This document shows, in pieces, positions 1 through 64,000 of a stretch of DNA of 64,000 nt. The stretch lies in NCBI RefSeq assembly GCF_000466385.1, contig NZ_KE952775.1, positions 1-64,000 of the forward strand. The letters are read 5' to 3'. Both the position numbers and the translations under genes were made by a program. Position 1 is the stretch's first letter. Each line of letters opens with the position of its first letter. The DNA is from Aneurinibacillus aneurinilyticus ATCC 12856. GTDB taxonomy: Bacteria > Bacillota > Bacilli > Aneurinibacillales > Aneurinibacillaceae. The notes under the pieces are model-generated. The model was not told where the DNA came from, searched no databases, and saw only the letters and a list, made by a program, of their open reading frames with translations.

Positions 1-54
1 CGGTTCTGCGTGTCCAGAATTCAGTCTACCAACACAATACGGAGGAAATGAGTA

Positions 55-693
55 ATGACGTTACTAAATTTCGACTATAATTTGTTTCAATTCATTAATC
101 ATCTTGCTGCGGTTTATCCTTCCTTGAATGCTGTCATGCGCTTCTTTGCCCAGCAAGGCGAATACGTATTTTATGCAGGGATTATTTTTTATTGGTTTAC
201 TCGAAAAGAACAAAATCGTTGGATGGTGATTCAATCTTTAACGGCTGCTTGCGTCGCGCTTGGTATTAGTGGATTGCTCGGAGACTTTTTATACCGGGAT
301 CGCCCTTTTGTTGCGCACCATGTGATTCAATTAATTCCACATGCTACAAACGCTTCTTTTCCAAGTGATCATGCTACAGGTGCTTTCGTTATTGCTGCCT
401 CGATTTGGTTTTGCCGTAAAAGAGAGGGATGGGCATGGCTGGCGCTAGCGCTTGGCGTCGCTTTTTCACGTGTCTGGGTAGGCGTACATTACCCTGGTGA
501 TGTATTGGCAGGTATATTGCTTGGTGTGTTTACAGCAAAGGCTATTCATATATGGCTTCCAAAATGGAGAATGGGCACTCGTTTTTTGCATCAAGGAATG
601 ATTTTATACGAAAGACTTGAACAGCGCATTCTTCCTCTACATCGTACCCGGAGCAATCAACAAGCAAGTGTTGCTACGAGGGAAAAACAATGA
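55..693 (+). CDS. bcrC: PAP2-family undecaprenyl-diphosphatase (BcrC-like)
   Basis: Membrane phosphatase expected to dephosphorylate undecaprenyl pyrophosphate on the outer face and recycle the cell-wall lipid carrier, which in this family also gives bacitracin tolerance. The 212-residue product is mostly hydrophobic and shows the three PAP2 motifs: RDRP at residues 81-84, PSDH at 103-106 and the H-containing SRVWVGVHYPGD around residue 145. GGAGG sits 8 bases before the ATG. Its stop overlaps the next start (ATGA), so the two genes are probably translationally coupled. Another PAP2 lipid phosphatase is possible; the substrate is inferred from the family. Confidence 0.85.
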   Translation: MTLLNFDYNLFQFINHLAAVYPSLNAVMRFFAQQGEYVFYAGIIFYWFTRKEQNRWMVIQSLTAACVALGISGLLGDFLYRDRPFVAHHVIQLIPHATNASFPSDHATGAFVIAASIWFCRKREGWAWLALALGVAFSRVWVGVHYPGDVLAGILLGVFTAKAIHIWLPKWRMGTRFLHQGMILYERLEQRILPLHRTRSNQQASVATREKQ

Positions 694-1301
694 AGGAATT
701 TGCTGCTGCCTTTTTGCTATCACTCGCAAATCTGGGATATGTAGGTATTATGTTAGGATTAATGGTAGAAGTTATCCCCAGCGAGATTGTACTGGCATAT
801 GGGGGATATCTTGTATCACAGGAGAAAATCAGCTTTATGGGAGCCGTTATGGCAGGCATGATTGGCGGTACGCTTGCTCAATGTTTTCTTTACTGGATAG
901 GATGCTATGGAGGGAGGCCATTTCTTAAGACATACGGAAAATACTTATTGATTAGCAAGAGGCATATTGATGTAGCTGAGTCATGGTTTGCAAAATATGG
1001 AGCTGGCGTTATTTTTACAGCCCGTTTTATTCCAATTGTGAGGCATGCTATATCCATACCAGCTGGAATTTCAAAAATGGGCTTTAAAAAGTTCATTGTA
1101 TATACCATGCTGGCTATCCTTCCGTGGTCGATATTTTTCATTTATTTAGGAGATAAATTTGGGGATAATTGGAGAAATATAAGTGAAGCAGCCAGTCCAT
1201 ACGTACAAGCTGTGATTGTTATAGCTGGCATAAGCGCTGCTTTATATTTCTTGGTTATTATGTTCACAAAAGGGAGAAAGCGTGGAAAAATCCAGGAATG
1301 A
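690..1301 (+). CDS. DedA/SNARE-associated family membrane protein
   Basis: Integral membrane protein of the DedA family, many of which are flippases or transporters for undecaprenyl phosphate or phosphatidylethanolamine. The 203 residues carry the family marks EVIPSE near residue 26, a Gly-rich stretch GGTLAQ, and the paired arginines of FTARFIPIVRH, which are needed for DedA function. Coupling to the BcrC-like gene (4-base overlap) points to undecaprenyl-carrier recycling, but that is inference. A close paralogue lies at 39704-40315 on the other strand with the same motifs and the same length. Confidence 0.85.
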   Translation: MKEFAAAFLLSLANLGYVGIMLGLMVEVIPSEIVLAYGGYLVSQEKISFMGAVMAGMIGGTLAQCFLYWIGCYGGRPFLKTYGKYLLISKRHIDVAESWFAKYGAGVIFTARFIPIVRHAISIPAGISKMGFKKFIVYTMLAILPWSIFFIYLGDKFGDNWRNISEAASPYVQAVIVIAGISAALYFLVIMFTKGRKRGKIQE

Positions 1302-1348
1302 AAAAGAAACGGATGAATCAACCGTGAATGTTAAAGGAATTCAAGAAG

Positions 1349-1369
1349 CCGCCAATGGGCGGTTTTTTT
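1349..1369 (+). terminator. intrinsic terminator after the DedA gene
   Basis: CCGCC-aatg-GGCGG stem followed by seven T residues, closing the bcrC-dedA unit. Confidence 0.8.
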
Positions 1370-1508
1370 ATAAGATAAGAAAGGGTATTAGCTGCCTTGA
1401 CAAAAAGATAGATAAAATGTTAAATTGTCTTTAAAAAAACAAACGGATTTTTGATTTGTTTGATATTTAATTTCAGGGATTTAATTTGTGAGAAAAGAGG
1501 AAAAAAAG

Positions 1509-1865
1509 ATGGACCGAAAAAAAGAATTAAAGCAGCTATATAAAGAAACAAAAACGCAGGCAGGGGTTTATCAAATTAAAAATAACAAAAACCAGAAGAT
1601 TTATATAGAAAGCAGCATGAATCTGAAGACAATAAACGGAAAACAGTTCCAATTGAAAATGGGTTCTCATACAAACAAATTGCTGCAAAAGGAATGGAAT
1701 GAATTTGGAGAAGAAGCTTTTACTTTTGAAGTGTTGGAAACGTTAAAAGTGAAAGAAGACGGATACTTCGATGCAAAATACGAATTGGAAAAGCTTGAAG
1801 AAAAATGGCTAAATAAGCTTCAGCCGTTTGGAGAGCATGGATATAATCGAGAAAAATCACGCTAA
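1509..1865 (+). CDS. GIY-YIG-like protein, probably catalytically degenerate
   Basis: A 118-residue basic protein resembling small Bacillales proteins annotated as GIY-YIG nuclease family. GVY occurs early and is followed about ten residues later by YIES, where active enzymes have YIG, and the usual catalytic Arg after YIG is not evident. A Glu-rich helix and a conserved-looking end (KLQPFGEHGYN) match the family tail. AGAGGA lies 8 bases before the ATG at 1509, which is preferred over the in-frame GTG at 1488. A promoter-like AT-rich stretch precedes it and a strong terminator follows. Function unknown; a nucleic-acid-binding role without cleavage is possible. Confidence 0.6.
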   Translation: MDRKKELKQLYKETKTQAGVYQIKNNKNQKIYIESSMNLKTINGKQFQLKMGSHTNKLLQKEWNEFGEEAFTFEVLETLKVKEDGYFDAKYELEKLEEKWLNKLQPFGEHGYNREKSR

Positions 1866-1885
1866 TTCCCATGGACAGTGAAAAG

Positions 1886-1933
1886 AAAACCCCTTAAAAC
1901 CAGCGTAAAGTATAGCTGATTTTAAGGGGTTTT
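1886..1933. terminator. bidirectional intrinsic terminator
   Basis: Arms AAAACCCCTTAAAA and TTTTAAGGGGTTTT are perfect complements around a 20-base loop, with A-rich and T-rich flanks. It ends the GIY-YIG-like gene and could also have ended the relic dehydrogenase that runs towards it from 2012. Confidence 0.85.
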
Positions 1934-1946
1934 TATTGTGATTGCC

Positions 1947-2012
1947 TTATTGAACTGTATATCCTCCGTTAATGAGAAGGAGTGTGCCAGCACTGAAGGA
2001 TGCATCCTTGTT
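1947..2012 (-). pseudogene. C-terminal relic of a short-chain dehydrogenase (SDR)
   Basis: Reading the minus strand gives an open stretch ending in AGTLLLINGGYTVQ and a stop. This matches the usual end of classical SDR oxidoreductases (sGaxllVDGGYta). Only about 21 codons survive. A stop codon precedes them and no upstream domain is present, so the rest of the gene has been lost, probably when the DNA at 2013-2080 or the MFS gene was joined here. It points into the terminator at 1886-1933, as a real 3' end would. Confidence 0.65.
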
Positions 2013-2080
2013 TTTTTAACTTCTTTTAGTATACTATCATAGTAGTAACCTTTTGTAAAGGCTGGAAAGGAAGAATTCAT

Positions 2081-3241
2081 ATGGATTTTAGAGTATACAT
2101 CTTGGCGATTACATCTTTTGTTGTTGGTATGGTGGAATTGATTGTTGGAGGAATAATGGATGTTATTTCAAAAGACTTGCAGGTTCCAATAAGCATGACG
2201 GGACAGCTGATTACAGTATTTTCAGTTGTTTTTGCCCTGTCTGCACCAATATTATTAGCGGTAACTTCCAAAGTGGAACGGAAAAAGCTATATATACTTA
2301 CCTTATTTGTTTTCTTTATTGGAAATGTTATCTCATCGGTTAGCCCAAACTATTCAACCCTACTGTTTGCAAGAATTTTATCTGCTGCAAGTTGCTCATT
2401 AATAGTAGTGTTGTCTCTAACTATTGCCACAGGCATTGTCAAGGACAATTATAAGGCGCGGGCAATAGGCATGATTTATATGGGAATTAGCGGCTCCTTA
2501 GTATTTGGGGTACCGCTCGGAACTATGCTGGGAAATATGTACGGGTGGCGCTCACCATTCATTCTTATCTCAATTCTTACTCTTATTGCGATGCTTATTG
2601 CGTACTTTTTTCTGTCTGAAATTCCGCCGAAGCGTACCGTACCTCTACGTCAACAGTTGCTTTCGCTAAAAGGGTCAAAACTTATTAGCGCACAGTTAAT
2701 CAGCGTCCTCATGTTAACGGGTCATGTTACTTTTTACGCTTATCTAACCCCGTTTTTAAAAACGCAATTAGGTTTAGGGCCTACATGGATTAGCATGGTT
2801 TACTTTATTTTCGGTGTTGCTGCCGTTATGGGAGGTGGCCTTGGCGGGTTCGTTTCGGATAAATGGGGGTCCACAAGAAGCATCCTTATTATTACCGCAA
2901 CATTTTCTGTAGTGATGTTTCTTTTGCCTGTAGTAGCCTTTTCGTTTTATATGTTCCTTGTTGTACTATTTTTTTGGAGTATGCTAAGCTGGACGATAAC
3001 ACCGGCCCAGCAAAATTATCTTATCCAAATCGCTCCTGAATCCGCCGACATACAGCAAAGCTTTAATAACTCCGCCTTGCATTTCGGTATCGCCTTGGGT
3101 TCGGCTATCGGGGGAGCTGTGGTCGAAAATTATTCTATCCTGTATAATGCTTGGGTAGGAAGCTTATGCGTACTTTTTGCTTTTTTATGTGCGGTTTTTT
3201 CTCTTACAAGACCGATAAAGGCTGGTGCAAAAGGTTCATAA
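2081..3241 (+). CDS. MFS drug/metabolite exporter, DHA1 type
   Basis: Proton-coupled major facilitator in the cytoplasmic membrane. The 386 residues hold about twelve hydrophobic segments. The family A-like signature (SKVERKK in the loop between segments 2 and 3) and the motif-C-like GxxxGxPLG run (GVPLGTMLG) near residue 145 indicate an antiporter of the AraJ/YbcL/chloramphenicol-export kind. A GGAAAGGAAG ribosome binding site lies upstream of ATG 2081. The next gene, 45 bases downstream, encodes a TrmB-like regulator that may control it. Substrate cannot be told. Confidence 0.8.
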   Translation: MDFRVYILAITSFVVGMVELIVGGIMDVISKDLQVPISMTGQLITVFSVVFALSAPILLAVTSKVERKKLYILTLFVFFIGNVISSVSPNYSTLLFARILSAASCSLIVVLSLTIATGIVKDNYKARAIGMIYMGISGSLVFGVPLGTMLGNMYGWRSPFILISILTLIAMLIAYFFLSEIPPKRTVPLRQQLLSLKGSKLISAQLISVLMLTGHVTFYAYLTPFLKTQLGLGPTWISMVYFIFGVAAVMGGGLGGFVSDKWGSTRSILIITATFSVVMFLLPVVAFSFYMFLVVLFFWSMLSWTITPAQQNYLIQIAPESADIQQSFNNSALHFGIALGSAIGGAVVENYSILYNAWVGSLCVLFAFLCAVFSLTRPIKAGAKGS

Positions 3242-3286
3242 GCCTGATTATTTTGAATGAGGGAAAATAAGCTGCGTGGAGGAGCC

Positions 3287-4045
3287 ATGTTACAAAAATT
3301 TGGTTTTTCACAATATGAGAGTAAAGTATATGAAACCCTGCTATCCAGTGACGAGCCGTTAGATGCAACTAGAATTGTAAAGTATTCTGGTGTACCAAAA
3401 GCTAAGATATATGAAGTGTTATCAAAATTGATCGATAAAGGCATGCTTTTGAACTCGGTATCAGGGAAGCAAAAAATGTACACTGCATTGCCGTTGTCTC
3501 TTGCCATTGAAAAATTGAGCGCAGAATTTCAGGCTGATATTGAGCAGCTAAAAATAAATACAAAGAAGAAAACTTTTACTGATGATCGTGTGTGGAGTGT
3601 AAAAGTCGATACGACGATTAAAGCACAGATTAAACAATTGATTCGGGAAGCTGAACAATCTATACGTATTTCTGCATGGAATGACGACTTTATGGAATAT
3701 GCACCTTTACTAGAAGAGAAAGAAAAGCAAGGAGTCGTTGTAGAAGCGCACGTCGTAGGAGAAATACAGGCAAATATATCAAGCCTGGATTTTTTTATTC
3801 CTGCATTGGAGCATAGCGTACTGGAAAGATTCCAGCTACTTGTAGTCGACGAACGGGAAATCGTATTTGTCGGTACAGAAAATGGCTCGTGGCAGGCAAT
3901 AAAAACGATGTCCAAGCCTTTTATCAAAGTTTTCACCGAATTTTTCTATCACGATATCGCATTAACCAAAATTACAGGGAAGTACCATGATTTATTGATG
4001 AAGGATCAGGAAATAAAAGATATTCTTATGCGACTGCGCTATTAA
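3287..4045 (+). CDS. TrmB-family transcriptional regulator
   Basis: Putative sugar- or effector-responsive regulator. A TrmB-type winged helix fills about residues 1-70 (FGFSQYESKVYETLL, then GVPKAKIYEVLSKL as the recognition region), followed by a basic linker and a C-terminal effector domain (from about residue 100) resembling the PLD-like fold seen in TrmB proteins. ATG 3287 is preferred over ATG 3257 because GGAGG lies just before it and because family members begin with this LQKFGFS-like segment. It probably acts on the upstream MFS gene. mqnB begins only 23 bases after its stop. Confidence 0.75.
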   Translation: MLQKFGFSQYESKVYETLLSSDEPLDATRIVKYSGVPKAKIYEVLSKLIDKGMLLNSVSGKQKMYTALPLSLAIEKLSAEFQADIEQLKINTKKKTFTDDRVWSVKVDTTIKAQIKQLIREAEQSIRISAWNDDFMEYAPLLEEKEKQGVVVEAHVVGEIQANISSLDFFIPALEHSVLERFQLLVVDEREIVFVGTENGSWQAIKTMSKPFIKVFTEFFYHDIALTKITGKYHDLLMKDQEIKDILMRLRY

Positions 4046-4068
4046 TAAAATAAAGGAGATTGTAAAAA

Positions 4069-4770
4069 ATGGATTCTATTCTAGATACAGATATGTCCAG
4101 TGTTTCGGACTTCAGGCAGCAGGAACCGGGAAGGCGCGTGCTGGTGATAACTGCAGTCTCGGCTGAGAGAGACGCGGTATTGCGTGGGCTTCGTGGTGCC
4201 GAAAATTTTGACGTTGTGGTCGCAGGGGTTGGTCCAATAGCAACTGCAGCCAGTACGGCGAAGGTACTGGCAACCGCCGAGTATAGCCTGGTTGTGAGCG
4301 CCGGTATTGGTGGAGGTTTTATTGGACGAGCTGATCTGGGTTCTTTAGTAGTGGCGGATGAAATCGTCGCTGCTGATCTGGGAGCGGAGACTCCAGAAGG
4401 GTTCCGTAGCCTGGATGCCCTGGGCTTTGGCTACACGCGTATTCCGGTAGATGCTGGTTTGGTGAGTCAGGTGGCTGAAGCACTGCGTGCTACTGGACTT
4501 GTGGTTACTACAGGTCCTGTGCTTACTGTATCGACAGTGACAGGTACATCTGATACCGCTTTGGAATTGGCTGCACGGGTACCAGGGGCGGCCGCCGAAG
4601 CAATGGAGGGCTTTGGCGTCGCCACCGCAGCGCATGAGCATGGTGTGCCAATCATGGAAATTCGCTCCATATCGAATCCGGTTGGTCCGCGTGACCGGGC
4701 CGCGTGGCGTATCGAAGAGGCGCTAGAGGCACTAGAGGCAGCTAGTTCAGTATTACGGGAGGTATTATGA
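4069..4770 (+). CDS. mqnB: futalosine hydrolase (MqnB)
   Basis: Nucleosidase that removes hypoxanthine from futalosine (or adenine from aminofutalosine) to give dehypoxanthine futalosine in the futalosine route to menaquinone. The 233-residue protein has a roughly 20-residue N-terminal extension, then a nucleoside-phosphorylase-like fold: the Gly-rich AGVGPIATA and SAGIGGGF segments, and EAMEGFGVATAA, which contains the purine-site and catalytic acidic residues of the MTAN/MqnB family. Start ATG 4069 has AAGGAG upstream. It overlaps mqnD by 4 bases. The gene is clearly richer in G+C and Ala codons than the AT-rich MFS/TrmB genes before it. Confidence 0.88.
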   Translation: MDSILDTDMSSVSDFRQQEPGRRVLVITAVSAERDAVLRGLRGAENFDVVVAGVGPIATAASTAKVLATAEYSLVVSAGIGGGFIGRADLGSLVVADEIVAADLGAETPEGFRSLDALGFGYTRIPVDAGLVSQVAEALRATGLVVTTGPVLTVSTVTGTSDTALELAARVPGAAAEAMEGFGVATAAHEHGVPIMEIRSISNPVGPRDRAAWRIEEALEALEAASSVLREVL

Positions 4771-5609
4771 TGAAAATTGCGTTTTCCCCTTGTCCGAATG
4801 ACACTTTTGTTTTTCATGCCTGGGTACACGGACTGGTACCCGGTGCACCAAAGCTTGATGTTACATATGCAGACATCGATATTACAAATAGTCTGGCGGC
4901 TCGTGCAGGCGGACCGGAAGTGCTTAAGATTTCTTATGCTGCACTCCCCTGGGTATTGTCCGAATACGCGCTATTGCCATGCGGAGGAGCACTAGGCAGG
5001 GGCTGCGGGCCATTGGTGTTAACGAAAAGTGGTACGATCAATACGAGTGATCCGGCCGCGCTTTCCGGCAAACGGGTAGCGGTGCCTAGTGAACGTTCAA
5101 CCGCCTACCTGTTATTCCGACTGTGGGCCGCCCAACAAGTTCCGGGCGGTGTAGGTGAGATTATAGTTATGCCGTTCCATGAAATTATGCCAGCAGTACG
5201 CGATGGTAAAATCGATGCTGGCTTGGTCATCCACGAAGCGCGCTTTACGTACCCATCATATGGACTAAACCTTTTGACTGACTTAGGCAGCTGGTGGGAG
5301 GCGGATACTGGTCTACCGATTCCATTAGGGGCGATCATCGCTCATCGCTCACTCGATTTGGCCGCGATTACAGGCTGGACACGCGCATCCGTCGAATATG
5401 CATGGGCACATCCGGAAGCATCGCGGGAGTACGTGCTGTGCCATGCTCAAGAGCTGGCTCCTGAAGTAGCACAGGCACACATCGATCTGTATGTGAACAA
5501 GTTCACTGCGAATTTGGGCGACGACGGGTATGCAGCGGTAATAGCCTTGCTTAGCCGGGCTGCAGAAGAAGGGTTAGTGCCGGAGGTAGATCTGGCGGCG
5601 TTGCGGTAA
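4767..5609 (+). CDS. mqnD: 1,4-dihydroxy-6-naphthoate synthase (MqnD)
   Basis: Converts cyclic dehypoxanthine futalosine to 1,4-dihydroxy-6-naphthoate, the ring precursor of menaquinone. The 280-residue soluble protein has the periplasmic-binding-like fold of the MqnA/MqnD family: N-terminal FSPCPNDTFVFHAW, an ADIDITN segment, and GLVIHEARFTYPSYGL, where the His in IHEARFTY is the conserved catalytic residue. It is coupled to mqnB by an ATGATGA overlap. mqnA, mqnC and mqnE are not in the window, so the rest of the pathway must lie elsewhere. A strong terminator follows. Confidence 0.92.
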   Translation: MMKIAFSPCPNDTFVFHAWVHGLVPGAPKLDVTYADIDITNSLAARAGGPEVLKISYAALPWVLSEYALLPCGGALGRGCGPLVLTKSGTINTSDPAALSGKRVAVPSERSTAYLLFRLWAAQQVPGGVGEIIVMPFHEIMPAVRDGKIDAGLVIHEARFTYPSYGLNLLTDLGSWWEADTGLPIPLGAIIAHRSLDLAAITGWTRASVEYAWAHPEASREYVLCHAQELAPEVAQAHIDLYVNKFTANLGDDGYAAVIALLSRAAEEGLVPEVDLAALR

Positions 5610-5650
5610 TACAATTAATGCAGAAGTAATCTGCACTTTAGATGTTTAAA

Positions 5651-5678
5651 AACCTGCCAAGCTTTTGGCAGGTTTTTC
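5651..5678 (+). terminator. terminator after mqnD
   Basis: AACCTGCCAA-gctt-TTGGCAGGTT, a perfect 10-bp stem followed by T residues. Confidence 0.85.
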
Positions 5679-5795
5679 TGTCATGTAGTGAATGTGGACA
5701 AGGCTCTTTATTTTTGGACATATAAGACCCGGGAATAAAACCGGATACAATCTCTTTTTTCCGGTTGTTTGCATTTGAGGGACTTGAGCATTCTG

Positions 5796-5933
5796 TTAAC
5801 GAGAAAACTTGAATTCGATAGCCGCTCTGCCATAGACAATCCATTCCGTAGCGTACAATTTTGGTACGGGAACCAGCAGTGGGCTACAAGTAACCGTTAA
5901 AAGGAATATCATCCAGTATTTCAGCCTTTCCAT
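5796..5933 (-). CDS. short putative secreted or membrane peptide, 45 residues
   Basis: Minus-strand ORF with AAGGAGA 10 bases before its ATG. The product starts MERLKYWMIFLLTVTC, a typical signal-peptide n- and h-region, followed by Pro-rich residues and KLYATEW, which would fit cleavage after Ala. It ends at TAA after about 15 further residues (EFKFSR). The same frame stays open for some distance beyond the TAA, so this could be a gene truncated by a nonsense mutation rather than a true small protein. No homologue is recognised. It runs divergently from the metallophosphoesterase gene. Confidence 0.45.
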   Translation of the reverse strand: MERLKYWMIFLLTVTCSPLLVPVPKLYATEWIVYGRAAIEFKFSR

Positions 5934-5993
5934 AAACAATAATTCTCCTTATCATAATGAATGTCTTTATTTTATTTGGAGAGGAGGGTATGC

Positions 5994-6833
5994 ATGATTA
6001 TTCTTGGTCTTGTTTTATTGCTGGCTTTATTCTTAGCCTTGCGGACCGCGTATCGTAATACATTCGATGTTGCTATACAGAAAGTAGAAGTGGACGTTGA
6101 CTTTCCTCGTGGTAAAGAGCTAAATATCCTGCATCTTTCCGATATGCACATCGAGAATCTGTCGATTACTCCAGAAAATCTTTATGACAAAATAAAGCAT
6201 TTGAAAATCGACTTGATTGCTTTAACTGGGGATCAACTGGAGCGTGAAAAAAACATTCAACCGTTTATGAAATATATCGAGGTATTGAAGAAAGTACAGG
6301 CTCCTTATGGTATATATGTTGTTTTTGGCAATCATGATTATTTTCTTCGCCAGAGCAGTGTGGAATCTTTTCGTGAAATATTGGAAAGCTATGGCTGTAT
6401 CGTAATGCAAAATGAGAATAAGACGTTGCATCTTGGTAATGCAGTGCTAAATATTATCGGTATTGACGATTTTAGTACCCGACGTAGTAATCTTGTTCAA
6501 TCGTACAAAGGAGTAGGCCAGGGGGTTAATCTGGTGCTGACCCATGATCCGAATATAGTGCTTCACATGAAGGGTGCTTCGTTCGATTATTTGCTCTCCG
6601 GTCATTTTCACGGTGGACAAATCCATTGGCCAAAGCCGTATCATCTAATGAAAATGGGCAAATTGGCGCGCATGAACATTATTAAGGGGCTTCATTATTA
6701 TAATGAAAAGCCATTTTATATTAGTGAAGGATTAGGTCAAACCGGAATTAATATGCGTGCTGGATGCCGACCCGAAATTACACTTCATACGTTAAAAGGA
6801 AAAGAAAATAAAAGTGTGACATGTGTCAGCTAG
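5994..6833 (+). CDS. membrane-anchored metallophosphoesterase (YkoQ/YkuE-like)
   Basis: Calcineurin-like phosphohydrolase with one N-terminal transmembrane helix (about residues 1-20), so the catalytic domain is probably outside. Metal-binding motifs appear in order: LHLSDMH, TGDQLE, FGNHDY, LTHDPN and GHFHGGQ. Start ATG 5994 is chosen because the purine-rich GGAGAGGAGGG precedes it; the longer frame from 5961 has no site. The next gene encodes a YkoP-like protein, the same neighbour order as ykoQ-ykoP of B. subtilis, which supports the YkoQ assignment. Substrate unknown; lipid or nucleotide phosphodiesters are family candidates. Confidence 0.8.
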   Translation: MIILGLVLLLALFLALRTAYRNTFDVAIQKVEVDVDFPRGKELNILHLSDMHIENLSITPENLYDKIKHLKIDLIALTGDQLEREKNIQPFMKYIEVLKKVQAPYGIYVVFGNHDYFLRQSSVESFREILESYGCIVMQNENKTLHLGNAVLNIIGIDDFSTRRSNLVQSYKGVGQGVNLVLTHDPNIVLHMKGASFDYLLSGHFHGGQIHWPKPYHLMKMGKLARMNIIKGLHYYNEKPFYISEGLGQTGINMRAGCRPEITLHTLKGKENKSVTCVS

Positions 6834-6872
6834 AAGCTTCTGAACGATGTAGTCGTTTAGAAGCTTTTTTTT
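6834..6872 (+). terminator. terminator after the metallophosphoesterase
   Basis: 14-bp stem (AAGCTTCTGAACGA with TCGTTTAGAAGCTT, one G-U pair), 5-base loop, then eight T residues. Confidence 0.9.
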
Positions 6873-7064
6873 CGATAGTGAGCAATGCTCTTTTCCTGTT
6901 CTGTAGGGAAGGTGAATAAAGATGGATAGTACAGAACAACATAACGGAAATCAAAGCTGTCTACAGGAGTGGTAAGAAAACAACTTTCCGCATACTTAAT
7001 GGGAGTACATAGCTATGTTCTACCATGTACAAGACTAAGGGTGTAGAGAAAGGAGATAGATCGA

Positions 7065-7622
7065 TTGAGCATCGTAATAAGAGCGTGGTCGCTGTTAGAT
7101 AAGTTTTATTTTTACTGTTCCAGACTGGAATATGTAAATCAGGAAGCGAAAAATATTTTTCGAGTAAAGCTTCTCAAATATCGCGGACAAGAGCTGTTTC
7201 TTGCGAACGGTACCTCTATCCGTAAGAATGATACACTGCTCAAAATCCATCTGCATAATTGTATGCTGATTGGAGAAACACTGAATATGAGAAATGATAC
7301 GAAACGAGCCTTGTATGTGTATAAACGGGTTGAGGAATCAATGCCAGGTCTTGTTAACTTCATCCGTAATCATCCGCGCAAAGATGATATTAAAGGCGTT
7401 ATCGGAATTACCTTGTTGCATCGGGGTGTCAGCAGGCTTGGATTTGAAGTAAAGGATATAGAGAATTCTTATTATAGACGGGCGAAGCAGTTTTACATGA
7501 AGCCTTTATTTCTCCTGTACCATTTAAACAAGCAGCAGCGGAGGAAAAAAGAGCACATGGTACCAAAGTTTCTTGTGATATCGAAAGAACGGTTGTTAGG
7601 AAAATATTTGCAGGATGCATAG
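7065..7622 (+). CDS. YkoP-like conserved protein of unknown function
   Basis: A 185-residue basic cytoplasmic protein that resembles B. subtilis YkoP: an opening WSLLDKFYFYCSRLEYV, a conserved-looking IHLHNCMLI in the middle, then PGLVNFIRNHPR and GIIGI-like GVIGITLLHRGVSRLGFEV. It starts with TTG at 7065, eight bases after AAGGAGAT. It follows the YkoQ-like phosphohydrolase, as in B. subtilis, but a terminator separates them here, so it probably has its own promoter in 6873-7050. No catalytic motif can be named. Confidence 0.65.
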   Translation: MSIVIRAWSLLDKFYFYCSRLEYVNQEAKNIFRVKLLKYRGQELFLANGTSIRKNDTLLKIHLHNCMLIGETLNMRNDTKRALYVYKRVEESMPGLVNFIRNHPRKDDIKGVIGITLLHRGVSRLGFEVKDIENSYYRRAKQFYMKPLFLLYHLNKQQRRKKEHMVPKFLVISKERLLGKYLQDA

Positions 7623-7639
7623 TTTTTAAGGGATTTTAG

Positions 7640-7664
7640 GCGGGAAACTTACCCGCTTTTTCTT
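7640..7664 (+). terminator. terminator after ykoP-like gene
   Basis: GCGGG-aaactta-CCCGC stem followed by TTTTTC. Confidence 0.75.
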
Positions 7665-7751
7665 TTGTTCATTTTCTTTTGTATTTTGTTACATTTTTGC
7701 TAAAAAAATTTATTTATAATAAGAATATCTTATATATCAGGGGTAAAAGAG

Positions 7752-8741
7752 ATGAGAGAATACAGTCGTTTTATTTGCACTTTTTGTATTATTATGCTGC
7801 TTTCAGGCTGTTCGATTTTCCATGAGGAGCATACAGCGGTACATATTGGTATATTAGCAGCCGGGGATGCACGCCTGGAAAAGGTAGCAGGGATGAAAAA
7901 AGGATTGAATGATTTAGGGTTAGACACGCCAAACGTTGTGTTTAGCATATACAATGCGAAAAACGATATAGCCGAGCTGAAGAAGCAGGCGAAATACTTA
8001 ATCGGGCAAGGGCCTACTATCGTGGTCGGTACAGGAGTAGCCGAAGGGCTTGCCATCGCGGAGGCAATGGGGCCGGAAACCAGACGCCCCGTCGTATTGA
8101 TTGGCGTCACTTCACCCGGCGTTTCTGACATTCAGTCCGTTTATCAGGCAAAAGATATACCGGTTACCGGAGTAGAGAATGGCTATATTGAATTGACCGC
8201 AAAGCGAATGGAGCTCCTTCATTTATTGTTTCCGGATCGAAAACGGTTTGTTGTATTGTATGATCCCGATGTAAAAGCAAGCAAATTAGCACTGGAATGC
8301 GTAGAAGCAGCGGCAGCAAAATATAGCTATTCCTTCGAAGCTGTATCCATTGGAAGGGATGCAGATATAAAGCAGTTCTCCCTAAGACATTTTACAGAAC
8401 AAGAGGCTATTCTTACGCTGCCAAGCCACTATATTGAATCTAAAAATCAGGTAATTCAGCAGATATGTCTTCAAAAACGGGTTCCAATAATGGGCTTGAA
8501 TGAAACAGAAGTAAAAAAAGGATACACAGCTTCCTACGGTCTTTCATATGAAAGCCAAGGGTATCAAGCATCACGCTTGGTATTGCGAATGTTGCATGAA
8601 AAGTCTGGTAAATCTGTTCCGTTTGAGTTACCGGATACAGTAAGTTTAAAAATTAATGTGGCTGCGGCAGAAAAGGCGGGTCTCTCCTTTTCAAAAATCG
8701 GACTAAGTTATGGTGAAGATGTTTTTGCCGGGGGTGAGTAA
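7752..8741 (+). CDS. solute-binding lipoprotein (ABC_sub_bind-like), probable sensor subunit
   Basis: Surface lipoprotein of the ABC_sub_bind (TrpX-like) type I binding-protein family. A lipobox (LLSGC, Cys near residue 20) follows a short signal peptide. The body alternates Rossmann-like segments such as VHIGILAAGD, GPTIVVGTG and KRFVVLYDP. No permease or ATPase gene accompanies it; instead a histidine kinase begins 2 bases after its stop. I infer that it presents a ligand to the kinase rather than feeding a transporter, as binding proteins do in several kinase systems. The ligand cannot be read from sequence; the target gene suggests a sulfur oxyanion. Confidence 0.78.
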   Translation: MREYSRFICTFCIIMLLSGCSIFHEEHTAVHIGILAAGDARLEKVAGMKKGLNDLGLDTPNVVFSIYNAKNDIAELKKQAKYLIGQGPTIVVGTGVAEGLAIAEAMGPETRRPVVLIGVTSPGVSDIQSVYQAKDIPVTGVENGYIELTAKRMELLHLLFPDRKRFVVLYDPDVKASKLALECVEAAAAKYSYSFEAVSIGRDADIKQFSLRHFTEQEAILTLPSHYIESKNQVIQQICLQKRVPIMGLNETEVKKGYTASYGLSYESQGYQASRLVLRMLHEKSGKSVPFELPDTVSLKINVAAAEKAGLSFSKIGLSYGEDVFAGGE

Positions 8742-8743
8742 AA

Positions 8744-10963
8744 ATGGAACAGTCACGAATTCCCTGGTTTTACCGTATTAAGGTTCGCGTATTACTCATT
8801 AGTATTCTTATATCGGTCGTTCCAGCCCTTATAATCGGCATGTACTTTTTATATTTTGCAAAGCAGGATTTAGAAAAAAGTGTTCAAGCACAAAATGAAT
8901 CGACAGCTGAACGCTTTGCACAAAAAATGGAATTCTTTCTTTTCCGTACAGAAGAAAGGCTGAAAACGACTCGTTTTTCGCTTTTGTCTGCTCCTGCCTC
9001 TGAAGATAAACAGGCTATCCTGTATCGTATGCTCAAAAAAGTTCCGCTTGCTGAGGAAGCGGTCATATTCAATCATGAAGGCAAGGTAGCGTATGGAGCG
9101 CACCGCTTTCAAATTATGCAAGAAGATGGGGGAGAAAGCTGGCAGGCAGAAGCGCTACTGCGTGAGCTAAAGCAAAAAAAAGAATATTACGGACCCGTAC
9201 AATTTCAGCAAAACAATATTCCGTATATGCAAATAGCGGTTCCGGTATTTTCGGAAGATGGCAAAATATTTCGTGGCGGTGTAGGTGTAAAAGTTCGTTT
9301 GCAAAGTGTACTGACCTTACTGGAGGAAATGAGCGACAAGAGGGAACAGGCGGTATTTATTTTCGACCCAGAAGGAAATCTTATTGGGCACAGTGACTTT
9401 ACTGAAGTATTGCAGAGAAAGAAAGTAAATGAAAGCTTTGTTGTCCGTCACTTTATGCAGGTATCCAATCCGAAACTCCTCCCGATCCCCAGTCGATATG
9501 TTAGCTATAGTGGTAGGGAGGTTCTCGGAGTATATGCGACCGTTCCCCGAACAGGATGGGGGATCGCTGTAGAGGAACCGGTTGAGAGTGCTTTCGCTCC
9601 CGTTCGTACCTTATTTTTTAGGTTGTTAGCATTTTTACTTCTTATTGTACTGGGAGCTTCTATCATAAGTATTTTTCTTGGACTTTCTTTTACCGGCCCG
9701 ATTGAGTATTTAGAGAAGGTAGCCCGTAGTGTAGGGCGTGGTCGGACCAAAGAACCTATTTTTACAAGAAGAAAGGATGAAATCGGGCATTTAATTACTG
9801 TTTTTGGAGAAATGGCAGAACGTTTGGAAAGTCAGGGAAAGAAGCTTCTTCAGGAAAAAGAGAGGCTGGATGCGATTGTGAACAGTATGGGTATCGGACT
9901 TGCGCTGATTACCCGCGATTGCCGGATTGCTTGGACGAATCATATCGTAAAAGAGTGGCTTGGAGAGGGGATAACCGACAAAAAAATACTTTGTTATCAA
10001 GCGCTAAAAGGGACGCCTGCTATATGCGGACAATGTCCGCTGCAAGGCTCTGAGAACGAAACGCTGTCTGCTGACAGGGTTACCCGCCTTATGTTAACAA
10101 ACAAAGAACGAATTTTTCGGCATAATGTGTACCAATTAAGGTATGCTGCGGAAGGCGAGCCAGATTACCTGCTTGTCATCGAAGATATTACAGAACAAAG
10201 GCGGATGGAAGATATTGCGATGCAAGCGGATAAATTGTCTGCACTTGGCTTAATGGCTTCTGGATTTGCTCATGAAATTAATAATCCGCTGGCCACTATT
10301 CAAGTGTACGCAGAGGAATTGGTGGATCAAGTACAGATGAAGCAAGGGAATTGGTTGGGCGCTCAAGAAACAGAACGATATTTGAATATAATTTGCAAAC
10401 ATGTCGGCAGGGCAAAAGAAATTACACAAAAACTGCTGAATTTCTCGCGAAAATCGGAATGGCGGGAAGAGTATATTTATCTTCCGAACATTTGTAAGGA
10501 AAGTGTTGCCTTACTGTCCCATGCATTCACTAAAAAACAAGCTGTAGTATCGCTGTCCATAGAACAAGATGTGCCATACATAAAAGGAGATGCCTTGCAG
10601 ATAACACAAGTATTTGTGAATCTGCTGCAAAACGCGCTTGATGCAATAGATGAACAAGGGACGATCACAGTAAAGATACAGGCAAAGGATGGGTATGTTC
10701 AAGTGCATGTTATAGATGACGGAAGCGGAATTTCTCCTGCAAATGCGGGGAAAATATACGATCCCTTTTTCACGACAAAACCAGTTGGCCAGGGAACCGG
10801 TCTTGGACTTTCGATTTGCTATGGCATTATTACGAGAATGCGAGGAACCATCACGGTGAAAGGCACAGAGGTTCAAGGAACTACCGCAACGATAGAATTG
10901 CCGGCGATTAGGAAGGAGATTCAAGATGAACAAGAAGAACATCAAAGTACTTATCGTGGATGA
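8744..10963 (+). CDS. sensor histidine kinase with extracellular domain, HAMP and Cys-rich PAS
   Basis: A 739-residue NtrB-class kinase. Order: TM1 (about residues 13-35), an extracellular Cache-like region (about 36-285), TM2 (about 288-313), HAMP (about 315-365), a PAS domain (about 375-485) with a Cys cluster CYQALKGTPAICGQCPL, HisKA with GFAHEINNP (His 510), then HATPase with the N-box NLLQNALDAI, DDGSGI and GTGLGLSI. The Cys cluster is a recurring PAS variant and could bind metal or sense redox, but that is inference. It overlaps the response-regulator gene by 38 bases, so the pair is tightly coupled. Confidence 0.92.
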   Translation: MEQSRIPWFYRIKVRVLLISILISVVPALIIGMYFLYFAKQDLEKSVQAQNESTAERFAQKMEFFLFRTEERLKTTRFSLLSAPASEDKQAILYRMLKKVPLAEEAVIFNHEGKVAYGAHRFQIMQEDGGESWQAEALLRELKQKKEYYGPVQFQQNNIPYMQIAVPVFSEDGKIFRGGVGVKVRLQSVLTLLEEMSDKREQAVFIFDPEGNLIGHSDFTEVLQRKKVNESFVVRHFMQVSNPKLLPIPSRYVSYSGREVLGVYATVPRTGWGIAVEEPVESAFAPVRTLFFRLLAFLLLIVLGASIISIFLGLSFTGPIEYLEKVARSVGRGRTKEPIFTRRKDEIGHLITVFGEMAERLESQGKKLLQEKERLDAIVNSMGIGLALITRDCRIAWTNHIVKEWLGEGITDKKILCYQALKGTPAICGQCPLQGSENETLSADRVTRLMLTNKERIFRHNVYQLRYAAEGEPDYLLVIEDITEQRRMEDIAMQADKLSALGLMASGFAHEINNPLATIQVYAEELVDQVQMKQGNWLGAQETERYLNIICKHVGRAKEITQKLLNFSRKSEWREEYIYLPNICKESVALLSHAFTKKQAVVSLSIEQDVPYIKGDALQITQVFVNLLQNALDAIDEQGTITVKIQAKDGYVQVHVIDDGSGISPANAGKIYDPFFTTKPVGQGTGLGLSICYGIITRMRGTITVKGTEVQGTTATIELPAIRKEIQDEQEEHQSTYRG

Positions 10964-12266
10964 TGAGGAAGACTTATTAGATTTGATGGCGCAGCGTATA
11001 CGCAGAAAAGGAAATATTGTAGAAGTAGCGACTTCAGCAGAAGAAGCGCTGGCGCTTTTGCATGCTTTTTCTTTTGATGTAGGTATATATGATATAAGAT
11101 TGCCTGGTATGGACGGGATTGAATTGCTCAGGAAATCCAAAGAAAAACATCCCGGTATGGAAGTAATTATGTTGACCGGACACGGTACGATAGAAACGGC
11201 TATCGAATCGATGAAGATAGGAGCGTATGACTATGTAAGTAAACCGTGTGCGTTATCTGAACTGGAAGCAGTGCTGGATAAGGCGTTTGAGAAAAAGCAG
11301 TTGAATGAAACGAATCATGGATTAAAGCGTGTGCTGCTTTCCAAAGAGAAGGACTTCTCTATTATTGGCGATAGTCCATGTATGCAACAGCTAAAGGGAT
11401 TAATTCAAAAGCTGGCAAGCAGTGAAATACCGATTCTAATTGAGGGGGAAAGCGGTACAGGAAAAGAACTGGTTGCACGTGCGCTTCACTTTTGGGGAGA
11501 CCGAGCGGAACAGCCTTTTATTACAGTAAATTCCGGGGCATTGCCGGAAAGCCTGCTAGAATCGGAGTTATTTGGCCATATTAAAGGAGCATTTACAGGA
11601 GCTGTATCCGATAAAAAAGGAATTGTGGAGCTGGCTGATCGAGGAACATTATTTCTCGATGAAATTGGTGAAATGCCGCAGAGCCTACAGGTTAAATTGC
11701 TGCGCTTTCTGGAGAGCGAAGAATTTCGCAGAGTAGGTGATTCATCGCTGCGATGGGTAGACGTACGAATTGTTGCAGCGACCAATCGTACGCTAGAAGA
11801 TGAGGTAGCCTGTGGACGTTTCCGCGAGGATTTATTCTATCGGTTGAATGCCATGCGTATATCCGTCCCCCCCTTAAGGGAGCGGAAGGAAGACATTCCT
11901 TTATTGGTACAGCATTTTCTTACACAGGACAGAGGGCATAAGCAGGTAAGTGTAGATGAAAAGGCGTTGCATGCACTTATGCGCTATACATTTCCCGGAA
12001 ATATAAGAGAGCTTGCCTATATGATAGAAAGGGGAGCAATTTTGGCGAAGGGAGATGTTATCAAGACAGAGGACTTGTTAATTCCTGACATAGATAACGG
12101 TAAAGAGAAAGAACATATAGAAGAATGGCTTTCCTTGTCTCAGGTGGAAAGACAGCATATAGGACGGGTAATGGAATTTTGTCATGGCAATAAAACACAT
12201 GCAGCACGTATTCTTGGTATTAGCGTCCGTAATCTGTATCGAAAATTGGAAGAGTATCACATATAA
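10926..12266 (+). CDS. sigma-54-dependent response regulator, NtrC family
   Basis: Activator ATPase that remodels sigma-54 RNA polymerase when phosphorylated. Receiver domain at residues 5-120 with phospho-acceptor Asp56 (YDIRLPGMDG), AAA+ domain from about 145 with Walker A GESGTGKE, the sigma-54 contact loop GAFTGA and Walker B LDEIGEMP, and a Fis-type HTH at the C-terminus (THAARILGISVRNLYRKL). ATG 10926 follows AAGGAGA, inside the end of the kinase gene. Its likely target is directly downstream: two palindromes and a -24/-12 promoter before the diheme cytochrome gene. Confidence 0.95.
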   Translation: MNKKNIKVLIVDDEEDLLDLMAQRIRRKGNIVEVATSAEEALALLHAFSFDVGIYDIRLPGMDGIELLRKSKEKHPGMEVIMLTGHGTIETAIESMKIGAYDYVSKPCALSELEAVLDKAFEKKQLNETNHGLKRVLLSKEKDFSIIGDSPCMQQLKGLIQKLASSEIPILIEGESGTGKELVARALHFWGDRAEQPFITVNSGALPESLLESELFGHIKGAFTGAVSDKKGIVELADRGTLFLDEIGEMPQSLQVKLLRFLESEEFRRVGDSSLRWVDVRIVAATNRTLEDEVACGRFREDLFYRLNAMRISVPPLRERKEDIPLLVQHFLTQDRGHKQVSVDEKALHALMRYTFPGNIRELAYMIERGAILAKGDVIKTEDLLIPDIDNGKEKEHIEEWLSLSQVERQHIGRVMEFCHGNKTHAARILGISVRNLYRKLEEYHI

Positions 12267-12303
12267 GCTACGCATTAATATATATGACATCACACCCTTG
12301 ATA

Positions 12304-12316
12304 TGACATTTTGTCT
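12304..12316. promoter_or_regulatory. putative upstream activator site 1 (regulator palindrome)
   Basis: TGACA-TTT-TGTCT, centre 12310. Nearly the same half-sites as site 2; centres are 21 bp apart, two helical turns, as expected for two NtrC-type dimers on one face of the DNA. It lies about 109 bp before the inferred transcription start. Confidence 0.7.
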
Positions 12317-12324
12317 TGCTACTG

Positions 12325-12337
12325 TGACAAAATGTCA
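12325..12337. promoter_or_regulatory. putative upstream activator site 2 (regulator palindrome)
   Basis: TGACA-AAA-TGTCA, perfect 5-bp arms, centre 12331, about 88 bp before the inferred start. Together sites 1 and 2 form a larger 14-bp-arm inverted repeat (12302-12315 and 12326-12339). No T-run follows, so it is not a terminator. Confidence 0.75.
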
Positions 12338-12392
12338 TAGTTATATTGAGCAGAAGGCCTGTTATCTCCCGTGCTTTCTGCTTTTTTCTTTT

Positions 12393-12408
12393 TGGCATGC
12401 ATTTTGCT
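12393..12408 (+). promoter_or_regulatory. sigma-54 (-24/-12) promoter of the diheme cytochrome gene
   Basis: TGGCATGCATTTTGCT matches consensus TGGCAC-N5-TTGCA with GG at 12394-12395 and GC at 12406-12407 at the required 10-base spacing. It lies between a sigma-54 activator gene and the cytochrome start at 12462. A start near 12419 would give a leader of about 43 bases. Confidence 0.85.
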
Positions 12409-12461
12409 GATTTAAAGAAGTGTGAAGGAAAGAAACTACCGAAATAAGGAGAGTGGAAGCA

Positions 12462-13352
12462 ATGAACAGAGAGAAAAAGAAAAGAAAATATGGAGTATTT
12501 CCTATACTGGTAGCCGCTTCTTTAGTATTTGCCGGTTGCAGTACAGCCACAACCAGTCAGAATGAACCAGTCAAAAATGCTCCGGAGCCGGCAGCCCAAA
12601 AAGAGATTGCATTCAATCCACCGAAGCTTGAAGATGCACCAAAAGGAGAATTGGGAGAGGCTATCCAGCTTGGATATAAAATGGTAACGGATACGAAGGC
12701 AACTGTACCGCAAAATGTAGGTAATAATTTATCTTGTGTTAGCTGTCATGCAGATGGAGGAATGAGCAAAATAGCTTCTCCGTTGGTCGGAGTAACTGCA
12801 GTGCATCCACAATACCGTGATCGTGAAGGTAAGGTTATTACAATGGAGGATCGGATCAACGAATGTTTCAAACGAAGCATGAATGGAAAGCCGTTGGAAG
12901 CAGGCAGTAAAGAAATGACCGCCATGATTGCATATCTTACGTATATTTCAGAAGGAATTCCAACCGGTGCGGATATACCGTGGCGTGGCAAGAGTAAAAT
13001 CTCACTTGAAGGCATTACGCCTGATAAAACGAACGGCGAGAAACTTTATAAGCAGTCTTGCCTGGCCTGCCACGGAGCGGATGGTTCCGGAACAGGTCCT
13101 ACATCAGGTCCAGCTGTCTGGGGTAAGAATTCATTTAATGACGGCGCAGGATTGGCAAGAATTTCACAAATGACAGGGTATATTCAAAGAAATATGCCTA
13201 AAGCGGAAATGGGGGGGATAAAGCCTGGAGAATTAAGTAAGCAGCAGGCTGCTGATTTAGCTGCCTACTTGTTGGCACAGGAACGTCCAGAGTTTGCTGG
13301 CAAGAAGAATGATTGGCCAAAAGGGAATAAGCCTAAAGATGTTAAATATTAA
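12462..13352 (+). CDS. TsdA-like diheme cytochrome c lipoprotein (thiosulfate dehydrogenase/tetrathionate reductase)
   Basis: Lipobox FAGC (Cys26) places this 296-residue cytochrome on the outer face of the membrane. Heme 1 site C92-x-x-C95-H96 is followed by RINECFKRSMNGKP, where Cys135 lines up with the unusual Cys heme ligand of TsdA. Heme 2 is C200-x-x-C203-H204, followed by the TsdA-like block VWGKNSFNDGAG and N244-M245, the probable distal Met. The family interconverts thiosulfate and tetrathionate. ATG 12462 follows AAGGAGAG by 8 bases and is preferred over GTG 12453. A sigma-54 promoter precedes it, tying expression to the upstream two-component system. The direction of catalysis is not evident. 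Confidence 0.82.
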   Translation: MNREKKKRKYGVFPILVAASLVFAGCSTATTSQNEPVKNAPEPAAQKEIAFNPPKLEDAPKGELGEAIQLGYKMVTDTKATVPQNVGNNLSCVSCHADGGMSKIASPLVGVTAVHPQYRDREGKVITMEDRINECFKRSMNGKPLEAGSKEMTAMIAYLTYISEGIPTGADIPWRGKSKISLEGITPDKTNGEKLYKQSCLACHGADGSGTGPTSGPAVWGKNSFNDGAGLARISQMTGYIQRNMPKAEMGGIKPGELSKQQAADLAAYLLAQERPEFAGKKNDWPKGNKPKDVKY

Positions 13353-13364
13353 GTCAAGAGTAAA

Positions 13365-13396
13365 ATGCCGCCTTTATTATGAGGCGGCATTCTTTA
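13365..13396 (+). terminator. terminator after the cytochrome gene
   Basis: ATGCCGCCT and AGGCGGCAT form a perfect 9-bp stem around an 8-base loop, followed by TCTTT. Confidence 0.75.
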
Positions 13397-13500
13397 CCAT
13401 GTTTTCTCCATAGTACATTTTTGTGGAAGTATACGTGTACATAAGAAGAAATTACATTATGGTAATGATAGTATAGCACACTTTTTGCTTTAGGAAAATA

Positions 13501-13517
13501 TTTTTCCTTAGGTAAAA
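13501..13517. repeat. 17-bp box at the 3' side of sodA
   Basis: TTTTTCCTTAGGTAAAA differs at one base from the box at 14203-14219 upstream of sodA, in the same orientation, 702 bp away. It ends one base before the sodA stop codon. It also overlaps the AT-rich inverted repeat AGGAAAA-tat-TTTTCCT at 13492-13508. Confidence 0.6.
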
Positions 13518-13518
13518 A

Positions 13519-14124
13519 TTAATTGGCTTTCTGATATCTTTTTTCTACCTCGTTCCAATTTACAACGTTCCACCATGCATTGACGAACTCAGGCCGTCTG
13601 TTTTGATATTTCAAATAATAGGCATGTTCCCAAACGTCGATAATCATGAGAGGTATCTTTCCTTCAACAAGTGGAGTATCCTGATTTGCCGTACTGATTA
13701 CTTCCAGCTTGCCGTTGTGTAAAACAAGCCAACCATATCCGCTGCCAAAACGACTAATAGCGGCTGTAGATAGCATTTCTTTCATCTTTTCAAAGCTTCC
13801 AAAACAAGTCTGAATGGCTTCGGCAAGTACACCTGAAGGCTCTCCCCCTCCATTTGGACTCATAACCGCCCAGAAAAGAGAGTGATTGTAATGGCCGCCC
13901 CCATTGTTTTGTACTGCGGTACGGATAGAATCGGGAATATCATGCAGGTTGCTTAATAACCATTCAATTGATTTATCGGCCAACGCATCATGCCCTTTAA
14001 GAGCCGCATTTAGATTGTTGACGTATGTAGCGTGGTGTTTGCTGTGATGAATTTCCAACGTTCTGGCATCGATATAGGGTTCAAGCTCGTCATATGCGTA
14101 GGGTAAGGTTGGTAATGTAAACAT
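13519..14124 (-). CDS. sodA: superoxide dismutase, Mn/Fe type
   Basis: Cytoplasmic enzyme that dismutates superoxide to peroxide and oxygen. The 201-residue protein contains all four metal ligands of the Mn/Fe family: His27 ([14 protein letters not shown]), the His of [10 protein letters not shown], and Asp/His in [12 protein letters not shown] near residues 162-166. The Gly-Gly-Gly-His-Tyr segment and IDVWEHAYY fit manganese or cambialistic forms. AAAGGAGG lies 13 bases before the ATG, longer than usual spacing; no better start is visible. A promoter at 14171-14199 and a palindrome at 14205-14218 suggest metal- or oxidant-dependent control. Confidence 0.95.
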
Positions 14125-14170
14125 TGTAAGGTAAATGCCTCCTTTTATTGCAAAATGTATTTCGACTACT

Positions 14171-14199
14171 ACTATACAATAAAAGTTTCTCTTAGTAAA
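14171..14199 (-). promoter_or_regulatory. sigma-A-type promoter of sodA
   Basis: On the minus strand TTTACT (14194-14199) and TATAGT (14171-14176) are spaced 17 bases apart, ahead of the ribosome binding site of sodA. Confidence 0.6.
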
Positions 14200-14202
14200 C
14201 TT

Positions 14203-14219
14203 TTTTTACTTAGGTAAAA
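14203..14219. promoter_or_regulatory. putative metalloregulator operator upstream of sodA
   Basis: TTTTTACTTAGGTAAAA contains the palindrome TTTAC-TTAG-GTAAA (14205-14218) just upstream of the -35 element. The reverse strand, TTTTACCTAAG followed by A-rich sequence, looks like MntR boxes (TTTGCCTTAAGGAAA type). The identity of the regulator is a guess. Confidence 0.5.
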
Positions 14220-14268
14220 TAATGGTTTTATACAATTGCAACAAATAAAATAAATGTTCTTTTAACGA

Positions 14269-14318
14269 TTGACAAATAATAAGAATGCAATATAATCAAT
14301 ATATGAATAGATGCTCAT
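14269..14318 (+). promoter_or_regulatory. promoter and possible ArsR/CadC-type operator of the metal ATPase
   Basis: TTGACA (14269-14274), a 16-base spacer and TATAAT (14291-14296) form a near-consensus promoter. Directly downstream, ATGAATAGATGCTCAT (14303-14318) is an imperfect dyad, ATGA-N8-TCAT, placed where SmtB/CadC/CzrA repressors bind over the transcription start. No repressor gene is adjacent. Confidence 0.55.
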
Positions 14319-14413
14319 GTTTTCAATATGGTTATTAAGCAAAGCTTGTACGGCGTATATTCTGTGCAATTGTATACACAGATGAGTGAATAGGGAAAAG
14401 AGGGGAATGAGTG

Positions 14414-16537
14414 ATGGCGATAAGGAAAGAGCTATTGTTAGAGGGATTGGATTGTGCAAACTGCGCCAATAAAATACAAGGTAAAGTGCAAGAATTGAAC
14501 GGTGTTGAAACAGCAAGCGTCAACTTCGTATCAAGGCGGTTGATGATACAAGTAAAGGACGGAACAGACGTGCAGCATGTAGTAAAGCGGGCGAAAGCAA
14601 CAATACATGAATTAGAACCGCATATACGAGCCATAGAAGAAAATAAGGATTCCCATCACGAACATGCACACGAGCACAATGCACACAATGCGAAAAAAAC
14701 GTTGATTCGACTCGGGCTTGGTGCAGTTATTGCCCTTGTGGCGGGGCTGGCAAAGCTGCCTCTTCCGCTGGAATTCTTTCTATTTTTGCTTAGTTATGTG
14801 ATTGTTGGTGGAGATGTAGTGCTCCGTGCGTTCAGGAATATTACGAGGGGGCAAGTGTTTGACGAGAATTTTCTGATGACTGTTGCAACAGTAGGTGCAT
14901 TTTGCATCAAGCAATTCCCGGAAGCGGTCGGTGTCATGCTCTTCTATCAGGTGGGGGAATACCTGCAAGGGGTTGCAGTAAATCGTTCCCGTAAATCGAT
15001 TAGTACTCTTATGGATATACGGCCGGATTATGCAAATGTTAAAATCGGAAATGAAATCAAAACCGTTTCCCCGGAAGAAGTGCGAATCGGCGATAGTATA
15101 CTTGTAAAACCAGGCGAAAAAATCCCATTGGATGGAGAAGTTATTGAAGGAAATTCCATGCTTGATACGTCCGCTTTAACCGGTGAATCTGTGCCAAGGC
15201 AAGCAGGACCTGGGAGTGAAGTGCTGAGCGGCTGCATTAATAAAAACAGTGTATTAACGATTAAAGTCACAAAAGAATACGGCGAGTCTACTGTGTCAAA
15301 AATTTTGGATCTTGTGCAGAATGCCAGCAGTCGAAAAGCCCCAACAGAAAACTTTATTACAAAATTTGCCCGTTACTATACACCAGTAGTTGTGCTAGGT
15401 GCTTTGCTGCTGGCAATTGCGCCTCCCTTGCTGATTTCTGGTGAAACCTTTTCTGATTGGGTATATCGTGCTTTGGTATTCCTTGTTATCTCATGCCCAT
15501 GTGCTCTTGTCATTTCCATTCCTTTAGGATTTTTTGGGGGAATTGGCGCGGCATCCAAAAAAGGGATTCTGGCAAAAGGGAGCAACTATCTTGAAGCGCT
15601 CAATGATGTGAAATACGTAGTTTTTGATAAAACAGGTACAATAACAAAAGGAGTATTTCATGTAACAGATATTCAAACTCGGGGCGAGCGAACAAAAGAA
15701 GAACTATTGGAGTATGCTGCTGCTGCGGAATTGTACTCTAACCATCCTATTGCACAATCCATTATGCAAGCGTATGGAAAAGACATACACAAAGATGATG
15801 TGGAAGATTACGAGGAGATTTCGGGCCATGGTATTAAAGTGACCATCCACGGTAGATGCGTGCTGGCAGGAAATGCAAAATTAATGGAGAAGTCGAATGT
15901 AGAGTTTGTTGTTCCGGATACATTCGGTACGGTGGTGCATATCGCGATAGATGGAGCATATGAAGGATACATTGTCATCTCTGATGAACCGAAAGAAGAT
16001 GCGAAGCATGCCATCCAGCAATTAAAAAAATTGGGCATCAAAAAGACTGTTATGCTAACGGGTGACACACAAAGTGTAGCGGAAAAAGTCGGAAGGCAAT
16101 TAGGATTCGACGAGGTGTATGCCGAACTCCTTCCGCAAGATAAGGTCGAGAAGCTGGAGAGACTAGATGCACGAAAAGATGCAAAAGAAAAATTGATATT
16201 TGTTGGTGATGGCATTAATGATACACCGGTTCTAGCGAGAGCTGATGTAGGTGTTGCTATGGGTGGAGTAGGCTCTGATGCGGCAATTGAAGCAGCAGAC
16301 ATTGTCATTATGACAGATGAGCCATCCAAGATAGCTACTGCTATTACTATCGCCAAACATACCCGGAAAATCGTCTGGCAGAATATTATTTTTGCATTAG
16401 CGGTCAAAGGTTTTTTCCTGCTGCTCGGCGCGCTTGGTATCGCAACGATGTGGGAGGCCGTTTTCTCAGATGTTGGCGTAACTGTATTAGCCGTGCTGAA
16501 TTCCATGAGGGTGTTAAGGGTGCGCGGTATAGAATAG
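14414..16537 (+). CDS. cadA: Cd2+/Zn2+/Pb2+-type P1B ATPase (CadA-like)
   Basis: Exports divalent soft metals from the cytoplasm using ATP. Order: a heavy-metal-associated domain with DCANC (Cys14, Cys17), a His-rich linker (HHEHAHEHNAH), about eight membrane helices with the CPC translocation motif in ISCPCALVIS, the actuator motif TGES, the phosphorylation motif DKTGT (Asp405), the HP motif SNHPIAQS, and GDGINDTP. About 707 residues, normal for CadA. ATG 14414 follows GAGGGG by 8 bases; GTG 14411 is possible. A promoter/operator region lies at 14269-14318. Exact metal cannot be fixed. Confidence 0.92.
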   Translation: MAIRKELLLEGLDCANCANKIQGKVQELNGVETASVNFVSRRLMIQVKDGTDVQHVVKRAKATIHELEPHIRAIEENKDSHHEHAHEHNAHNAKKTLIRLGLGAVIALVAGLAKLPLPLEFFLFLLSYVIVGGDVVLRAFRNITRGQVFDENFLMTVATVGAFCIKQFPEAVGVMLFYQVGEYLQGVAVNRSRKSISTLMDIRPDYANVKIGNEIKTVSPEEVRIGDSILVKPGEKIPLDGEVIEGNSMLDTSALTGESVPRQAGPGSEVLSGCINKNSVLTIKVTKEYGESTVSKILDLVQNASSRKAPTENFITKFARYYTPVVVLGALLLAIAPPLLISGETFSDWVYRALVFLVISCPCALVISIPLGFFGGIGAASKKGILAKGSNYLEALNDVKYVVFDKTGTITKGVFHVTDIQTRGERTKEELLEYAAAAELYSNHPIAQSIMQAYGKDIHKDDVEDYEEISGHGIKVTIHGRCVLAGNAKLMEKSNVEFVVPDTFGTVVHIAIDGAYEGYIVISDEPKEDAKHAIQQLKKLGIKKTVMLTGDTQSVAEKVGRQLGFDEVYAELLPQDKVEKLERLDARKDAKEKLIFVGDGINDTPVLARADVGVAMGGVGSDAAIEAADIVIMTDEPSKIATAITIAKHTRKIVWQNIIFALAVKGFFLLLGALGIATMWEAVFSDVGVTVLAVLNSMRVLRVRGIE

Positions 16538-16544
16538 AAGGAAT

Positions 16545-16580
16545 AAAAACTCGCTTGGCATATGCCTGGCGAGTTTTTAT
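16545..16580 (+). terminator. terminator after the metal ATPase
   Basis: AAAAACTCGC and GCGAGTTTTT are perfect 10-bp arms with an inner TTGGCAtaTGCCTG hairpin, followed by T residues. Confidence 0.85.
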
Positions 16581-16638
16581 TGTTGGTGCAGCAATAAATT
16601 CGAGTCTTAATAAGGCTTCTACTGATTGAAGCTTCGCT

Positions 16639-17418
16639 TTATTGTTTTTTGGGGGGAAGCTGTTTTAGGCTTTTAAATTCGTATCCTTGTTTACGCGCAT
16701 CGTCAATCATTTTTCCCATTGCATCGGCATTGTCTTTGGAAACCGAGTGGAGCAGAATAACCGCGCCTGGGTGAAGCTGCTGCATGAAATTATCATATGC
16801 GTATTTCCAGCCTCTTTGCGCCTTTGTATCCCAGTCTTTGTAGGCAAGGGACCAGAAGACGCTCGTATATCCAAGCTGTTTGCTTACTGCTAGCGTTCGC
16901 TCGCTAAAAATTCCTCTTGGTGGCCGCAGGAAGGGCACTTCCTTTTGTCCAGTAACCTGGGTGATTCCTTCCTTCACTTTTTCGAGTTCTTCTTTAATCT
17001 TGTCATTTGAAATTTGACTCATGTCCGGATGGCTCCAGGAATGATTCCCGATTATATGTCCTTCCTTTGTCATTCGCTTTAGTAAATCGGGCTGATCTTT
17101 AATGTAGTGCCCGGTGACAAAAAAGGTGGCTGGAACTTTCTTTTCCTTTAGCGTATCAAGAATTTTTACTGTATAGCCATTCTCATAGCCGTTATCAAAC
17201 GTAAGATACAATTCTTTCTTCGTCGTATCCCCCAGAAAGATAGCTCCATGTTTCTCCACAATGTCCTTGAAGCCTTCTTCATCGATAGAGGGGAGTTGAC
17301 CATTTTTGCTTTTTTTAAAGCCGAAGTGGTAAGTCGTATCCCGATAGCCCTCCGCTGTGTACAGCGGCAATGAAACAACGAGCAGAACTAGAGAAATAAA
17401 AAAGAGTACACGTTTCAT
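16639..17418 (-). CDS. PdaA-like polysaccharide deacetylase
   Basis: Exported carbohydrate esterase family 4 enzyme resembling PdaA, which de-N-acetylates muramic acid for muramic delta-lactam formation in spore cortex. A signal peptide (MKRVLFFISLVLLVVSLPLY) opens the product. The NodB domain has LTFDNGYENGYT (motif 1 with Asn where most families have Asp-Asp, as in PdaA), HSWSHPDM (metal His pair), RPPRG and LLHSVS. ATG 17418 is preferred to the in-frame TTG at 17436 because GGGAG lies upstream and the signal peptide begins there. It is followed by a strong convergent terminator from cadA. Confidence 0.85.
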   Translation of the reverse strand: MKRVLFFISLVLLVVSLPLYTAEGYRDTTYHFGFKKSKNGQLPSIDEEGFKDIVEKHGAIFLGDTTKKELYLTFDNGYENGYTVKILDTLKEKKVPATFFVTGHYIKDQPDLLKRMTKEGHIIGNHSWSHPDMSQISNDKIKEELEKVKEGITQVTGQKEVPFLRPPRGIFSERTLAVSKQLGYTSVFWSLAYKDWDTKAQRGWKYAYDNFMQQLHPGAVILLHSVSKDNADAMGKMIDDARKQGYEFKSLKQLPPKKQ

Positions 17419-17520
17419 TCGCACATTCACTCCCAAATATTTATGTAGCTTTTTTTAAAAACCGTTAGGAATAGGTTTCCAATAAAAACGAGAAGTTATG
17501 TGCTTGCTACAAAATGAAGA

Positions 17521-17545
17521 GCAGACGGTAAAATTTACCGTCTGC
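17521..17545 (-). terminator. probable terminator of the aroD-aroK unit
   Basis: GCAGACGGTAAA and TTTACCGTCTGC are perfect 12-base arms about one central A. Each side is only moderately T-rich, so termination in either direction is plausible. Confidence 0.6.
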
Positions 17546-17558
17546 ATATGTTTGATTT

Positions 17559-17642
17559 TTATCCTGCCTCAACGAGGGACAAACAGGGCCTTTCGTCTTC
17601 CATGCCGAGCATCTGTTCAGGATGGCACTGGATAATCAACAT
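17559..17642 (-). pseudogene. relic of a class I glutamine amidotransferase (peptidase C26) C-terminus
   Basis: A 27-codon minus-strand stretch reads MLIIQCHPEQMLGMEDE and continues to a stop. IQxHPE followed by an acidic segment and a short Leu/Val helix matches the end of PuuD-like gamma-glutamyl hydrolases, where His and Glu of HPE complete the triad. The rest of the enzyme is absent. It lies between aroK and the hairpin at 17521-17545, which may originally have been its terminator. Confidence 0.5.
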
Positions 17643-17649
17643 CCTTGAC

Positions 17650-18195
17650 TTATATATTGTTATGCTGTAACTTTTTTACGATAAAGTCAGCCACTTCCTC
17701 AGGAGTTTGATTATCGGTGCGAATTTTGAGATGGTGTTTGGAATAAGCGAGTTGTCTTTGTTGGAATAACTCATGGATTTCATCGAGCGTTCGATTGTGC
17801 AATACCGGCCGATTATCGACAAGGATATCCATCCGCTCCTTCCAGGAATTCCATGATAAATCAAGCAAAAGCACAAGGGAACTGGTTAAGCATGTTTGTC
17901 TGATTTCCGCTTGCTGAAAAGCTCCCCCTCCCAGAGAAACGATTTTATTATGCTGATTTTTGCAAATATCGATAACCGTTTCCTTTTCTATTTGGCGAAA
18001 ATGCTGTTCACCAAATTCTTTAAACATTTGCGGAATGGGCATATTGTATTTTTCTTCAATATACTGATCAATGTCTATAAAATCTCTGCCGAGCTTGGTA
18101 GCGATAAGCTGGCCTACGGTGGTTTTTCCTACTCCCATGAAACCGATTAATACGATATTTTTCTTGTTAACAGGAATGCCTGTTTCCTTGTTCAT
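17650..18195 (-). CDS. aroK: shikimate kinase
   Basis: Phosphorylates shikimate at the 3-hydroxyl in chorismate synthesis. The 181-residue protein has Walker A GFMGVGKTT near residues 18-26, the shikimate-binding DIDQ...FRQIEKE segment, the GGG of VSLGGGAF and the lid Arg region DNRPVL. It begins 39 bases after the aroD stop, in the same orientation, so the two probably form one unit. Confidence 0.92.
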   Translation of the reverse strand: MNKETGIPVNKKNIVLIGFMGVGKTTVGQLIATKLGRDFIDIDQYIEEKYNMPIPQMFKEFGEQHFRQIEKETVIDICKNQHNKIVSLGGGAFQQAEIRQTCLTSSLVLLLDLSWNSWKERMDILVDNRPVLHNRTLDEIHELFQQRQLAYSKHHLKIRTDNQTPEEVADFIVKKLQHNNI

Positions 18196-18234
18196 GTACG
18201 TTATACTCCTATTCGTTATTAACTGGTGACCGTT

Positions 18235-19026
18235 TTATTCTTCGCCTGTTACCCTCTGAAGAATAGCAAGCACTGTCTTCATGTCTTCAATAGGGACCTG
18301 TCCGGGAGCCGAACTGTTCTCCCCGACAGCAAAAGTAACCGCAGAACCGAAAATGCCTCCGAACATGCGGGTGAGAGAGCCGTATGCACCCATCGACATT
18401 GTTATTACCGGTATTTTCATTTTTTGTTTGGCATCAAGCGTAACATGCAGCAGGGTAAGGACATCCTCCAGATGATTTGGCATCACGGCGATTTTGGCGA
18501 TATCCGCTTGCATGTGTTCTGCTTCTATGAGTTTTTCGCTTAGTGCATCGACTTCCGGCGTACAATTGAAATTATGGTATGACATAATCATTTTAATGCC
18601 GTGTTTCTTTGAAATGTTTCGTAAATGATTGACATCTTCCTTCACATTCATTAATTCATAATCAATAATGTCTACGTTTCCGCTTTCGCAAATAGCTGAA
18701 TACAGACGTACCACTTGAGACTCTGATAAAGAAATCTGCTCTCCTCCCTCTTTAAAAGAGCGTCGCGTGAAAATAAGCGGCGTATCTTTAGCTATATGCT
18801 TGATGCTTTTGGCCAGATCGATAACAGTACATGTGTCAGCAATTCCTTCAAAGAAATCAACGCGCCATTCCAGCAAGTCAGGCTGTTTGGCAAGGATTTT
18901 CTCTGTTTCATATAGGATGGCTTCCCGGGTTTTTCCGACTAACGGTGTACATATGAGCGGTCGTTTGCCGTCGCCTAATCGTCTGCCCGTCAGTTCAATC
19001 TGTTTTGTCGTTTTGATGATAATCAA
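18235..19026 (-). CDS. aroD: type I 3-dehydroquinate dehydratase
   Basis: Schiff-base enzyme that dehydrates 3-dehydroquinate to 3-dehydroshikimate, the step before shikimate dehydrogenase. Family segments: ICTPLVGKT, LLEWRVDFF (substrate Glu/Arg), the catalytic His of MSYHNF, the Lys of ADIAKIAVMP that forms the imine, and SAPGQVPIEDM at the end. The start is uncertain: TTG 19026 abuts GAAAGAGGA and gives the usual length, ATG 19059 and TTG 19086 lack a convincing site, and a non-standard ATC nearby has better spacing. It pairs with aroK. Confidence 0.9.
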   Translation of the reverse strand: MIIIKTTKQIELTGRRLGDGKRPLICTPLVGKTREAILYETEKILAKQPDLLEWRVDFFEGIADTCTVIDLAKSIKHIAKDTPLIFTRRSFKEGGEQISLSESQVVRLYSAICESGNVDIIDYELMNVKEDVNHLRNISKKHGIKMIMSYHNFNCTPEVDALSEKLIEAEHMQADIAKIAVMPNHLEDVLTLLHVTLDAKQKMKIPVITMSMGAYGSLTRMFGGIFGSAVTFAVGENSSAPGQVPIEDMKTVLAILQRVTGEE

Positions 19027-19111
19027 TCCTCTTTCGTTAATGAAAATAATTGAACTCATTCTACATGTCGTTGTACAAACTTGCAATCCTATTTATAAAA
19101 AATATTTCGAA

Positions 19112-19156
19112 ATAAAAATGCCCCGGAGCGGCAGAGCTAGCTGCGCGCTTCCAGGG
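19112..19156 (-). terminator. probable terminator of the DUF2339 gene
   Basis: On the minus strand CCCTGGAAGCG and CGCTCCGGGG pair with small bulges around an inner GCAG/CTGC stem, followed by GCATTTTTATTT. Confidence 0.55.
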
Positions 19157-19178
19157 AATGCATGTAAGTGGAACTTCT

Positions 19179-20870
19179 TTATTCGGATATCGTATTCTGC
19201 TTTTTATCTTTGTATCCTGTATAGAATAGGCGGGATATCGCAATACCGATACCGCCCAGAACAATGAATAGGATGGCCCGGAAGAGAAGGGACACGTTTG
19301 GTAAATCAATAAAAATAACCTTCAATAAAGTGACGAAAATCAAAATGACACCAAACAGGCGAGAGCGTGCATCTTTCTTAATCATGCCGTATAGGACGGC
19401 AATGACTGCGTATAGCACCCAGACGAACGACACAGCTAAATGCTTCATATCAAACGAAAGATTTTCAGCCAGAGCGTTCGTTTCCCGGGTTAAAAAAAGC
19501 AGCATAAGTGCGGTATGCACGGTGTACAACACTGTAAATATATTTGGATTTGATGGGGTTATATGTGCTTGTGCAACTTTTATATTGCTGTAAAACGTAA
19601 TAACAAGTCCTAGCCATAATGCCGTCTCAGTGGAGATAACCTGTTCGATGGAATAATCGAGTGCCGATAGAGAGCCGAACAAATAAAGAACAACGGCGCT
19701 TCCGGTAAGCAGACGAGAATGCAGACGGATACCGGCATAAAAAGCGGCGGTTGCTTCGAGTAGAATTACCAGATGAATAAGCGGCTGATTATCAATCGTA
19801 TGTGTAAAATAAAATGCCAGTGAGAAGGAAGCAACCGTAAGAAAAGTGCCTGCTGTTTTTGTATTCCGTTTCCAGAAATAAATGGCGAGAAAGCCGTGCA
19901 ACAGAAAGCCGGACAGCAAGAACCATTGAACGGATGTTGTGTCGTATCCACCATGTATCCAAAGTAACGTTAGTAAGAAGCATGCGAACAGGACGCCTGT
20001 TTGCGAATGTGTATACGAGCGGTGAGCAAGAAAGCAGGTTAGCAGAATTGCATACTGCGCAACGGAACCTGCAGCTAATATGTCTATGTCTCCTAGTGTA
20101 CCGATCGCATAAGCGGCGAAGGCTGCCTGCAACAGAGTGGAGGAGGAGAGGTAAAGCATGATGTATTGCCGATGTAGGGCGAAATACAGAAATCCCCCGT
20201 ACAGAACTACCTCATAGCCGACAAATAACCAGGCGCTCGGTTCCTGGCTTTCCACAAGAAACGGAACAAGGCACCCTGCAAGCGAAGCGAGAATGGCGAG
20301 TGCTTCTGAACGGTAGCGGTAAGCCAGGTACATGCCACCTGCAATCCAGACCACATTGAGCAAGAAAGCGGGCAAAGCCGGGATAAAATCGTATAGTGCA
20401 TGCATCGCGAATGTTGTTAGCATCGTTAAGCAGACAGCGCCGCCGAGCAGCACCTGACCGAGTGCATGTCGCTGCTGTTTTACTTGTTTGTCTCCTAGCC
20501 AGAGAAAGGCACCTGAAGCGAAAAAGCCAAGTAGCACACGAACGGGCTCTGTAATGAGCCCTTTATCAATAGAAACCTTGAATGCCCAAATCACACCCAG
20601 CAGAAGCACAACAATGAAGATACGGGGAAGCCAGATGCGACCGATAAGGTGCTCCCAATCTGTTTCTTCAGGTTCAGGTGCAAGACTTTCCCATGAAAGG
20701 GATGACTTGTGTTGCGTCTCCCCAGAAGAAGCCGGGGGCGGAGGAGCCATATTTTTTATTGGTTGATGGATCGCTTCTTTCTCATGAAACATTTCTTTTA
20801 AACGGGTCACTTCTTGTTCCAGCGAAGCGATCCGCTTTTCAAGTTCAAGAAATTCCTGGTCTTTTTCCAA
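19179..20870 (-). CDS. DUF2339-family polytopic membrane protein
   Basis: A 563-residue membrane protein. Residues 1-35 form a Glu/Lys-rich coiled coil (ELEKRIASLEQEVTRLKEMF), then a Pro-rich linker, then WEHLIGRIWLPRI, the conserved entry of DUF2339, and about sixteen hydrophobic helices. Function is unknown in the family. TTG 20870 is preferred over TTG 20900 because AAGGAGAG lies 7 bases before it. Its first 64 bases overlap the end of the small membrane protein gene upstream, suggesting coupling. Confidence 0.75.
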   Translation of the reverse strand: MEKDQEFLELEKRIASLEQEVTRLKEMFHEKEAIHQPIKNMAPPPPASSGETQHKSSLSWESLAPEPEETDWEHLIGRIWLPRIFIVVLLLGVIWAFKVSIDKGLITEPVRVLLGFFASGAFLWLGDKQVKQQRHALGQVLLGGAVCLTMLTTFAMHALYDFIPALPAFLLNVVWIAGGMYLAYRYRSEALAILASLAGCLVPFLVESQEPSAWLFVGYEVVLYGGFLYFALHRQYIMLYLSSSTLLQAAFAAYAIGTLGDIDILAAGSVAQYAILLTCFLAHRSYTHSQTGVLFACFLLTLLWIHGGYDTTSVQWFLLSGFLLHGFLAIYFWKRNTKTAGTFLTVASFSLAFYFTHTIDNQPLIHLVILLEATAAFYAGIRLHSRLLTGSAVVLYLFGSLSALDYSIEQVISTETALWLGLVITFYSNIKVAQAHITPSNPNIFTVLYTVHTALMLLFLTRETNALAENLSFDMKHLAVSFVWVLYAVIAVLYGMIKKDARSRLFGVILIFVTLLKVIFIDLPNVSLLFRAILFIVLGGIGIAISRLFYTGYKDKKQNTISE

Positions 20871-21046
20871 ATAACGTCTCTCCTTTCCTTCTTGTACCAA
20901 TTATGACACAAAAAAGTGGAAAGAAGTAGTATAGAGGCGATGATGTCATCGGACAGATGAAGAGCCTGGGCAATGAGCACACCGGAAATCGTGGCGGACA
21001 GTGCCCCTGCTGTAAGGCCGACAAAAGCAGGAAAGCTATACTTCAT
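20807..21046 (-). CDS. small membrane protein, two helices, unknown function
   Basis: A 79-residue product starting MKYSFPAFVGLTAG, with one hydrophobic segment at about residues 4-30 and another at about 34-52, then a strongly basic tail. ATG 21046 gives the membrane part directly, though the site before it is weak; a longer frame reaches 21142. Its 3' end overlaps the start of the DUF2339 gene, whose ribosome binding site lies inside it. The basic tail lies over that overlap and could be fortuitous, so this call is tentative. Confidence 0.45.
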   Translation of the reverse strand: MKYSFPAFVGLTAGALSATISGVLIAQALHLSDDIIASILLLSTFLCHNWYKKERRDVIWKKTRNFLNLKSGSLRWNKK

Positions 21047-21225
21047 AATAAGCCGTCGATTTTTATATAGAGGAACCGCTAACATGAAATAGCTACACAA
21101 TGAGGGGGAGGTATTTTTGTGCAATTGGCATAATGACAGCACTTCTTATTCCTCTATAGAATAGATGCAAACAGGTTCTCCCTTTTAATGAAAGAAAAGA
21201 AGAGAACCGAAAGGGAGGGAGACAG

Positions 21226-22470
21226 TTGAAAGCACAGTCAACAGCAGAGGCTTATGCCCGGCGCACGATTCCTTATTGGGCCAAAATCGTGGCCCTTTTC
21301 TTCGTAAGCTGGTTATTTATTTATGGCAACCGGGCCATTCTCACACCAGTAATCGGAGAGGTAAAAGCTGATTTTGGAATGACCAACGCCCAGATCGGAT
21401 TGATGAACAGCTTGTTCTTTTTGGCATATACTGTTGTCCAGATTCCATCAGGTATTCTTGGAGACACTTTTTCGAAAAAATGGGTTCTTATCCCGGGTTT
21501 TTTCTTGTCAGGTGTCTGTCTTGCTATAACAGGTGCTGCAGAAAGCTTATGGATAGCGATTGGCGCATGGACGCTTTCAGGCATAGGACAGGGAACGTAT
21601 TATGGGCCACAGTTTGCGTTATCTTCACAGGCTCTCCCGGGAAAATACCGTACGCTTGGCAGCGCAATTATTAATAGTGGCGGTGCGTTCGGTCTTTCGC
21701 TAGGGTTTATGGTTTCAAGCTATTTTACACTTTCTCAAGGATACAGCTGGCGAATTTCCTTCTATCTTTTCGCAGCTTTGACCATTATGGTAAGTTTAAT
21801 TATGTGGGTGATTATAAAAGAAGAACCAAACATGCGCAAGGAAAAAACAAAGAACATCGAAACATCCGATTCATTCGCGGCTACTCCCTCGATGAAGACG
21901 CTGTTTACGAACCGCAATCTTCTTGTTAGCTATGCCGTATCGTTTTGTTCTTTGTACGGATTTTCTGTTATGGTGACATGGTTACCGTATTATTTGCAGA
22001 CAGAACGGGAATTTGACGGCAGTGAAGCCGGTGTGGTCTCTTCTTTGCTTGCCTGGGCTTCATTGCCTGGTGCTCTGGCCTTCAGCTGGCTTTGCGACCG
22101 TTTAGGCAAGCGTAAGTTGCTAATGGCGATACTGATTCCGTGTGCGGCGTTGTCTACTTTAATCCTTGCTTATTCCCATAATCCCGTCTGGATTATCATT
22201 GCGCTTATTTGCTATGGACTTACAGGAAAATTAGCGCTTGACCCTGTTCTCATCGCATTTGTTGCGGATAATGCACCAAAAGAATTATATGGAACCGCTT
22301 TTGGCGTTTATAATTTTGTTGCGATGAGCTCAACAATTTTTGCTCCCTATCTTACGGGGTATTTAGCTGATCGTCTAGGTAGCATGGAAATCGGGTTTTA
22401 CCTGTCTGCAGGCTTACTTATGATTGGTGTTTTCGCTTTGTTTTTTGCCAGGGAAAAAGGCAGAACGTAG
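21226..22470 (+). CDS. MFS transporter, anion:cation symporter-like
   Basis: Twelve-helix major facilitator, 414 residues, with the motif-A-like GILGDTFSKKW between helices 2 and 3 and a matching CDRLGKRK in the second half. The GPQFALSSQALPGKYR segment fits organic-anion symporters. TTG 21226 follows AGGGAGGGA. A promoter-like ATGACA (21133)-16 bases-TATAGA (21155) lies upstream, and GGTTCTC/GAGAACC (21174-21180, 21202-21208) forms a dyad in the leader that a regulator could use. The following PucR gene begins 13 bases later, so uptake of the PucR effector, perhaps a purine or amino-acid derivative, is a fair inference. Confidence 0.78.
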   Translation: MKAQSTAEAYARRTIPYWAKIVALFFVSWLFIYGNRAILTPVIGEVKADFGMTNAQIGLMNSLFFLAYTVVQIPSGILGDTFSKKWVLIPGFFLSGVCLAITGAAESLWIAIGAWTLSGIGQGTYYGPQFALSSQALPGKYRTLGSAIINSGGAFGLSLGFMVSSYFTLSQGYSWRISFYLFAALTIMVSLIMWVIIKEEPNMRKEKTKNIETSDSFAATPSMKTLFTNRNLLVSYAVSFCSLYGFSVMVTWLPYYLQTEREFDGSEAGVVSSLLAWASLPGALAFSWLCDRLGKRKLLMAILIPCAALSTLILAYSHNPVWIIIALICYGLTGKLALDPVLIAFVADNAPKELYGTAFGVYNFVAMSSTIFAPYLTGYLADRLGSMEIGFYLSAGLLMIGVFALFFAREKGRT

Positions 22471-22483
22471 GATGGTGAAATGA

Positions 22484-24160
22484 ATGGATATGGCGGATGT
22501 GTTAAGAATTCCGCTTCTTGCAAATGCATCTGTAGTTGCAGGCTGTTCAGGCCTGACGCGTATGGTGGAAAATGTAAATATGATGGATGCACCTGATATT
22601 ATTGGCTTTTTACGACCGAATACCTTGCTGTTGACGACTGCGTACGCGATGAAAGAGGCACCGCATGAAATCAGTAAACTTGTTACCCGTATGGCCGAAA
22701 AGGGATGCGCCGGTCTGGGTATCAAGACAAAACGGTTTCTTGATGAAATTCCGACACTGGCGCTTGAAGCCGGCGAGCGTCTGGGCTTTCCTATTATCGA
22801 GATTCCACTCGACGTAGAACTTGGAGATGTATCCGCCCAAATTATTAGCCGTATCCTAAATACCCAGACAGAAGAATTAAGTTATGCGTTAGATATGAAT
22901 AAACGATTCAGCCGTCTTGTCATGGGTGGACATGGCATTGCTGATGTGACGGCTGCATTGTCTTCTGTTATATGCAAACCGGTACTCCTGTATGATCATC
23001 GGGCCCGTCTGCTGGCTGAGGCATATCCGGACGGAAGTCATAGCCGCTTCCTGACAGGTTTTAAGGCACAGCTACAGAGCGTTATGGAGAAGAAAGCGAA
23101 ACACACAGACTTCCCGGCCTGGTTTTCCCTGTGTGTGGTTCCGGAGAAAACAGGAGAAGAGGTAACCTTATTTTCGTTTGATACGGGGCAGCAGCGTCGT
23201 GGGTTTATCGCTGTTCCGGGGGTAATAGGGGAAGACGAGGCGCTTTCCTTACAGGCCATTAAGCAGGCCGCCAACGTATTTGGCTTTGATTTTATGAAGC
23301 AGTACGCATTAGAGGAGCATATGCGCCGTGCAAAAAATGAATTTTTAAGCGATGTACTTGACGAGGTAACCCGTTCGGAGGAAGAAATCGCCAGCCGCGG
23401 CAAGCGTTATGGGCTGCATAAAAACAGGGCCTATCAATGCATTGTGGCTAAAGTAGATGACAGTTCAAAGCTATACAGCAAAACATTCATCCATAAAGAG
23501 GAGCAAATCCGCGGATTTAAAGATCGATTGTATGAAAAGATGGAAGAGGTGCTGGCGCACCGGGAAGAAGACGCTGTTTTGTTTACAAAAAGTGAATACT
23601 TTGTCATTTTGGTTCCTCTTGTGGAGAGGAACAAGGAGGATAAGCGGGAACTGATACAGATTTTAACGACTATTCAGGAGGAAGCGGAAAGAAACTTTCA
23701 GATCAATCTTTCATTCGGTATCGGCAGCGAAGCGGATCGATTATCAGACATTGCATATAGCTTCCAAAAGGCATTAGAGGCATTGCAAATGGGCTATGCC
23801 TCCCGTAAAATCGGCTTTATTGAATCCTATAGGATGAAAGAGTTAGTCGATGTTCTTCGCTTGATTCCTGCTGAGACGTTGGACAATTTCTATCGCGGTA
23901 CGTTGAAAGAACTGGCAGAACCTGATGAAACGGAGAAGGCAGAGTTGGCCCGTACGCTGGCGGTATATTTGGATAACCATTGCCAGGTTGGTGAGACGGC
24001 TAAACAACTTTTTCTACACCGGAATACTGTGGCATACCGTCTGAATAAGTGCGAAGAGATTCTCGGATATAGTGTGAAAAGCCCGAATGATACACTACGA
24101 CTTCGTGTTGCCTTTCTTATTGGCTCTATGCTACGGCTGAATCAGCAGATAGAAAGTTGA
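22484..24160 (+). CDS. PucR-family transcriptional regulator
   Basis: A 558-residue regulator. The N-terminal PucR effector domain (about residues 5-125) contains NVNMMDAPDI and the region LLLTTAYAMK; a central GGDEF-like domain lies at about 300-430; and the C-terminal PucR HTH (about 480-545) has LFLHRNTVAYRLNKCEEILG. Family members sense purine or amino-acid catabolites and activate nearby uptake and degradation genes. It follows an MFS gene by 13 bases. No catabolic enzyme genes are adjacent, so the pathway is not revealed. Confidence 0.88.
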   Translation: MDMADVLRIPLLANASVVAGCSGLTRMVENVNMMDAPDIIGFLRPNTLLLTTAYAMKEAPHEISKLVTRMAEKGCAGLGIKTKRFLDEIPTLALEAGERLGFPIIEIPLDVELGDVSAQIISRILNTQTEELSYALDMNKRFSRLVMGGHGIADVTAALSSVICKPVLLYDHRARLLAEAYPDGSHSRFLTGFKAQLQSVMEKKAKHTDFPAWFSLCVVPEKTGEEVTLFSFDTGQQRRGFIAVPGVIGEDEALSLQAIKQAANVFGFDFMKQYALEEHMRRAKNEFLSDVLDEVTRSEEEIASRGKRYGLHKNRAYQCIVAKVDDSSKLYSKTFIHKEEQIRGFKDRLYEKMEEVLAHREEDAVLFTKSEYFVILVPLVERNKEDKRELIQILTTIQEEAERNFQINLSFGIGSEADRLSDIAYSFQKALEALQMGYASRKIGFIESYRMKELVDVLRLIPAETLDNFYRGTLKELAEPDETEKAELARTLAVYLDNHCQVGETAKQLFLHRNTVAYRLNKCEEILGYSVKSPNDTLRLRVAFLIGSMLRLNQQIES

Positions 24161-24273
24161 CACAAAGCCACTTATCGCGTAAAACAGTATTGTTGGCATA
24201 CCTTGACAGCTTTTAATTCGAGGAAGCGTGCTGATGTATCAAAGCAGATTTATATATGTCAGAGGTGAAGAGA

Positions 24274-24966
24274 GTGACGGAAGGGGTTTTTTTGCGAATT
24301 GACAAGGGCGAGCCTCATCGAGAAAAAGAACTTGTTCCGCTGCAGGAAGGAGAGTTACTGTTAGGGCGTATCGGCAGAGAGAATGCGCCGGATGTTACGT
24401 TCACAAGTCCGTATATTTCCCGAAGACATGCCGCGATTCGCTTTGAGAACGGTCAGTTTACCATTACGGATCTGGCAAGCAAGCATGGGGTACAGGTAAA
24501 CGGCTATGAAATTGAACAAAATCGGCCGTACATACTGAAAAACAGCGATAAAGTTAATTTAGCTCAGGGTGTCGTGCTCCTCACTTTCGTTAACAATAAC
24601 GAAATTGAACTGGAGCCAACTCTGGAATTTACAAATCCTTTGTTGAAGATGCAGGCAGAACCGCAAGGGCTGGTCGTTTATCCGGAAAGACGGGAAATCT
24701 TGATTGATGGGTGCCCCTTACTTCTATCAGGCAAGCATACGGAACTGCTTATTATGCTGTATCAGAAGCGAAACCAGGCGGTCAGCTATGATGAGATTAA
24801 GGTAAAGATATGGCCAGAGAGAATAACGGATGAAAGCCAGAAGGCTCCTGATGTTGGAAGAGATGAGATTAATGCCCTTATTTATCGCTTGCGTAAAAAG
24901 CTGGGCAGTTATGGGGAACGCATTGTTACCGTATCCCGTTACGGCTATATGCTGGATTTAGAGTAG
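24274..24966 (+). CDS. FHA-domain protein with OmpR-type winged helix
   Basis: A 230-residue protein joining a phosphothreonine-binding FHA domain (about residues 10-100; LLGRIGR, SPYISRRHAAI, TDLASKHGVQVNG) to a transcriptional-regulator C-type winged helix (about 130-230; KIWPER, INALIYRLRKKLG, GYGYML-like end RYGYMLD). The pairing is that of EmbR in reverse order and suggests a DNA-binding protein controlled by Ser/Thr kinase signalling. GTG 24274 has AGAGGTGA upstream; ATG 24256 is the alternative. No kinase gene is nearby. A strong terminator follows. Confidence 0.8.
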   Translation: MTEGVFLRIDKGEPHREKELVPLQEGELLLGRIGRENAPDVTFTSPYISRRHAAIRFENGQFTITDLASKHGVQVNGYEIEQNRPYILKNSDKVNLAQGVVLLTFVNNNEIELEPTLEFTNPLLKMQAEPQGLVVYPERREILIDGCPLLLSGKHTELLIMLYQKRNQAVSYDEIKVKIWPERITDESQKAPDVGRDEINALIYRLRKKLGSYGERIVTVSRYGYMLDLE

Positions 24967-24985
24967 GATAACAGGATGCATAATG

Positions 24986-25033
24986 AAAAGCAAGGAAAAG
25001 AACATATGTTCAATGATGACTCCTTGCTTTTTG
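24986..25033 (+). terminator. terminator after the FHA gene
   Basis: AAAAGCAAGGA pairs with TCCTTGCTTTT across a 24-base loop, with a T-rich tail. Confidence 0.8.
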
Positions 25034-25148
25034 AATTATTATCAGAATATTCAATCCATTATCATGAAAAAATCATCCCCTCGCCATGTTTTCTTTTACT
25101 CTATCGAAGTACACTTGTTATAAGGACATATAAAGCGAGGGATAAGAT

Positions 25149-25367
25149 ATGAACTATCATGTTGAAGGGACGTTTTCCTGGGACGCTGACGGTTTTCCTG
25201 CGATTCGATTAGAAAACGGGACAATGCCGCTCGCCGATGGAAAAGAAATTAGGGTAAGCAACGGAGAAGATTGGATAAGCGGTATTCATATATACGGTGA
25301 TCTTCTTCGCGGTGACAGAATAGAAATGCTGCAGCCGGGAGCTAGAATCAGGATTCTCAATAAATGA
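25149..25367 (+). CDS. conserved-looking small protein, 72 residues
   Basis: Soluble, acidic, beta-rich-looking product (FSWDADGFPAIRLENG, then EDWISGIHIYGDLL). Not recognised; it has some feel of DUF5348-like small domains. GCGAGGG lies 7 bases before the ATG, and CCCTCGC/GCGAGGG flank the short leader, which may hide the site in a hairpin. It stands alone between two terminators. Confidence 0.6.
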   Translation: MNYHVEGTFSWDADGFPAIRLENGTMPLADGKEIRVSNGEDWISGIHIYGDLLRGDRIEMLQPGARIRILNK

Positions 25368-25392
25368 ACCATTACATATATGTGAAAAAATC

Positions 25393-25436
25393 AGCCACCT
25401 CTACAATAGCTATTTAGTTTAGAAGGTGGCTTTTTG
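25393..25436 (+). terminator. terminator after the 72-residue protein
   Basis: AGCCACCT and AGGTGGCT arms (8 bp), 23-base loop, TTTTT tail. Confidence 0.8.
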
Positions 25437-25687
25437 CTATATTGTTCCAGCTTACATGTTTTTTTTTGCTCTTACTTATAATAACTTACCATATACTTCA
25501 TTTACTATCCGGATAGCCTGCTGCTTACGTTTGAAGAATTTTATGGTCGGCTGAAATCCCGGCTTCTTGGTATTTATACGAATTAGAAATTTTGTAACAG
25601 AAATTACTCAGTTTAGTATGTGAATTATGTTATAAATATAGATAATGGTCTTATTGATTTGTGATTGCTTGTAAGGGGGTACATGAT
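25437..25687. other. gene-poor stretch with a possible decayed minus-strand ORF
   Basis: AT-rich DNA. On the minus strand about 25476-25607 reads as an open frame ending IVNEVYGKLL and stop, with a plausible protein composition (KPGFQPTIKFFKRKQ) but no ATG, GTG or TTG start with a site; an in-frame stop closes it upstream. It may be a gene relic or chance. The promoter for the 36-residue protein probably lies at 25620-25670 (ATGTTATAAATATAG). Confidence 0.25.
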
Positions 25688-25798
25688 ATGAACGAAGCTA
25701 GCACCGTAAAAAAAGTACTTATTGGCACTTTCGTGCTCGCTGACATTGTATTAATTGTCGGTACATTGTATGTGGTTTTGACTAAAGGAATGTTTTGA
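25688..25798 (+). CDS. single-helix membrane microprotein, 36 residues
   Basis: The product begins MNEASTVKKVLIGTFVLAD, followed by IVLIVGTLYVVLTKGMF, a charged N-terminus with one membrane helix. AAGGGGGT lies 7 to 8 bases before the ATG and a clean terminator starts 11 bases after the stop, so it looks like a complete monocistronic gene. No homologue is recognised. Small single-helix proteins of this sort often modify a membrane complex, but nothing here says which. Confidence 0.65.
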   Translation: MNEASTVKKVLIGTFVLADIVLIVGTLYVVLTKGMF

Positions 25799-25809
25799 TA
25801 AATCGGTTA

Positions 25810-25836
25810 AAGTCGCCTTTGTTGGCGACTTTTTTC
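25810..25836 (+). terminator. terminator after the 36-residue protein
   Basis: AAGTCGCC-tttgtt-GGCGACTT with a run of T residues. Confidence 0.9.
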
Positions 25837-25869
25837 ATATATTCACAAGATTATAAGGAGGAAGGCTGA

Positions 25870-26367
25870 ATGCGTATTGGAGTTGTTGCAGATACACACA
25901 TGCCGTCACGAGCGAAGCAGTTACCCGAAGCACTCATACAAGGTTTACACGGTGTCGAGCTTATTTTGCATGCTGGGGATTTCACATCGCCTGAGGTTAT
26001 CACACAACTTGAAACGATCGCACCAGTGGAAGGTGTAGCTGGAAATAACGACGGGGAGGAGATCGTTTCCAGGTTTGGACGTAAAAAGGTGCTTGTATAT
26101 AAAGGATTCCATATTGGCCTAGTGCATGGAGACGGGAAGAGCAAAACAACGGAACGTAGAGCACAAGAGGCATTTGCAGCAGAAGAGGTTGATATTATTA
26201 TTTTCGGCCATTCTCATACCCCGCTGATGCGGGAAGTTGAAGGCGTGCTGTTATTCAATCCGGGTTCTCCTACGGATAAACGGCGGCAACCTCAATTTTC
26301 ATATGGGATTCTGGAATTAGGAGCGGAGCTAAGGGCTGAACATTATTTTTATGATTCGAAATCGTAG
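25870..26367 (+). CDS. YfcE/MJ0936-type metallophosphodiesterase
   Basis: Small cytoplasmic calcineurin-like enzyme, 165 residues. Metal-site motifs occur in order: VVADTHMP, LHAGDFTSPE, AGNNDGEE (GNND in place of GNHD, usual for this branch), VHGDG and FGHSHTP, then NPGSPTDKR near the end. Family members hydrolyse phosphodiesters such as bis-pNPP or cyclic nucleotides in vitro; the physiological substrate is unknown. AAGGAGGAAGG lies before the ATG. It stands alone. Confidence 0.85.
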   Translation: MRIGVVADTHMPSRAKQLPEALIQGLHGVELILHAGDFTSPEVITQLETIAPVEGVAGNNDGEEIVSRFGRKKVLVYKGFHIGLVHGDGKSKTTERRAQEAFAAEEVDIIIFGHSHTPLMREVEGVLLFNPGSPTDKRRQPQFSYGILELGAELRAEHYFYDSKS

Positions 26368-26420
26368 TATTTAGCACTACATAAAAAATGTCCCGTTCTT
26401 TTCTTTAGTAAGCAAAGAAT

Positions 26421-26501
26421 AACTCGCGGGGTGGTTGCCTGTGCAATAATTTGGCTGGTGTCAAGCTTGAATAAAGGTAGCAACACCCGCGAGTTTTTTA
26501 T
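26421..26501 (+). terminator. long structured hairpin ending in a T-run
   Basis: AACTCGCGGG (26421-26430) and CCCGCGAGTT (26486-26495) are perfect arms enclosing a 55-base loop, in which GTTGC and GCAAC pair again. Six T residues follow on the plus strand, so it probably ends the phosphodiesterase transcript. It is much larger than other terminators in the window. Confidence 0.65.
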
Positions 26502-27247
26502 TATTGCTGTGTCAAGATGAGCGGGCCGTCTTTTGTAATAGCGATAGTATGTTCATACTGCGCCGACAGGCTCCCATCAAGCGTTCGTGCCGTCCAGCCA
26601 TCGTCTTCAACATACATTTTATACGTACCGACATTAATCATCGGTTCAATGGTAAAGACCATGCCTTCCTTCAGACGGGCGCCTTTTCCCGGTTTGCCTA
26701 CGTGCATGAATGTAGGCTCTTCATGCATCGATTGCCCGATGCCGTGTCCGAGCAGGTCGCGTACAACCGAGAAACCTGCTCCTTCTGCATGAGTTTGAAT
26801 GGCGTGCGTTACATCACCGATCCGGTTTCCTACAAGAGCTTTTTCTATGCCCAAATTCAGACATTCACGAGTCACTGTTAATAGCCGCTGTGCTTCTGCG
26901 GAAATCGTACCAACCGGATATGTCCAGGCTGAGTCTGCCAGCCAGCCGTTCAGGTTGACTACCATATCAATGGTGACAATATCGCCGTCTTTGAGCGGTG
27001 TTTTGCTTGGAAATCCATGTGCGATGACATCGTTAACGGAGGCGCAGGTAGCAAACGGAAAGCCGCGGTATCCTTTTTGCTCAGGGGTTGCTTTATGCTT
27101 TTTCAGAAATTTTTCCGTGAAGTTATCGATTTCCCTTGTTGTAATGCCCGGCTCGATTAAGGAAGCGATTTTTTTGTGGCAAGCTGCGAGAATTTCTCCC
27201 GCTTCCTTCATTAGTGAGATTTCTCTTGCAGTTTTCAAAATAATCAT
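26501..27247 (-). CDS. map: methionine aminopeptidase, type I
   Basis: Removes initiator Met from nascent proteins; dinuclear metallopeptidase of the pita-bread fold. The 248-residue protein has the catalytic His of IAHGFPS, the metal ligands Asp/Asp in TIDMVVNLNGWLADSAWT, the His in GHGIGQSMHEEP, and Glu in FTIEPMI and YEHTIAI. The second ATG, 27247, is better spaced from GAGGAG than the first at 27253. This is a stand-alone copy, not in a ribosomal-protein operon, so it is probably a second paralogue (like B. subtilis YflG). Confidence 0.92.
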   Translation of the reverse strand: MIILKTAREISLMKEAGEILAACHKKIASLIEPGITTREIDNFTEKFLKKHKATPEQKGYRGFPFATCASVNDVIAHGFPSKTPLKDGDIVTIDMVVNLNGWLADSAWTYPVGTISAEAQRLLTVTRECLNLGIEKALVGNRIGDVTHAIQTHAEGAGFSVVRDLLGHGIGQSMHEEPTFMHVGKPGKGARLKEGMVFTIEPMINVGTYKMYVEDDGWTARTLDGSLSAQYEHTIAITKDGPLILTQQ

Positions 27248-27400
27248 ATGCATGGCTCCTCTATCTCTGTGTTTATATTATTTATCATATCTTTCTTGAG
27301 CCTTGTTTGCCATTAAACTTCCTCTTTTTTTGTTTAATCGGAAAATGGGGTTGGTATTATGTAGTAACAAAAATATTAATGTAGACCGAAATAAAAGTGA

Positions 27401-27430
27401 GGGGCCGGGCGTGTTTTATTGCCTGGCCCC
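27401..27430 (-). terminator. GC-rich hairpin downstream of the aldo/keto reductase
   Basis: GGGGCCGGGC and GCCTGGCCCC arms (one G-U pair) with a 10-base loop. The T-tract on the minus side is weak. Confidence 0.5.
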
Positions 27431-27560
27431 CGTTATATTATTTGCATCATAAATTGCACTTTATATCCGATTCTCTTATCGACAGTGATAGAAAGAAATT
27501 CCGCAGATGTATCATACTCAATATCTGCTTCCTATTCATACGTGTGTTCCTTTCCTATGC

Positions 27561-28394
27561 TTAAAAATCGAAATTATCCGGATCAGGACCGATGCGTTTG
27601 TTCTCGTTAAGTGCATCGATTCGCTTCATATCTTCCGTCGATAATGTGAAGTTGAATACATCTGCATTCTGAATAATTCGTTCTTCATGCACAGATTTTG
27701 GAATTGTAACGACTTCATGCTGCAGATCCCAGCGCAAAATAACCTGAGCCGCCGTTTTTCCGTATTTGTCTCCGATTTCGGTCAGTATCGGATGCTTCAG
27801 CAGATCGCCACCTTGTCCCAATGGGCTCCATGCTTCCATTTGAATTCCATGTTTTTTGCAGAAAGTGCGCAGTTCTTCCTGGTTGAGGAGAGGATGAAAC
27901 TCCACCTGATTAACCATAGGCGTAATCTCGCTGTCTGCCATCAAATCTTCAAGATGGTGCGGCTGGAAGTTGCTGACGCCGATGGCACGCACCCGTTCTT
28001 CTGTATACAATTTCTCGAGGGCACGCCATGTATCTTTATATTTTCCTTTAACAGGCCAGTGAATGAGATACAGGTCAAGATATTCGAGGCCCAGCTTGTT
28101 CAGGCTTGTCTCGAATGCTTGTAGCGTAGAATCGTAACCCTGGTCTGCATTCCACACTTTCGTGGTGATAAATAGTTCTTCACGTGACACGCCGCATTCC
28201 TGAATAGCCTTGCCGACCCCTGTTTCATTGCCGTAGACTGCCGCAGTATCTATGCTGCGATATCCTGCTTTTATAGCCGACTTGACTGCGTTTTCTACTT
28301 CGCTGCCTTCCTTCGATTTCCATACTCCAAGGCCGAGCCAGGGCATTTTGACACCGTTGCTGAGTGTTGTATCTTCTGCGAGATGATTTGCCAT
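27561..28394 (-). CDS. aldo/keto reductase (YtbE/YvgN-like, AKR5 group)
   Basis: NADPH-dependent carbonyl reductase. The 277-residue TIM-barrel protein has the tetrad Asp ([13 protein letters not shown]: Asp and Tyr), Lys (FITTKVWN) and His (YLIHWP), the cofactor-binding IPKSV segment, and IGVSNF. Close relatives reduce methylglyoxal and other aldehydes. GGAGGAG lies before the ATG. It is transcribed alone. Confidence 0.9.
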
Positions 28395-28452
28395 GTTCTC
28401 TCCTCCTTTATGTAGTTCAATTCTTATCCTACCATATTTTTAACGATTTCAT

Positions 28453-28490
28453 AAAAAGCTAATCCGTTGTATATCCGTAATAGCTTTTTT
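28453..28490 (+). terminator. terminator-like hairpin 1 in the Mur-ligase leader
   Basis: AAAAAGCTA pairs with TAGCTTTTT around a 19-base loop, followed by further T residues on the plus strand. No gene lies upstream in this direction. Confidence 0.6.
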
Positions 28491-28521
28491 TATTTTTTCC
28501 GGCTTTGTAAAAGATGAAAAG

Positions 28522-28546
28522 GCGATGTGTAGCACACGCTTTTTTT
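28522..28546 (+). terminator. terminator-like hairpin 2 in the Mur-ligase leader
   Basis: GCG-a-TGTG pairs with CACA-CGC around a 3-base loop and is followed by seven T residues. It lies about 46 bases before the Mur-ligase ribosome binding site. Confidence 0.55.
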
Positions 28547-28606
28547 CACCTGCTGCATACATTGTGGTAAACAAGTTTTGCAGCGCAGACAGAGGAGAGG
28601 ATTGAT

Positions 28607-29731
28607 GTGCCTAAAACGCTTATTTTGAGTAAGCCTGTCATTGCCATTACCGGTAGCGCCGGAAAAACAACGACAAAAGAAATGATTGCCTCTATTTTAA
28701 GAACAAGATGGCGTATTTTTGCCTCATACCGCAGCTTCAACCAGCATACGTGCTCTGCGCACAATGCGAAGCGGATTCGCCCGTTTCACCGTGCTGCAGT
28801 ACTTGAATTCGGCATGGGTGCACGTGGACAAATCCGAAAGCATTGTCAGTTCATCCAGCCCAATATGAGTGTTGTTACGAATGTCGGCACAGCGCACATC
28901 GGAAATGTAGGGGGAAGTGTACATGGCATCGCCCAGGCAAAATCGGAATTGATAAAGTATATGAAGCAAACGGGCTATTTGGTGACAAATGCGGACGATT
29001 TGAATTCTGAACTGCTAGAAACAAAAGCATTTCAGGGGACGATTGTTACCGTTGGAATTCACAAGAAAGCGGATTTCCAAGCGGTCAATATTCATTATAA
29101 GAAGGGCGGAATGGGGTTCGATGTACAGCTTGACAAGAAACTGCAATCGTTTTATATTCCGATTTACGGGGAACACAATGTGTATAATGCATTGAATGCC
29201 ATTGCCATCGCCCACGCACTTGGATTTACATCGAAAGAAATACGCTCCGGGCTTGCTTCGTACAAGCGGACGCCCCACCGTCTGAATGTCTTCCGTTATG
29301 GAAGGGGGCTTACATTGATTGACGATTCATGCAGCGCTAATCCTAACGCTGTACGGGCTGCGCTTGACGTATTGAGCAAAATGGACGGGGAAACGAAGAT
29401 CGCTGTGTTGGGTACGATGCTTGCGATGGGCAAATATTCGTCCAAAGCCCATGAAGAAGTTGGGAAATATGTAGCAGATGCCGACATTGATTATTTATAT
29501 ACGTATGGTAAAAAGGCGAGGCTTATTGCATCAGGTGCTATACGTTCCGGTTTTCCGGCTAATAGAATTAGGATGTTCGAGACGGAAGCTACGCTACGCC
29601 GTTCAATTCTTGCCTGTTTGAAACCGAACACGGTCATCCTGCTCAAAGCCTCTCACAAAATCGGGTTAGAGAAAACGGTACAGTATGTAAAGAAACGGGC
29701 AAAAAGCAAAGGGTGGAAGCAGTTGACATGA
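28607..29731 (+). CDS. Mur ligase-family protein lacking the N-terminal substrate domain
   Basis: ATP-dependent amide-ligase family protein, 374 residues, about 80 shorter than MurF. It opens directly at the ATP-binding loop (ITGSAGKTTTKE), then has the Mur central domain (LEFGMGARGQI, VVTNVGTAHIGN, NADD) and the C-terminal ligase domain (TPHRLNVF, LIDDSCSANPNA, VLGTM). The MurF segment SYNNxxGvP is replaced by SFNQHTCSAHN, so UDP-MurNAc-tripeptide ligation is doubtful. GTG 28607 follows GGAGAGGA. It overlaps the next gene by 4 bases. Substrate unknown; a secondary wall or peptide polymer is possible. Confidence 0.78.
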   Translation: MPKTLILSKPVIAITGSAGKTTTKEMIASILRTRWRIFASYRSFNQHTCSAHNAKRIRPFHRAAVLEFGMGARGQIRKHCQFIQPNMSVVTNVGTAHIGNVGGSVHGIAQAKSELIKYMKQTGYLVTNADDLNSELLETKAFQGTIVTVGIHKKADFQAVNIHYKKGGMGFDVQLDKKLQSFYIPIYGEHNVYNALNAIAIAHALGFTSKEIRSGLASYKRTPHRLNVFRYGRGLTLIDDSCSANPNAVRAALDVLSKMDGETKIAVLGTMLAMGKYSSKAHEEVGKYVADADIDYLYTYGKKARLIASGAIRSGFPANRIRMFETEATLRRSILACLKPNTVILLKASHKIGLEKTVQYVKKRAKSKGWKQLT

Positions 29732-30504
29732 GTCGGAAGGAAGCTAGTATGTCTTTGCCGCTTACTGCCAGGGCAGCTTGTCTTATGGATACGGGGAATG
29801 GACAGATATTGTGGGAGAAGAATGCCCACAATCCATTGCCTCCCGCTAGCATGACCAAAATGATGACTGCACTGCTTGTAATCGAACGAGCAGTTGACAT
29901 AAAATCTTCACTTAGGGAACAAGTTCGGGTGAGCCGTCGGGCCGCCGCTGTTCGCGGGTCTAGTATGAAACTCCGTGCTGGGGAACGGATTACCGTCCAT
30001 GCTCTTTTGACAGGACTTCTAATCGCGTCTGGAAATGACGCCGCCGTCGCGTTGGCTGAACATGTGGCCGGAAGCGTTCCATCATTCGTAAAACGAATGA
30101 ATGAAAGAGCCGTACGTCTTGGGCTTATGAATACGCAATTTCGCAATCCGCACGGCTTATCTGTTCAGGATCATTATTCTACCGCTTCTGATATGTGTGC
30201 CATCGCACGTGAGCTTATTCGGCATAAAGAAGTATTACGCATCACTTCGCGTAAACGCATGATCGTACGACGAAACGGACGCACAAATCATTTGCTTCGC
30301 AATACAAATACGCTGCTCGGGACGTATCCCGGTGTCGATGGATTAAAGACCGGGTATACGCCCCGTGCGAAATATTGCCTGTGTGTTACCGCCCCACATC
30401 CGAAGCTGGGGCGATTGATCGCTGTCGTGATGGGAACGCCGACCAAAAAAAAGCGGAACGAAGAAGCGGCAGCCTTGCTTGCCTTTGCAGATACGTTCAC
30501 ATAG
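29728..30504 (+). CDS. D-Ala-D-Ala carboxypeptidase-like protein (S11) without visible signal peptide
   Basis: Penicillin-binding-protein-like serine peptidase. Active-site motifs: Ser and Lys in PASMTKMM near residue 40, SGN in IASGNDAAVALAEHV, and KTG in GVDGLKTGYT. The C-terminal PBP5 domain is absent. ATG 29728 overlaps the Mur-ligase stop (ATGA). From this start there is no hydrophobic export signal, only MSRKEASMSLPLTARAAC, although DacF-type enzymes act outside the membrane. The GTG at 29713 adds no signal either. It may be a cytoplasmic peptidase acting with the Mur ligase, or be exported in some other way. Confidence 0.8.
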   Translation: MSRKEASMSLPLTARAACLMDTGNGQILWEKNAHNPLPPASMTKMMTALLVIERAVDIKSSLREQVRVSRRAAAVRGSSMKLRAGERITVHALLTGLLIASGNDAAVALAEHVAGSVPSFVKRMNERAVRLGLMNTQFRNPHGLSVQDHYSTASDMCAIARELIRHKEVLRITSRKRMIVRRNGRTNHLLRNTNTLLGTYPGVDGLKTGYTPRAKYCLCVTAPHPKLGRLIAVVMGTPTKKKRNEEAAALLAFADTFT

Positions 30505-30510
30505 AACCAA

Positions 30511-31974
30511 TTAGCTATCAAGCGTAAAGCCCATCCCGTATTTGCGCATACGATACTGCAGGCTTTGTCGGCTAATGCCGAGTTCACGGGCCGCCCGTGA
30601 TACATTGTTGTTGTTCTTCTCGATGACCTGGCGGATGTATTTTTTTTCGAATGCCGCCATGCGGCTTTTCAGGTCATGTGGGACATGATCGAAGCTTGTG
30701 TCCGTCTCTTTCGCTTTTGCTTCAACAGGCAACGGACTTACGTCGCATACCGGAATATCTTCGGCTTCGACTTTTGATAGGTGCAATAGCTTTCGCCGGA
30801 TATGATGAGGTAAATGCTGCATGCCGATTTCCGTCTCATCGGCAATGAAGTTCATTGTTCCTTCGATTGCATGTTCAAGTTCCCGTACGTTGCCTGGCCA
30901 ACCGTATTCACGAAAGGAATCCAGTACGTCCGGGTCGATGCTCTCTACATTCATATCGAATAATCGATTGTATTTCTGGATAAAGTGAAAGGCCAATCGT
31001 TCAATATCAGGTTTGCGTTCCCGAAGGGGTGGAATGAACAGGGTGACTACGCCAAGCCGATAATACAAGTCTTTACGCAGGCGATCACCGGCGATTGCGT
31101 CGATCGGATCTTCATTCATTGTCGCAATGATACGTACATCAATCTCCATATCTTTTGTATCGCCGATGCGGCGAATCTTCTTCTCCTGTAGGGCACGCAG
31201 CAGTTTGGCCTGCAGGGGAGGACTCATCGAATTAATCTCATCAAGCAGGAGCGTGCCGCCACGCGCTTGTTCGAATAAGCCTGGCCGTTCAATCGCCCCT
31301 GTAAATGCGCCGCGTTTTGTGCCGAACAGAAGCCCTTCAATAAGGTGTTCCGGCAATGCCGCACAGTTCTGGGAGATGAATGGGCCAGATGAACGAGAGC
31401 TGTCATTGTGGATGCTCTGGGCGAACAATTCTTTACCTGTTCCGGTTTCCCCGACGATGAGTACGGAGGAGGAAGTACGGGCGGCGCGGCGTCCCATTTC
31501 GATGACTTCACGAATGGCAGCGCTTTCTCCGATAATGCTCTCAAATACATAGCGCGTGTCCTTATCCTTTAGAAAGTTTTCGCGGAGCATATGCTCCATG
31601 CGTGTAATGTCGTTGGCGAGTTCGAGCGCAGCGATTGCCTGTCCTTGCTCCTGAATAGGGAATGTATTGTTAATCGTTGTTATTTGCTTGCCTTTTGCGT
31701 TGAAGTACGTTTGCTTGACGTTTTTTGTCATTTCTCCCTGGTGGAGTGCACGCAGCAGGGTACTTTCTTGCTCTTCAGTAAACGTAAATACATCAAGCAA
31801 GTTTTTTCCAAGCACTGTTTCTTTTTTCATTGCTTCGATTTCAGACATTTTTTCATTGTATATAATCGATACGCCATTTTCATCGATAACATGAATGCCC
31901 TCGTTAATCTGGTCAAGAATATATTCATAAATTTGCAGCTTGCGTTCCATTTTCTCTTTTTCTACTAAGTTCAT
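30511..31974 (-). CDS. sigma-54-dependent activator with PAS domain (RocR-like)
   Basis: Enhancer-binding protein for sigma-54 RNA polymerase. A PAS sensor fills about residues 15-120 (INEGIHVIDENGVSIIYNE), then the AAA+ domain has Walker A GETGTGKE, GAFTGA and Walker B LLDEINSMS, and a Fis-type HTH ends the protein (VSRAARELGISRQSLQYRM). In Bacillales such proteins (RocR, BkdR) control amino-acid catabolism. ATG 31974 has GAGGTG 6 bases before it; the longer frame from 32013 does not. No -24/-12 promoter was seen near it, so its target lies elsewhere. Confidence 0.88.
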   Translation of the reverse strand: MNLVEKEKMERKLQIYEYILDQINEGIHVIDENGVSIIYNEKMSEIEAMKKETVLGKNLLDVFTFTEEQESTLLRALHQGEMTKNVKQTYFNAKGKQITTINNTFPIQEQGQAIAALELANDITRMEHMLRENFLKDKDTRYVFESIIGESAAIREVIEMGRRAARTSSSVLIVGETGTGKELFAQSIHNDSSRSSGPFISQNCAALPEHLIEGLLFGTKRGAFTGAIERPGLFEQARGGTLLLDEINSMSPPLQAKLLRALQEKKIRRIGDTKDMEIDVRIIATMNEDPIDAIAGDRLRKDLYYRLGVVTLFIPPLRERKPDIERLAFHFIQKYNRLFDMNVESIDPDVLDSFREYGWPGNVRELEHAIEGTMNFIADETEIGMQHLPHHIRRKLLHLSKVEAEDIPVCDVSPLPVEAKAKETDTSFDHVPHDLKSRMAAFEKKYIRQVIEKNNNNVSRAARELGISRQSLQYRMRKYGMGFTLDS

Positions 31975-32056
31975 TTTTTGCACCTCGTTCCATTGCTGGT
32001 TTTGTACCTGCAATAAAATTAATCATGGATATGCAAAAAAATCAAGCACATAAATA

Positions 32057-32084
32057 AAAACGGGGCAGAACCACCCCGTTTTTC
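32057..32084 (-). terminator. terminator after the DJ-1 gene
   Basis: AAAACGGGG-cagaacca-CCCCGTTTT; T residues on both sides. Confidence 0.85.
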
Positions 32085-32086
32085 CA

Positions 32087-32641
32087 TTATTTCGCTTCCA
32101 TTTGCCGTACGAATTCGCGCATTAATTCCGGAAGATTGTTCCAGGCGTGACCGGAGATGAGATTTCGATCGACATGGAACTGTTCATTTATATAGATAGC
32201 TCCGCATGCCTCGACTTCTGGCTTGCATGCAATGTATGCGGTAAGCTCGCGATTTTTTAATACGTCACGAAGTACGGTAAGCGATACGCTAGCGTGACAA
32301 AGAATCATAATTGGTTTATCCGCTTCAAAGAAGTGGCGTACGATGCGTGAGAAATCTTCGTGCATGCGGATATGCTCCGGTGCTCGTCCACCTGGAATAA
32401 TCAATCCGTCATAGTCTTCTGGACGAATTTCGGCAAAAGCCTTGGTTGCTTCTAGCTGATAGCCCCGTTTCTCAGTAAATGTCTCCCAATCTTCAAAGTC
32501 ATGCACAACAGTATGCAGGGTTTTCTTGTTTGGAGCGGCAATATCAGCCTCATAACCTTGCTCAAGTGCGCGATAATAAGGATAATAGGCTTCTAGGGCT
32601 TCAACGGCATCGCCGGTAACAATCAATACTTTTTTTGTCAT
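32087..32641 (-). CDS. DJ-1/PfpI-family protein
   Basis: A 184-residue class I amidotransferase-like protein of the DJ-1/PfpI superfamily. The nucleophile elbow is ILCHAS (Cys near residue 115), and GLIIPGGRAPEHIR holds the Glu/Arg-rich oxyanion part. Members act as glyoxalases, chaperones or peptidases; which applies here is unclear. It is divergent from an HxlR-type regulator across a 144-bp region holding an inverted repeat, so oxidant or carbonyl stress control is likely. Confidence 0.85.
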   Translation of the reverse strand: MTKKVLIVTGDAVEALEAYYPYYRALEQGYEADIAAPNKKTLHTVVHDFEDWETFTEKRGYQLEATKAFAEIRPEDYDGLIIPGGRAPEHIRMHEDFSRIVRHFFEADKPIMILCHASVSLTVLRDVLKNRELTAYIACKPEVEACGAIYINEQFHVDRNLISGHAWNNLPELMREFVRQMEAK

Positions 32642-32720
32642 AAATGAAACACCTCTCTAGTTAGAATGCTTTATGCATAGTTGATTGTACCTGTATTGGC
32701 GATGAAACGTGAAGAACGCA

Positions 32721-32756
32721 CTTTTTTGTGCGTAGGTATCATAAAAGATACTATAG
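32721..32756 (+). promoter_or_regulatory. hxlR-type promoter with embedded operator
   Basis: TTGTGC (32726-32731), 17 bases, then TACTAT (32749-32754). Inside the spacer GTATC-ataaaa-GATAC (32736-32740, 32747-32751) is a perfect inverted repeat suited to a winged-helix dimer. A second small dyad ACGCAC/GTGCGT overlaps the -35. It lies in the region shared with the divergent DJ-1 gene. Confidence 0.6.
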
Positions 32757-32785
32757 AAGAAGGATGCGGATAGGAGAGTTGCAAA

Positions 32786-33172
32786 ATGGCAGGCGATTTA
32801 CGTAAAGATATTAAGAAACGGATTGCGGAGAAAGACTTTAACTGTGAGAAAGAATTAACGTTGTCCATTATAAGCGGAAAGTGGAAGATCGTAATTTTAT
32901 ATCACTTGGGTGTGGACGGTGCGTTGCGTTTCAGCGAGATTCAGCGTCTATTTCCTAAAATTACGCATAAAATGCTAACAAATCAGCTGCGTGAGCTTGA
33001 AGAGGATGAGGTAGTGCAGCGCCATGTATACCCGGAAGTTCCACCGCGTGTAGAATATTCACTAACTGAGCTAGGTCAGAGCCTGATGCCAATTATCCAG
33101 ATGATGTATGAATGGGGCAAGGCAAGAATGAGAGAATTGAAGAACGCAGAAGAGGAAAAGAGACATATTTAG
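32786..33172 (+). CDS. HxlR-family transcriptional regulator
   Basis: A 128-residue winged-helix regulator with the family pattern: Cys20 ([25 protein letters not shown]), the recognition region [29 protein letters not shown], and [13 protein letters not shown]. The early Cys is the redox- or electrophile-sensing residue in YodB, CatR and HypR. It is divergent from a DJ-1 family gene, which it probably represses or activates along with itself. GGAGAG lies before the ATG. Confidence 0.9.
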
Positions 33173-33183
33173 GCATGTCTCTT

Positions 33184-33411
33184 TTATTTATGCTTTTTTT
33201 TCTCGGGGACAGGATCTATGCCGCCTGGGTGGAATGGATGACACTTCAGCAAGCGCTTAACGGTTAACCATCCTCCTTTAAGCGCACCGAAGCGTTGAAT
33301 CGCCTCCAACCCGTAATGTGAGCAGCTTGGATAGAAGCGGCAGGACGGAGGGAGGAGAGGCGAGATAAACCGTTGGTAGAAACGAATGATGAAAATAAGT
33401 ACTGACTTCAT
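33184..33411 (-). CDS. yidD: membrane protein insertion efficiency factor
   Basis: Short 75-residue membrane-associated protein that assists YidC-dependent insertion. Family pattern is clear: [23 protein letters not shown] (both Cys in the CRFYPSC block), then an amphipathic helix and [16 protein letters not shown] 33411 follows AAAGGAG and is the correct start; a longer frame only reads into the neighbour. It begins 16 bases after the CobW gene stop, probably in one transcript. Confidence 0.95.
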
Positions 33412-33427
33412 GGTGAAACTCCTTTGC

Positions 33428-34450
33428 TTACTGCTGTGTTGCCGTCTCCCGGAACAGCTCATGCCATTTTTCGTGGATTTCTTCTACTGGCAAATCGATG
33501 CCGATAAGCACTAGATAACAATCCGTGATGTCTTCGATTTTCTCCCATTCTGTTCGCTTGGCAGCGTATTGCATGAGATACATGCCGTCTTTTCCTGTAA
33601 TAGGGAGATAGCCTTTGGCACGCAATAAGTACGGATGATATGCCTTTAGCAGTTTTTCCAGTTTTTTTGCCTGTATGGCTCCATGTACAGGTAAGGTAGA
33701 TGTCTGTACCCTGGAATATGATCCTTCGGCTGTTTCCGTATGGGCAGGGTGCTGATCATGTTTGTGCGGCTGTGCCGGGGAAACGATATTGAATAGTGGC
33801 TTTTTATATTTTCCGGCTTTCGGAAGCTGCGTTATGGCTTCAAATACAGAACTTAGGTCAACCTCACTATAGGTTGTAAATATAATCGGTGAGCGTTCGT
33901 TCTGTTTGTGCAACGCTTTCAGTAATTTTGATTTGTGAGTTTCCTTCATATCCTCCGTTTTGTTGACAATAATAATATCTGCAACTTCTACCTGGCGCTT
34001 GACCGTACGTACCAGGTGCCTGTCTATCTCGAAGATGCTCGTATATTCGAGGTAATAATAGGAGTCCAGTGTAGTCAGGATCGTATGGAAGCGAACTTTT
34101 TCCTTTAATTGGGGTTCCGTCAGCATATCGATTACTTCTTCAGGATTCGCCACTCCAGTTAGTTCTATGAAAATAACATCCGGTTGCTGGGCCAGAAGTT
34201 TTTCCATGCTGCCGATAACCTCGCTTTTTTTGCTGCAGCAGATGCAGCCATCGAGCAATTTTTCCATGATTTGTCTTTCTTGCATGGTCGCATTAACCAG
34301 GCGCCCGTCTACGTCAATTGTACCAAGTTCATTCATTAGAACGGCAGATTGCAGATTGTGTCGGGTCGCTTCTTGTAATAGACGAAGCAGCAGTGTTGTT
34401 TTGCCACTGCCCAGAAAGCCGCTTACTATGACAACAGGAATTGGTGGCAT
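33428..34450 (-). CDS. CobW/COG0523-family GTPase
   Basis: G3E metallochaperone GTPase, 340 residues. Walker [10 protein letters not shown], the metal-binding CxCC motif in DGCICCSKK, Walker [16 protein letters not shown] as the guanine-recognition motif, and a His-rich internal stretch ([10 protein letters not shown]) that could hold zinc. A CobW C-terminal domain follows. ATG 34450 follows GAGGAGG by 6 bases. Such proteins deliver zinc or cobalt to client enzymes; no Zur box or client is obvious here. Confidence 0.88.
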
Positions 34451-34569
34451 ACGTTTCCTCCTCATACCCAAGCAATATATGCATTGTAAAGATTTGTTTA
34501 TACAAGATTATACCGTACCCTTGTCTTTAAGCACAAAGAAATGTGAAAAATCGGTCGCTATTCAAAAAG

Positions 34570-34604
34570 AAAAAGAGTGCCGTTAGATAAACAGCACTCT
34601 TTTT
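34570..34604. terminator. bidirectional terminator
   Basis: AAAAAGAGTGC and GCACTCTTTTT, perfect 11-bp arms with a 13-base loop, between the start side of the CobW gene and the end of the YisL-like gene. Confidence 0.85.
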
Positions 34605-34615
34605 ATGTGTACATA

Positions 34616-34960
34616 TTAGCCGATGACGGCGTAGCCTATATAAAATACGGCGACTATATCGATAAAGAATAAAATCCAGAGCAAGGGAATATGCATTCCT
34701 TTTTTTCCCCTGACTAAAATGGATTCCATTAAAGCAATGAGTATAAGTGCAAGGGAGCCTTTTACGAGCGTAATCGGCATTGCGTTTAATTGTATTATGA
34801 GTCTGATGCCTGTATAAAGTACGAATAGATAGATCAGACGCAGTATCATGTGTGTAATTAGTTGACCGCGCACCTTTTGCCGACGCAGTAGAATGTAGCT
34901 AATAAAGAAAAGAGTGAGGGCAATCATCCAGAAACTTGAGTGTAAGTCAACCGACGACAT
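34616..34960 (-). CDS. YisL-like DUF1516 membrane protein
   Basis: A 114-residue four-helix membrane protein resembling YisL of B. subtilis: an opening aromatic helix (FWMIALTLFFISYILL), then RGQLITHMILRLIYLFVLYTG, which carries the conserved KxxHMxLR-like block, and GSLALILIALMESIL. Function unknown. ATG 34960 is chosen since the family begins there; GAGGAGA lies 12 bases upstream, a little far. The gene is divergent from the YqaJ-like gene. Confidence 0.78.
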   Translation of the reverse strand: MSSVDLHSSFWMIALTLFFISYILLRRQKVRGQLITHMILRLIYLFVLYTGIRLIIQLNAMPITLVKGSLALILIALMESILVRGKKGMHIPLLWILFFIDIVAVFYIGYAVIG

Positions 34961-35189
34961 CGAACATGTGTCTCTCCTCGCTATTATGTAATTGGCTATT
35001 GCTGCATTTTTCATATTGTCCGCACAATAGACCCTTTTAACTATATCATAGGATGCGACTCTTTTGTTCGTTGTATCGTACCATATCGTGCGAAAGCACG
35101 GAATGATATGTTTTTTCCATTGGAAAAAGGGGGAAAGTATAGTTAGGAAGTAACTGAAACGGCAACGTAAAATAATCAAAGGAGGAAAC

Positions 35190-36131
35190 ATGCAGGCAAT
35201 ACGACTTGTAAATACAACCGATCTTGCGCACGATGAGTGGCTGGCCTGGCGCAGAAAGGGAATCAGTGGAAGCGATGTAGGGGCCATCTGTGGCGTGGAT
35301 AAGCATAAATCGGCGATTGCTGTCTATCTGGAGAAAGTAGGACAGACAGTGGAGAAGGAAAATACGGAGGCGATGCACTTCGGGCATGTGCTTGAAGAAG
35401 TTATTGCAGACGAATTCTCCCGCAGGACCGGGTATAAATTACAGCGCCGGAATGCGATTCTGCAACATCCCGATACAGAATGGGCCATCGGCAATATTGA
35501 CCGACTCATTCTCGATGCTGAACGCGGCAACGGCGTGCTTGAGATTAAAACCGCCTCTGAATATATGCGCAAGGAATGGGAGGAGGAAGGAATTCCAGAG
35601 GTCTACCAGCTGCAGCTCCAATGGTATTTGTATGTGACAGGTCTGAGATGGGGAGCGTTTGCCGTGCTTATCGGCGGCAATACATTTCATTACCATATTA
35701 TAGAACGGGATGAGGAGCTGATTGAGCTTAGTGTACAAATCTGCGGGCATTTCTGGAATAGCCATGTCCTCGCTCGTATTCCTCCATTGCCGGATGGGAG
35801 CGAAGCAGCAACAGAATTGCTTGGACAAATGTATCCTGAAGGGGAAACGGACAGCGTTATGGTGCTGCCGGATGAAGCCGAAGAGTTGATTGGTCAATGG
35901 GAACAGGCGGAACAAGATATACAAGAAGCCGAAACGCGCAAAAGGGAAGCCGAGAATCGGCTTAAAGCATTAATTGGCCGATACGAGACCGGTATTACGA
36001 ATGAACATCGTATTAGCTGGAAGAATATCTCCCGCAGGACTGTAGATGTGAAGGCACTTAAGGAAAAGCGGCCAGATATTTATGAGCAGTTCGTCCGTCC
36101 GACGATGTCACGTCGTTTCTTAATTACGTAA
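35190..36131 (+). CDS. YqaJ-type exonuclease
   Basis: Lambda-exonuclease-like nuclease (YqaJ family, PD-(D/E)xK fold), 313 residues. Motifs: WLAWRRKGISGSDVGAICG at the start (helix and Ser/Asp pattern typical of YqaJ), HFGHVLEEVI with the first acidic residue, AIGNIDRLI and VLEIKTAS with the catalytic Asp, Glu and Lys. A coiled coil occupies about residues 235-265. GGAGGAAAC precedes the ATG. It is followed 20 bases later by recT; the two proteins form a phage-type end-resection and annealing pair. Confidence 0.9.
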   Translation: MQAIRLVNTTDLAHDEWLAWRRKGISGSDVGAICGVDKHKSAIAVYLEKVGQTVEKENTEAMHFGHVLEEVIADEFSRRTGYKLQRRNAILQHPDTEWAIGNIDRLILDAERGNGVLEIKTASEYMRKEWEEEGIPEVYQLQLQWYLYVTGLRWGAFAVLIGGNTFHYHIIERDEELIELSVQICGHFWNSHVLARIPPLPDGSEAATELLGQMYPEGETDSVMVLPDEAEELIGQWEQAEQDIQEAETRKREAENRLKALIGRYETGITNEHRISWKNISRRTVDVKALKEKRPDIYEQFVRPTMSRRFLIT

Positions 36132-36151
36132 ACGTAACAGGAGGCAATACA

Positions 36152-36988
36152 ATGGCAGACGATTTGAAGAGTAAATTGCAGGCAAAAGCACAAGAAACAC
36201 ACAGCAGCCCACCAACACCGGCACAGACCATCGGCGCTTATCTAAAAAAGATGGAACCTGAAATCGCCCGTGTGATGCCAAAACATATGGATGTGGATCG
36301 GTTGTTACGCATCGCATTGACGACCATTCGCACCAATCCCCAGCTATTAGAGTGTACCATTCCTTCCCTTCTGGGCGCTGTCATGCAGGCGGCACAGCTT
36401 GGTCTTGAACCGGGGCTTCTTGGACAATGCTATATCATTCCATACGGACGGGAAGCAACATTTATTATCGGCTATAAAGGCATGATTGATCTGGCGCGCC
36501 GTTCCGGGAACATCAAGAGTATATATGCACATGAAGTATACACTAATGATGAATTCGAATACGAATACGGCTTACACCCGTCACTTACGCATCGTCCAGC
36601 GATGAATGAGCGGGGTGAGCTTATCGGCGTCTATGCGGTCGCACACTTTATGGACGGCGGTTACCAGTTTGAATTTATGTCTAAAGAAGAAATCGACAGA
36701 CGCCGTATGCGTTCCCGTTCATATAACAGCGGTCCTTGGGTAACCGATTATGAAGAAATGGCCAAGAAAACAGTCATCCGTCACATGTTTAAATATCTGC
36801 CGCTCAGCGTAGAAATTATGCGCAGCGCAGCGCAGGATGAAACAGTACGCCCGGATGTAACTGAAGATGCGATCAGCGTGTATAACCGACCATTGGAAGC
36901 ACAAGTCATTTCTATGGAAGGTGAGCAAGCAGATGAACAAAATGGGAGCCGACAAAATAAAGGAAGAAAAAACGAAACAGACACCTAA
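36152..36988 (+). CDS. recT: RecT-family single-strand annealing protein
   Basis: Anneals complementary single strands and promotes strand exchange with a partner exonuclease. The 278 residues show the RecT core: LLRIALTTIRTNP, LEPGLLGQCYIIPYG, ATFIIGYKGMIDLARRSG, and WVTDYEEMAKKTVIRHMFKYLPL. It follows the YqaJ-like gene with a good AGGAGG site. No integrase, portal, capsid, holin-lysin or replication genes of a phage flank the pair. Confidence 0.93.
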   Translation: MADDLKSKLQAKAQETHSSPPTPAQTIGAYLKKMEPEIARVMPKHMDVDRLLRIALTTIRTNPQLLECTIPSLLGAVMQAAQLGLEPGLLGQCYIIPYGREATFIIGYKGMIDLARRSGNIKSIYAHEVYTNDEFEYEYGLHPSLTHRPAMNERGELIGVYAVAHFMDGGYQFEFMSKEEIDRRRMRSRSYNSGPWVTDYEEMAKKTVIRHMFKYLPLSVEIMRSAAQDETVRPDVTEDAISVYNRPLEAQVISMEGEQADEQNGSRQNKGRKNETDT

Positions 36989-37018
36989 TTTTCATATACA
37001 ATAAAAGAAAACGTCTAT

Positions 37019-37131
37019 CAACCTAGGGTTCTCATTCCTTGCCGATGGCTAGTTTTACTTATCGGGGTCTTGGGGGCAGTTATACCCCATGGAGTGCACT
37101 TGAAGTGGGGGTTTTACTGCCCGTTGGACCG
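37019..37131 (+). other. highly structured untranslated stretch of unknown identity
   Basis: Three stem-loops in tandem: AACC-tag-GGTT (37019-37029), CCGAT/ATCGG (37042-37046 and 37061-37065), and a long hairpin in which GGTC (37066-37069) pairs GACC (37127-37130), GGGCAGT (37074-37080) pairs ACTGCCC (37116-37122), and CCCC (37085-37088) pairs GGGG (37107-37110). No T-run follows, so it is not a simple terminator. It could be an RNA element, a leader of the following gene, or the palindromic end of a lost IS200/IS605-type element. Confidence 0.5.
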
Positions 37132-37166
37132 GGATAGAATAGAAGGAACGGAAAGGAGAAGATAGT

Positions 37167-37505
37167 ATGAAATGGATTTGGCATTGGATTTTATCTGCCG
37201 TCTCGCTTTTGATTGTAGCCTGGCTATTTGATGCCATCTGGTTCGATAGTGTAGCAGCTGCCTTCATTGCTGCGCTTGTACTTGGATTAATTAATGCGAT
37301 TTTGCGCCCGATCCTGCAGTTTTTAGCTCTGCCAGTCACAATTCTGACGTTAGGTATATTCGCACTTATCATTAATGCGCTTCTGCTATTGCTAACCGGT
37401 AAGCTTGTGCCAGGATTTCATGTGGACAGCTTTTTTGCCGCATTTTTTGGTTCCATTGTGCTTTCGATTGTTAGCAGTATCCTATCGGCAGTTTTTGAAG
37501 ATTGA
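37167..37505 (+). CDS. YvlD/phage-holin-4-like membrane protein
   Basis: A 112-residue protein with four membrane helices of the Phage_holin_4_2 (YvlD) family: the opening WIWHWILSAVSLLIVAWLF, then GLINAILRPILQFLALPVTILTLGIF, which carries the family-typical N-x-x-L-R-P segment, and a C-terminal Ser-rich helix. Despite the name most members are chromosomal envelope proteins. AAAGGAGAAG lies before the ATG. A perfect terminator follows. Confidence 0.85.
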   Translation: MKWIWHWILSAVSLLIVAWLFDAIWFDSVAAAFIAALVLGLINAILRPILQFLALPVTILTLGIFALIINALLLLLTGKLVPGFHVDSFFAAFFGSIVLSIVSSILSAVFED

Positions 37506-37526
37506 GAATAAAAGACAAGACAAAAG

Positions 37527-37556
37527 AGCCCCTGCCTGAACCGGCAGGGGCTTTCG
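37527..37556 (+). terminator. terminator after yvlD-like gene
   Basis: AGCCCCTGCC-tgaacc-GGCAGGGGCT, perfect 10-bp stem; short T-tract. Confidence 0.85.
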
Positions 37557-37562
37557 CGTATA

Positions 37563-37769
37563 TTAAGCGGCGAAGATTCTGAGTGCCTTGATAATCTCCA
37601 GACTTTCTTCCCGGGTTAATTTCACACCGTTATATTTTACGTGTCCGTTGTTCAGCAACTCCGTCAGATCGAATGAAGCATCGCACTGAAAACGATCGTT
37701 AAATAAGTCAGTTAATTCGATTGTTTCACCTGCGGATAACGCTTCTTGAATGTTTTTCACTGTATTCAC
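37563..37769 (-). CDS. small acidic protein, 68 residues, unknown
   Basis: Soluble acidic product (ETIELTDLFNDRFQCDASFDLTELLNN region, then REESLEIIKALR). Not recognised. Starts with GTG at 37769, or at the in-frame GTG 37760, which has AGGAAGTG better placed. The composition and the terminator shared with the yvlD-like gene suggest a real gene. Confidence 0.55.
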   Translation of the reverse strand: MNTVKNIQEALSAGETIELTDLFNDRFQCDASFDLTELLNNGHVKYNGVKLTREESLEIIKALRIFAA

Positions 37770-37895
37770 TTCCTGTTTTTCATTTTCTCCACTAGTTATA
37801 TTTATCTACACACACGATTTATATAATATGCGAACCAAGAAACGGTGTCCAGTCTATTTTATGTGCGATTTTGCGAACGTTTGGTTATGTAGGGG

Positions 37896-37948
37896 AAAGC
37901 CGGATATATCCGGCTTTCTGTATAGGCAAAACCGCTATTCATACCGGT
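37896..37948 (-). terminator. tandem terminator hairpins at the end of tlp
   Basis: AAAACCG/CGGTTTT flanks and overlaps the tlp stop codon (about 37928-37948), and a second hairpin AAAGCCGGATA/TATCCGGCTTT lies at 37896-37917. Confidence 0.6.
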
Positions 37949-38168
37949 TTTGCTGAGCCTGTGCCTCGTCTTTGATTTCACTACGCATGGAATCGATACT
38001 TGCTCTACGGCGCTCGTTTTTTTCACGGATCTGTTGACGTTGCGTATCGCTAAGATGCGTATTGCTCATCGTTTCTTCTGCTGCTTCAATATTACCGATG
38101 GTATTCTGCACCATTTCCTTCAGCTTTTGCGCATTGTCTTTACGATTATCCGGTTTCGGCTTTGCCAT
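37935..38168 (-). CDS. tlp: small acid-soluble spore protein Tlp
   Basis: A 77-residue hydrophilic spore core protein. It matches the Tlp pattern: KPDNRKDNAQKLKEMVQNT, an acidic middle, then REKNERRRASIDSMRSEIKDEA, all strongly charged and helical with no Cys. ATG 38168 follows AAGGAGG by 9 bases; the longer frame is untranslated leader. Expression in the forespore (sigma-G) is known for the family; no clear promoter was read here. Its presence shows that the organism forms endospores. Confidence 0.92.
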   Translation of the reverse strand: MAKPKPDNRKDNAQKLKEMVQNTIGNIEAAEETMSNTHLSDTQRQQIREKNERRRASIDSMRSEIKDEAQAQQNRYE

Positions 38169-38535
38169 ACGAGGATTCCTCCTTGCGTAAATTGATGAAT
38201 GCAAATGCATTACGAAACGTATTGTGTGACAAAAAACGTCGGGCTATTCCAGAAAAGCCAAGCAAGGAATCGTGAAAATTTTGCATGAAAAATAAGTTCC
38301 GGACCGTATGGCTATATTTATATAATCAAGGAAAAACGTGTTAAATAAAACATTAGAATTACACGGACTGAGGAGCGAGATACACGTACGTGCCGGAATT
38401 GCTGGTAGATTTGTGAGAATACGGAGCAAGGACCTTTGATAGAAATTTCGCAAAGTTCATGATAGAATAAACATGTTGCCAATATATGTATCATGGAAAA
38501 ATGAAGTGCACTGCGCACAGCTGGAGTGTTTGCGA
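38169..38535. other. intergenic stretch without a recognisable gene
   Basis: Divergent spacer between tlp and the next plus-strand gene. No ORF here has a credible start site. A weak TTGATA (38436) with CATGAT (38458) could be the rightward promoter. Confidence 0.4.
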
Positions 38536-39051
38536 ATGGAGGACAAGAATAAGATAAGCCTGCTAAAAAAATGGCGAAAGCAGAGGCAAGGTCCTGCTTG
38601 GCTTCGTGCCATTCAGGTAATCGGAGTTGCTGCGACGCTTGTGCTTATTTATAGTGGAGCGACCGGCCTAATTCGGCTTAATTCTTCCTACATAGAGAAT
38701 ACCTTCATTCCTTCACAGAAAATTCACGCTGCGGCAACCCCTGAGGCCAAGGCATTTGCTGTAATGTTCAGCAGGGAATGGCTTGTCGCTGATGGCATGC
38801 AATCACGAATGCACGAACAGCTAACATCCGATATCGCAACAGAAAAACTAACATGGCCCCGTGTAGAACGAGTGGAGCAGGTCTGGGTAAGGAAAACGAC
38901 AGCGCAAAGCCAGTATACGGGCGATATAGAGTTGGAAGCATCAGTGGTGGTTAACGGTGCAATGAAGCGCTATGTTATTCATCTTCCGATTCGATATACT
39001 CCCGAGCATAAATTATATCAGGTATCCGGTTATCCCGAATATAAAGAATAA
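38536..39051 (+). CDS. single-pass membrane protein of unknown function
   Basis: A 171-residue protein: basic N-terminus (about residues 1-25), one membrane helix (AIQVIGVAATLVLIYSGATGLI), then an extracytoplasmic part of mixed beta character (VWVRKTTAQSQYTGDIELEAS, KRYVIHLPIRY). The layout resembles TcpC/VirB8-like or other conjugation-type anchors, but no such genes are near and I do not assign it. ATG 38536 follows GGAG by about 10 bases; the longer frame has no site. A terminator follows. Confidence 0.6.
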   Translation: MEDKNKISLLKKWRKQRQGPAWLRAIQVIGVAATLVLIYSGATGLIRLNSSYIENTFIPSQKIHAAATPEAKAFAVMFSREWLVADGMQSRMHEQLTSDIATEKLTWPRVERVEQVWVRKTTAQSQYTGDIELEASVVVNGAMKRYVIHLPIRYTPEHKLYQVSGYPEYKE

Positions 39052-39064
39052 AGGCATTATGAAA

Positions 39065-39098
39065 CAGGGCCTTGTCCAAAAGACGAGGCCCTGCTTTT
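39065..39098 (+). terminator. terminator
   Basis: CAGGGCCT/AGGCCCTG arms with an inner TTGTC/GAC pairing, then C and T-rich sequence. Confidence 0.75.
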
Positions 39099-39687
39099 AT
39101 TGGTTTGTATTAATTTGTATTTGTAAGTTAGTGGTTTTTTCAAGCACTTTTTTTGCCTGATTATCAAGCAATGTCATTTGTTTTTCTACTTCTTTAAGTG
39201 CGGTAGCATTTCGATCTTGAAGCCCTTTGGCGGCTTTTTTCATAACCGGTATGTAGGCTTCCATTGCCTGATACATTTCTTTATGGAACTGCTGTATTTC
39301 CTCATATGGTGGAACCTTGAGCCCGGTCAGGTTGCTTAGCTCCTTTTCATAGCTGGTGACAGCGAAAGAGACGTGGGCCTGTGCCTCCTTTTCCGTTAGC
39401 TTTTTCTCGCTTAATCCAGAAAAAGCTGCAAAAAACGCCTCTCTTCTATTGCCGAGAGCTTTGACCTCAGCAGCAAGAGAGTTGAAATAGCTGTCCAGTT
39501 CTTTTTTTGTATCTGCCATTTGTTTTTCCCGCTTTTGTTCCTGTTTCGCAGCAATTTTCGCCGACAGTTCCTGTTCGGTAGGCAGACTTTCTTTGCTTGT
39601 ACAGCCTGCGAGCGCAAATGCAGTACAAAGACTGAGGATACATAGACTAATGGGTATCCTTCGTCGATATTTTTTTGCTTGCTTCAT
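39097..39687 (-). CDS. lipoprotein of unknown function, helical
   Basis: Signal peptide with lipobox ALAGC (Cys near residue 29), followed by about 165 residues of Lys/Glu/Gln-rich helix that should form a coiled coil (KIAAKQEQKREKQMADTKKE and similar). Surface-exposed in a Gram-positive cell. It lies downstream of a DedA paralogue in the same direction, 16 bases apart, and may share its transcript. No family recognised beyond a helical-bundle lipoprotein. Confidence 0.65.
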   Translation of the reverse strand: MKQAKKYRRRIPISLCILSLCTAFALAGCTSKESLPTEQELSAKIAAKQEQKREKQMADTKKELDSYFNSLAAEVKALGNRREAFFAAFSGLSEKKLTEKEAQAHVSFAVTSYEKELSNLTGLKVPPYEEIQQFHKEMYQAMEAYIPVMKKAAKGLQDRNATALKEVEKQMTLLDNQAKKVLEKTTNLQIQINTNQ

Positions 39688-39703
39688 GCCATTCCCCCTT
39701 ATT

Positions 39704-40315
39704 TTACTGGCTGGAGAAACGAGACGATTTCTTGCGTTTGCGTAGGGTGAAGAGTAGATAAATCATCGTGCCGACAATTGCAATCCAAATAATCGGCTGA
39801 ATGAAGGGTCTTGCGAACTCGTCGATTTGCTCCCAACGCGCGCCTAGCTGCATTCCCAAATAAACAAATAGAATGGACCAGGGAATGATCGCCAGAGTGG
39901 TATAGATAGTAAATTTAACGGCAGACATACGGGCGATTCCCGCCGGAATGGAAATCGCATGTCGAACAACCGGGATAAAGCGGGCAGTAAAAATTACGCC
40001 GATCCCGTATCGGTTGAACCACTCTTCCGCTTTATCAATTTCTTTTTTGCGAATCAATAAGTATTTGCCATATTTCTCAAGAAACGGACGCCCTCCATAA
40101 TAGCCCATCCAGTATAGGAATAGCTGGGCAAGTGTGCCGCCGATAACGCCAGCGATAACTGCGCCCACAAACTCGATTTCCCCTTGCGCTACAAGATAAC
40201 CACCATAAGACAGTACAATCTCGCTTGGGATCACTTCGATCATCAGCCCGATAGCAATCCCGAAGTAACCTAAGTCACTGAGAAAGGTTAACGCTGAACG
40301 AATAAACTCTGCCAT
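39704..40315 (-). CDS. DedA-family membrane protein, second copy
   Basis: A 203-residue paralogue of 690-1301, identical in length and with the same landmarks: GLMIEVIPSEIVLSYGGY, GGTLAQLFLYW, GGRPFLEKYGKYLLI and FTARFIPVVRH with both functional arginines. Family role as above: lipid carrier or phospholipid translocation. It heads a unit with a helical lipoprotein. Having two copies fits the general redundancy of DedA proteins. Confidence 0.85.
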   Translation of the reverse strand: MAEFIRSALTFLSDLGYFGIAIGLMIEVIPSEIVLSYGGYLVAQGEIEFVGAVIAGVIGGTLAQLFLYWMGYYGGRPFLEKYGKYLLIRKKEIDKAEEWFNRYGIGVIFTARFIPVVRHAISIPAGIARMSAVKFTIYTTLAIIPWSILFVYLGMQLGARWEQIDEFARPFIQPIIWIAIVGTMIYLLFTLRKRKKSSRFSSQ

Positions 40316-40574
40316 ATGTCCTCCCGTCTTTTTCTAAGCTTTTCGCTTTTCTTCATCTTATCCATTTTACAGGCAAGAACACTTTTTTCACAAGGAAAAG
40401 CTGGACGAGGACATAAAGACTACAAAAAGAACTAGGCATTTTCCGTTTTATAGGAATATAACCCTTGTCCACATGGAGGATGAAAACAATAACCACATCT
40501 ATCTCTCTATTTTATGCAAAAAAATTAAGAATTATAATAGAATTAACAAATTGTAGAAAAAGTGAGGGATATTT

Positions 40575-40793
40575 ATGGAACGAAAAGGATATCAAACGGA
40601 GGGACGGACCCTCACAATGCCTGTTCCGTTCGGCATGGAATCAGAAGAGGAAGCGGATGCATATCTCAAAGTACGAGAGTATTTGCGCAGCAATCCTTAT
40701 TCTAATGCAATGCAGGTTGCCAATGCGACCCAGGTGTCAATCCATAAAATAACAAGGTACGTTCGACAAGGGTTGCTTCATAACCAGAGATGA
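40575..40793 (+). CDS. small HTH-like protein, YvyF-like tail
   Basis: A 72-residue protein whose second half ([19 protein letters not shown], then [15 protein letters not shown]) resembles the helix-turn-helix part of YvyF/TIGR03826 flagellar proteins, lacking their zinc-binding front. GTGAGGG lies 7 bases before the ATG and a TATAAT-like box precedes it. Function unknown; DNA or protein binding is possible. Confidence 0.6.
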
Positions 40794-40811
40794 ATGAATC
40801 AATGTATGTAG

Positions 40812-40836
40812 AAAATCCAGGGTTCCCCTGGATTTT
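40812..40836 (+). terminator. terminator
   Basis: AAAATCCAGGG paired with CCCTGGATTTTT around a very short loop. Confidence 0.8.
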
Positions 40837-40912
40837 TCTTATGCTACAGGATGCATGCTTTTTCCTTGTGCAATTCATACTATGGGTACATAGGAAAGAG
40901 GAGGGAAAGAAT

Positions 40913-41701
40913 GTGCGAGAGCAAATGAACGATTTCGATCCGCAGACAGAACCGATGAAGCCAAAAGAGGCTCCACCTGACCCGCAAGCACCTTCACTGC
41001 CCAACGAGCCGCGTAAAGCGGTGACGGAAATGATCCAGCAATTCGGTCAGACAAATATCCCGTCTTCTGGTGAGAGCAACATTTACTGCCTTTCGATTAT
41101 TGGACAAATCGAGGGACATATCCAATTACCGCCGCAAAATAAAACAACGAAGTATGAACATCTGATTCCGCAGTTGGTTGCGGCGGAGCAGAACCCGAAC
41201 ATTGAAGGCGTACTTGTCATTTTAAATACAGTGGGCGGTGATGTGGAAGCAGGTCTTGCAATCGCAGAAATGATTGCTTCTATGTCGAAGCCAACCGTCT
41301 CGCTTGTACTCGGTGGCGGACATAGTATTGGTGTTCCGATTGCGGTAGCGACTGATTATTCATTTATTGCCGAGACAGCTACTATGACCATTCATCCGGT
41401 ACGCTTGACCGGACTTGTTATCGGGGTCGCAGAAAGCTTTGAATATCTTGAAAAAATGCAGGATCGGGTAGTTAACTTCGTTGTGAGGCATTCTAAAATT
41501 GAAGAAGTGAAATTTCGCGAGCTGATGTTAAAGGTCGGCGAATTGAGCCGGGATGTTGGTACGAATGTAGTGGGTACGAAAGCGATGGAATACGGTCTTA
41601 TTGATGAGGTGGGCGGATTGGGAGCTGCGATGCGGGAGTTGCAGAAACGGATTGAAGCAAATCGTCCACAAGTAAAGCCGATGGAGCAGGTTGTGCAATG
41701 A
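40913..41701 (+). CDS. tepA: TepA-like ClpP-fold protease (YmfB)
   Basis: Translocation-enhancing protein TepA family: a cytoplasmic ClpP/SppA-like serine protease implicated in handling signal peptides or preproteins. The 262 residues carry [40 protein letters not shown] with the nucleophilic Ser in GGHSIG, and [12 protein letters not shown] 40913 follows GAGGAGGG by 7 bases; ATG 40925 is an alternative. The gene overlaps the YlzJ-like gene by 4 bases and precedes spoIIIE, the order known in B. subtilis. Confidence 0.88.
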
Positions 41702-41925
41702 TTATTTATTCAACCTTGCCAATGGAAATCATCTTTCAGAATGAAAATGCTGCTGCGTATGACAATATGGAGATCAAAATAGATGGGATGACGATGCTTG
41801 TTCAGCCATGCGGAAATAATGAGGCCCGCATCGTGCGCCTGATTAGTCCTAATCCGTATGATTATATGAATCCGGCCTATGCGCCGGGGCAGAGAATCCA
41901 TTTTCGTCCTGAAACCGTTCAATAG
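41698..41925 (+). CDS. YlzJ-like protein
   Basis: A 75-residue protein with the YlzJ pattern: [12 protein letters not shown] at the start, then [35 protein letters not shown], the DPxDYLNPxYxPG-like signature. It overlaps tepA by 4 bases (ATGA). Function unknown, but the tepA-ylzJ-spoIIIE order is conserved in Bacillales, which supports the call. Confidence 0.85.
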
Positions 41926-41943
41926 TCTGCATGGAATATGAAA

Positions 41944-41973
41944 AGCCAGCTGCTTTTTGGGAGCTGGTTTTTT
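41944..41973 (+). terminator. terminator after tepA-ylzJ
   Basis: GCCAGCT/AGCTGGT arms followed by a T-run. It separates tepA-ylzJ from the next gene. Confidence 0.75.
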
Positions 41974-42156
41974 CATATGAATGATTGGTGTAATCCTCAG
42001 CATTTACGACAAACCAGGGGGTTATACCCGGACAGAAGTGCTCGTAAAATTTTTTGAATTATGGTAATTTGATAATAAACAGTGTAAATATTGATGAAAT
42101 GGTGTAAAACAAAGTAAGAGCGGTTCGCAAAAAATAGAGAATGGAGGGGATGGACG

Positions 42157-42552
42157 ATGGCTAAAGCGCATATAAAAGTGTTTGGAATTAAACTTGCTCG
42201 TTTTTCAGCCAATATTTTCTTGTTCCTAGGGTTGGTATTCAATGTGCCCTTCAGTTACATATTGGCCGCTATCATTATCTTGTCTGTTGTTTCTTATGTA
42301 ATTGGCGACCTAGTGATTTTGCGCTTTGCTGGAAATGGGATTGCTACTGCACTGGATGTTGTGTTATTCGTTGCAGGGATTTGGGCAGTTGCCCATTTTA
42401 TCGGTTTTAACTACGACATGAGCCACATGTTCGCTTTGCTTGTTGTTATCGGCTATCTTGTGTTTGAGGAATCTGTGTATCATGTGTATGTTGAGAAAGA
42501 GATTCTTGGTACCCGCAAAGAAAGCCTTTTGGCCGCAATCGATAAGTATTGA
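42157..42552 (+). CDS. DUF2512 (YndM-like) membrane protein
   Basis: A 131-residue protein with four hydrophobic helices, beginning with a basic face (AKAHIKVFGIKLARF) and containing YVIGDLVILRFAGNGIAT, which fits the DUF2512/YndM family. Function unknown. GGAGGGGATGG lies before ATG 42157. It is inserted between the ylzJ-like gene and spoIIIE, with terminators on both sides, so it is its own unit. Confidence 0.75.
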   Translation: MAKAHIKVFGIKLARFSANIFLFLGLVFNVPFSYILAAIIILSVVSYVIGDLVILRFAGNGIATALDVVLFVAGIWAVAHFIGFNYDMSHMFALLVVIGYLVFEESVYHVYVEKEILGTRKESLLAAIDKY

Positions 42553-42567
42553 TCCCGTAAGTGAAAA

Positions 42568-42595
42568 CCCCGCCGAAGCTCTGGCGGGGCTTTCT
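42568..42595 (+). terminator. terminator after the DUF2512 gene
   Basis: CCCCGCC-gaagctct-GGCGGGG with a T-rich tail. Confidence 0.8.
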
Positions 42596-42630
42596 TCTTT
42601 ATTCTTCAATTATCGACAGAATACACTCCA

Positions 42631-42659
42631 TGACCGCCTATTTGTTCTTGTGCTATAAT
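42631..42659 (+). promoter_or_regulatory. promoter of spoIIIE
   Basis: TGACCG (42631-42636), 17-base spacer, TATAAT (42654-42659). The -10 is perfect and the -35 weak. Confidence 0.55.
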
Positions 42660-42680
42660 AGCCATACGAACGCATGTGCA

Positions 42681-42728
42681 GGAAAAAAAGGCAACCGCAG
42701 CCAATGTTTGGTTCGGCTGCCTTTTTCC
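42681..42728 (+). terminator. terminator-like hairpin in the spoIIIE leader
   Basis: GCAGCC (42697-42702) pairs GGCTGC (42715-42720), and flanking GGAAAAA (42681-42687) pairs TTTTTCC (42722-42728). The TTTTT after the stem makes it an intrinsic terminator in form, lying between the promoter and the ribosome binding site. Confidence 0.55.
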
Positions 42729-42766
42729 CCGTAACGTTATACATATATGTTGAGGTGATGGAACCA

Positions 42767-45307
42767 GTGGCCAAAAAAAAGGGAGGCCAGAGGGGAACGG
42801 GCGCGAAGAAAAACGATGTCCGTGCATTTCTTCGGTATGAATTATACGGCCTCGTAGTCATTGCGCTGTCGCTTCTGGCGCTTATGACATTCTCGAATAC
42901 AAGCTGGTTTGGTCGCTATTTTGCCTGGATGTTTCGAATAGTGGCCGGTTCCTGGGATTTTCTTCTTCCACTTGCCGGTATTGGTATCGGCATCTATGTT
43001 ATGGTCAAGCGGAAATGGCCATATGTAGTATCACAGCGTTGGATGGGCATTTTTCTTTTGTTTTTCTCCCTGCTCGTATGGAATCATATGCTATTGTTCG
43101 AGCAACTAACCGCAGGCGGCAAGTTTGCTGACCAATCGGTCCTTTCCGTTACATGGGAACAACTGCTTCAGGAGAAAAAGCAGGTAGAGGCAGGTAAACC
43201 GTCTACTACTGATGTAGGGGGAGGGGTGTTCGGTGCGCTCGGCTACGCTTTTTTCTCGGCAGCAGCTGGCGCTGCGGGTACTGCGCTTATCGTGGTGTTT
43301 ATGGTGCTCATCGGTCTTATGTTGACTTTTCAAATCTCGTATGTGCGCATCTTCGCTGCTTTACGTCGCCTGTTTGCGGCAGGGGGTTCCAGAGTAAAAG
43401 CGGCAGGAGAAGATGCATTAACGCTGCTGAGTGAACGGCGTGAACAGCGTCAGCGCGAGCGTGAGGAACAGGAAGCGTATGAAGCCAGCCTTGAAGAAGA
43501 GGAAGAGAAAGAACCGCCCGCTGAACGGAAGCCAAGCTTTGTAGCACGCCTATTTGGTAATCGCGCTCCGGCAGACGAGATACAGGTGCCGAAAAGACAA
43601 TCGGTACGCAAGAAAAAGGACGCCATATCGGCAGAAGAGCAAGACGCCTTCTTGCCAGCGGAGGCCGATTTATCAGATGAAGGAATACCTAAAAATGAAT
43701 TTATTGTGCATGATTTTTCGGCAAAAGTGTACCCGCCGGAAGAGGCTGTTGTTGAACCTGTCTTAGAACCGGAAGTGAAGATGGAGGGTGCGCAGATTAA
43801 AGTAAAGCTACAGGAGCGCAAAAAGCCGGAAGTCAAAGAGCCGCCGGAATCGATTCCTGATTTGCCTCTTGCCTTTGATGAGGCACCTGATCACCCATCA
43901 TATAAGCTTCCGACTGCAGAATTAATGGATCGTCCGAAAGCAGGGAAGGCAGGTGGTTCAACGAAAAATGTGCATAGCAATGCGCATAAGCTTGTCGCTA
44001 CGCTCGAAAGTTTCGGCGTGCAGGCTAGCGTGCTGGAGGTGCAGTGCGGACCTACGGTTACACGTTATGAGATTCAGCCGGCTATCGGAGTTAAAGTGAG
44101 CAAAATTGTAGGTCTGACAGACGATATTGCATTGGCGCTGGCTGCGCGCGGTATTCGCATGGAAGCTCCGATCCCGGGAAAATCGGCCATTGGAATTGAA
44201 GTGCCTAATGACGAAGTCGCATTGGTCACATTACGCGAAGTACTGGAAAGCCGTGAATACGTGAGCGCGTCCGATAAGCTCAGCATTGCCCTTGGACGCG
44301 ATATTTCGGGGCAACCGATTATCGCAAACTTGGTGCGGATGCCCCACCTGTTAGTAGCCGGTGCAACAGGCAGCGGAAAATCAGTCTGCATAAACGGAAT
44401 TATTATGAGTATTTTATGCAAAGCAAAACCGAGTGAAGTAAAGCTAATGATGATCGATCCGAAGATGGTAGAATTGAATGTGTACAACGGTATTCCTCAT
44501 CTGCTGTCACCGGTCGTTACCGATCCGCGCCGCGCATCGATGGCGCTGAAGAAAGTTGTACAGGAGATGGAACGGCGGTATGAGCTGTTCGCTAAATCCG
44601 GTACACGCGATCTTGAACGTTATAATCAGATGGCTCGTCAGGAAGGTGTCGCTCCGCTACCTCTTATCGTTGTTATCGTAGATGAGCTGGCTGATTTAAT
44701 GATGGTAGCACCAGGAGATGTAGAAGATGCGATTTGCCGTCTGGCTCAGATGGCCCGGGCGGCGGGAATTCACTTAATTATTGCTACACAGCGGCCGTCT
44801 GTGGATGTTATTACAGGTGTAATTAAGGCGAATATTCCATCTCGTATTGCTTTCGGTGTATCATCCATGGCGGACTCCCGTACAATCCTCGATATGGGAG
44901 GGGCCGAGAAGCTGCTGGGGCGCGGCGACATGCTGTATTTACCAATGGGGGCATCGAAGCCAGTGCGTATCCAGGGAGCGTTCATCAGCGATCACGAAGT
45001 AGAAAAGGTTGTAACTTTTGTGAAAAACCAGCAGGAAGCGCGTTACCACCCGGAGATGATGCCGGGAGAAGAAGAAGAGACAGCCGTAGTGGACGAGCCG
45101 GAAGATGATTTGTACGAGCAAGCGGTCGAGCTTGTACGTGAAGCCCAGACAGCTTCCGTGTCGCTTTTGCAGCGTCGGCTTCGCGTTGGCTATACACGTG
45201 CAGCCCGTCTTGTCGATATGATGGAGGCCAGAGGCATCGTCGGGCCATATGAGGGAAGTAAGCCTCGTGAAGTGCTTATTCCACCGGGTGATTCACAAAT
45301 TTCTTAA
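42767..45307 (+). CDS. spoIIIE: SpoIIIE/FtsK-family DNA translocase
   Basis: Membrane-anchored DNA pump that clears chromosomes from the septum; SpoIIIE moves DNA into the forespore. Order: four membrane helices (about residues 25-200), an acidic/basic linker, FtsK alpha domain, RecA-like motor with Walker [11 protein letters not shown] and Walker [11 protein letters not shown], and the gamma winged helix ([22 protein letters not shown]) that reads orienting sequences. About 846 residues. GTG 42767 follows GAGGTGATGG; ATG 42758 lies inside that site. The tepA-ylzJ neighbours identify it as SpoIIIE rather than SftA. Confidence 0.92.
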
Positions 45308-45350
45308 GAAATAAATAGTTAAAGAAGCTGAGGAAAGGAGCAGACAGCGT

Positions 45351-45818
45351 TTGAAGTTTGTAGCAGAATTTAAAAAATTTATCAGCAGGGGAAACATTAT
45401 TGATCTTGCCGTTGGGGTGGCACTTGGGACCGCCTTCAATAAAATTGTAACATCGCTTGTAGAAGATGTGTTGATGCCGCCTATCGGAATGGCACTGAAT
45501 GGCGTTAACTTTTCCAATCTGTATATCAATCTTTCGTCTGGTACGTACGCTTCACTGGCTGAAGCAAAAGGAGCAGGTGCGGCGACAATTAATTATGGGA
45601 TTTTCTTAAATAATGTGCTTCACTTTCTCATTGTCGCGTTTTCTTTGTTCGTCGTAGTAAAAGTGTATACCCGATTGAGTGAACTGCGACATCAAGAGGA
45701 GGAAGTGGAGAAAAAAGCGGAAACAAAAGAATGTCCATACTGTCTCTCAGACATTCCGCTCCAGGCGACTCGCTGCCCGGCCTGCACCTCGCAATTAGAA
45801 AGGGCAGAACAATCCTAA
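45351..45818 (+). CDS. mscL: large-conductance mechanosensitive channel with C-terminal zinc-ribbon
   Basis: Pentameric channel that opens under membrane tension. The MscL core occupies residues 1-115: FVAEFKKFISRGNIIDLAVGVALGTAFNKIV (TM1), a loop, then TM2 with INYGIFLNNVLHFLIVAF. After the amphipathic helix comes CPYC-x10-CPAC, a rubredoxin/zinc-ribbon-like pair that most MscL proteins lack. TTG 45351 follows AGGAAAGGAG. It lies 43 bases after spoIIIE and could share its transcript. Confidence 0.9.
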   Translation: MKFVAEFKKFISRGNIIDLAVGVALGTAFNKIVTSLVEDVLMPPIGMALNGVNFSNLYINLSSGTYASLAEAKGAGAATINYGIFLNNVLHFLIVAFSLFVVVKVYTRLSELRHQEEEVEKKAETKECPYCLSDIPLQATRCPACTSQLERAEQS

Positions 45819-45897
45819 GGAAACCATATACGCAGAAAACGTTTTCATGATACAATGAAGAAGACAGTGACTTTCGATAAAGGAAAGCGGTGGATGT

Positions 45898-46341
45898 ATG
45901 GGGAAAACGATGAAGCATGTATCCCTGGAAAATGGGATTGAAAAACTGATGATTCCTGGCAGTAAAGTGGCGATTGTTCAAGAGGGCAATTCGCTGGAGC
46001 ATGCCTTGCTTGTTCTGACAAAATCGGGATATTCGGCCATTCCAGTATTGGACCGCGATTATAAATTAAAAGGATTAATCAGCATGCCGCTCATTCTCGA
46101 TAAGGTTCTTGGCATTGAGGGAATTGAGTACGAGAAGCTAAGCGAGATGAAAGTCGAAGACGTGATGAACAAAAAGATAGGGTGGATGAGGGAGGATGGC
46201 GGCTTTTTCAGGGGGCTTGAGCTTTCCATTAACCATCCGTTTTTATGTATTGTGGATAAAGATGGTGTATTTGTCGGGATTCTTACGCGGAAATCGATTC
46301 TGGCGCAGGTGCATAATTACTTGAAATTTAATAATACATAA
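45898..46341 (+). CDS. CBS-domain protein, DarB/CbpB-like (YkuL)
   Basis: A 147-residue protein made of two CBS repeats (about residues 15-70 and 80-140; HALLVLTKSGYSAIPVLDRD, then LSINHPFLCIVDKDG). Length and pattern match YkuL/DarB, the c-di-AMP-binding protein that regulates (p)ppGpp synthetase Rel and pyruvate carboxylase in B. subtilis. Start: ATG 45898, preceded by AAAGCGGTGG. A promoter with TACAAT lies at about 45850. A terminator follows. Confidence 0.8.
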   Translation: MGKTMKHVSLENGIEKLMIPGSKVAIVQEGNSLEHALLVLTKSGYSAIPVLDRDYKLKGLISMPLILDKVLGIEGIEYEKLSEMKVEDVMNKKIGWMREDGGFFRGLELSINHPFLCIVDKDGVFVGILTRKSILAQVHNYLKFNNT

Positions 46342-46386
46342 AGGAGCGGAGCATGTTTTCCGTTCCTTATGTATCCAAACCATAAA

Positions 46387-46424
46387 AAAGACAGGCGTAT
46401 ACGTAAGCACGCCTGTCTTTTTTT
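46387..46424. terminator. bidirectional terminator
   Basis: AAGACAGGCGT and ACGCCTGTCTT arms around a 10-base loop, T residues on both strands. Confidence 0.88.
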
Positions 46425-46581
46425 AATTTAAAGTATAAGAAAGCTTAATGGAGAGCTGCCCATTTTCGATACCGACGTATTCCAGCCCCTCGAAAGTTGC
46501 ATTCGGATAACTGCTCTGAAGTGTTTGCATGGTCTCATACATTTCATCAGCAGAATTAATTAAGATTTCCATACGGTTCAT
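46423..46581 (-). CDS. small conserved-looking protein, 52 residues
   Basis: Product MNRMEILINSADEMYETMQT, then a short alpha/beta tail (EGLEYVGIENGQLSIKLSY). GAGGTGG lies 7 bases before ATG 46581; the longer frame only adds untranslated sequence. It fits small Bacillales proteins of unknown role. A strong terminator is shared with the DarB-like gene. Confidence 0.6.
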   Translation of the reverse strand: MNRMEILINSADEMYETMQTLQSSYPNATFEGLEYVGIENGQLSIKLSYTLN

Positions 46582-46674
46582 TTGTACGCCACCTCGCTCA
46601 ATGTTCTTTGCTACATACATTCGTACAAATCGTCATTTTTGAGGGGGGACACAAAAAAAATTTTTAAAAATAAA

Positions 46675-46700
46675 AAACTTCCGCTATTTAACGGAAGTTT
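46675..46700 (-). terminator. terminator of ribU
   Basis: AAACTTCCG-ctatttaa-CGGAAGTTT; on the minus strand a long T/A-rich tail follows. Confidence 0.8.
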
Positions 46701-46750
46701 ATATGCATAAATGTATTCGCAAGGTTGTAAAGCGTGCGTTTTCGCCTATG

Positions 46751-47344
46751 CTACTTACTTTGAATCACAGGACGCAAACGGTTATAAATCGGATACGTAA
46801 TAATTGCTTCAGCTAGTCCTTTAATTAAGTTGAATGGAAGGATGGCGTAAAGAATGAGTGCCCATAGGCTAGTAATGCTGCTGTTCGCCTCCTGTGACCA
46901 TCCGACGATATCATGAACGGACATGCCCATTACGTATGCGAATGCTGGCATGAAAAAGTAGTAGTTAGCTACTGACATTATCGCTGCCATGGCAGTTGTT
47001 CCGGCCGTCATACCAAGCCAGAAATTAATCTTACTTTGTTTCAGCTTCTGCATAAAGAAGACCGAAACGACAACGAATGTACTGCCTGCCACAAAATTGG
47101 ACAGCTCACCTACACCCATGCCGCCTTGATTAGACAGCAGAAAATGCAAAACATTCTTAATTAGTTCTACCGCAACTCCAGCTAGCGGTCCGAACAGAAT
47201 GGCGCCAATAAGCGCCGGAATTTCGCTTACGCCGATTTTCAGGAATGCCGGAAACATCGGCAATGGAATTTCTACAAACATCAGTAGAAATCCGATGGTA
47301 GACAGCAGCGATAACATCGCTGTTCTGCGTACCTTTCCTCTCAT
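46751..47344 (-). CDS. ribU: riboflavin ECF transporter substrate-binding subunit RibU
   Basis: S-component that binds riboflavin in the membrane and works with the shared EcfAA'T module (not in this window). The 197-residue protein has about six helices and RibU landmarks: FLLMFVEIPLPMFPAFLKIGVSEIPALIGAILFGP, GVAVELIKNVLHFLL, and GPLAGV near the start. The upstream FMN riboswitch makes the assignment firm. GGGAGAA, its ribosome binding site, lies at the very end of the riboswitch. Confidence 0.95.
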   Translation of the reverse strand: MRGKVRRTAMLSLLSTIGFLLMFVEIPLPMFPAFLKIGVSEIPALIGAILFGPLAGVAVELIKNVLHFLLSNQGGMGVGELSNFVAGSTFVVVSVFFMQKLKQSKINFWLGMTAGTTAMAAIMSVANYYFFMPAFAYVMGMSVHDIVGWSQEANSSITSLWALILYAILPFNLIKGLAEAIITYPIYNRLRPVIQSK

Positions 47345-47351
47345 ATGAAGT

Positions 47352-47504
47352 TCTCCCTTCTCCCATCCAGACTATACTGTCGGTCCCGGAGTTACACCGG
47401 GTCAGCCAGACGTGTAATTGCTTTTTTACGTCCGGGTCGCGGACTGAGAAGCGAGTGCACGCTTCATCACCGCCGGTCGGGAATTTCACCCTGCCCTGAA
47501 GGTT
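47352..47504 (-). ncRNA. FMN riboswitch (RFN element)
   Basis: Minus strand has the conserved RFN core: GGCAGGGTGAAATTCCCGAC, then CGGCGGTGATGAAGC, AGTCCGCGACCCGG, the variable arm, and CCGACAGTATAGTCTGGATG at the 3' side. It lies directly before ribU. No terminator stands between it and the gene, and the ribU site is adjacent to the closing P1 helix, so FMN probably blocks translation. Confidence 0.97.
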
Positions 47505-47538
47505 GGTATGGTGTGAAAAGTACCACAACCTATATAGA

Positions 47539-47567
47539 AATATGCCATGAAAATACGTATTCGTCAA
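47539..47567 (-). promoter_or_regulatory. promoter of the FMN riboswitch-ribU transcript
   Basis: Minus-strand TTGACG (47562-47567), 17-base spacer, CATATT (47539-47544), about 35 bases before the riboswitch. Confidence 0.6.
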
Positions 47568-47714
47568 TACAAAAGTAATGCAATGTAGAAAAAGTAAGTC
47601 AGAGAGTTGCAGAAAGAAACCTCCTTTATTCTCCTTTCAGTTATTATATAATGATTAAAATAAGGAATTGCTTACGCTTAATGGAAGCAATACGGAATAA
47701 AGGGGAGGAAAAAC

Positions 47715-48173
47715 ATGGTATTCGGAATCTCGTATGCAGAATGGATTGGCTATATTGTTGTTGTTGTGCTCGTTTTTGCCTTCGGTTTGCCGAATGGCTG
47801 GCTAAAGCGGCTTGAGAAGTACTATTCCAGTGACCATCTGCACCAGCCCGTAGCGCCGGAAGACGTAAGCGATATTATTCTACAAACAGGCAGTGGTGAA
47901 GAAAAGGCATTAAACGGGGAGGAAGGACGTGAGGTGGTCGCTCTGTTCAACGGTGCAAAGCTCGTAGAGAAAACGAGGGTGGCCAATGAAACGGATGGAG
48001 CCAGATTGCGCATCGTATGCAAGGATGGACGTACAATTGAAATTGCTCCATATCGCCACGACGTTATTGTTCATCTATCCAGTGGCAAAAAAAACCACAG
48101 TCCCATTGAATACTGGGCCAAACAGGATACGCTGTCAGAATGGCTGCGTCGGAGTGGAGGAGAACTGAATTAA
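47715..48173 (+). CDS. membrane-anchored protein, possibly YfmQ-like
   Basis: A 152-residue protein: one N-terminal helix (WIGYIVVVVLVFAFGL), a short basic loop, then a soluble domain with RLEKYYSSDHLHQPVAP and EVVALFNGAKLVEKTRV, loosely like the YfmQ family. AGGGGAGGA precedes ATG 47715. It overlaps the glycosylase gene by one base (TAATG), so the two are coupled. Role unknown. Confidence 0.6.
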   Translation: MVFGISYAEWIGYIVVVVLVFAFGLPNGWLKRLEKYYSSDHLHQPVAPEDVSDIILQTGSGEEKALNGEEGREVVALFNGAKLVEKTRVANETDGARLRIVCKDGRTIEIAPYRHDVIVHLSSGKKNHSPIEYWAKQDTLSEWLRRSGGELN

Positions 48174-48802
48174 TGCAAAACATTATGAGCGAGCACACTT
48201 TTGAGCTGGGAGAAGCTTATCTGGCAGAAGCTGATCCGGTGATGGCACACCTTATCGAAATTTATGGTCCGTATCGGCAAACGCCTCGTAGCGATTATTT
48301 TGCGGTCCTGTGCGAGTCAATTGTCTCCCAGCAATTGTCGGTTAAAGCGGCAGCTTCGATTACGAGCCGTGTACTCCTTCATTTCGGAGGGAAATGGGAG
48401 CCGCAAGCCATTTTGAAAGCTGAAGAGGAAGATATGCGGGCATTAGGACTTTCACGATCGAAAGTTGTTTATATGAAGGATCTAGCCTCATTTTGTGCGA
48501 CTGGACGGCTTGCGCTGGATTCGTTTGCCGATGCGTCCAATGAAGAGATTGTTCGACGCCTCATTGAAGTCAAAGGTATCGGTAAGTGGACAGCTGAGAT
48601 GTTTCTATTGTTTGGAATGGGGCGGTTGAACGTATATCCGATAGACGATCTGGGGATTAAGAAAGCGATACAGGCAAATTACAACCTTGACGAGCTGCCT
48701 GATAAAAAGAAAATGCTTGAAATTGGCGCCAAGTGGGCTCCTTATGAAACAATTGCCAGCTTGTATTTATGGCGGAGTTTGAATAATAAGCCCGCTGTAT
48801 AA
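48173..48802 (+). CDS. DNA-3-methyladenine glycosylase, AlkA/HhH-GPD type
   Basis: Base-excision glycosylase that removes alkylated purines. The 209 residues hold the HhH-GPD core: CESIVSQQLSVKAAASI, the hairpin EVKGIGKWTAEMFLLF (VKGIGKWTA), and the catalytic Asp in YPIDDLGIKKAI. The AlkA N-terminal domain is absent, as in short bacterial forms. ATG 48173 overlaps the preceding stop; GGAGG lies upstream. No alkylation-response regulator is near. Confidence 0.9.
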   Translation: MQNIMSEHTFELGEAYLAEADPVMAHLIEIYGPYRQTPRSDYFAVLCESIVSQQLSVKAAASITSRVLLHFGGKWEPQAILKAEEEDMRALGLSRSKVVYMKDLASFCATGRLALDSFADASNEEIVRRLIEVKGIGKWTAEMFLLFGMGRLNVYPIDDLGIKKAIQANYNLDELPDKKKMLEIGAKWAPYETIASLYLWRSLNNKPAV

Positions 48803-48810
48803 TAGTGAAA

Positions 48811-48835
48811 CGGGACGGGAGAAACTTCCGTCCCG
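48811..48835 (-). terminator. GC-rich hairpin between glycosylase and microprotein genes
   Basis: CGGGACGG-gagaaactt-CCGTCCCG, perfect 8-bp stem, serving convergent ends. The T-tract is weak on both sides. Confidence 0.5.
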
Positions 48836-48839
48836 CCAT

Positions 48840-48938
48840 CTAATTCAGGCGGATATATCGCTGCTCTTTTTTAATAAAAGCGCGGTATGTTCCGTAAGCT
48901 AAAATGATAAACCCGACTGCTGTAAGTATTTTTTTCAT
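48840..48938 (-). CDS. single-helix membrane microprotein, 32 residues
   Basis: Minus-strand ORF starting MKKILTAVGFIILAYGTYR, then a charged tail KKEQRYIRLN. GGAGGTG lies 5 bases before the ATG, one of the strongest sites in the region. It has one membrane helix and a basic cytoplasmic or external tail. Unrecognised. It is divergent from the beta-propeller lipoprotein gene. Confidence 0.65.
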   Translation of the reverse strand: MKKILTAVGFIILAYGTYRAFIKKEQRYIRLN

Positions 48939-49056
48939 AATACACCTCCATATCCTGCTTTTCCACATTTATATGACAAGCAATCCGGCATTTCACAAAA
49001 CCCACACAATTATTCCGTATAATAAGAGTAGATAATCTACGTAAGGAGTTTGCAAA

Positions 49057-50049
49057 ATGGGAAAGAAACGCCCGGTGATTATTTTGATTTTGGCGTTTAT
49101 CTGGTTGTTTATGACCGGATGCCAGCCCATTACGTTCGCGAAAATTCCTGATGGGGCTTCCATACTGGCAGTGCTGAATGCCCGCGAACAAACAGTTTCC
49201 TTCTTGAATGCGGAAAATGGCAAAAGCATAGCGACCTGGAAGCCGGATTTTATGTTTTCACGCATGTTGCTGATGAATTCGCATACTGTGTTGCTGTATG
49301 GGAAGAACGCTGAAGATGTACATATGCTGGATATGCGCACAGGCAAACAAACAGGTGTATGGAAGACAGGGAAAGGCATTGTCAATGCGACGTTGTCGAT
49401 TAGCAGTGATAAAATATATTTTGCGGACAAGCTACGTGGTACCGTGCGAATTTATACGACAGCTGGACAGCAAAGGGACGAGATTAAAGTCGGACCCTCC
49501 CCATTCACAATGCTGGAAGATAAAACGCATGATACGTTGTATGTAATGGATTTACAGGATGCACGTATGAGGGAAGTCGATTTGGCAACCAGCCGGGTGG
49601 TGCGTACGTTTCGCCTGAATGAATCGCCAATGGGCGGATTGCTTGCAGCCGATCGGGGTGAGCTATGGATTGGCGGCCATGGCCGCGGCGATTTTCCGGA
49701 AGAGGAAGTGTCTGTATTCTCAAGCAAAACCGGACAAAAGTTGCGTAACGTTCATGCACCTTTTATGCCGGTTGAATTCGTCCGCTACAATAAGGATACT
49801 CTATTTGTGCTCAGTCACGGATCAAATACACTCCGGCGAATTGCGATGGACACGGGCCAAAGTACTGGAGAGCTTGCATTAGGTGCGAATCCTTTTGGAA
49901 TGGTAAGCAACGGTCGGCTTCTGTATATTACGAGTTATGAAAGCAACCAGATTTATATGGTAGACCCGGAAACGATGCGTACGCTAAAGACACTGCGCGC
50001 CGGGGACGGGCCGATTCAAATGTTTGTGCGGGAAGGTGACGGACAGTGA
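49057..50049 (+). CDS. beta-propeller (YVTN-type) lipoprotein
   Basis: Lipobox MTGC (Cys near residue 22) after a signal peptide. The rest, about 300 residues, is made of repeating blades of the YVTN/WD40-like kind (AVLNAREQTVSFLNAENGK, YVMDLQDARMREVDLATSR, ITSYESNQIYMVDPETM). It probably binds a ligand or partner outside the cell. It overlaps the response-regulator gene by 4 bases, heading a four-gene unit, so it may serve as the sensing partner of the kinase. Confidence 0.8.
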   Translation: MGKKRPVIILILAFIWLFMTGCQPITFAKIPDGASILAVLNAREQTVSFLNAENGKSIATWKPDFMFSRMLLMNSHTVLLYGKNAEDVHMLDMRTGKQTGVWKTGKGIVNATLSISSDKIYFADKLRGTVRIYTTAGQQRDEIKVGPSPFTMLEDKTHDTLYVMDLQDARMREVDLATSRVVRTFRLNESPMGGLLAADRGELWIGGHGRGDFPEEEVSVFSSKTGQKLRNVHAPFMPVEFVRYNKDTLFVLSHGSNTLRRIAMDTGQSTGELALGANPFGMVSNGRLLYITSYESNQIYMVDPETMRTLKTLRAGDGPIQMFVREGDGQ

Positions 50050-50729
50050 AGGGACATTCCCTGTTAATCGTGGACGATGAAGCGCAAATGCGCGAATTAA
50101 TTTCCATGTATGCAGAGCGCGAGGGCTATCGTTGCACGGAGGCGGAGGACGGAAAACAGGCGCTTGAACTGCTTGCAAAGCAGACGTTTGATGTAATCAT
50201 ACTGGATGTAATGATGCCAAAGCTGGATGGCTTGTCATTCTGCAAAAAAGTAAGAGAAACATCGGACATCCCTATTATTTTCGTGACGGCGCGTGGAGGT
50301 GAAGTGGACAGGGTGACAGGGCTGAAAATCGGCGCTGATGATTATCTGGTGAAACCGTTTAGTCCAAGAGAATTGCTTGCCCGCATCGAAGCATTGCTCA
50401 GGCGGGTGCGGCCATCCGCGGTCATCTCTGAGGATTGTGAGCGGTATGGAGCGCTTGAAATCGATACGAAAGGCCATGAGGCGAGAATCAATGGTACAGA
50501 GCTTTCCTTAACGCTTAAAGAGTTTGATTTATTGACCTGCCTAGCACGTCATCCAGGCCAAGTATTGGACAGGGAACGGCTGTTGGAGATGGTATGGGGA
50601 TATGATTATTATGGTAATGCCCGAACGGTGGATACGCACGTAAAGACGCTTAGAATGAAGCTTGGCGAACATGCCGGGCTCATTCAAACTGTGTGGGGCA
50701 TCGGATATAAGTTTGAGGTGCCCGCTTGA
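50046..50729 (+). CDS. OmpR-family response regulator
   Basis: A 227-residue regulator: receiver domain with the acidic pair DDE near residue 10, phospho-acceptor Asp in ILDVMMPKLDG (near 54), Thr in FVTARG and Lys in LVKPFSP; then an OmpR winged helix (LTLKEFDLLTCLARHPGQVLDRERLL, VDTHVKTLRMKLG). GTG 50046 overlaps the preceding gene. Target unknown, but the operon itself is likely. Confidence 0.93.
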   Translation: MKGHSLLIVDDEAQMRELISMYAEREGYRCTEAEDGKQALELLAKQTFDVIILDVMMPKLDGLSFCKKVRETSDIPIIFVTARGGEVDRVTGLKIGADDYLVKPFSPRELLARIEALLRRVRPSAVISEDCERYGALEIDTKGHEARINGTELSLTLKEFDLLTCLARHPGQVLDRERLLEMVWGYDYYGNARTVDTHVKTLRMKLGEHAGLIQTVWGIGYKFEVPA

Positions 50730-52141
50730 AGCGTATCTCTTTAAAGCTGAATCAAAAATTATGGCTGCTGGTCAGCTCCGGCGTAATTTTTACTGTGCTT
50801 GTAACGTACGCTCTCACTCAATATTTGTATGAAAAATTATACGTGCAGAACATTGAAGCATCGCTTACCTATCAAGGTGAGCATATTGCAAAGATGTATG
50901 AGAATGAAGGATTTACTCCTGCATTCCGTGCTGCTGTGGATCGGATTAACAAGGCGTCCGAGGCGGAGATTTTCGTAACTGAAAACCCTCGTCAGCTAGG
51001 AGCTTGCTTGCCGTTTGAAGTCGAATATGACGCTTTAATTACGGAAGAAGAGCGCAGTCTTCTGGTGGCTGGGCGCACGGTAAGCAAAATTGGATATGAA
51101 GGAAGGTTTGGACGCCAAATTATGGCGGTCATCGTGCCGTTGTTGAACGGCAAACGACTCGAGGGCATTGTGTATCTGTATTTGCCGCTTGCAAGTATTA
51201 CTGAAGCGGTTAGCGAGGTACGTGATGTGATCCTAATCAGTTCGTTTATTTTTGTCCTGTTCTCCTTATATATCGTAAGGCATCTCGTTAATCGAATGAC
51301 CAGGCCTTTGCGACAAATGGAACATGCGGCTGCTCATATGGCGCTTGGCAATTTTAAGGAGAAATTCGCTGTTACGTCAGAGGATGAGGTAGGCAACCTG
51401 GGCCTGGCGCTTAATCATATGGCATCCGCCTTAGAACAGGTGGATGCGCAGCGGAGAGAGTTTCTTGCTAACATTTCTCATGAATTACGCACGCCGCTTA
51501 GCTATATTAGAGGGTATAGTGAGGCAATGATCGAAGGGGTGGCGGACACTCCCGAACAGCGGGAACGATATCTCCACTTGATTCACCGCGAAGCAGGGCG
51601 CATGGAACGGCTTGTGCATGATTTGCTTGATTTGGCGCAATTGGAAGGCTCTTCGTATCCGTTACGCACTACGCTGCTGCCGCTTGGCCAGCTGGTGGAG
51701 GATACACTGGAGAAGTTCAAGCCATTTATAGCGGAAAAAGGAGCTGTACTTACAGTAGATATAAACCCGGATGCGATTATCTGGGGTGATGAAGACCGAT
51801 TGGAGCAGGTTGTTCACAATTTATGTGATAATGCGTTACGCCATTTGCCTGAAAAGGAAGGAGTTCTTCATGTATGCTTGCATATAGATCAGTCCGCCGA
51901 TCAGTGTGTGCTGGCTGTAACCGACAATGGTTGCGGAATTCCGCCTGAGGAGGTCTCACGTTTGGGAGAGAGATTTTACAGGGTAGACAAGGCGCGGACA
52001 CGCAAGCATGGAGGCAGCGGACTTGGGCTTTCTATCGTTAAACAAATCGTGCACCTGCATAAAGGAACATTCACCATTGAAAGCAAAGAAAATGAAGGAA
52101 CAACAGCAATTGTTCGATTGCCGCTATATGAGGATGAATGA
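50726..52141 (+). CDS. sensor histidine kinase, HAMP type
   Basis: A 471-residue kinase: TM1 (about 10-30), an extracellular region (about 31-165), TM2 (about 166-185), HAMP (about 186-240), HisKA with the phosphorylation His in LANISHELRTPL, and HATPase with NLCDNALRHL, DNGCGI and GSGLGLSI. It overlaps the response-regulator gene by 4 bases. The preceding lipoprotein and the following YtkA lipoprotein are on the same transcript and may relay a surface signal. Confidence 0.93.
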   Translation: MKRISLKLNQKLWLLVSSGVIFTVLVTYALTQYLYEKLYVQNIEASLTYQGEHIAKMYENEGFTPAFRAAVDRINKASEAEIFVTENPRQLGACLPFEVEYDALITEEERSLLVAGRTVSKIGYEGRFGRQIMAVIVPLLNGKRLEGIVYLYLPLASITEAVSEVRDVILISSFIFVLFSLYIVRHLVNRMTRPLRQMEHAAAHMALGNFKEKFAVTSEDEVGNLGLALNHMASALEQVDAQRREFLANISHELRTPLSYIRGYSEAMIEGVADTPEQRERYLHLIHREAGRMERLVHDLLDLAQLEGSSYPLRTTLLPLGQLVEDTLEKFKPFIAEKGAVLTVDINPDAIIWGDEDRLEQVVHNLCDNALRHLPEKEGVLHVCLHIDQSADQCVLAVTDNGCGIPPEEVSRLGERFYRVDKARTRKHGGSGLGLSIVKQIVHLHKGTFTIESKENEGTTAIVRLPLYEDE

Positions 52142-52154
52142 AGGGGAGAAAAAG

Positions 52155-52559
52155 ATGAAACGTTATCGAAATATATGTATCGGCTGGATAATGCCCATTC
52201 TATTGCTTATTCTTGCCGGGTGTGGGGGAGAAAAGCAACCTGAAGAAAGAAAAGTTCCTGAAAAGCTGCAGGCGCAGTATACGGCCTCCTCTGCCTCCCC
52301 ACAGGTGGGACAAGAGGTTACGTTCTCCGTATCAATAACACAGGGCGAAGAAAAAGTGAATGATGCAGAAGCCGTGAAATTCGAAATTTGGCGTGAGGGA
52401 CAAAAAGAAAAACATGCGATGGTACCTGCCAAAAAGACCGGGGACGGCGTCTACTCTATTGCCCAATCATTTAAGGAGCCCGGAACCTACTATGTGATGT
52501 ATCATATTGATGCACGCGGTTTGCATAGCATGGCAAAACATAAAATCAGCGTGGAGTAA
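52155..52559 (+). CDS. YtkA/FixH-like lipoprotein
   Basis: Signal peptide with lipobox ILAGC (Cys near residue 23), then a YtkA-like immunoglobulin-type domain (YTASSASPQVGQEVTFSVSIT, KTGDGVYSIAQSFKEPGTYYVMYHID). YtkA proteins act in copper or cytochrome-related surface chemistry in some bacteria. ATG 52155 follows GGGGAG by 7 bases; the longer frame is within the kinase end. It is the last gene of the propeller-RR-HK unit. Confidence 0.8.
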   Translation: MKRYRNICIGWIMPILLLILAGCGGEKQPEERKVPEKLQAQYTASSASPQVGQEVTFSVSITQGEEKVNDAEAVKFEIWREGQKEKHAMVPAKKTGDGVYSIAQSFKEPGTYYVMYHIDARGLHSMAKHKISVE

Positions 52560-52684
52560 AAACAAAGGGCAGGCGGGTAACGCTTGCCCTTCCTGCGTTT
52601 GGCTCGCCCGTATAAAGGGGAAACACGCACCCTCTTTTCTACATCCTCATATTTTATAGGGGAAGGCAGACAAGGAGGCGTGTG

Positions 52685-53779
52685 ATGAAGGTTTCGTATG
52701 TAGGCATCTTACTTAACCGATCTATGTACCGGGGCATTCCGACCGGTCGAACACAAACCGAGGTATTGGCTTTTTATGAGGAAGGAGCCCGGCTATATGG
52801 GTTAAAGCCCTGTTACATTCGCCTGGATGACCTGCATGCTCATCAGGTAACCGTGCCGGCTTTCATTAAGAAAGGAAATGTATACCGTCGTGTACACATT
52901 CCTGTTCCTCGTATTATTCATAACCGTGCGCTATTTTTTTCTACGCAGGAAAAAGAAAAATTAAATCGGATAGCAGAAACACGCTCTATCGTATTCAATC
53001 GCTGGAACCGCTACAGTAAATTATACATTCATTCCTTATTGTGGGCCGATTCCGAAATTCGTCCGCATCTTGCCTATACAGTAAGCGGCACAGCAGAAAA
53101 TGTTCGTCTAATGATGAAATCATATCATACATTGTTTATTAAACCGAACAGCGGAAGTATCGGAGCTGGAATTATGCGGATAACGCGTGTGGGTAATCGA
53201 TGGAGGTTTTCCTACGCTGTCCGGGAAAAGGGGCGCAAACGCTGGAAGAACACGTTGTTTACAGGCGCGCTGCCAGAACATCTGCTTAAAAAATTGTCTG
53301 CACGCAGATTTCATATCCAAGAGGCATTGCCGCTGGCGACGTATCGCGGCAATCCTTTTGATCTACGCGTCTCTGTACAGAAGGATGCCTCTGGAGATTG
53401 GCAGGTCACAGGGATGGTAGGTAAGGTGGCTCCAGCAGGAAGATTTCTAAGCAATGTAGGGCAAGGAGGTAAAGTCTACAAACTGGCCCACCTGCTTAGT
53501 GAGTATCCTTACTTGGAGGAGAAAATCGTAGAGCAGGACATTAGAGAATTTGCGTTGCGTGTTGTACGACGACTCGAAGAGTCGATCCCAGGGCTAGCGG
53601 ATGTAGGGTTGGACATTGGATTGACGACAGAAGGCCTGCCGTTGTTTATCGAATGCAATGGCCGCGATCAACGTTATGCATTTCGCAATGTGCATATGCT
53701 GAAAGAATGGAAAGCAACGTATGCTAATCCGATGGGCTATGCCCGGTATTTGCTCGATAAATTGAAAACGAATGAATAA
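52685..53779 (+). CDS. YheC/YheD-like ATP-grasp protein (spore coat associated)
   Basis: A 364-residue ATP-grasp-fold protein matching endospore coat-associated YheC/YheD. Landmarks: VGILLNRSMYRGI at the start, VFNRWNRYSKLYIHSLL, IKPNSGSIGAGIMRI (phosphate loop), FDLRVSVQKDASG and ADVGLDIGLTTEGLPLFIECNGRDQR (metal-binding acidic residues). ATG 52685 follows GGAGG closely; GTG 52682 is possible. Upstream CATATTTTAT resembles a mother-cell sigma-E -10. The substrate in coat assembly is unknown. Confidence 0.85.
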   Translation: MKVSYVGILLNRSMYRGIPTGRTQTEVLAFYEEGARLYGLKPCYIRLDDLHAHQVTVPAFIKKGNVYRRVHIPVPRIIHNRALFFSTQEKEKLNRIAETRSIVFNRWNRYSKLYIHSLLWADSEIRPHLAYTVSGTAENVRLMMKSYHTLFIKPNSGSIGAGIMRITRVGNRWRFSYAVREKGRKRWKNTLFTGALPEHLLKKLSARRFHIQEALPLATYRGNPFDLRVSVQKDASGDWQVTGMVGKVAPAGRFLSNVGQGGKVYKLAHLLSEYPYLEEKIVEQDIREFALRVVRRLEESIPGLADVGLDIGLTTEGLPLFIECNGRDQRYAFRNVHMLKEWKATYANPMGYARYLLDKLKTNE

Positions 53780-53809
53780 AAAGGCAGCACCTATTGGCGC
53801 TGCCTTTTT
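53778..53809. terminator. bidirectional terminator
   Basis: AAAAAGGCAGC-acctattggc-GCTGCCTTTTT, perfect 11-bp stem. Confidence 0.9.
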
Positions 53810-53834
53810 GTGTAGGGATATAAGGATTTCAGCA

Positions 53835-54497
53835 TTACTTCATTTCTTTTAATTGAGCAAATTTCAGCGGTTCAATTGGCTCGGTTGTATCCATGTGTCC
53901 GAGGATGGTTTCCACTTCTTTGCCATCGATGAGCACTTTCATATTTTTGTATCCGAACTGGCTCAGGATTGTCGCCATTTCTTCCAGTAGGAATTGTTCG
54001 CCCGACGAGCCAAGGTTTGCCTGTTTAATTTCCGGAGATAAGCTGATAATGGCCGTGTCGCCTTCTTTTTTCAGCCATTGAACTTCCGCATTTTTCGGCA
54101 TGAGGGTTGTCAATTCCTTATTTTTTGGCCCATTCTTCCACGCCATCAGCGCAATGGTCGGCAGATTCTCTTCTTTTTTATATTTGATGGTGCGCGGCTC
54201 TTTGTATTGTTCCATCAGATTAGAATCGCTGAACACCAGCATCACTTCTTTTTCCTTAACTTTCTCTCCATCTGCATTATTGGAAGACGGCTGCTCATTT
54301 TTTGAAGGCTGCTCTGCAGACGGCTGATTTCCGTTGCTCGGCTGTTCTCCATCTACAGGAGGAGTTGGTGTTGATGTTGTTTCACTATTGTTATTAGCAG
54401 CAGGCTGCTGACTATTGCTTGGAACATCCGAGGTGCACCCTGTGATAGCCAGCATAGCCATAAGTGCGATAAGTAAAAGTGCGCGAGGTAGTCGCAT
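53835..54497 (-). CDS. GerMN-domain lipoprotein
   Basis: Lipobox AITGC (Cys near residue 21), then a long Ser/Pro/Asn/Gln-rich linker (about 22-80), then a GerMN domain (VMLVFSDSNLMEQY, TIALMAWKNGPKNKEL, SLSPEIKQANLGSSGEQFLLEEMATILSQFG). GerM acts in spore germination and cortex events; GerMN lipoproteins of this kind are common in sporeformers. The single domain suggests a shorter relative of GerM. It is transcribed alone. Confidence 0.85.
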   Translation of the reverse strand: MRLPRALLLIALMAMLAITGCTSDVPSNSQQPAANNNSETTSTPTPPVDGEQPSNGNQPSAEQPSKNEQPSSNNADGEKVKEKEVMLVFSDSNLMEQYKEPRTIKYKKEENLPTIALMAWKNGPKNKELTTLMPKNAEVQWLKKEGDTAIISLSPEIKQANLGSSGEQFLLEEMATILSQFGYKNMKVLIDGKEVETILGHMDTTEPIEPLKFAQLKEMK

Positions 54498-54683
54498 ATG
54501 TATCCTTCCCTTCTGACTGAAATAAACCTACTTTCTATTCTTACATAATAAGTTACCAGAAAACACCTGCTGAAGTCCTAATCTCCCACTGTAGTTAGAC
54601 GTTTGGAAATGAAAAATGGTGCACCTATTTGTGAATTTTTTGTGCTACAATGTAAATCTAATGAGAGAGTGGGAGATGACATA

Positions 54684-55355
54684 ATGGAAAACTCATCTAT
54701 ACTTTCAATTATGAAAGCGATTAGCGATGTGTTTCCGCAAGAGACTTCTATTGCCATTGCGGACAAGTCGAAATTTATTTATTATCAGCCCAGTCGGGCC
54801 ATTGATTTGAAAATTAAACCCGGTGATGACATTCGTGAAGGAACGCTAACACGCAAGGCGCTTTCTCGGAAGCAGAAAATCGAACAACTGCTGGATCATA
54901 GTGTGTTTGGTGTACCGTATTACGCCATGAGCACGCCGATTTTAAGCCAGGGAGATGCAGAGGGATGCATTACAGCTATCTTCCCGCCGACGGCGACTCC
55001 GGGCTTGCCCAAGCTTCCCCGCCATCATTTTCTGATTGGCAAGGGTGAAGATCGCTGGGTTCCGATTCCCTTGTCTGAGATTCATTTTATCGAATCGGAT
55101 AAAGGGAAGACACATTTGTATACAGAACGTGGTGTGTATGTGAATAAGTATAGCCTAATCGAGCTAGAAAATATGCTTCCATCAGATTTATTTATTCGCT
55201 GCCACCGTGCCTATATGGTCAATGTGCACTCTATTGATGAGATTCATCCTGATTTCCATTCTACATTTATGTTAATCATGAATGATTCGGCCCGTACACG
55301 TGTGCCGGTCAGCCAGAAGTACGCCAGTTCATTTCGGCGGCTGATGGGATTCTAA
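54684..55355 (+). CDS. LytTR-type DNA-binding regulator with N-terminal sensor domain
   Basis: A 223-residue regulator. The C-terminal LytTR domain (about 120-220) shows IHFIESDKGKTHLYTERG, RCHRAYMVNVHSIDEI and RVPVSQKYA. The N-terminal part (about 1-110; VFPQETSIAIADKSKFIYYQPS) looks like a PAS- or GAF-type sensor rather than a receiver domain, so it is not a classical response regulator. GGGAGATGA lies before ATG 54684; the longer frame is not needed. Direct repeats follow in the gap before the CoA-transferase gene, its likely target. Confidence 0.85.
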   Translation: MENSSILSIMKAISDVFPQETSIAIADKSKFIYYQPSRAIDLKIKPGDDIREGTLTRKALSRKQKIEQLLDHSVFGVPYYAMSTPILSQGDAEGCITAIFPPTATPGLPKLPRHHFLIGKGEDRWVPIPLSEIHFIESDKGKTHLYTERGVYVNKYSLIELENMLPSDLFIRCHRAYMVNVHSIDEIHPDFHSTFMLIMNDSARTRVPVSQKYASSFRRLMGF

Positions 55356-55380
55356 GGAAGGGGGCCCCCTTCCTTATTTT
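55354..55380 (+). terminator. terminator overlapping the LytTR stop codon
   Basis: A perfect inverted repeat with 11-base arms (AAGGAAGGGGG and its complement) at 55354-55375, followed by ATTTT. It shares its first A residues with the TAA stop. Confidence 0.75.
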
Positions 55381-55405
55381 AATGGATAAAAAGGCGAATG
55401 TCATT

Positions 55406-55420
55406 GTAAAGCGCTTTCAA
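55406..55420. promoter_or_regulatory. possible cre (CcpA) site
   Basis: GTAAAGCGCTTTCAA; on the minus strand TTGAAAGCGCTTTAC matches the cre core TGNAANCGNWNN but fails at the conserved last C. A catabolite-control site ahead of an acetate/succinate CoA-transferase would be sensible, but the match is imperfect. Confidence 0.4.
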
Positions 55421-55441
55421 TTTTATGGGAAAATAAAAAGG

Positions 55442-55501
55442 ATTCATCCGGTTTTTTTCTGCTTCATTCCGTTAAATTCTGCTTTATCCCCTTTTTGAGG
55501 C
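55442..55501. repeat. three direct repeats of 20-bp period, probable LytTR operator
   Basis: Units start at 55442, 55462 and 55482, each with a (A/C)TT(C/T)AT core followed by C/T-rich bases (ATTCATCCGG, CTTCATTCCG, CTTTATCCCC); units 1 and 2 also share TTCTG at their ends. Tandem half-sites spaced by two turns fit LytTR binding. A TTGTTT-17-AATAAT promoter starts 22 bp downstream. Confidence 0.55.
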
Positions 55502-55578
55502 AGAAGCATATACGACGTGCTATTGTTTATATTACAAATTGTTAAAATAATAACGGTTTCATAAAGGGGCGTATTCGA

Positions 55579-57135
55579 ATGTTCACGAAACGGTTACGAA
55601 ATAAAATCATACAAGAACGTCTGGTCACCGCACAGGAGGCGGCCAGTTGGATACAGGATGGAATGACGCTCGGATTGAGCGGATTTACCCAGGCCGGAGA
55701 TGCTAAGGCCGTTCCGCGTGCGTTGGTGGAGCGGGTTAAGGAAACAGGAGAAAAATTAAAAGTTAATGTTTATACCGGTGCATCTCTCGGTTCCGAAGTG
55801 GATGGTATTATGGCTGAAGCGGGCATTATCAACCGCCGTCTCCCATTCCAGGCGGAAAAGCGGATGCGCGGCAAAATTAACAATGCCGAGATTACGTATG
55901 TTGATCAGCATCTTTCCCATACAGCGGAGATGGTGCGGGCAGGGACAATTGGTGCTATTGATGTGGCAATTGTGGAAGCGGTTGCGATTATGGAGGACGG
56001 CTCGATCATACCGACGACTTCAGTCGGAAATTCGTCTATCTTTGTCGAACATGCTAAAGAGGTGATCGTAGAATTAAACATAGCACAACCCCTTTCACTT
56101 GAAGGTATACATGACATATATGATGTTGGTCCACAGACGGAACGTCAGCCTATTCCGCTAACAGCGGTAGAGCAGCACATCGGTACACAGGCTATTAAGG
56201 TGCCGCTCGAAAAAATTAAGGGAGTAGTCGTGACAGAGGAACAGGATACGTCATCTTCCATCGTTCAGCCTGATGAAGAAACAGCCACCATGGCCAGTCA
56301 TCTCATCGAATTCCTTCGCGGGGAAGTAAAAGCGGGCCGCCTGCCAAATACGCTGGCACCGCTGCAGTCCGGCATCGGTTCAGTTGCGAATGCAGTGTTT
56401 CACGGATTCCTTGCATCCGAATTCACAGATCTAGAGGTCTACTCAGAAGTGTTGCAGGATGCCGTATTCGACTTGCTTGATGCAGGTAAAATTCGATTCG
56501 CTTCCGGCTGCTCTATCATTTTATCACAGAAGAAAGGCGAGCAGGTATTTCCTAACTTTGAATCGTATAAAGATCGGCTCGTTCTGCGGCCACAGGAGAT
56601 TTCCAATCATCCAGAAATCATTCGTCGTCTTGGCCTGATTGCGATTAACACGGCACTTGAGGTAGACATCTATGGCAACGTTAACTCGACACATGTAATG
56701 GGGACCCACATGATGAATGGGATCGGCGGTTCCGGTGATTTTGCTCGCAATGCCCGTCTTGGCATTTTCGTCACTAAGTCCATCGCTAAGAACGGCAATA
56801 TTTCCAGCGTCGTACCGTTTATATCGCATGTCGATCATACAGAGCATGACGTGGATGTAATTGTGACTGAGCAGGGCATTGCTGACCTTCGTGGACTTTC
56901 GCCTCGCGAGCGCGCCTGTGCGATCATCGAAAATTGTGCACACCCGGATTATCGTCCACAGCTTCGTGCCTATTTTGAAGAAGCTTGTACACGCGGCGGA
57001 CAAACGCCGCATGTAATGGAAAAAGCGTTCTCCTGGCATATTCGTTATCAGCAGGAAGGGACAATGCTCGAGCGGGCAGCGACAATACAGAAAAAAGAGA
57101 ATGCGGCGACAGAAAGAGAAGCAGCGCACGTATAA
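55579..57135 (+). CDS. acetyl-CoA hydrolase/succinate CoA-transferase family protein
   Basis: A 518-residue CoA-transferase of the Cat1/AarC/ScpC group. Landmarks: GMTLGLSGFTQAGDAKAVPRAL, GASLGSEVDG, the catalytic Glu region VYSEVLQDAV, and GSGDFARNARLGIFVTKSIAK plus VDVIVTEQGIADLRGLSPRERA toward the end. Such enzymes move CoA between acetyl-CoA and succinate or propionate or hydrolyse acetyl-CoA. AAAGGGGC precedes ATG 55579. The regulator gene and direct repeats upstream suggest specific control. A terminator follows. Confidence 0.87.
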   Translation: MFTKRLRNKIIQERLVTAQEAASWIQDGMTLGLSGFTQAGDAKAVPRALVERVKETGEKLKVNVYTGASLGSEVDGIMAEAGIINRRLPFQAEKRMRGKINNAEITYVDQHLSHTAEMVRAGTIGAIDVAIVEAVAIMEDGSIIPTTSVGNSSIFVEHAKEVIVELNIAQPLSLEGIHDIYDVGPQTERQPIPLTAVEQHIGTQAIKVPLEKIKGVVVTEEQDTSSSIVQPDEETATMASHLIEFLRGEVKAGRLPNTLAPLQSGIGSVANAVFHGFLASEFTDLEVYSEVLQDAVFDLLDAGKIRFASGCSIILSQKKGEQVFPNFESYKDRLVLRPQEISNHPEIIRRLGLIAINTALEVDIYGNVNSTHVMGTHMMNGIGGSGDFARNARLGIFVTKSIAKNGNISSVVPFISHVDHTEHDVDVIVTEQGIADLRGLSPRERACAIIENCAHPDYRPQLRAYFEEACTRGGQTPHVMEKAFSWHIRYQQEGTMLERAATIQKKENAATEREAAHV

Positions 57136-57184
57136 TAACGTACGATTATAAAGCGAGTGGAGAGAGATAAATAAAGAAATGGGC

Positions 57185-57222
57185 AGCCGTCTTTTCCGAA
57201 AGGGAGAGGCGGCTATCTTTTT
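57185..57222 (+). terminator. terminator after the CoA-transferase
   Basis: AGCCGTCTTTTCC pairs with GGGAGAGGCGGCT (several G-U pairs) and a TATCTTTTTTC tail follows. Confidence 0.7.
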
Positions 57223-57291
57223 TCATTCCTTTTTTGCCTACTTTCCTGTATAGTGGAAAAAGATGCTACGGTTAATGGGAGTTTGATTCAT

Positions 57292-59397
57292 ATGAAATAT
57301 CAACAGGATGATATCTGTGATATGGGCCACCTGCCGTCTGGAGTGCCTGCATCCTCAGCCATTCCGCATGCGGAAACGGCGGATGGACTCACTTCGGAGC
57401 AGCTGGTGGAGGATGACGCGCCCGACGCGTTTTTCTTTCGCGCACTGGAGCAAACAGGCATTCGCTTGAATGAACCGCAGATTGAAGCGGTACGCACGAC
57501 AGAAGGTCCGGTACTTATTAATGCCGGGGCTGGCAGTGGCAAAACAACAGTGCTAACCTGTCGCACTGCCTACCTAATGCTCGTTAAAGATGTTCCGCCG
57601 CGCAATATTGTACTGGTCACCTTTACTCGCCAGGCCGCTCGTCAAATGAAGGAGCGGCTGCTTTCGATTCCAGGTGTAACGCAGGCAATGGTCAAACAAA
57701 TTATTACAGGTACATTTCATTCGCTCGCACGGATGATTTATTTTCATAAATTGACTGATCCGCCACGCATTATGAGTGAAAAGCAGAAGGAATTCATGAT
57801 CGAGCAGATTACTAAAGAGCTGGCAACAGGTGAACAGTACGAACCGGAAACGCTCCTGTCGCTGCTTGCGTACCTGAAAAATAATTTGTGCGTTGTAGGA
57901 GATGCATGGGTAACAGAAGAGGTAGAGGGACTCAAAGACGACGCCCGACGCGTGCTGAAGCGCTATGAGTCGCACAAACGAGAAAATAACCTTATCGATT
58001 ATGAGGATTTGATTACAGGCTGTATCGAGACATTGCGTGCCTACCCGGAATATCTCGCTGCCCTACAGCGTCGCATGGCTTATATCATGGTAGATGAATA
58101 TCAGGATACAAACATCGCACAATATGAAATGATACGTATGCTTTCTAAGGAGTCCAATTTGTGCGTTGTAGGAGATCCCGATCAGGCTATCTACGGCTGG
58201 CGCGGAGCCGAACCATCCATTATTTTGCGCTTTCCGGAGGAACATGCGGGATGCACGCGTATTACGCTCGATATTAATTACCGTTCGCCCTCCGGCGTTG
58301 TAGGCTTGGGCAATGAGGTTATTCGCCATAACAGGAAGCGGTTTAAAAAAGAACTAAGAGTATTGCCGGGAGAAGCGGGCCTGCCCAAATATTTTGCAAC
58401 CCGATCCGTGGAGAAGGAAGCGGAAGCGGTGTTGGCTCTTATCGAGCAGTTGGTAGAATCGGGCGATTATACGCACAGAGATATTGCCGTATTGTATCGT
58501 ACGCACAGCACGGCACGTACGCTGTACGAAAAATTACTGCTGAGCGGCATTCCGTTTACGACACACCGGGATGATCCGACATTTTATGAGCTGTCTACCA
58601 TTCGCCCAGTGCTTGACTTCATGCGCCTTTCACTTGATCCATATAATGAAGCAGCGCTAGAGAGTATTTTGCCATGTTTGTATATTAGCAAAGCCCGTTA
58701 TATGAAGGAGATCCAAATTATATCCATTCAACAAGGCGTATCGTATGTGGAAGCACTGCGTCATTTGAAGGCCCTGCCGTCTTTTCAGCGTCGCCGACTC
58801 ATTGAACAGGTAGATTGGCTTCATAGCATTGCACGGTTAAGCCCTTTACAAGCGGTTAGGGAGATTCGCAATGAGGCCGGAGGTGGATACGACAAGTTTC
58901 TCGGCAGCGAGCAGAATGGAGCGGTCACGTACCATAAAGAAATGTTGCGCGACGACTTGTTCGAACTGGAGGAGGCAGTTAAAGCGTTCGGGACGGTGTC
59001 AGAATTCCTGTCGTACGTCGATACGATTCTTATTCAAAAAGAAACGCGCAAGAAGACACAGCAGGCCGGTCAGGGAGTCACGTTACAAACGATTCACAGC
59101 GCCAAAGGCTTGGAATATCCGGTTGTCATTCTTATTGGTGCAATCGACGGTGTACTGCCTCATAGTATTGCAGTCGATCCGGAAGAGAAGCCAGACTTCT
59201 GGTTGCATAAAAAAAGCGAAGAAAAAAAGGACGAGGCAATGGAAGAGGAACGTCGCCTGGCCTATGTTGCAGTAACGCGCGCGATGAAGGAGCTGTATAT
59301 CAGTTCCCCTCAATATTTCCGCGGTAAGCCGGCCGGGCTTTCTCCCCTCTTACTGGACGCATTCAACGAAGCGGTAAAGATCCCATCGTCCGGCTAA
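57292..59397 (+). CDS. UvrD/PcrA-like superfamily 1 helicase (YjcD-like)
   Basis: 3'-5' DNA helicase of superfamily 1A. Motifs: Q-motif LNEPQIEAV, I AGAGSGKTT, Ia VTFTRQAARQM, II MVDEYQDTN, III GDPDQAIYGWRGAEP, IV NYRSPSGV, V TLQTIHSAKGLEYPVV and VI EEERRLAYVAVTRA. About 701 residues with a hydrophilic N-terminal extension of about 55, like B. subtilis YjcD. ATG 57292 follows GGGAG by 10 bases; the frame from GTG 57253 overlaps a TATAGT -10 element. It lies before cvfB. Confidence 0.88.
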   Translation: MKYQQDDICDMGHLPSGVPASSAIPHAETADGLTSEQLVEDDAPDAFFFRALEQTGIRLNEPQIEAVRTTEGPVLINAGAGSGKTTVLTCRTAYLMLVKDVPPRNIVLVTFTRQAARQMKERLLSIPGVTQAMVKQIITGTFHSLARMIYFHKLTDPPRIMSEKQKEFMIEQITKELATGEQYEPETLLSLLAYLKNNLCVVGDAWVTEEVEGLKDDARRVLKRYESHKRENNLIDYEDLITGCIETLRAYPEYLAALQRRMAYIMVDEYQDTNIAQYEMIRMLSKESNLCVVGDPDQAIYGWRGAEPSIILRFPEEHAGCTRITLDINYRSPSGVVGLGNEVIRHNRKRFKKELRVLPGEAGLPKYFATRSVEKEAEAVLALIEQLVESGDYTHRDIAVLYRTHSTARTLYEKLLLSGIPFTTHRDDPTFYELSTIRPVLDFMRLSLDPYNEAALESILPCLYISKARYMKEIQIISIQQGVSYVEALRHLKALPSFQRRRLIEQVDWLHSIARLSPLQAVREIRNEAGGGYDKFLGSEQNGAVTYHKEMLRDDLFELEEAVKAFGTVSEFLSYVDTILIQKETRKKTQQAGQGVTLQTIHSAKGLEYPVVILIGAIDGVLPHSIAVDPEEKPDFWLHKKSEEKKDEAMEEERRLAYVAVTRAMKELYISSPQYFRGKPAGLSPLLLDAFNEAVKIPSSG

Positions 59398-59419
59398 TGA
59401 AGAAGGAGGATATTACAGA

Positions 59420-60280
59420 GTGAAACCTGAAGCAGGTATGAAAGTAATGGGAACGATTGAACGGCAGGCGCCGTTCGGCTATTTTTTATCGGTAGAAGGG
59501 CAAGACGTTCTCCTGCATCAGAGCGATGCGGAGGGAGAGCTGGAAATTGGTGAGCAGGTCGAAGTTTTCCTCTATCATGATCACCAGGATCGGATCGCAG
59601 CCACGCAGCATGAGCCATACATTACACTAGGGGAATTCGGCTGGCTTGAAGTCAAGGATGTGCATCTACGCATGGGAGTGTTCCTGGATAACGGAATTCG
59701 TAAAGATTTGCTGCTTCCAGCAGATCAGTTGCCTGAAATCAAAAGCAAATGGCCACGTTCAGGTGATCGTTTATATGTAGGGCTTGAACATGACAAACAA
59801 GGGCGGATGCTGGCTGTACTTGGTCGTGAAGAGAACTTTGAACAAATCGCCGTACCGGCAGAACAAGACATTTTTAATAAAGACATTACAGGCTACGTAT
59901 ATAAAGTCATCAAAATCGGTGCGTTTCTACTAACCGAAGGGCAGCATCTCGCCTTTATTCACCGTGATGAGACGGATGAGCCTTTACGTGTTGGACAGCG
60001 AGTGGAAGGCCGTATTTCCAAAGTGAGGGATGACGGAAGAATAAATGTAACAACCAAACTTCGAAAAGAAGTCAGCTACAGCCAGGATGCCGAGATGATT
60101 TACGATTATATTAAGAATCGGGGCGGTCGTATGCCATATACGGACAAGACGGACCCAGATATTATCAAAGAGAAGTTCGGAATTAGCAAAGCTGCATTCA
60201 AGCGTGCGCTCGGTAAACTAATGAAAGAAAGACGGGCCCATCAGGAAGAAGGCTGGACTGTTTTGTCTGAACAAAAATAG
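59420..60280 (+). CDS. CvfB-like S1 RNA-binding protein
   Basis: A 286-residue protein of the CvfB (YitL) family with tandem S1 domains: an N-terminal one (GTIERQAPFGYFLSVEGQDVLLHQ), a middle one (VYKVIKIGAFLLTEGQHLAFIHRDE, then VEGRISKVRDDGRINVTTK) and a C-terminal winged helix (KEKFGISKAAFKRALGKLMKERR). CvfB links RNA binding to expression of virulence genes in S. aureus. It starts with GTG 59420 after AAGGAGG. A broad hairpin terminator follows. Confidence 0.88.
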   Translation: MKPEAGMKVMGTIERQAPFGYFLSVEGQDVLLHQSDAEGELEIGEQVEVFLYHDHQDRIAATQHEPYITLGEFGWLEVKDVHLRMGVFLDNGIRKDLLLPADQLPEIKSKWPRSGDRLYVGLEHDKQGRMLAVLGREENFEQIAVPAEQDIFNKDITGYVYKVIKIGAFLLTEGQHLAFIHRDETDEPLRVGQRVEGRISKVRDDGRINVTTKLRKEVSYSQDAEMIYDYIKNRGGRMPYTDKTDPDIIKEKFGISKAAFKRALGKLMKERRAHQEEGWTVLSEQK

Positions 60281-60291
60281 TAAAAAAGAGT

Positions 60292-60352
60292 GAAGGAGGC
60301 TGTCTCAAAAGGTCGTTGAAAAACGATTTTTTCGAGCCAGCCCTTCTTTTTT
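60292..60352 (+). terminator. terminator with GGCTGTCTC-type inverted repeat
   Basis: GAAGGAGGCTG pairs with CAGCCCTTC and then TTTTTTT. The inner part GGCTGTCTCAAAAGGTCGTT with its reverse-complement-like partner (60299-60342) looks like the ends of insertion-sequence-derived hairpins common in Bacillales. It ends cvfB. Confidence 0.6.
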
Positions 60353-60372
60353 TACTTGAATATGGATTTTAG

Positions 60373-60504
60373 AGGTTGCTTATTCTCGATTTTCTCGGAT
60401 GCTTGTATGCTCATCATCAAGAAAGCTTTGAAGATCGCCCATATTGGAAAGAATGGACATTTAAAGAAAAACTTAAAAATTTAGATAACACGTTTTGTTA
60501 CTGA
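60373..60504 (+). pseudogene. relic of an unidentified gene (C-terminal part)
   Basis: After an in-frame TAG, a frame reading LILDFLGCLYAHHQESFEDR and continuing for about 20 more residues runs to a TGA. It has realistic protein composition (PYWKEWTFKEKLKNLD) but no start. It lies between the GGCTGTCTC hairpin and the GC-richer BceRSAB module, as expected for a broken gene at an insertion boundary. The family is not recognised. Confidence 0.3.
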
Positions 60505-60669
60505 AGATGCTAAGTTTTTTGGGAGGATTTCGTTGGATAAGCGCTATCTTATCTCTCTTTCGAGGGTCTTTTTCTGTTTAGAAAGGAAGGTGCCTTTTAT
60601 CTTACTTCTTATTTCAAATCACGTTCTCTATGATTTACAATACATGTAATGAAAGGGGACGGTATTCTG

Positions 60670-61353
60670 ATGGATATGAACATTTTTATCGTCGAAGACG
60701 ATGCCCACATATTTGAGGCTCTGAAAGAAAGGCTGGAAAAATGGTCTCTGCACGTCACGGGACCGGATTCGTTTGATGACGTCATGCGTTCCTTTATCCA
60801 TGTTGAACCTCAGCTTGTCATTCTGGACATTCAGCTACCGAAATACGACGGCTTTCACTGGTGCCGGGAAATTCGCGCCGTATCGAAGGTGCCAATTCTG
60901 TTCCTGTCTTCGCGGGATCATCCGATGGATATGGTGATGGCGATGAATATGGGCGCGGACGACTACATTCAAAAGCCTTTTCACATGGACGTGCTGCTGG
61001 CCAAAATCCAGGCGATTCTTCGCCGGACGTACGCTTACGGAGAAGAATCGCCTGACGTGATCGAATGGAACGGCGCGGTGATCGACATGAAGCGCGGCGC
61101 TATTCGCAAAGACGGCCGGGAGGCCGATTTGACGAAAAATGAATTTTTCATTCTCGCCGTCCTCGTTCAGGCGAACAACGAAATCGTATCGCGTCATGAC
61201 CTGATCCGGAAGCTGTGGGAGGACGAGCATTTCGTCAATGATAATACCCTTACGGCCAATGTAACGCGCTTGCGCCAAAAGCTAGCGGTGCTCGGGCTCG
61301 AAGAAGCGATCGTCACGAAAAAAGGGCTTGGTTACATGGCCGTCACGATGTAA
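60670..61353 (+). CDS. BceR-like response regulator
   Basis: OmpR-family regulator of a peptide-antibiotic resistance module, 227 residues. Receiver: IFIVEDDAHI, phospho-acceptor Asp in VILDIQLPKYDG, FLSSRD and IQKPFHM. Winged helix: LTKNEFFILAVLVQANNEIVSR, then NTLTANVTRLRQKLAVLGL, typical of BceR/PsdR. ATG 60670 follows AAAGGGGA by about 10 bases. The partner kinase starts 9 bases after its stop, and a BceR-like box precedes the transporter genes. Confidence 0.88.
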   Translation: MDMNIFIVEDDAHIFEALKERLEKWSLHVTGPDSFDDVMRSFIHVEPQLVILDIQLPKYDGFHWCREIRAVSKVPILFLSSRDHPMDMVMAMNMGADDYIQKPFHMDVLLAKIQAILRRTYAYGEESPDVIEWNGAVIDMKRGAIRKDGREADLTKNEFFILAVLVQANNEIVSRHDLIRKLWEDEHFVNDNTLTANVTRLRQKLAVLGLEEAIVTKKGLGYMAVTM

Positions 61354-61362
61354 AGGGGGCAC

Positions 61363-62406
61363 ATGATTGGCGTGTTTTTACGTTATGTTGGTTATAAAAA
61401 AAGCTGGATCTTTTTGTTTCTGGTGCTGCTCGGTTTGACCGACGTGCTCATTCTGCTCGATCACGGCATTGCGGTTCACGCAAGCTCCATGATCTATTTG
61501 AACGTCTTATTTCTATTTGTCGTTGCCGTGTTTTTGGTTTGGCGTTATAAAACGGAAACGAAATATGCGGCGGCGCTCGCGGCACGAAGCGAAAACATGA
61601 CTGAGGACTGGATCGAAACCTTGCCGGAACCCGCCTTTTTCCCGGATGAAGTCACAAGCGAGGTGCTGCGTGCAGCCGATCTGTTTTACAGACGAAAGCT
61701 CTCCGATGTGAGGCAGGTGCAGCTGATCGAAAATGATTTTACGGCGTCCTGGATTCATGAAGTGAAGGCGCCGCTTACCGCGATGAAGCTCACCATCGAT
61801 GCTCATCGAACTGATCCGGCGATGCGGAAGATCGAAGCGGAGTGGCTGCGGATCCATTTGCTGATCGACCGGCGGCTGCATATGGCGCGCCTTCCGTCCC
61901 TCGAGTCGGATTACGTGCTGGAACCGGCGACTGTTCGGCGGCTTGCCGTGGAAGAGGTGCGCGAACTCACTTCCTGGTGCATGGAAAAAAACATCGCGGT
62001 CGAATTCGAAGGCGAAGACGCGGAGGTCGTTACCGACCGGAAATGGTGCCGGTTTATCATCAGGCAATTGTTGACAAACGCCATCAAATACAGCCCGGAG
62101 GGCGGGATCATCCGGATCACAACAGGCGTGACGGAGAACGGAAATGCCATGCTGGTCATCAAAGACGAAGGGCCAGGTATTCCGGTGCATGACCTGCCGC
62201 GCATTTTCGATAAAGGTTTTACGGGAGGGAACGGCAGAATCCAAAACGCGGCGACAGGCATCGGGCTGTATCTCGCGCAAACCGTCGCGTCCAAAATCAG
62301 GATCACGCTCGGAGCACAATCCACACCAAACCAGGGAACGGCGGTGCGCATGATTTTTACGGCTAAAAATGATTTTGAGTCGGTTCGGAGAGGGATGCTG
62401 ATCTAA
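61363..62406 (+). CDS. BceS-like intramembrane-sensing histidine kinase
   Basis: Kinase with two membrane helices (about residues 12-30 and 38-60) and almost no extracellular loop, the mark of the BceS class that senses flux through its BceAB transporter. HisKA with the phosphorylation His in WIHEVKAPLTAMKL, then HATPase with QLLTNAIKYSP, DEGPGI and GIGLYLAQ. 347 residues. It is followed by a weak terminator and a promoter region with a regulator box. Confidence 0.9.
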   Translation: MIGVFLRYVGYKKSWIFLFLVLLGLTDVLILLDHGIAVHASSMIYLNVLFLFVVAVFLVWRYKTETKYAAALAARSENMTEDWIETLPEPAFFPDEVTSEVLRAADLFYRRKLSDVRQVQLIENDFTASWIHEVKAPLTAMKLTIDAHRTDPAMRKIEAEWLRIHLLIDRRLHMARLPSLESDYVLEPATVRRLAVEEVRELTSWCMEKNIAVEFEGEDAEVVTDRKWCRFIIRQLLTNAIKYSPEGGIIRITTGVTENGNAMLVIKDEGPGIPVHDLPRIFDKGFTGGNGRIQNAATGIGLYLAQTVASKIRITLGAQSTPNQGTAVRMIFTAKNDFESVRRGMLI

Positions 62407-62473
62407 TGCATTCGTTCCGTTAGCCAGAATATGAACGACGGATTGTTTTCATAATGATAAATGATAACAAACC

Positions 62474-62503
62474 AAGCAGCCGGGGCTTTCCTGACTGCTT
62501 TTT
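62474..62503 (+). terminator. terminator after the kinase gene
   Basis: AAGCAG/CTGCTT arms with a 15-base loop and TTTT tail; a short stem. Confidence 0.45.
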
Positions 62504-62563
62504 GAATTGGCCGGCATGTTAAATGTTGCGGAAAAAGGGCGGCACAAAGCAGCCGTGCTCAAC

Positions 62564-62579
62564 GTGACGAAATTGTCAC
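62564..62579. promoter_or_regulatory. BceR-type operator upstream of the transporter genes
   Basis: GTGAC-gaaatt-GTCAC, a perfect inverted repeat like the BceR/PsdR binding box. It is about 100 bases before the ABC gene start. A GCGACA-18-TACAAT promoter (62633-62638 as -10) lies between. Confidence 0.7.
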
Positions 62580-62668
62580 ATTGCCCCGCCCGCTTGTCAT
62601 CCAAAACGTGCGACAACACCCGGTGAACGAAAGTACAATGGGGGTACAGCAAAACTTGGAGGTTCATT

Positions 62669-63454
62669 ATGAATGGTATAAATCAGGCAAAAACGGTGCT
62701 GCGTGCACAGAATGTCCGCAAATCATACGGCTCGAAAGGCAGCGCACAGCAGGTGTTAAAAGGCATCGATCTTTGCGTCATGGAAGGGGAATTCATGGGC
62801 ATTATGGGGCCTTCCGGTTCCGGAAAAACAACCCTGCTGAACGTCCTTGCGACGATCGACCGAACGACGGAAGGAACGATTCTGATTGACGACGCCGACA
62901 TTTCAAAAATGAAGGATTCGGAGCTTTCCGCGTTTCGCCGGAACAAGCTGGGGTTCATTTTTCAGGATTACAACCTGCTTGACACGCTAACCGTGAAGGA
63001 AAACATCCTGCTTCCGATCTCCCTGAGCAAAATGAACAAAAGGCTGGCGGAAGAAGAATTCAAGATTATCGCCGACATTCTCGGCATCCGGGAACTGGCG
63101 AACAAATATCCCCATGAAATATCGGGCGGTCAAAAACAGCGCACGTCCGCTGCCCGCGCTTTGATCCACCGGCCATCGATGGTTTTTGCGGATGAACCGA
63201 CGGGTGCCCTGGATTCCAAATCGGCTTCCTCATTGCTGGGAACGATGGAAGACCTCAACAAAAAACGTGCCGTAACGATCGTGATGGTCACACATGATCC
63301 CGTTGCTTCCAGCTATTGCAGCCGGGTCGTGTTCCTAAAAGACGGACAAATCTATTCCGAACTGTACCGCGGCGACAAAACGAGACCGTCATTCTTCAAG
63401 GAAATCATGGACGTGCAGGCCGTACTTGGGGGGGACAACGTTGACGTTATTTGA
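62669..63454 (+). CDS. BceA-like ABC transporter ATPase
   Basis: ATPase of a peptide-antibiotic detoxification transporter, 261 residues. Walker [11 protein letters not shown]-loop IFQDYN, signature ISGGQKQR (with Thr-Ser after it), Walker [10 protein letters not shown], and switch His in VTHDP. AAAACTTGGAGG precedes the ATG by about 6 bases. Stop overlaps the start of the permease gene by 14 bases. With its kinase and regulator it makes a Bce-type resistance module against bacitracin- or lantibiotic-like peptides; the inducer is unknown. Confidence 0.93.
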
Positions 63455-64000
63455 ACTGGTCATCCGCAGCATTCGGAAAAACATTAAACATTACTACCTG
63501 TACTTTTTTGCGCTTATTTTCAGCATGAGTTTGTACTTCGTCTTTGCGACGCTGCAGCATGATTCGTCGGTCGTGGAGCGGATGGGCTCGGACGTGAATT
63601 TTGCGACATCATTCCGTGTGGCGGGAATTTTGCTGCTCGTCATCGTCGCCGTATTTACCGTCTACGCCAACAGCATCTTTCTGAAGCGGCGCAGCAAGGA
63701 AATCGGGCTGTACCAGCTGATCGGCCTGTCGAAGATGGGCGTGGCCCGGTTTTTGATCATCGAAAACATGCTGCTGGGTTTGGGGGCACTTCTGCTCGGA
63801 ATATGCTGCGGCGCGCTTGTATCGCGGCTGTTCCTGCTCATTTTGATGAAGCTGCTGGGCTTCGAAGGCATCGTCGGGATCGCTTTTTCGGCCACGGCGG
63901 CAGTGCAGACGGTGATCGTCTTTGCCGCGCTGATTATTTTCACTTCGATACAGATGACGCTCACGGTTTACCGCAGCACGCTGCTCCAACTGTTTAACGC
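63441..64000 (+). CDS. BceB-like ABC permease, 5' part (cut by window end)
   Basis: TTG 63441 follows a G-rich site (GGGGGG) and opens a frame running to the window edge without a stop. The product begins [20 protein letters not shown], a typical BceB start, and has the first FtsX-like helices: one at about residues 20-42, another at about 56-75, and more up to residue 186. BceB permeases have ten helices and a large extracellular domain after the sixth; that part lies beyond the window. It pairs with the BceA-like ATPase. Confidence 0.85.

Follow-up and report, generated by a model that had tools for sequence, protein, structure and literature searches.

Two overlapping genes of Aneurinibacillus aneurinilyticus ATCC 12856, which encode a MurF-like ligase without its N-terminal domain and an S11 DD-peptidase without a leader, are read here, with a probability of roughly 0.4, as a translationally coupled mother-cell sporulation module that would create an amide bond on an acceptor without UDP and trim or transfer a D-Ala end, for the spore envelope. 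The pair lies in the first 64,000 nucleotides of contig NZ_KE952775.1 (assembly GCF_000466385.1), the whole stretch of DNA that was analysed and that is termed the window below. An earlier note on this DNA had proposed that the two proteins together make and trim a peptide product in the cytoplasm. What the note had observed proved correct on every point tested. The idea of a cytoplasmic product is plausible and is better recast as a sporulation module; the loss of the PBP5_C domain from the peptidase, the wide clade to which the ligase belongs and the sporulation context all go beyond that note. The features of the locus are the following:

28555..28564, + strand, sigK/sigE-like -10 element GCATACATTG (upstream alignment, pattern count)
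28592..28600, + strand, RBS-like sequence GAGGAGAGG (read from sequence)
28607..29731, + strand, MurF-like ligase without N-terminal domain, 374 aa, GTG start (ORF, Pfam, tree)
28652..28675, + strand, ATP loop GSAGKTTT, ligase residues 16-23
29276..29653, + strand, Mur_ligase_C domain, ligase residues 224-349 (Pfam)
29728..30504, + strand, S11 DD-peptidase without leader, 258 aa, ATGA overlap with the ligase gene, without PBP5_C (Pfam, alignment, hydropathy)

The ligase does begin at its ATP loop and lacks the MurF substrate domain, as had been claimed, since Pfam recognizes only Mur_ligase_M (residues 14-202) and Mur_ligase_C, and a stop codon stands in frame at 28568-28570, 12 codons 5' of the GTG at 28607. 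This stop rules out a missed upstream start; no N-terminal domain can be read in frame, so that its absence is not an annotation slip. The genome encodes six Mur_ligase_M proteins, namely the window ligase, MurE, MurD, MurC and FolC (the last four assigned by reading their sequences and context) and a full MurF (L002, assigned by its domains) of 461 aa with all three domains, including the N-domain PF01225, and this intact copy excludes the possibility that the window ligase is the sole essential MurF minus a domain.

What remains of the protein is MurF-like, with the middle and C-terminal domains, the ATP loop, the catalytic lysine and the acidic residues of that enzyme, yet its score against the NCBIfam MurF family TIGR01143 is 281, below the cut-off of 288.6. 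The absence of the usual NN-IG motif, noticed earlier, was borne out in a comparison with 55 MurF-type sequences, a set that was gathered by similarity to the pair, which makes it an uneven sample, and that omits repeats, rows with a score below 190 and the loci L050, L051, L078 and L089: the NN-xxG-P loop is changed by N46>Q, G49>C and P51>A, and the YNANP motif is not kept, with Y242>C, N243>S, E273>A and R>H350. The MurF-conserved P-loop, E67, H97, K112, N194, R225, D240, H282 and K347 are retained in all six pair ligases, and presumably these positions have the roles known for MurF (carbamylated-lysine position, Mg-binding Glu, conserved His and Asp). The structural model (pLDDT 93.4) was compared by VIA-align, which covered the ligase model of the two proteins; its top fold match is A. 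baumannii MurF (Z 41.8, 1.9 A, 350 residues), with the target chain numbered from 98, and it also aligns to cyanophycin synthetase (Z 32.8) and folylpolyglutamate synthase (Z 30.3). Identity as a cyanophycin synthetase was rejected because Pfam finds no ATP-grasp domain in the protein, and the PgsB model (CapB/PgsB poly-gamma-glutamate synthase) is absent among the best 25 of the 27 NCBIfam families that match the ligase.

Relatives with the same truncated architecture are widespread. A contig profile search returned at least 80 loci; among the matches listed, L030-L051, L063 and L066 (24) are Bacilli relatives with an identity of at least 41%, and the remaining matches listed are MurF-type proteins with 37% or less. 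Ligase-profile matches at E 1e-85 or better were found in 90 of 398 genomes of the class, a count that includes MurF-like proteins of 460-500 residues and frames of 700-890 residues. The scores fall into classes: at least 446 for stand-alone ligases without the N-domain, 437 and 425 for two fusions, and at most 340 for proteins with the MurF N-domain. Stand-alone members carry an N-terminal extension of up to 61 residues, apart from 142 in L032, whose start is suspected to be wrong; the frames of L050 and L051 are broken, and L089 runs into a contig end. In a 72-row tree, which took 17 of the fetched MurF rows, 48 rows without the N-domain (six from the pair, 40 others and two YheC/D fusions) are split off from the rest by a 100/99 branch, the six pair ligases form their own 100/99 branch, and the 17 MurF rows stand outside together with seven Bacilli rows that have the N-domain. 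The window ligase has the two-domain length and a position within the supported branch, and by the tree it is a member of a clade, itself well supported, of MurF relatives that lack the N-domain and occur in spore-forming Bacilli. The closest relatives outside this clade are MurF-like ligases of Bacilli that possess an N-terminal part (L029, L063, L066, L115), which differ from that of the window by about 90-120 residues ahead of the ATP domain.

The second gene starts at ATG 29728, and the 4-base overlap reported before is confirmed as ATGA at 29728-29731; the longest open reading frame would begin at GTG 29713, and four of five orthologues start at or near the ATG position. The product matches Pfam S11 with E 1e-67, and the SxxK, SGN and KTG motifs seen in the first reading (S41-x-x-K44, S101-G-N103 and K207-T-G209, numbered from the ATG) are kept in 6/6 orthologues; its motifs and fold are of the DD-carboxypeptidase type. 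AK replaces AG after KTG, a feature that DacF-type rows share and that is not peculiar to the pair. Over 14 residues before the S11 domain the maximal hydropathy reaches 0.80-1.46 in the six pair peptidases, whereas 28/28 other S11 proteins measured lie at 1.66-3.02, and no upstream start that would give a signal peptide exists; judged by hydropathy, the pair peptidases are without a signal peptide, in agreement with the earlier claim. The C-terminal end is also short: from KTG to the last residue there are 52 residues in the window peptidase and 47-58 in the pair members, against 147-185 in the 28 other S11 proteins, and PBP5_C is not present by Pfam. Both ligase and peptidase appear, from their predicted features, to be cytosolic.

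The genome has six S11 matches. One of them (L012, G000:C183) is truncated, with a signal-peptide-like start and a domain that ends after the SxxK region, where another frame overlaps, and is a probable broken dac gene. The nearest paralogue of the window peptidase is the homologue of the sporulation DD-carboxypeptidase DacF (L007), 44% identical to it within the S11 domain; spoIIAA- and spoIIAB-like ORFs come after the L007 gene. DacF has both a signal peptide and PBP5_C, whereas the window peptidase has neither.

The two genes are adjacent in 6 of 11 genomes of the family, namely that of the window itself, four others from its genus and one from a different genus (G008), in which the flanking genes around the pair differ. 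Adjacency holds in all six genomes that carry the leaderless S11 protein, across two genera with unlike flanks. The dN/dS ratios between the window and G002 are 0.097 (ligase) and 0.143 (peptidase); in most of the other comparisons synonymous sites are saturated. A class-wide survey, of the kind suggested in the earlier note for Bacillales, placed the ligase clade across spore-forming Bacilli, mostly without the peptidase, and the leaderless S11 partner in 6 of the 398 class genomes; the pair members score E 1e-135 to 1e-148, and the best S11 match after them E 1e-97, in frames some 400 residues long. Conservation of the pair, under what these ratios indicate to be purifying selection, shows that it is not debris; intact murF and dacF lie elsewhere in the genome. 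Neither of the two objections that the earlier note had named against its own claim, an upstream start with a signal peptide or a decayed copy, applies. Since most genomes with the ligase have no such S11 protein, the peptidase is a partner of local distribution, and elsewhere the ligase works without it. As we read the alignments, a DacF-like protein probably lost its export signal and C-terminal domain in Aneurinibacillaceae and was then coupled to an older sporulation ligase.

The six pair upstreams have drifted except for a block around GCTGCATACATTGT, about 40 bases before the start, which is the longest conserved run; at the -10 element five of the six share CTGCATACATTGT and the sixth has CATAAATTGT. 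The -10 motif CATANNNT occurs in 36 of 45 ligase upstreams (it is missing from the other nine) compared to 43 of 298 other genes of the same loci, and this difference in frequency is the result, since the pattern was picked after looking and related sequences are not independent, which makes the P value of 1e-18 too strong. The 45 upstreams omit repeats, the two fusions, L125 (no pattern match) and the broken frames L050 and L051, which fall below the score limit. For B. subtilis, one source gives the consensus KCACM/GCATANNNTA for sigK and TYATATTT/KCATANANTN for sigE (PMC3416734), and another a sigK spacing of 14-16 between -35 and -10 (PMC517825). The window -35, ACACG, matches KCACM weakly; AC at the fitting -35 distance (14-16 bp) is present in 25/45 family upstreams and in 11/298 of the others, and the Brevibacillus loci show tACAgg on the -35 side, with 16 bases from ACA to CATA. 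The pattern TGCATACATTGT occurs three times in the genome, against once for a reversed control pattern; as a repeated regulatory site it was set aside and no regulon was drawn, one other copy (L118) lying by eye inside a transporter gene.

SpoIVA is encoded in 43/43 genomes with a stand-alone ligase without N-domain (a class assigned by our own classification), in 90/90 with any ligase-profile match and in 268/398 overall, and none of the 130 genomes without SpoIVA has a ligase match, a co-occurrence in which spore-former status is confounded with phylogeny. The link of the ligase to sporulation is well supported, and both genes of the pair appear to be switched on during spore formation. In the window itself the pair is flanked by genes for an aldo/keto reductase and a sigma-54 activator, neither with a spore link. 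Farther along, at 35190-37505 (+), genes for a YqaJ recombinase, RecT and Phage_holin_4_2 stand in a row; YqaJ is 75-89% identical and near the same place in four genomes (G001, G002, G004, G005), and YqaJ and RecT look like a domesticated phage recombination pair and not a recent prophage.

Among 26 ligase loci checked for neighbours, S11 stands beside the ligase in one (L030, from the same genome as G008), and PGA_cap genes lie near it in eight (Brevibacillus and two others), mostly as immediate neighbours in divergent orientation. In the Brevibacillus loci L031-L043 these divergent PGA_cap (CapA-like) proteins start, by eye, without a signal peptide, which makes them a further usually surface-linked family in leaderless form. 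CgeB-like glycosyltransferases and polysaccharide deacetylases are found in L045-L048, L027 and L028; the label CgeB-like is our assumption, and the one protein tested by Pfam has Glyco_trans_1_2 and DUF3880. A YheC/D ATP-grasp gene adjoins the ligase in L044 and L045, lies about 6.6 kb away in L047 and exists as a fusion with it in L063 and L066. These CgeB-like, deacetylase and YheC/D genes are, like the Hydrolase_2 genes described below, of a spore type. In L034, L036, L040 and L042 no partner of these kinds is among the two ORFs that lie closest to the ligase on either side, which speaks against a universal one.

In the YheC/D fusions the ligase half falls inside the N-domain-less clade, and they carry an ATP-grasp domain, recalling cyanophycin synthetase, whereas the window ligase is free-standing and the YheC/D ATP-grasp gene of the window (PF14398, 52682-53779, +) is 23 kb from the pair. 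The clusters with these fusions (L063 5063-12073 and L066 3268-10517, in Psychrobacillus and Metasolibacillus) also encode an ATP-grasp-like protein of about 400 aa (by eye) and two more MurF-like ligases, and are candidates for a multi-ligase peptide pathway. A YheC/D gene also adjoins a MurF-like ligase with the N-terminal part in L029 and L114; L029 (7765-9249), from the same-genus genome G003, which is without the pair, has about 121 residues before the ATP domain and stands directly 3' of the YheC/D gene. YheC/D and CgeB-like proteins are tied to spores, while their products are, to our knowledge, not settled. YheC/D may be mentioned together with Mur ligases in a survey from 2009 on ATP-grasp amidoligases. 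In B. subtilis, yheC and yheD are sigE genes raised by SpoIIID (PMC517825).

On the reading preferred here, the two enzymes would be made together in the mother cell during sporulation, coupled by the ATGA overlap. Mur ligases generally drive amide bond formation with ATP via an acyl phosphate; in the mother-cell cytosol the ligase would in this way activate the carboxylate of an acceptor, probably a non-UDP one because the UDP-MurNAc-binding domain is gone, and what is joined to it may be a single amino acid or a dipeptide, for example D-Ala-D-Ala. Motifs and fold of the peptidase point to D-Ala-D-Ala chemistry, and it would trim or transfer the D-Ala end of the ligase product. In the ligase, the substitutions Y242>C, N243>S, E273>A and R>H350 make D-Ala-D-Ala doubtful as the donor. 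If both enzymes act on it, the shared product would show the net addition of one D-Ala, or a transfer. This is the least certain step: of the joint make-and-trim idea, predicted cytosolic location, conserved adjacency and intact catalytic residues stand, and the common product is deduced from adjacency and overlap. Either this product or the enzymes themselves may finally reach the outer spore layers, as does the cortex hydrolase CwlJ, an example of a cell-wall enzyme that the mother cell makes without export: it is produced there in an already mature form and deposited in the coat (PMC11841064). CwlJ belongs to a different enzyme family and is not coupled to the window ligase.

CwlJ is also the model for a possible, if unlikely, alternative in which the genes are co-regulated and their functions separate: the ligase would, as in other lineages, make a polymer of the coat or crust, and the S11 enzyme would be a spore-deposited or lysis-stage wall enzyme whose target is the cortex or the mother-cell wall once the mother cell has opened. 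Such a division would suit the Hydrolase_2 protein (CwlJ/SleB-type, leaderless by eye) that is next door to the ligase in the CgeB-type loci L045, L047 and L048, the dacF paralogue with its spoIIA-like neighbours and the majority of genomes, where the ligase occurs without S11; the ATGA overlap and strict adjacency in 6/6 genomes suggest, however, a tighter coupling. DacF and DacB act on the spore cortex in B. subtilis, and since the window peptidase is of the DD-carboxypeptidase type, it might trim UDP-MurNAc-pentapeptide or a relative in the mother cell for less cortex cross-linking while the ligase re-adds or alters the end. Such precursor editing seems improbable for a ligase without the UDP-MurNAc-binding domain and the MurF-conserved loop residues, in a genome with an intact MurF. 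No more probable is a metabolite or storage-peptide pathway unrelated to spores, like those of two-domain FolC, CapB or cyanophycin-type ligases: Mur-type folds on non-UDP substrates exist, the model aligns to two such enzymes and PGA_cap genes lie near the ligase in 8/26 loci, but the mother-cell-type promoter motif and the co-occurrence with SpoIVA argue otherwise. That the genes are decayed, functionless copies of murF and dacF is barely credible, for although both proteins are shorter than the canonical enzymes, their low dN/dS, invariant catalytic residues and shared architecture in six genomes contradict decay.

Neither protein of the pair is a new fold, and neither their combination nor the clade was found described in the literature searched. 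That search covered open-access PMC, so that absence there is weak evidence; it returned no description of the ligase-peptidase pair, no papers that link MurF to a leaderless carboxypeptidase, and none that connect a Mur ligase to YheC and ATP-grasp proteins, to CgeB and spores, or to sporulation in Paenibacillus.

The pair suggests a peptide-building step for outer spore layers that has not been described. In its most specific form, which we regard as unlikely, a headless MurF in the mother cell of Aneurinibacillaceae would attach a peptide of D-amino acids to a glycan or peptide of the coat or crust, with no UDP carrier, and a cytosolic penicillin-binding-protein fold would trim or cross-link that peptide; the spore surface would thereby gain a peptide polymer distinct from the cortex and from known coat material. 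The ligase clade, with a shared kind of promoter motif and neighbours, offers an enzyme open to assay, and with the pair comes a penicillin-binding-protein fold expected to act inside the cell. Should their product be identified, a class of amide polymers or tags on the spore surface would come to light.
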